Source of the DNA: Discostella pseudostelligera
Taxonomy: Eukaryota; Bacillariophyta; Thalassiosirophyceae; Thalassiosirales; Thalassiosiraceae
Length of the DNA: 16,560 nt
Assembly: GCA_036940085.1 (NCBI GenBank)
Contig: JALLBK010000581.1
Coordinates: forward strand, 1-16,560
Direction of reading: 5' to 3'
The notes below the pieces were generated by a model. It was given only the letters and a program-made list of their open reading frames with translations. It did not search any database and was not told the origin of the DNA. The stretch's first letter is position 1; the number at the start of each line of letters is the position of its first letter. The translations under genes and the position numbers were made by a program. This document shows, piece by piece, positions 1 to 16,560 of this stretch.

Positions 1-1578
1 TCCCGATCCACGGCCTTTCCATGTAGTGGGAATAATTATGTTGAGGGTGGTTGTGAAGGTTGTGGAATGATAAACAACGGTGCAGAAGGAGGAGAAGAAA
101 GTGAAGTGGATGATGATGGCGAATACATTGCTGCCAATAGCGTCTCCTACTTAGAGAAGGCATGCCAGAGGAATGCTGGAAAGCGAGGAACTCTCTCGTG
201 TGACTTTGGTGCATGTGTTCCATCCACCTCGGCCGTAGGACGTCGCCTCCAGGCTGAGCCAAAGCAGCCATCAAGCTCCACCAATGGTGACGGTAATGGG
301 AACAGAAGATTTCAATGTCGCATGACAGCATCGTATGCAGAGGGATCGATGTGGAGTGCGATCGAAGCATCTGATGTCGTATATCCCTTTGGTCTACCAC
401 CACCAGCTAACAATGACGTCAACGATGGTATTATTATGGATTTTCGGTTGAAATTCGGATGTCAGACTAAGGTGAGTATCGCCTCAATGATATCAGTTGC
501 GCATAATATTCTTCGGCCCATTCTTATCACGGTGCTATCATTCACAGGTCACAGGATTGTTCCAATATCAGCTTGAAGATGGAATATTGGGTATGGACCA
601 TCGTGATGGATCATTCTGGGATCAGCTTCGTGAGTACTACGTGAAGGAGAATCCCTTTGCGTCTGATGCCGGTGAAGCGAAGGATAATGCCAACGACGAC
701 ATCGAGCATGGACAATTCTTTGACCCGTCGCAATTCTCATTGTGCTATGGTCGGCAACCTCTCTTTTCGTCTCTACCCACTGCCACTGTCGGATCNTAAC
801 GTTGGGTGGAACGGACCACCTGCTCCATCGGACTCCCATGGTTTACGCAATGAATGTCACCCCCCAGGGAGGTTGGTATGCTGTTCGGATCAAGGCTATA
901 TTCTTGCGTGCAAACAACAACGATGATGTCAATACTAGTAATCAAGGCGACAATCGGCAGTACGTGCGAGTGCAGGAAAACGAAAATGCCCTGAATGGCA
1001 GTCCAGACGATGACAAGGGCGTGATCGTTGATTCAGGCACTACGGATACCTACCTCCCATTCGCTCTCGAGCATGCGTTCCAAGTTGCATGGGGACAAAT
1101 CTTGGGTGGAGCCGATGATGGAGAAGGTGTGAAGTACGACAATAATCCAAGGCACATGACACCTGAGGAAGTAAATGCGCTTCCGACCATCCTTGTGGTA
1201 CTGCGTGGCCATGAACCTTCGAACAGCAATGTCAAGAGCGGTGAGGCGTCAATCGGCATGGCAAGTTCGCACGCGGAAATGTTCACTCAGCCTGAACCGA
1301 ACGACAATAACAGCTCCAGTACTCTACCTCTCATCTCTGAAACCGATGTAGTTGTTGCGATACCACCAAGTCATTACATGGAGGAATCTATTGTACATCG
1401 CGGGCGGTTCGCGGCGCGATTCTACTTTGTTGAACGCGCCGGTGCTCAACCGATACTTGGTAGTAATTTCCTCATGGGTCATGACGTCCATTTCGATAAT
1501 GGCCAGGGCAACCGGATAGGATTCGCTGAGTCGGATTGCGATTATTCGAAGTACCTCGAGAAGAAAGATGCGGTTTGA
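1..1578 (+). CDS. Pepsin-like (A1 family) aspartyl protease, 5'-partial, frame broken at an N
   Basis: Endopeptidase of the pepsin family; the upstream end and first catalytic DTG-type motif lie outside the window. Model: exon <1-471, intron 472-547 (GTGAGT...ACAG, phase 0), exon 548-1578. The reading frame is open from base 1. Visible family features are Cys-rich FPC...CEGCG near base 20-65, a flap-like YAEGS segment (about 330-350), FGCQTK|VTGLFQYQLEDGILGM across the splice, FSLCYG (about 733-750), LGGTD after the N, the second catalytic DSGTT with its Asp at 1030-1032, and a C-terminal ILGSNFLMG...FD...RIGFAESDC block. Frame 2 is used up to 795 and frame 1 from 796, and TAA follows in the old frame; a single lost base beside the N would repair it as GSxTLGG. 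The protein ends without a membrane segment in the last exon. It is probably secretory or vacuolar by family, but the N-terminus is not seen. The stop is 58 bp from the stop of the convergent gene. Confidence 0.88.
796..796. other. Ambiguous base N at an apparent frameshift in the protease gene
   Basis: This is the only undetermined base in the window. The protease homology runs in one frame up to 795 and in another from 796. Treating the N as two bases restores an uninterrupted family motif (...GS-x-TLGGTD), whereas deleting it leads to the third, unrelated frame. It is best read as a sequencing or consensus error, not a true mutation. Confidence 0.75.
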
Positions 1579-1636
1579 TTTCGGCAGCGATAACAGAACC
1601 TGTATACGCATTAATATACTCCTATTCAACAATATT

Positions 1637-4600
1637 CTACATAATTGCTACAACACAGACACCAATGTTGTCTGAACTTCCTCTCACGTAAGCCTCTTGT
1701 GCCAAAACTTCGGCTGCTTCCTGATATGCAGTACCGTTCTCATTTTGTTGTATCACTTGCCATGCCAGATCCACTGCTTCTTGGTTGTCGATTACATCCC
1801 AAAGGCCATCCGAAGCGAGAACAATAAAGCATGGTTTCATTGAAGATGCTTGTTTTGTTCCACAGTGCCCATGAAATTCCTTTTTTGTTAGGGCAATGAC
1901 ATGTGGAGTACGAGAGAGAACCGAAGCCAGCTTAATGTCACCCAGTGATCGAGAAACTGCGAGTCTTCCCATGACTCTATCAATACCACCTGATTCGGAT
2001 ACAAACCCTCCTCGTTCTAGAATTTGCTTTCGCTCCTCATCCGACGATGCAACATGATCTACGGTCAGCTGTATGGCATTAATGCGAGTGTCTCCGGTTT
2101 CATCAACCAACCACTGTGACATGACTGCACGAGAGTCTCCAACGTTTGCAATAATAACAGCAAGTTCCGTGACAAGCAAAATTGTTGCTGTTGTACCGCT
2201 TTCATCCATAATACCACCCGGAGAAGATGTCACTGCTTGGATGATGCCATGATGGAGGTCTTCAAACGATTGAGTGATTTTAGTTGAAATTTCATCTCGC
2301 CACGATGACCGAGAAGTCTGGTCACGTACTTGTGTATCGAGATCGGATAAACAGAGCTCAATCTTATGGTGAAACGAGGAAGACGCATATTTACTAGCAA
2401 GATTGCCGAGGTGGCCATCGAATATTCCGTAGAATTCATGAGAGGGATTCAAATGAACTGTATGGAAATCTTCTATTGATTTTCTGCAATGACACGGAAT
2501 GTGAGCTGCATACGAGAATCGACGCAAACATTTTTGTTTGTCTTACTTACCTTCGACCTTGAAGGTCACAATAGCCTGATGTTGGATGAGTCGGTAGCAT
2601 GGAATGAGCATTTAAGCATGGGGGCAAGAGACTTCGATCATAGGTACAAAATAGCGAGTGTCTACGTGATCTTGCATGGTGCTGACATGAATTGTGGTCA
2701 ATAAATTTCCTGCCACACTTTGGACAAATGAATTCGGTTACAATTGCTTCAGCTGACATGTCAATTCTTGGATCTAACGTTTGGTGCTCTAATGCATTCT
2801 GGAAGTCGGGGAGGGTAACAGGACTGGGATAGACACCATGCTGATAGCTTTGTGCTGTGAAATACGGGTGTTGAAGAGCTTCTGATGCCGACAGTCGTTC
2901 TAGTGGATTCCAGGCCAGTAGCCGCCACACCAGATGAAGTAGCGTGTTTGCGTCATCATCAAACCCTATACCAAGAGGGTCACGAGCTCGCAATGCATTG
3001 TGAAAATCCTGAGATGCAATTTGAGATTATGTTGAGCGAAGCAGAGCATAGCAGAGATCAAAGTTGTACAGCAATTCAATGCAATTGGCAATTGTCGCCA
3101 GCCATAGCAAAGTGAAGTGGAACCTTACCTTCAAAGTGCACTTTTGCTTCACAACATTGACGTCGTAAAGAGGATCTCCAAGCCTAAGTGGCCAGTTCAT
3201 CCCATCGAATTCAGTAGGGACATAAATGCAAAATTGCGACAGAGCCGCAAGAAATAATGCCCGTTGAACATCAAGGGAACTTGCTCCCACTTTTGTCAAC
3301 CTATTTGTCAATAGAGCCGTAGTTCGCTGATCCACGGAAAAAACATTCGGAGTGCCTAGCAGCAACTCTAGCGCCTGTAACAGTTAGAGTGAGAACAGCT
3401 TAGGCAATCAGCATCGGTAAGTGGGCATGGTATTTGAACTGAATGCAACTCACGACGACACCGATCGACCATGAATCGTAGCTGGTGGGGCGTTCAAGAT
3501 AGAAAGGGATCCAAGATGACTCTTGGAAAAGCACTTCCGGGCTATGGACAATGTGATTCAAATAAGAATCCATAGGCAGCGAGTATCAGGACACATGATT
3601 GATAAATGTTCATAAACTTACGGAGCATATTCATTTGTCTGTTCTTTCAACGAAGGACCGTTGACGTACAAGTTTCGAGATGAGAATTCGTCCCATGCGG
3701 ATGAAAAATCTCCGAGGAGACAACGGACTGAATCAATCTTTGTGGGGATGGATCCATCGGTAGTTGTAGGGGTTGTCTTGCACATGATATTTGACGGCTT
3801 GATGTCTCTGCATTTCAGGAGATGCAAATAAAGACTATCAGTGCTCTTTGAAACGAATCGCGAGCTGATATAACCATGCCACACGTTCCTACCCCACTTA
3901 CCGATGAACGATGCCTCGTTTGTGCAAAAACTCAACAGATGAAATCAATTGCTTAAGTACTTCTGAAATGATGGAATTATAATGCATGCGTCTTGGTATG
4001 GGATTGATCTAAGGGAAATAAGCATGCAGCAATGAATATGGAATACGAGCCTCACCTCGCAAAAGTTCTCGCCCTGCACGAGAAGCTCGTTCACTATACC
4101 GATTTTGATTCGGTTGAAATATCACCAACGATTCATCATCCTGATGACGTCCACCCGCAATACCCCATCGCAGCTTCCTCCAAAATGCCGAGTGTTGAAA
4201 CACCAAGTAACCACCAGTATCGACGGGAGTGTACAAGAATGAGCGTAAAGACGATCCGGCATTTTCGAACACTATCCACAGCTCGACTTGCCCACGATGG
4301 CCTTCTCGAAAGAAGTGATCGACGTAGGAGGTAAACAAACCCGACGATTCGACTTCTCGAGCGAGGAGCTCACCAAAATAGATCTCCCGTAACCCTGCTT
4401 CTAATACCGGGTAGCCATATTCTATTTTCAATCGCTTCACAATCAAATCTCGATCAGCGTCGCAGGAGGAGGAAGAGGATGCTGTTGAACTTTCATTAAT
4501 GGAGCCAATGTACTCGTCACTTGCTCCTCTCAGGATAATTGGACAACGACGTCGCGCCCTCCATATTTCACCATGAGATCCTCCCGCAAATGGACGCTTC

Positions 4601-6063
4601 CCATCTTCTTCGTATATGTTACTCTGGTACGGTAGTGGTGTCCGGTGGTTGAGATCGGAACTGCTACCCAGGAGACCATTATTGCCATCGACATTGACCA
4701 TGGTGTGGCTCCCGCTGCCTCTGTGCAATAGCTGTGCAATATGGGTCACCCATGAAAACCATCGGTAGGAAACCTGTTGATCGCCGCTACCACTACCGCC
4801 ACCGAGGCCATACCAAGACGATTGCTTATTCACTGTTTGCAATTCACGACTGTCGTTGTTACTACCAGTATCATCATTCTTTGCGCTGGAAGTCCACTCG
4901 CCTTGAGTAATCGTAAGTGCCACGGGTTGATATGCAAAATCGTGTCTGTGCACGTCGACAATACCCAATTCTAACGGCTCTCGTCCTATCAATGCATATT
5001 GTACCACCCGTGTGTCATGATCATATTGTTGTCCCATATCTTGGAGACATTGACTCGTCAAGTTGTCATCCTCGCCTTCTACCTCCGCCTTCGCCTCCTC
5101 CTCTATCGTATCCTCGTAGTCATTATCGGTCTCCGTCGAAGATTCCAGTGATGAAGTGATGAAGCCTTCACGATGAGTTGGTGGTGTATCATCAAGACCA
5201 TTCGCCCCGACTCCTACTGCTCCACTATCCTCCTCTCGTGGGAACACATACACCACCATACCGGGTTGCACATCATCGTCCGACAGTTCATTTTCGATCA
5301 TTGCATTACTGCCATTGCTTCTACCCTCCCCAAAAATGTCATTGGATGATACTTCCAGTGGAGGAGGGTGATAAGGTATCGTCAAGGATTTGTCTATAAT
5401 ACCATCGATCTCTCCTGCATTGCTAATAACTATGTTGTCGTCTGCGTCCAACAACTCGGGAGGGCACCATGCACCAACCCATCTCTCCCGTCGATGATAC
5501 TGATTTGGATAATTATGAAGTTCCCTATCATCCGCCACCTTCGCCTCTGTACGTTCTTCCAACCCCTCTCCCTCATGCGATATCACTTCATCTCCGTCAT
5601 TAACCATCTGTGTCTGTTGCAAGACTTGATAGTTGCCGTTCTTCTTGAACGACAACCACGGTAGATTAAGTGGCAGCTGCAGTTGTACAAATGGCAACCG
5701 TCTTGATATTTCAGAAGCAATTGCACGAGAGAATCTTTCCACGACCGTTGGGAAATTAGTATTGTCATATTTGACGGAATGAATCTCGTTCTCCATCGCA
5801 TGATGAACATTATGATGTTGTAATGTATCAATATCGACATCATTGTCGTCTTTCCAAAATTTATCATCGTCGACTTCTAACAATTCTTGATGATCTATTA
5901 TTTTTTGTTCATTATCAAAATCCAACTCATCATTCACTGTAGCTGCAGCTTCCAATGGTGAATCGACGGCGGCGGCGGCGGCGGCGGAGGCAACAGCATA
6001 AGTATCACATAAAATCGATGCGATTAGTAGTAGTAGTAACATCGAAACGAAAACATGCAACAT
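1637..6063 (-). CDS. Signal peptide - protein kinase - C2H2 zinc finger - PP2C phosphatase fusion
   Basis: Predicted dual-activity enzyme of about 1297 residues: Ser/Thr-type kinase plus metal-dependent PP2C phosphatase. Exons on the minus strand: 6063-4056, 3962-3902, 3807-3622, 3541-3454, 3374-3129, 3008-2551, 2483-1637; all six introns are GT-AG and keep frame. The ATG at 6063-6061 is the first in frame, with an upstream stop at 6093-6091. Residues 1-26 form a hydrophobic signal peptide, and 30-485 are acidic and low in complexity. Kinase (about 490-915): glycine loop near 494-499, Lys543, Glu560, HRDIKPSN with Asp691 and Asn696, DFS instead of DFG (Asp723), PPE for APE (752-754), YDSWSIG. 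Zinc finger C-X2-C-X12-H-X5-H at 958-980. PP2C (about 1007-1297): GRRKSIEDF, DGH at 1038-1040, GDSRAV, ASDGLWD with Asp1241, SSDN with Asp1287; the metal-binding Asp residues are present. The activation-segment pattern (GP..EQT.EYAPPE) resembles plant kinase/PP2C proteins as I remember them. No second membrane segment is seen. Confidence 0.9.
5967..5987. repeat. (CGG)n trinucleotide run encoding poly-alanine
   Basis: Seven CGG units on the plus strand lie inside the kinase-PP2C gene and encode the alanine run just after the signal peptide hydrophobic core (about residues 25-33). The run sits at the predicted signal-peptidase region, so length variation would change the spacer and not the catalytic domains. 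Confidence 0.8.
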
Positions 6064-6432
6064 GATGATCAATGGTGGGATGCAATGGGATCATGTTGGT
6101 AATGAATGGATATAGCTAGGTAGTCGGTTGGAAGGAAATTCTGGCGGCATGCGACCAGTTTCGGATTTCATGGTTCATCGTCGTCGTCGTGGTCGTCGTC
6201 GTCGCTAGTCGTCGCTGTCAGACACCGTCGACGGACAGAAAGTCAAGGAGTCGCCGGTGTGATGGACAGACTATGGAGTTTCAGTTGGCAGAAAATCTTG
6301 GCGGGAACGCTGACACAGCGAATCTTCATGCTTCAGGCCGGCAGCCATCACTACTTCATTCATGGTGCCTCTCGTTCCAGTTCCTTCATTTCTTCATCAG
6401 CCTACATTAAGTTCATCAATTATTGCATCATC
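6064..6432. promoter_or_regulatory. Divergent intergenic region between the kinase-PP2C gene and the pentapeptide gene
   Basis: These 369 bp separate two outward-facing start codons, so both core promoters and both 5' leaders must lie here or overlap the genes. It contains a degenerate TCG/GTC microsatellite (6176-6216) and an E2F-like TTGGCGGGAA at 6298-6307. A frame open from 6259 runs in phase into the pentapeptide gene, but using an ATG there would bury that protein's signal peptide. No convincing TATA box was seen. Confidence 0.55.
6176..6216. repeat. Degenerate TCG/GTC microsatellite
   Basis: A trinucleotide run of TCG units is interrupted by GG and CTA; it lies between two divergent start codons and is probably non-coding leader or promoter sequence. 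Confidence 0.75.
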
Positions 6433-7330
6433 ATGGTCCGACGATTCCCCCCTCTTGTTGGCATTGCATGCCTCTACCAATCTTTGTGCGTGACGGCTTT
6501 TGTCTCGCCGGGAAATGGGTTGTCTCGTCGATATTCCTCGGCAAGAACGGCGACGGCGTCAAACGGCGATAGTTCCCATCACCATCATCATGTTGTCGCC
6601 AACACACAATCTTTCGCCACCGCCGCCATCCTATCCATCAGCGTACTGTGCAGTAGCATCCTTACTCCACTCCCTGCACTAGCTTCTATAGCAAGTGGTG
6701 CCGACGCCGGAGCTTCCATTGCATCCAACTCGAAAATAACTACGGGAGGTGCATCGACTCTTCAAAGTGGAAGGACCATTGCGATTACACGTGGTGTCAA
6801 TCTCGATAACTCAAATTTTGCCGGAGCCAATTTGAAGGGAGTGGCATTTCAACAAAGTATTGTACGGGATGCAGATTTTAGTGGTTCTAATTTGGTTGGC
6901 GCATCTTTCTTTGACGCAACCGTTGATGGAAGTAATTTTGAGGGTGCTGGTGAGTACTATTGGGGATTGGGACGAGTTGTGCTACATGTGATTTTGTTTT
7001 TGCATTTCTTTGTGCATAAGATTGATCAATTCAGCCCTTATTATCTCATCGATGCTCTTGGTTGTTTCCAAAAAAAAATAAGATATGTCACTATGCAATG
7101 TCGAAATGGCCCAATTCAATCGAGCCAACTTAAAGAATGCCGTCTTGCGTGAAATGTATGTCTCGGGCTCGACTCTCTTCGAGGGTGTTAAATCAATTGA
7201 GAACTCAGATTGGTCTGAGACACAACTACGGAAAGATCAAACAAAGTATTTGTGCAATCATCCGACGGCCAAGGGGACGAATCCGGTGACTGGGGTGGAT
7301 ACTCGTGAAAGTTTGATGTGTCCGGATTAA
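6433..7330 (+). CDS. Thylakoid-lumen pentapeptide-repeat protein
   Basis: A 254-residue protein encoded by exons 6433-6949 and 7083-7330, with intron 6950-7082 (phase 1). The pentapeptide fold is a right-handed beta-helix; plant lumenal relatives exist but their biochemical role is unclear, so none is asserted. The ATG at 6433 is chosen because it gives a signal peptide followed by VTA|F (residues 20-23), an ASAF-type diatom plastid-import motif. A second hydrophobic stretch (about 61-80) ends in ALA at 82-84, as expected for a thylakoid transit signal, so the mature protein would start near residue 85. Repeats of the A(D/N)LXX type follow, for example NFAGANLKG, DFSGSNLVGASF, and across the splice NFEGADMSLCNVEMAQFNRANLKNA. 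The C-terminus is a non-repeat tail with two Cys (CNH, CPD). A natural five-His run is at 49-53. Earlier in-frame ATGs (6259, 6328) would destroy the signal peptide. Confidence 0.87.
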
Positions 7331-7410
7331 GATAGGAATTGAGTTGTTATGTTTCGTGGATGGCTCTGTAGAGAGAGGCTAACAAGCAGCAACGATATTG
7401 GAATTCCGTG

Positions 7411-9678
7411 TCATAATCTTAGGTAATACCATTTATTCCTTCTCTTCTTCAGTCTCCTGCCACTGTCGGTCCGAAGGGCACGCTTCCTTATGTTCGTAGA
7501 CATCCTTCGTAATTCTTCCATGACGATCCCCCTTGTCAATTTTCTTCCCGGTCTCGTTTTCATAACATCCCAAATCACTCGTCGTTGTGATAAACCCGTT
7601 ATCGATGCTGAATCTTTCAATAGTCGTCGAATTTTTTGTCGGTCAATTATCATTTTGCCATTCTCCGATGGCGAACGAATCAGAGTTTGCACTGTTCTAT
7701 CAACTACCGGGCTACGCGTCGGATTGCGAAGCAATCTATTTAACGCATATGGATACATGACCGTAAGAACATTGAATGTCGGATCTAACGATTTGGCAAT
7801 ACCCTCGAGTGTGCTTAATGCCCTTGCATTGTTAATGAAGTAGGGTGGTAAATCGAACTGGAACCGTGGAACGAGGCGCGATAATGAATCGAGGAGTTTG
7901 TCGAATTTGAGCTCGGGTATTGCGGTATTTCGTGCACTTCCTCCTTCTTCTTTTCCAGAGGATATGTTCTCGATGACGGGATACAATAATGCATTGTCAA
8001 AGGTAGCACGCAGCGCATCAGCCAATGCCGCCCTCTCGTTCTCATCATCCAGGACATGCTGCGGAATCAAATGCAATTCACCAAACAGGGATGCTACGGC
8101 GTAGGCATCTCGTTCAAACACCTGCAATGCCACCGCACAGACTAATGCATCACGGACACGTTCGGGAATTGTCGATAATAAGCCAAAGTCGAGATAGCCA
8201 AGGGAAACCTCTGCAGAATTATTGTCTTCGTTTCGGCGTAGTATCTTAAGCAGATTGCCTGCGTGGGGGTCCGCTTTTTAGGTTCGAGACAATAACAACA
8301 CAGCGGAGTAAACAATCAGAGACACTTGAACGTCGTGAAATGGTCTTCAAAAATAAAATAATGAAGACTCGACCTCACCATGTAATGTTCCAGTAACAAG
8401 TAGCTGGTGCAATGTGCAATCGATGGCAACTTTGACCAATGCTAAATTCTCTTTCCTTGTTGCATCGTCGTCACCGTTGCCGTTGTTATTTCCCGAATCA
8501 TCATCACCATTAACGACTTCACGTCGTCGAACATTGGTCAGTTTTGTCCCATCAATCCATTCCATAACCAATACATTCTCGGTACACCAATCGAGATATA
8601 CTTCTGGAACGACGACACGGGGTATTGTTGTGTTCTTCTTTCTCTTCGGCGATGATATGTTCCTGCTACTGCTGCCCCCTTCGGAATACAAATTGGCAAA
8701 GGTGACAATATTGTTCGCTTCATTACGATAATCCAACTCCTCAAGTATACGCGACTTGAATTCGCGTACTGCAGGGACCAACTGCGTATTAATGAGACGT
8801 TGTGTAGGTTTGGACCTGGATGGCAATGGTATTGTCGACGAACTTGGATTTGACGATGATGGTGGAAAGGAAATCGCAGGGATGGAATCCAGAAATTCAG
8901 CTATGGCAAGTAACATTTTCGAATCCTGTTCCACTACTTGTCGCACCCCGGGACGTTGGACCTTCACTGCCACACGGATGGGTGGTTGTCCCGATTGAGT
9001 ACTAGGTAAGTACGCCTCATACACTTGTCCAATCGATGCCGCAGCCACGGGGAGTTCAGAGAAGCTCGACACCAATGCTTTAATATCCTCCTTGGAATGA
9101 TGTGATGCCATCAATTCTTTTGTTACAATATCTCTAGCTTCCACCGATCTAAAAGGTTCCATATCATCCTGCAATGATGACAATGCCATGGAGAGGGATG
9201 GAGGTACGACATCTGGACGTGAACCAAGGGCTTGACCAAATTTGACATACGTCGGGCCAAGTAATTCAAGAGCATTGGCAAACCGAGCTGCGTGGGAAAT
9301 AACTGCGTGCTTTGATGATGCTGATGAGGATGCAGCAGGGGTGGTGGTCGCCCAGAATGTGTCCCACCCTCCATCGTCATAGTCGCCAGGACGAAATGCC
9401 GAGAACAATGTCGAAAGCAGTATCGGTGCAACAACCTTTCCTCCTAAGATTATACCAATTTCAGATGCCCGTCGGACTGCAGCAGGGTACATGGAGGAGA
9501 CGTCGCCTTCTCCATGATGATCGAGTTGATCAGTAATTCTAGTGCTGGTGGAAGTACTGGTACTGGACTTGTCAGACGATGACAAAGGCGCACTTTGGCT
9601 GTAGGCAGCGACAGGGTCAACGAATGGCACGACGACGCTGCATAGCACTAGCAGTGTCTCCCTCGGCATAACTCTCAT
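7411..9678 (-). CDS. ABC1 (UbiB/ADCK) family atypical kinase, probably plastid-targeted
   Basis: A 720-residue protein encoded by exons 9678-8379 and 8273-7411, with intron 8274-8378 (phase 1). ABC1 kinases are atypical protein-kinase-like proteins linked to quinone and, in plastids, prenyl-lipid metabolism; the substrate here is unknown. Family motifs in order: KFGQ at 146-149 followed by LGSRPDVVPP, the Ala-rich loop PVAAASIGQ (210-218) that replaces the glycine loop, VAVK with Lys239, EELDYRNEAN (313-322), LVMEWIDG (370-377), HADPHAGN joined exactly across the splice (433-440), and YLDFG with Asp462. The C-terminal extension of about 250 residues ends in a very basic tail. The N-terminus is hydrophobic (about 8-24) and is followed by VAAY, a non-canonical ASAF-like site with Tyr at +1, so plastid targeting is likely but less secure than for the neighbours. 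Low-complexity Ser/Thr and Asp/Asn inserts lie at 33-48 and 390-407. The stop is 80 bp from that of the convergent pentapeptide gene. Confidence 0.9.
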
Positions 9679-9859
9679 CGCCTTGTTATTGTTAGCATCT
9701 AATGCTCATGACCACGTGCTCTTACTAGATACGCTCTTGCCGGCTATGGGCTATGTCTTATGGTACTCCTAGTACTAGGTTATGTGTTATGGTATTAGTC
9801 CATGGTTCATGGTCATCGTCATCGTGTGGTGCTTGCGTGCGTGCCGCCGACGCCGGGCC

Positions 9860-9891
9860 CTTCCCGCCAAACACAAGTTTTCCCGCCAAAA
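9860..9891. promoter_or_regulatory. Two E2F-like motifs
   Basis: CTTCCCGCCAAA at 9860-9871 and TTTTCCCGCCAAAA at 9878-9891 match the TTTSSCGC-type E2F/DP consensus; the second matches it almost perfectly. They lie 18 bp apart start to start, between two divergent genes, 369 bp or more from the HSF start and about 180 bp from the ABC1K start. Binding is inferred from the consensus only. Confidence 0.45.
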
Positions 9892-9902
9892 GTGCTTATT
9901 GA

Positions 9903-9924
9903 ATTTAAATTTCAAATTTTAAAT
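9903..9924. repeat. AT-rich imperfect palindrome
   Basis: ATTTAAATTTCAAATTTTAAAT is almost self-complementary and all but one base is A or T. It lies just after the E2F-like pair, about 336 bp before the HSF start codon; it could be an A/T-rich promoter element. Confidence 0.5.
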
Positions 9925-10260
9925 GTATCCAAATATCCTGCATAGGAATCAATACGATCAAGTTCACTCTCTCGCTCCCGCACAAACGCGACGACGGTGG
10001 AGGTGACACCTCCTTTGACACCACCATGGAGAACAAAAAATAAAGATCCAAAACCTGCCGCGACAACCGTCTGCTTCTGCTTCGCCCGCAAGATGTGTCT
10101 GATTGCCATCAGCCATCTGCATCGGAAGAGGAAGGCGAAGGCGAAGAGGAGGTACAAAGCGCGAGGAAAACAATTAACTGCAATTATGGCGAGGTGATGT
10201 TGTAACAGACCAATACCAATTCTTCAATTTCCGGAGTTGAGAATACTTAGTATCACTACG

Positions 10261-11333
10261 ATGGCAGACGCAATGGACCCTCAGCAATTCGACAGTAACA
10301 TTCGCCGACCAATCTCCATCGTTTCGCTGAGTGGTTCGGATAGTTCGTTGGATGGACTGATGGAGGAAAAGGCCAAGCTTGGTGAGTACTACTTTGTTCT
10401 TTGAGCGATGATGGTTCGATCATGGCTTTCCAACTTTATGCTCTACCCGACGATTGAACGTCTTTCCTACAATTTTACCATACCCTATTCCACCCATCTA
10501 CATCACCGTCCTGCTTGCTGTTACACCCGCAGAAAAGTTATCCTTCAAGTCCATGTCATCTCCTCCTCCACCTCACCGCCGCCAGGATAAACCAACTGCA
10601 ACCACAAATAATACCACTGTCCGTCTCAACAAATTCGTTCGACGACTACACGAAATGTTATCATGCGAACAAGGTCGGGGTGTCGTCGAATGGAGACGTG
10701 GAGTACTAGTGTTGCACTCGATCAATACCATCTTTGCCAAAGAGACACTACCAAAGTATTTTGGTACACGAAACTTCAAGACCTTTCGAAGGCAATTAAA
10801 TTACTACGGTGAGATATGGTTTGTAGAATTGTTTTGTTCTGACAATACATGGAGGAACTCATTTTCTGTGTATTGTTCTCAATTTCTTGCTATGATTGAA
10901 TTAAGGTTTCCTACATGTTCGATCTTTTTGCGCTTCTGGTTCGGCATCTACGGCACTATGGGTCAACCAAGAACTAGCCGATGGCGATTCTGACTCCGTC
11001 TCCAGCGTACTAACGCTGAAACGAGTCGAATCTAATAGCAATGATTCCAGCAAAACACATGAGGCAAGACGAGAGAGGAGGTTTGAAGCTGCAACTTCAC
11101 TTGAGGTGGAGAAGCTAGTTGCCGGGTACAATTGTGATAGGAAAGATAACGGAGTGGCAATCGCTTGTGATATACCTAATATTGTCCATTGTCAACAACA
11201 GGGCCTTGGCAAGGCACATGATGCACTACCGGTGGCTTCGTGCATACCAGAAGACAAATATTGTCCACAGCATTGGAATGACCCATTCATTGCTGCTGGA
11301 CTTCTCCTCTCATTAGCTGATGCTGCGGCGTAA
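10261..11333 (+). CDS. Heat shock factor (HSF) family transcription factor
   Basis: A 274-residue protein encoded by exons 10261-10381, 10533-10808 and 10906-11333, with introns 10382-10532 and 10809-10905 (both phase 1, GT-AG). HSFs bind promoter DNA through a winged helix-turn-helix domain; diatoms have greatly expanded this family. The DNA-binding domain spans about 70-165: RLNKFVRRLHEML, VVEWRRGVLVLHS, F108 to F117 (FAKETLPKYF), and the recognition helix region NFKTFRRQLNYYGF (121-134), completed exactly at the second splice junction. It continues as LHVRSF...TALWVNQELA and VLTLKRVE. Residues 1-69 are Ser/Pro/Gln-rich and apparently disordered. After the domain I see no heptad-repeat HR-A/B coiled coil; the 110-residue tail has six Cys and a hydrophobic end (AAGLLLSLADAAA). 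The nuclear role is inferred from the family. It could be a non-heat-responsive HSF paralogue. Confidence 0.9.
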
Positions 11334-11595
11334 TTGCAGCATTCATAATTTGCTCTTCTTTGCAACTGTTGTCCGTCTTCGCCGACCCGAAACGCGCTGA
11401 AGAGAGAAGTGTATATGGAACATGAGCAAGTGTAAACACGTCCAACGTGCAGTGAACATTAACTTTTGCAACCGATACTAAGTAAATAACACGTAATTAA
11501 TGGTGAATGAGAAGTAGCAATTGATCGTAACATATAGATCAGATTCTGCTGAGACAACCGCGTTCTCGTGCATTCAACACATCGTTGTGTACCAA
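11334..11595. other. Convergent 3' intergenic region
   Basis: These 262 bp lie between the HSF stop and the P450 stop. I see no reading frame with family features and no clear repeat; it should hold both 3' untranslated regions. Confidence 0.6.
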
Positions 11596-14203
11596 TTAGG
11601 GCGTCAAGTCACCCTTCTTATGTGTTGACGTTGTCCAAGCGGCATCTTCTGTTGTTGCATATGGTCGCCCATTGGCATTAAATCCTCGACTCAAGTGTTG
11701 TTGTACCCACCAATCATTCGTCGCTGGTATAGGATCGGTGTCAGACTTAGGAGTTACCATCATATTGAGTCCATTCATAGTATGAATGGTAGCACCAGTT
11801 TTCATCCCAACATCTTCCGGTTTTCCCACCAGTGTGAAGTCAAATTTGTTCAGGATCATTGACTGAGAGTGAAAAGAGTCAAAATTAGAGAGAGCGGAAG
11901 CAATAAATAGGATAAAATTTCATATACATACCAGAGTTACAGTTGCCTCGAGCATTGCAAACTGATCACCAATACACTTCCTCTTCCCAGCACCAAACGG
12001 AAGGAACGCATAGTCTGATGTGATTTCATTGGGATACAGGTTAAACTCCGACATTTTATTGGGATCATACCCCTCCCACCCCTTAATGCCTGGATTCTTG
12101 AACGGCCTCTCCCAACGTGTTGGATCATACTTCTCTGGATTTTCCCAATATTCGGGAGCGCGATGCAAATTCCACGTTGAAATGAAAATATCCGTTCCTC
12201 GTAATACTTTTATACCACCACTGATCCCAGAACCACCGGCAGGAAGAGTGTCTTCCATCCTCGCTCGACGAATGAGTACTGGTGGCTCTGGGTACAATCG
12301 TAAAGCTTCAATCAATGCACATCTCGTCTTCTTCATCTGGACGAGATCGTCGTAGTCCGGACGAGACTTATTGCCCATTACCATTCGTATTTCTGCTGTG
12401 ATCTCCTTCATTAGGCCAGAATCTCCGCTCGCGAGTCCAAACAATGTCCATGTGAGCATTGCCTGTGATTTGAAGATGTGTGTTAGTACGCGTGGTCATT
12501 TCGAAAATGGCATCAAATCATCGCATTACTCACAGCCGTCGTCTCATGCCCCGCAATTAGCATCGTCATCAAATCATCTCTCAATACCTTACTCGTCAAA
12601 TCCTCCCCTCTCATATCAGCCAAGAATCGCAACAAGCTTGGATCATCTCCCACATCCCTATCTTCCAACTCCTCCACACTGGCCTCTCGTCGTGTCTCCA
12701 CAGCTCGATTGATAAGCTTCGTCAATATTGAATCCAGCATTCCCATGTCCTTACGGAACTCGACCTGACCACCCATCCATTTCTCTGCATATGGTAAATT
12801 CCAATACGGGATGAAGGATGATGATCGATGTTCCGCCTCACGTAATACTCGATACACTGCCTTCACGATGGGAGACTCCTTGGTTACCGAGCCAAAATCG
12901 TAATTGAAGACGGCCTTGCCAATAATGTCTAGGGTTACGGAACAGAAGCGTTCTTCCATGTCGAGTTTTTGTTTTTTCGCAGCATATGTGTCAAGATCGG
13001 CAACGAGACGATCGGCACAGTCCCCAAAGAGATTTACCATGTTGTAGAGCCACTTTTTGTGAAAGCCTGGGACGACAGCTCTACGTCGCACCTGGATCAA
13101 TAGTGTGCAAAGGACGCAATGATCAAAGAATGATATGAGGATGGATGTATTGAACGTAGGACAAAACCAAGTGAACAAAGCATGTCGAACGTAACATTCA
13201 ACCACAATGCAAAAGGGCGCATGACGAATCTATCTGCAAACAATATCATCCATATCTTACTTGCCTTCCATATTTTCGGATCCGCTGGGATCAATCCATC
13301 CCCCATAATCGGTTCCAATATCTCCGCCAACATACCCTTACAATAATGTTCTGGACTGCTATCTCGTAATATATGTCGTGCCATAACTGGATCCGATATC
13401 ACCAGGAATGACTTAGGTCCAAAACTCAAATTAAAGATCGGTCCATAATCCTTGTAATACTTGGCCAGCAACAAGAACAGTGGTCCACCTGCCAATGTTT
13501 GCAAGTCCCCCCCCAATACACCCTTGATGAAGGAGAAGAAACTTCCCTCGTACTTTTGTATGACCGCGTCGGGCACGGCTGCCATACCCAGAGTAGGTCC
13601 AAATCCCAATCCATTCAATAAATTCTTGGTTACCAACACTCCCACATCGAGCATATTCACTGGACGAGGGGGTGCCTCGTATCGTTTTCCATCGGCATCG
13701 ACACTCACAATCGCTGACGGAGTATGTGTTACCAAAAAGTCAAAAATCGACTCGGTGCGTACCCATGCACCGTCGGAGTCGCGTTGACGCAATCCGGCAA
13801 AGTGTCGTCGTAACTTTTCAATTTCCCAATCAAAGCCCTTTTGTAAGGAGGTGTCGGCATCCCATGCCGAGAGAAGTGCGGTTTCGTAGGAGGACAAGTC
13901 GAGGATTGTAGGCTCGGTGCCTGATTGATCGTTGTTGTGGTTCAAGTTGCTTACTGTTGGTGATGACGACGACGACTTCTTCGTTGTTTCAATGTCCCTG
14001 TCGAGCTGGGTGCTAAACAAAACATGTGTTGCTGTTGTTGGCGCGTAGGGAAGATGACGAAGCGATGCATTTGATGATGATGAAGTTTTTGGTGCTGGAA
14101 TTTGGAACGCCAATACAGTGCTGCCAAACAGCAGTAGCGACGACAGTGTTGCGATTGTTCGCCGATGCCGTTGAGCATGGCTATTGCATTGGCTAGTGCC
14201 CAT
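11596..14203 (-). CDS. CYP97-type cytochrome P450, plastid carotenoid hydroxylase candidate
   Basis: A 764-residue heme-thiolate mono-oxygenase. Exons: 14203-13265, 13091-12534, 12462-11932, 11862-11596, all joined in phase 0; introns 13092-13264 (GC-AG), 12463-12533 and 11863-11931 (GT-AG). The ATG at 14203 gives a signal peptide ending in VLA|F (30-33), an ASAF-like plastid motif; the frame continues upstream only to a GTG. P450 motifs: LIPADPKIWK|VRRRAVVPGFH (CYP97-like, around the first splice), I-helix AGHETTA at 493-499 with AMLTWTLF after the splice, ExxR at 551-554 (EALRLYPEPPVLIRRA), PTRWERP, and the heme signature FGAGKRKCIG with Cys662. CYP97 enzymes hydroxylate carotenoid rings in plastids (lutein and zeaxanthin formation); in diatoms they are proposed in xanthophyll synthesis. 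The subfamily (E, F or other) cannot be set here. The N-terminal 200 residues before the P450 core are longer than in typical microsomal P450s. Confidence 0.9.
13092..13264 (-). other. Probable GC-AG intron in the P450 gene
   Basis: Coding homology requires codon AAG (K) ending at 13265 to join GTG (V) at 13091. The intron then begins AAG|GCAAGT, the standard context of a GC donor, and ends CCAG. The nearby GT (two bases inside) would put the next exon in the wrong frame. Confidence 0.75.
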
Positions 14204-14928
14204 GATGTGAGTGTCGGCGTGCAAGAGAACAAACCAGGTGATGCCGCTACTTCTTCTTCCTCGACCTACACAATACTGATGCTGCGGTGGCTTTAACACC
14301 ACCTATATGGCTGCATGCAAATAATGGTTTTGAGCTCGGGTTCAATGGATTGGAAAGGAGGCAAGAGATTGGATGGGAGCTTCGGCTTCGGCTTCGGCCA
14401 TTGCCATGGCGGAATATCCGAGCATGAAAAAGTTCATCTTGAAGTCGATGGCTGGGCACACTCCTTCCACGTGTGTTCCTGAAGCGGTGCGACGTGCGCA
14501 CTTCGTCTTCCGGCGAAGTTTTGGCGGGATGATCACTTCGCTAAATTGTCAGCGATATCCAGTGTGGTGGGGTGGTTGTTATTAGTTACTCCTATTAAGT
14601 ATCTTTCTGAATTAATGAGAAAAGAGAAGGTGCAAGACAAACTGACTCCATCCGCAGCCGGCCCTCCATCCATCATCCAACCGCAACCGAACAACGACAA
14701 CCTTTTCAAACAATACCACCACCCACACCGCAAGTAAAGCATCAATAGTCAATAGCAATAATATTTGCAATGGCATCACCATCGGCGGCATTGGCATTGG
14801 CATGGTATCGGTATCAGCGTCGGTGTAGTCCGCAGTCCAACACACAATAGGCAGCGACGAGCGACGACGAGCAAGGTGCCAGTGCCAGATTTGCTCATCT
14901 CTCATATCATAATCCTTCAGACAACAAC
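14204..14928. promoter_or_regulatory. Divergent intergenic region between the P450 and sulfotransferase genes
   Basis: These 725 bp hold no gene I can support. Short repeats include GCTTCG triplets (14381-14398) and a GGCATT/GGTATC run (about 14788-14815). A cluster of candidate regulatory sites occupies 14468-14529: CACGTG, TTCCTGAA, an inverted repeat and an E2F-like TTTTGGCGGGA. Small frames on both strands lack domain features. Confidence 0.5.
14468..14529. promoter_or_regulatory. Cluster of candidate regulatory motifs
   Basis: Within 62 bp are CACGTG (14468-14473), an HSE-like TTCCTGAA (14476-14483), an inverted repeat ACTTCG/CGAAGT (14500-14505 and 14514-14519, loop 8), and TTTTGGCGGGA (14519-14529). 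It lies 265 bp from the P450 ATG and 400 bp from the sulfotransferase ATG. Function is inferred only from resemblance to consensus sites. Confidence 0.35.
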
Positions 14929-16068
14929 ATGATTATTTCTACAATGGAGAAAGCGATCTCGAGACTCTTCTCGCTTCGCTGCCCAATTCTTATTATTGCG
15001 TGGATTATCGTCGCGTTAACATCGTGCCACATTCATACTACTTTTGACGCTAGGGTGCTAGCATCGAGAGGAACATTAGATAATACTTCACATCTCCTCG
15101 TTGATAATGAGATATACGAGGCGGAGTTCCTTCCCATGCCATCATCATCCGAATCGGAGATAGTAGAAACTGATGCATCGTCACAAGCTCGTTTCATGGC
15201 CACAACATCAGCATACAATAACAAGGTATCATATCCTGTACAACGAGGAGCACCGTTATCATTATCCATCGTGCGCTCTATCGATGAATCATCTCTACCT
15301 TACCAATGTGGCATCCTCTTCTTCTACCATATTGCATGCACCGGTGGAGCATCTATAAATCGATGGCTGGGTAAATTAAAGAAGATGAATCCCAATGTTA
15401 GCTACTACACCCATTGGGGAAGGAAAGGTGCTGCGGTCGAACGCAGCTTCATCCGGGGTATGGAGGATCAGGTACACAACATCGGCCCAAATGAATGGAG
15501 AATCGTACATGCTCATGGTCATAGTCTATATCTCAACGAGAGCGAGGCATACTTGTATCAATGGAGAGAACAAGTCGAAGGTCAGGGATGCAACTTTGTC
15601 GTCGCCACCATGCTCCGTGAAGCGGTGGGACACACCATCAGTCAAACCAAGGGTATGATCACTCCTGGGCTTACATTGGATGAATTTCTACATCATCTCG
15701 AACCAGAGAACTATAATCAACATGGACGTTTCAATACTCAATTGGATTACATCTTGTACAATAGTCTAACACGGAATCCATACCATGTTTCGAAAGAAGA
15801 AAGAGTCCGACGCGGTATTGAATTACTGACAAGACATTTTGATATTGTACTTGTTGGTGATCATGATCGATTTTACGAGATTATATTAAAAGTTACCGGT
15901 TGGGTTGGTGTAGAAATAGGACATAGCAACTCTTTCAATGGTGAATTGCACTTTAGTGAAAGAGAATTGTACAAAATACAACGATTGACGGAGGAGAATG
16001 GAGATGTGCAGTTTTTGGATGCAGTGAAGCATGTGTATTATGGGCATCTTGATTACTTGTTGGCGTGA
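14929..16068 (+). CDS. Type II membrane, sulfotransferase-like protein
   Basis: A single-exon, 379-residue protein. Residues 18-35 (PILIIAWIIVALTS region) form one hydrophobic segment after a short basic N-terminus, as in Golgi type II enzymes; a Ser-rich acidic stem follows (about 50-120). The catalytic-type domain starts at CGILFFYHIACTGGASINRWL (127-147), which aligns with the PAPS 5'-phosphosulfate loop of carbohydrate sulfotransferases. ATMLREAVGHTISQTKG (226-242) looks like the 3'-phosphate-binding Arg/Ser segment (Arg230, Ser238). Such enzymes transfer sulfate from PAPS to glycans; the acceptor here cannot be told. The lysine usual in the 5' loop (PKTGG) is absent: the sequence is ACTGG. 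Possible N-glycosylation sites include NTS and NES. The ATG at 14929 is used because it precedes the membrane segment. A second in-frame ATG at residue 6 would also preserve the anchor. Activity is uncertain. Confidence 0.75.
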   Translation: MIISTMEKAISRLFSLRCPILIIAWIIVALTSCHIHTTFDARVLASRGTLDNTSHLLVDNEIYEAEFLPMPSSSESEIVETDASSQARFMATTSAYNNKVSYPVQRGAPLSLSIVRSIDESSLPYQCGILFFYHIACTGGASINRWLGKLKKMNPNVSYYTHWGRKGAAVERSFIRGMEDQVHNIGPNEWRIVHAHGHSLYLNESEAYLYQWREQVEGQGCNFVVATMLREAVGHTISQTKGMITPGLTLDEFLHHLEPENYNQHGRFNTQLDYILYNSLTRNPYHVSKEERVRRGIELLTRHFDIVLVGDHDRFYEIILKVTGWVGVEIGHSNSFNGELHFSERELYKIQRLTEENGDVQFLDAVKHVYYGHLDYLLA

Positions 16069-16347
16069 GGTGATGATAGACAAGAGAGATAGTATTGTAT
16101 ACTAACTCTTGGCAATATTTAGATCGAGTTTGTGTTTTATTTGTGTTTTGTTAGCACTTCACAAATACTTACGACTCAAGATGCAAACAGACTGACCTCG
16201 TCAGTATAATATCTACCTCTCGTCTTCTATCACTGCCGACCCCAAATCCGGGTAGATTTTAAGGGGCAATCGACGATCGATTCGTCGCATCGTGCTATGC
16301 CCACCTCTCGATGCACTATCTACGTGTTACCTACACGTGGAATTGCA

Positions 16348-16388
16348 ACTTCCCGCCATTTGCGCAACACACTTCCCGCCATTTGCGC
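16348..16388. repeat. Tandem pair of an 18-bp motif with E2F-like core
   Basis: ACTTCCCGCCATTTGCGC occurs at 16348-16365 and again, identical, at 16371-16388, a 23-bp period. Each copy holds TTCCCGCC followed by TTTGCGC, so the pair could also be a doubled regulatory site. Confidence 0.85.
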
Positions 16389-16421
16389 CGACGACTGCCG
16401 TAGTGCGACTAGGTTTAGGCC

Positions 16422-16556
16422 ATGTTTGTGGGCAAAAATTCTGAGTACCCAAAATCTGTGTTGTGTACCCTTCAAATGTACTGACCGTCGCCCGGTTGTG
16501 TTTTATGTTTGTGGGCAAAATCCGTGTTGCGTACCCTTCAAATACTGACCGTCGCC
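16422..16556. repeat. Imperfect tandem repeat, two copies
   Basis: Copy 1 at 16422-16492 and copy 2 at 16505-16556 both begin ATGTTTGTGGGCAAAA and end CTGACCGTCGCC, and share a GTACCCTTCAAAT core. Copy 1 has about 14 extra bases after the first block and 2 before CTGACC. The repeat reaches almost to the window end, so further copies may follow. Confidence 0.85.
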
Positions 16557-16560
16557 AGAC

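Follow-up and report, generated by a model that had tools for sequence, protein, structure and literature searches.

Fusions of a protein kinase with a PP2C phosphatase are already known. Three PP2Cs that carry a kinase domain, AT2G40860, Os01g36080 and Os11g37540, appear in the accessible part of one source (PMC2612031), which also gives the At2g40860/Os01g36080 type (658 aa), with kinase and PP2C in one protein, and rice OsPP2C76/Os11g37540, a protein of 1116 aa with a kinase domain. Proteins combining a PP2C, cyclic-nucleotide-binding (cNMP) domains and a kinase occur in plants and Phytophthora (PITG_08304 and PITG_09375), with an inactive kinase in P. infestans, according to the available sections of PMC3019232, and five STKc-PPMs are reported from P. 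sojae in those of PMC10925823. A review of bifunctional kinases removed Arabidopsis entries, as far as its accessible text goes (PMC9138534), and the available part of PMC5924475 concerns another fusion. In the accessible portions of the open-access full-text literature, we found no description of a kinase-C2H2-PP2C protein and no functional study of the plant PP2C51 proteins or of the algal proteins described below. An earlier sequence-only reading of the locus had suggested that its architecture may be distinct, and no account of this exact order as a standard family was encountered in these texts; the kinase-C2H2-PP2C order with its finger therefore appears to be new.

Here we describe such a protein from the diatom Discostella pseudostelligera and the family to which it belongs, named KZP here. 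KZP proteins resemble the At2g40860/Os01g36080 type in holding kinase and PP2C in one protein, but the latter are only about half as long. The kinase comes first in At2g40860/Os01g36080. Both enzyme folds on one chain are also a feature of the PP2C-cNMP-kinase proteins and STKc-PPMs; KZP, however, is without the cNMP domain of the former. No cyclic-nucleotide-binding domain was present among the nine Pfam families matched up to E 1, and a fusion of the cyclic-nucleotide type was thus ruled out.

The gene lies on the minus strand at 1637..6063 of the window (the whole 16,560-nucleotide stretch of DNA that was analysed), on contig C577 of a 23.0 Mb genome in 963 contigs. Our model reproduced exactly the seven in-frame exons and the single chain of 1297 residues proposed in the sequence-only reading, with a stop codon and six GT...AG introns of 67-120 nt each. 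The product is ordered as a signal- or anchor-like N-terminus, a variable N-terminal region, kinase, C2H2 finger and PP2C. Exon 1 (4056..6063, minus strand, as for all features below) encodes aa 1-669, comprising the hydrophobic N-terminus, an acidic variable region and the kinase N-lobe. Exon 2 (3902..3962) encodes aa 670-689 and part of codon 690 and reaches the HR of the HRD motif, exon 3 (3622..3807; aa 690-751) holds the catalytic loop (D691, N696), DFS (D723-S725) and the start of the EYAPPE segment, and exon 4 (3454..3541; aa 752-781) holds the PPE of the APE region and helix F (DSWSIG). The kinase C-lobe helices follow in exon 5 (3129..3374; aa 782-863). Exon 6 (2551..3008; aa 864-1015) contains the C-terminal part of the kinase (with RDPLGIGF and LERLSASEALQHPYF), the C2H2-type finger (2646..2726; aa 958-984) and the first PP2C strand, CDLQGRR. 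Exon 7 (1637..2483; aa 1016-1297) resumes with the ED motif and encodes the remaining PP2C with its metal-site motifs and the stop codon.

As the exon model was inferred from sequence alone, two neighbouring genes might have been wrongly joined by it. The kinase-finger-PP2C junction is, however, independent of splicing, because all three meet inside a single open exon (exon 6, 3008-2551), and with the first PP2C strand in that exon a separate PP2C gene would be without its beginning. Kinase, finger and PP2C were also found together by profile in 8/8 transcriptome-derived homologues checked (P0005, P0010, P0012, P0020, P0034, P0035, P0068 and P0113; none from this species). P0010 is from Odontella aurita and P0020 from Extubocellulus. 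A misjoining of two adjacent genes is extremely improbable and was ruled out by the junction within exon 6 and by these undivided homologues, with which the separate PP2C transcript considered in the sequence-only reading does not agree either. As a prediction from sequence, one chain carrying kinase, C2H2 finger and PP2C phosphatase is confirmed.

Of 7990 candidates scored in a search with an 835-residue query (812 residues scored, aa 463-1274 of the model), 520 proteins reached E <= 1e-3. All organism-named proteins among the 120 matches listed were from diatoms. The best match covered 98% of the query at 72% identity, far beyond chance, and the closest named matches were from Stephanodiscus triporus (72%), Detonula (71%) and Cyclostephanos tholiformis (70%). 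Domain order was scored in 121 rows, comprising the query and the 120 listed of the 520 matches, with profiles run over whole proteins; these were built from the same rows that they scored, so that weak matches stand out more readily. The order kinase-finger-PP2C was found in 119/121 rows, the other two (P0112 and P0116) stopping after the finger, and PP2C stood ahead of the kinase in none. A motif-based count had assigned this order to 84 of the 121 rows, with 30 scored as finger-PP2C, four as kinase-finger, two as finger and one as kinase-PP2C, and had scored PP2C-kinase in 105 of the 120 listed plant proteins described below. The motif script missed partial domains and searched for a PP2C motif only downstream of the finger, and since it was blind to a PP2C in front, order was recounted with the profiles, whose counts are used instead.

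A kinase-only search among proteins of about 1100-3500 aa returned 54 proteins, 42 already listed and 12 new. Eight of the new ones (P0243-P0250) contain kinase, finger and PP2C in the KZP order by profile; as only the kinase entered the scoring, their finger and PP2C had not been selected for. In the kinase tree and the PP2C tree alike they fall outside the diatom clade, and in an alignment with six diatoms the six finger Cys and His residues are invariant. A protein of the liverwort Riccia (P0242) and an Ala/Gly-rich protein (P0251) have the PP2C first and no finger match, and P0241, a partial diatom row, has kinase and PP2C and gave no match to the finger profile; P0252 (kinase only, E 7.7e-4) was excluded as outside the family. 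Judged from sequence, KZP is a conserved family found in many named diatom genera and in eight sequences that branch outside the diatoms. The arrangement is thus not confined to a single species, being common to the diatom sequences listed and to P0243-P0250.

An HMM scan of the 1297-residue model, proposed as a check in the sequence-only reading, placed PP2C and Pkinase above their cut-offs and zf-C2H2_2 below. Pkinase (PF00069) matched aa 659-913 (E 2.9e-21, 76.5 bits versus a cut-off of 31.7), but only over profile positions 91-263, i.e. without the N-lobe. The N-lobe is nevertheless present, with a glycine-rich loop at aa 492-501, Lys543 and the helix-C Glu560, and it is also modelled as such in the predicted structure of the homologue P0003. 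The full kinase domain claimed earlier thus stands as to N-lobe, HRD and C-lobe, although Pfam matches it only from position 91. Among the matches listed, K543 is kept in 84/85 and E560 in 84/84 covering rows, the HRD Asp D691 in 95/95, D723 in 109/111, Asn696 almost without exception, and Arg901 of RDPLGIGF in 121/121 rows. The DFG position (aa 723-725) reads DFS, with Ser in 109/110 rows among the matches listed; the Gly of DFG is therefore absent and the first glycine of the G-loop is changed, whereas the other residues of eukaryotic protein kinases (Lys, Glu, HRD Asp and DFG Asp) are present. Both substitutions could weaken kinase activity. The claim that both enzymes keep their key residues is supported, with DFS standing for DFG. 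From its sequence, the kinase is predicted to be a CMGC-like Ser/Thr kinase belonging to the At3g63330/At3g63340 family.

The finger has the spacing C958-X2-C961-X12-H974-X5-H980, and C971 and C984 are conserved too. All six residues aligned in 121/121 rows (query and 120 listed of 520), with CX1C replacing CX2C in P0005, and the CX2CX12HX5H finger of the sequence-only reading is upheld by this conservation although its Pfam score lies below the cut-off (zf-C2H2_2, 14.7 bits versus 26.9). The predicted structure of P0003 contains a beta-beta-alpha unit (strands 561-562 and 569-570, helix 573-582; pLDDT blocks 94-96). On ligand conservation and modelled fold, the finger is of C2H2 type, and zinc binding is predicted.

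The PP2C domain (PF00481) matched at aa 1009-1289 with E 4e-43 and 148 bits versus a cut-off of 20.3, covering profile positions 5-255 of 255. Its metal-site motifs are E1020/D1021, D1038-G1039, D1241 and D1287-N1288, an assignment (ED, DGH, DG and DN motifs) that we assume to carry over from other PP2Cs. The acidic residues are kept in 119/119 (E1020/D1021), 118/118 (D1038), 108/114 (D1241) and 104/106 (D1287) rows among the matches listed, and with the catalytic residues in place and a full-length Pfam match, the description of the domain as complete was borne out. Among solved structures, clade A plant PP2Cs (HAB1, ABI1/2, OsPP2C06) come closest in sequence to the PP2C of P0010, and they are among the top matches in fold searches, where the PP2C supplies most of the matches listed. 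Clade A PP2Cs are stand-alone phosphatases in ABA signalling.

Land-plant proteins of the At3g63330/At3g63340 (PP2C51) type were collected with a hand-written kinase fragment of plant type as bait. This gave 336 proteins, 120 of them listed, and the organism-named ones among these were all from land plants, including Arabidopsis P0176 (1041 aa); database names among the listed matches include 'probable protein phosphatase 2C 51' and 'probable inactive protein kinase At3g63330'. By profile, the PP2C precedes the kinase in 116 of the 120 listed plant proteins and the kinase stands alone in four; P0176 has its PP2C at roughly 70-446 and its kinase at roughly 605-1036. Neither the finger profile nor the diatom N-terminal profile matched any of the 120. 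The activation-segment and C-lobe motifs GPS..EQT.(E/D)Y.PPE and RDPL..GF are shared with KZP, as are the kinase family, a PP2C on the same chain and, mostly, a hydrophobic N-terminus. The diatom kinase profile scored up to 248 bits on the plant proteins versus at most 59 on 30 other kinase loci of the genome (single open frames, the best of 143 Pkinase matches). A kinase tree separated 22 family rows at 100/100 from 23 of these 30 kinases, those that passed a length filter, so that all comparison kinases are from this one genome; within the tree, kinase-first proteins were separated at 98/95. Unlike KZP with its DFS, the plant kinases keep DFG in 117/120 listed, and the PP2C domains of the two groups are not each other's best match. 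The sequence-only reading had likened the activation segment to that of At3g63330/At3g63340, which the shared motifs support, and had correctly given the plant order as PP2C first; the kinase-first order with a finger between was likewise found to set KZP apart. Rice OsPP2C76/Os11g37540 is probably a PP2C51-type protein, given its size and kinase domain in the accessible text of PMC2612031.

The N-terminal 19-residue windows that begin at aa 1-14 score at least 1.5 (Kyte-Doolittle), a threshold missed by 20 of 66 long diatom rows; the N-terminus is also hydrophobic in 5/6 green-lineage rows checked. The hydrophobic segment is followed by AVASA/AAAA, with no aromatic residue there. We weighed a plastid-targeting reading against the ASAFAP motif, which we take to be the relevant comparison, and whose aromatic residue is absent in AVASA/AAAA. 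The protein may have a membrane or secretory location. An N-terminal signal peptide would place the Cys-rich finger and the ATP-using kinase in the secretory lumen, which is awkward for a zinc finger.

Whether plant and diatom proteins go back to one fusion or two was tested on their PP2C domains. A single ancestral kinase-PP2C fusion, permuted later in one lineage, would agree with the attachment of a PP2C to the same kinase in both lineages, mostly with a hydrophobic N-terminus, and none of the AU tests rejects a joint PP2C clade (p 0.117, 0.173 and 0.144, the second from the run without a partial human PPM1K row). In the free PP2C trees, however, the plant PP2C groups with that PPM1K row (96/89 and 96/90), apart from KZP; the second of these trees dropped the long branches own_L009, own_L011, own_L013, own_L014 and green_P0251, which the first had kept. 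The diatom PP2C profile also prefers clade A (HAB1, ABI2 and OsPP2C06, 140-149 bits) over land-plant fusion PP2Cs (92-115 bits); the latter do no better than the top-scoring unrelated PP2C in the diatom's genome (115 bits), and the maximum over the 120 listed plant proteins is 117 bits. Conversely, the plant PP2C profile scores 125 bits on PPM1K, 121-124 on clade A and 36-101 on KZP PP2Cs. In PDB profile searches, clade A was nearest to the KZP PP2C (168 bits; PPM1K 117), and PPM1K, with a small lead, to the plant PP2C (129 bits; clade A 122). The kinase scores given above (248 versus 59 bits) also count against a single fusion, which we consider unlikely. The sequence comparisons suggest instead that a PP2C was added to this kinase on two occasions, once at each end; as no AU test rejects one clade, a separate PP2C origin stays a preference. 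A wider proposal is made tentatively, with confidence slightly short of even: two independent opposite-end fusions, PP2C-kinase in the green lineage and kinase-finger-PP2C in diatoms and relatives, with an N-terminal signal or anchor kept both times, would mean that this kinase operates only when an eraser is part of its own chain, as a convergently evolved single-chain phosphorylation switch at a membrane or in the secretory pathway.

As to function, we favour, with some reserve, KZP as a single-chain kinase-phosphatase in which a writer and an eraser are tethered. Held at one place by an N-terminal signal or anchor and by the finger, whose role in the protein we infer, kinase and PP2C would jointly set the phosphorylation of a common client or of their own chain, and a change in metal, ATP or bound partner could flip the balance between them. 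Both activities are predicted and the common client is putative; one chain may add and remove phosphate, as had been proposed earlier. DFS in place of DFG, and the name 'probable inactive protein kinase At3g63330' given to the plant proteins P0154 and P0209 in databases, would also fit a weak kinase or a pseudokinase serving chiefly to bring clients to the PP2C, and in the available sections of PMC3019232 the inactive kinase-like domain of PP2C-cNMP-kinase proteins is suggested to help bind phosphatase substrates. Yet Lys543, Glu560, Asp691, Asn696 and Asp723 are near-invariant, which is unusual for pseudokinases, and the plant kinases retain DFG. Haspin, with DYT, is active. We therefore think a presenting pseudokinase improbable. 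Slightly less improbable, but still doubtful, is a PP2C that acts in cis only, as an autoregulatory brake on its own kinase chain with no external shared client. Tethering on one chain favours cis action, and the clade A PP2Cs, to which P0010's PP2C is closest in sequence among solved structures, inhibit SnRK2 kinases by direct docking; the present results, however, are equally compatible with cis and trans action.

A kinase and a phosphatase on one chain, each with its catalytic residues, offer a natural case for studying how cells keep enzymes of opposite action together. Should this kinase have recruited a PP2C on two occasions, selection would be acting on the pairing as such, and the plant PP2C51 and algal KZP proteins can inform each other.

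Beyond its four C2H2 ligands, the zinc finger of KZP, the kinase-finger-PP2C family to which the window's kinase-PP2C gene belongs, carries two further cysteines, C971 and C984 (window 2646-2726), which the alignment of the query with the 120 matches listed retains in every row (121 of 121). Both are also kept in the eight aligned rows from outside the diatom clade. The Seminavis robusta member, P0026, is entered in the database as 'linked kinase-associated serine/threonine phosphatase 2C', a name that was apparently, at a guess, transferred from another phosphatase.

The kinase-PP2C gene, on the minus strand, is convergent with a plus-strand protease-like gene (window 1-1578), which ends 58 bases short of the stop codon of the kinase-PP2C gene. 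A DSGT motif like that of aspartyl proteases was recognized by eye in this neighbour, and no Pfam match was found in 724-1575; its open frame includes one N, at position 796. Elsewhere, the window encodes a pentapeptide-repeat protein (6427-7330, plus strand), an ABC1-type atypical kinase (7411-9672, minus), an HSF-type DNA-binding domain (10559-10990, plus), and a cytochrome P450 (11923-14200, minus), together with a 376-aa open frame (14938-16065) that had no Pfam match at E 1e-3.

Kinase and PP2C matches also occur together on the minus strand of another contig of the assembly (locus L013; G000:C63, 3000-6500). Profile searches of the genome gave a Pkinase match at 5965-6243 (32.6 bits), in which DFG and APE motifs are visible by eye, and, further downstream in the same orientation, a PP2C match of 67.7 bits at 4033-4611. 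Two further stretches of the locus had no Pfam match, and the PP2C tree places its phosphatase domain far from KZP. L013 may be a second gene of the same genome that fuses a kinase to a PP2C.
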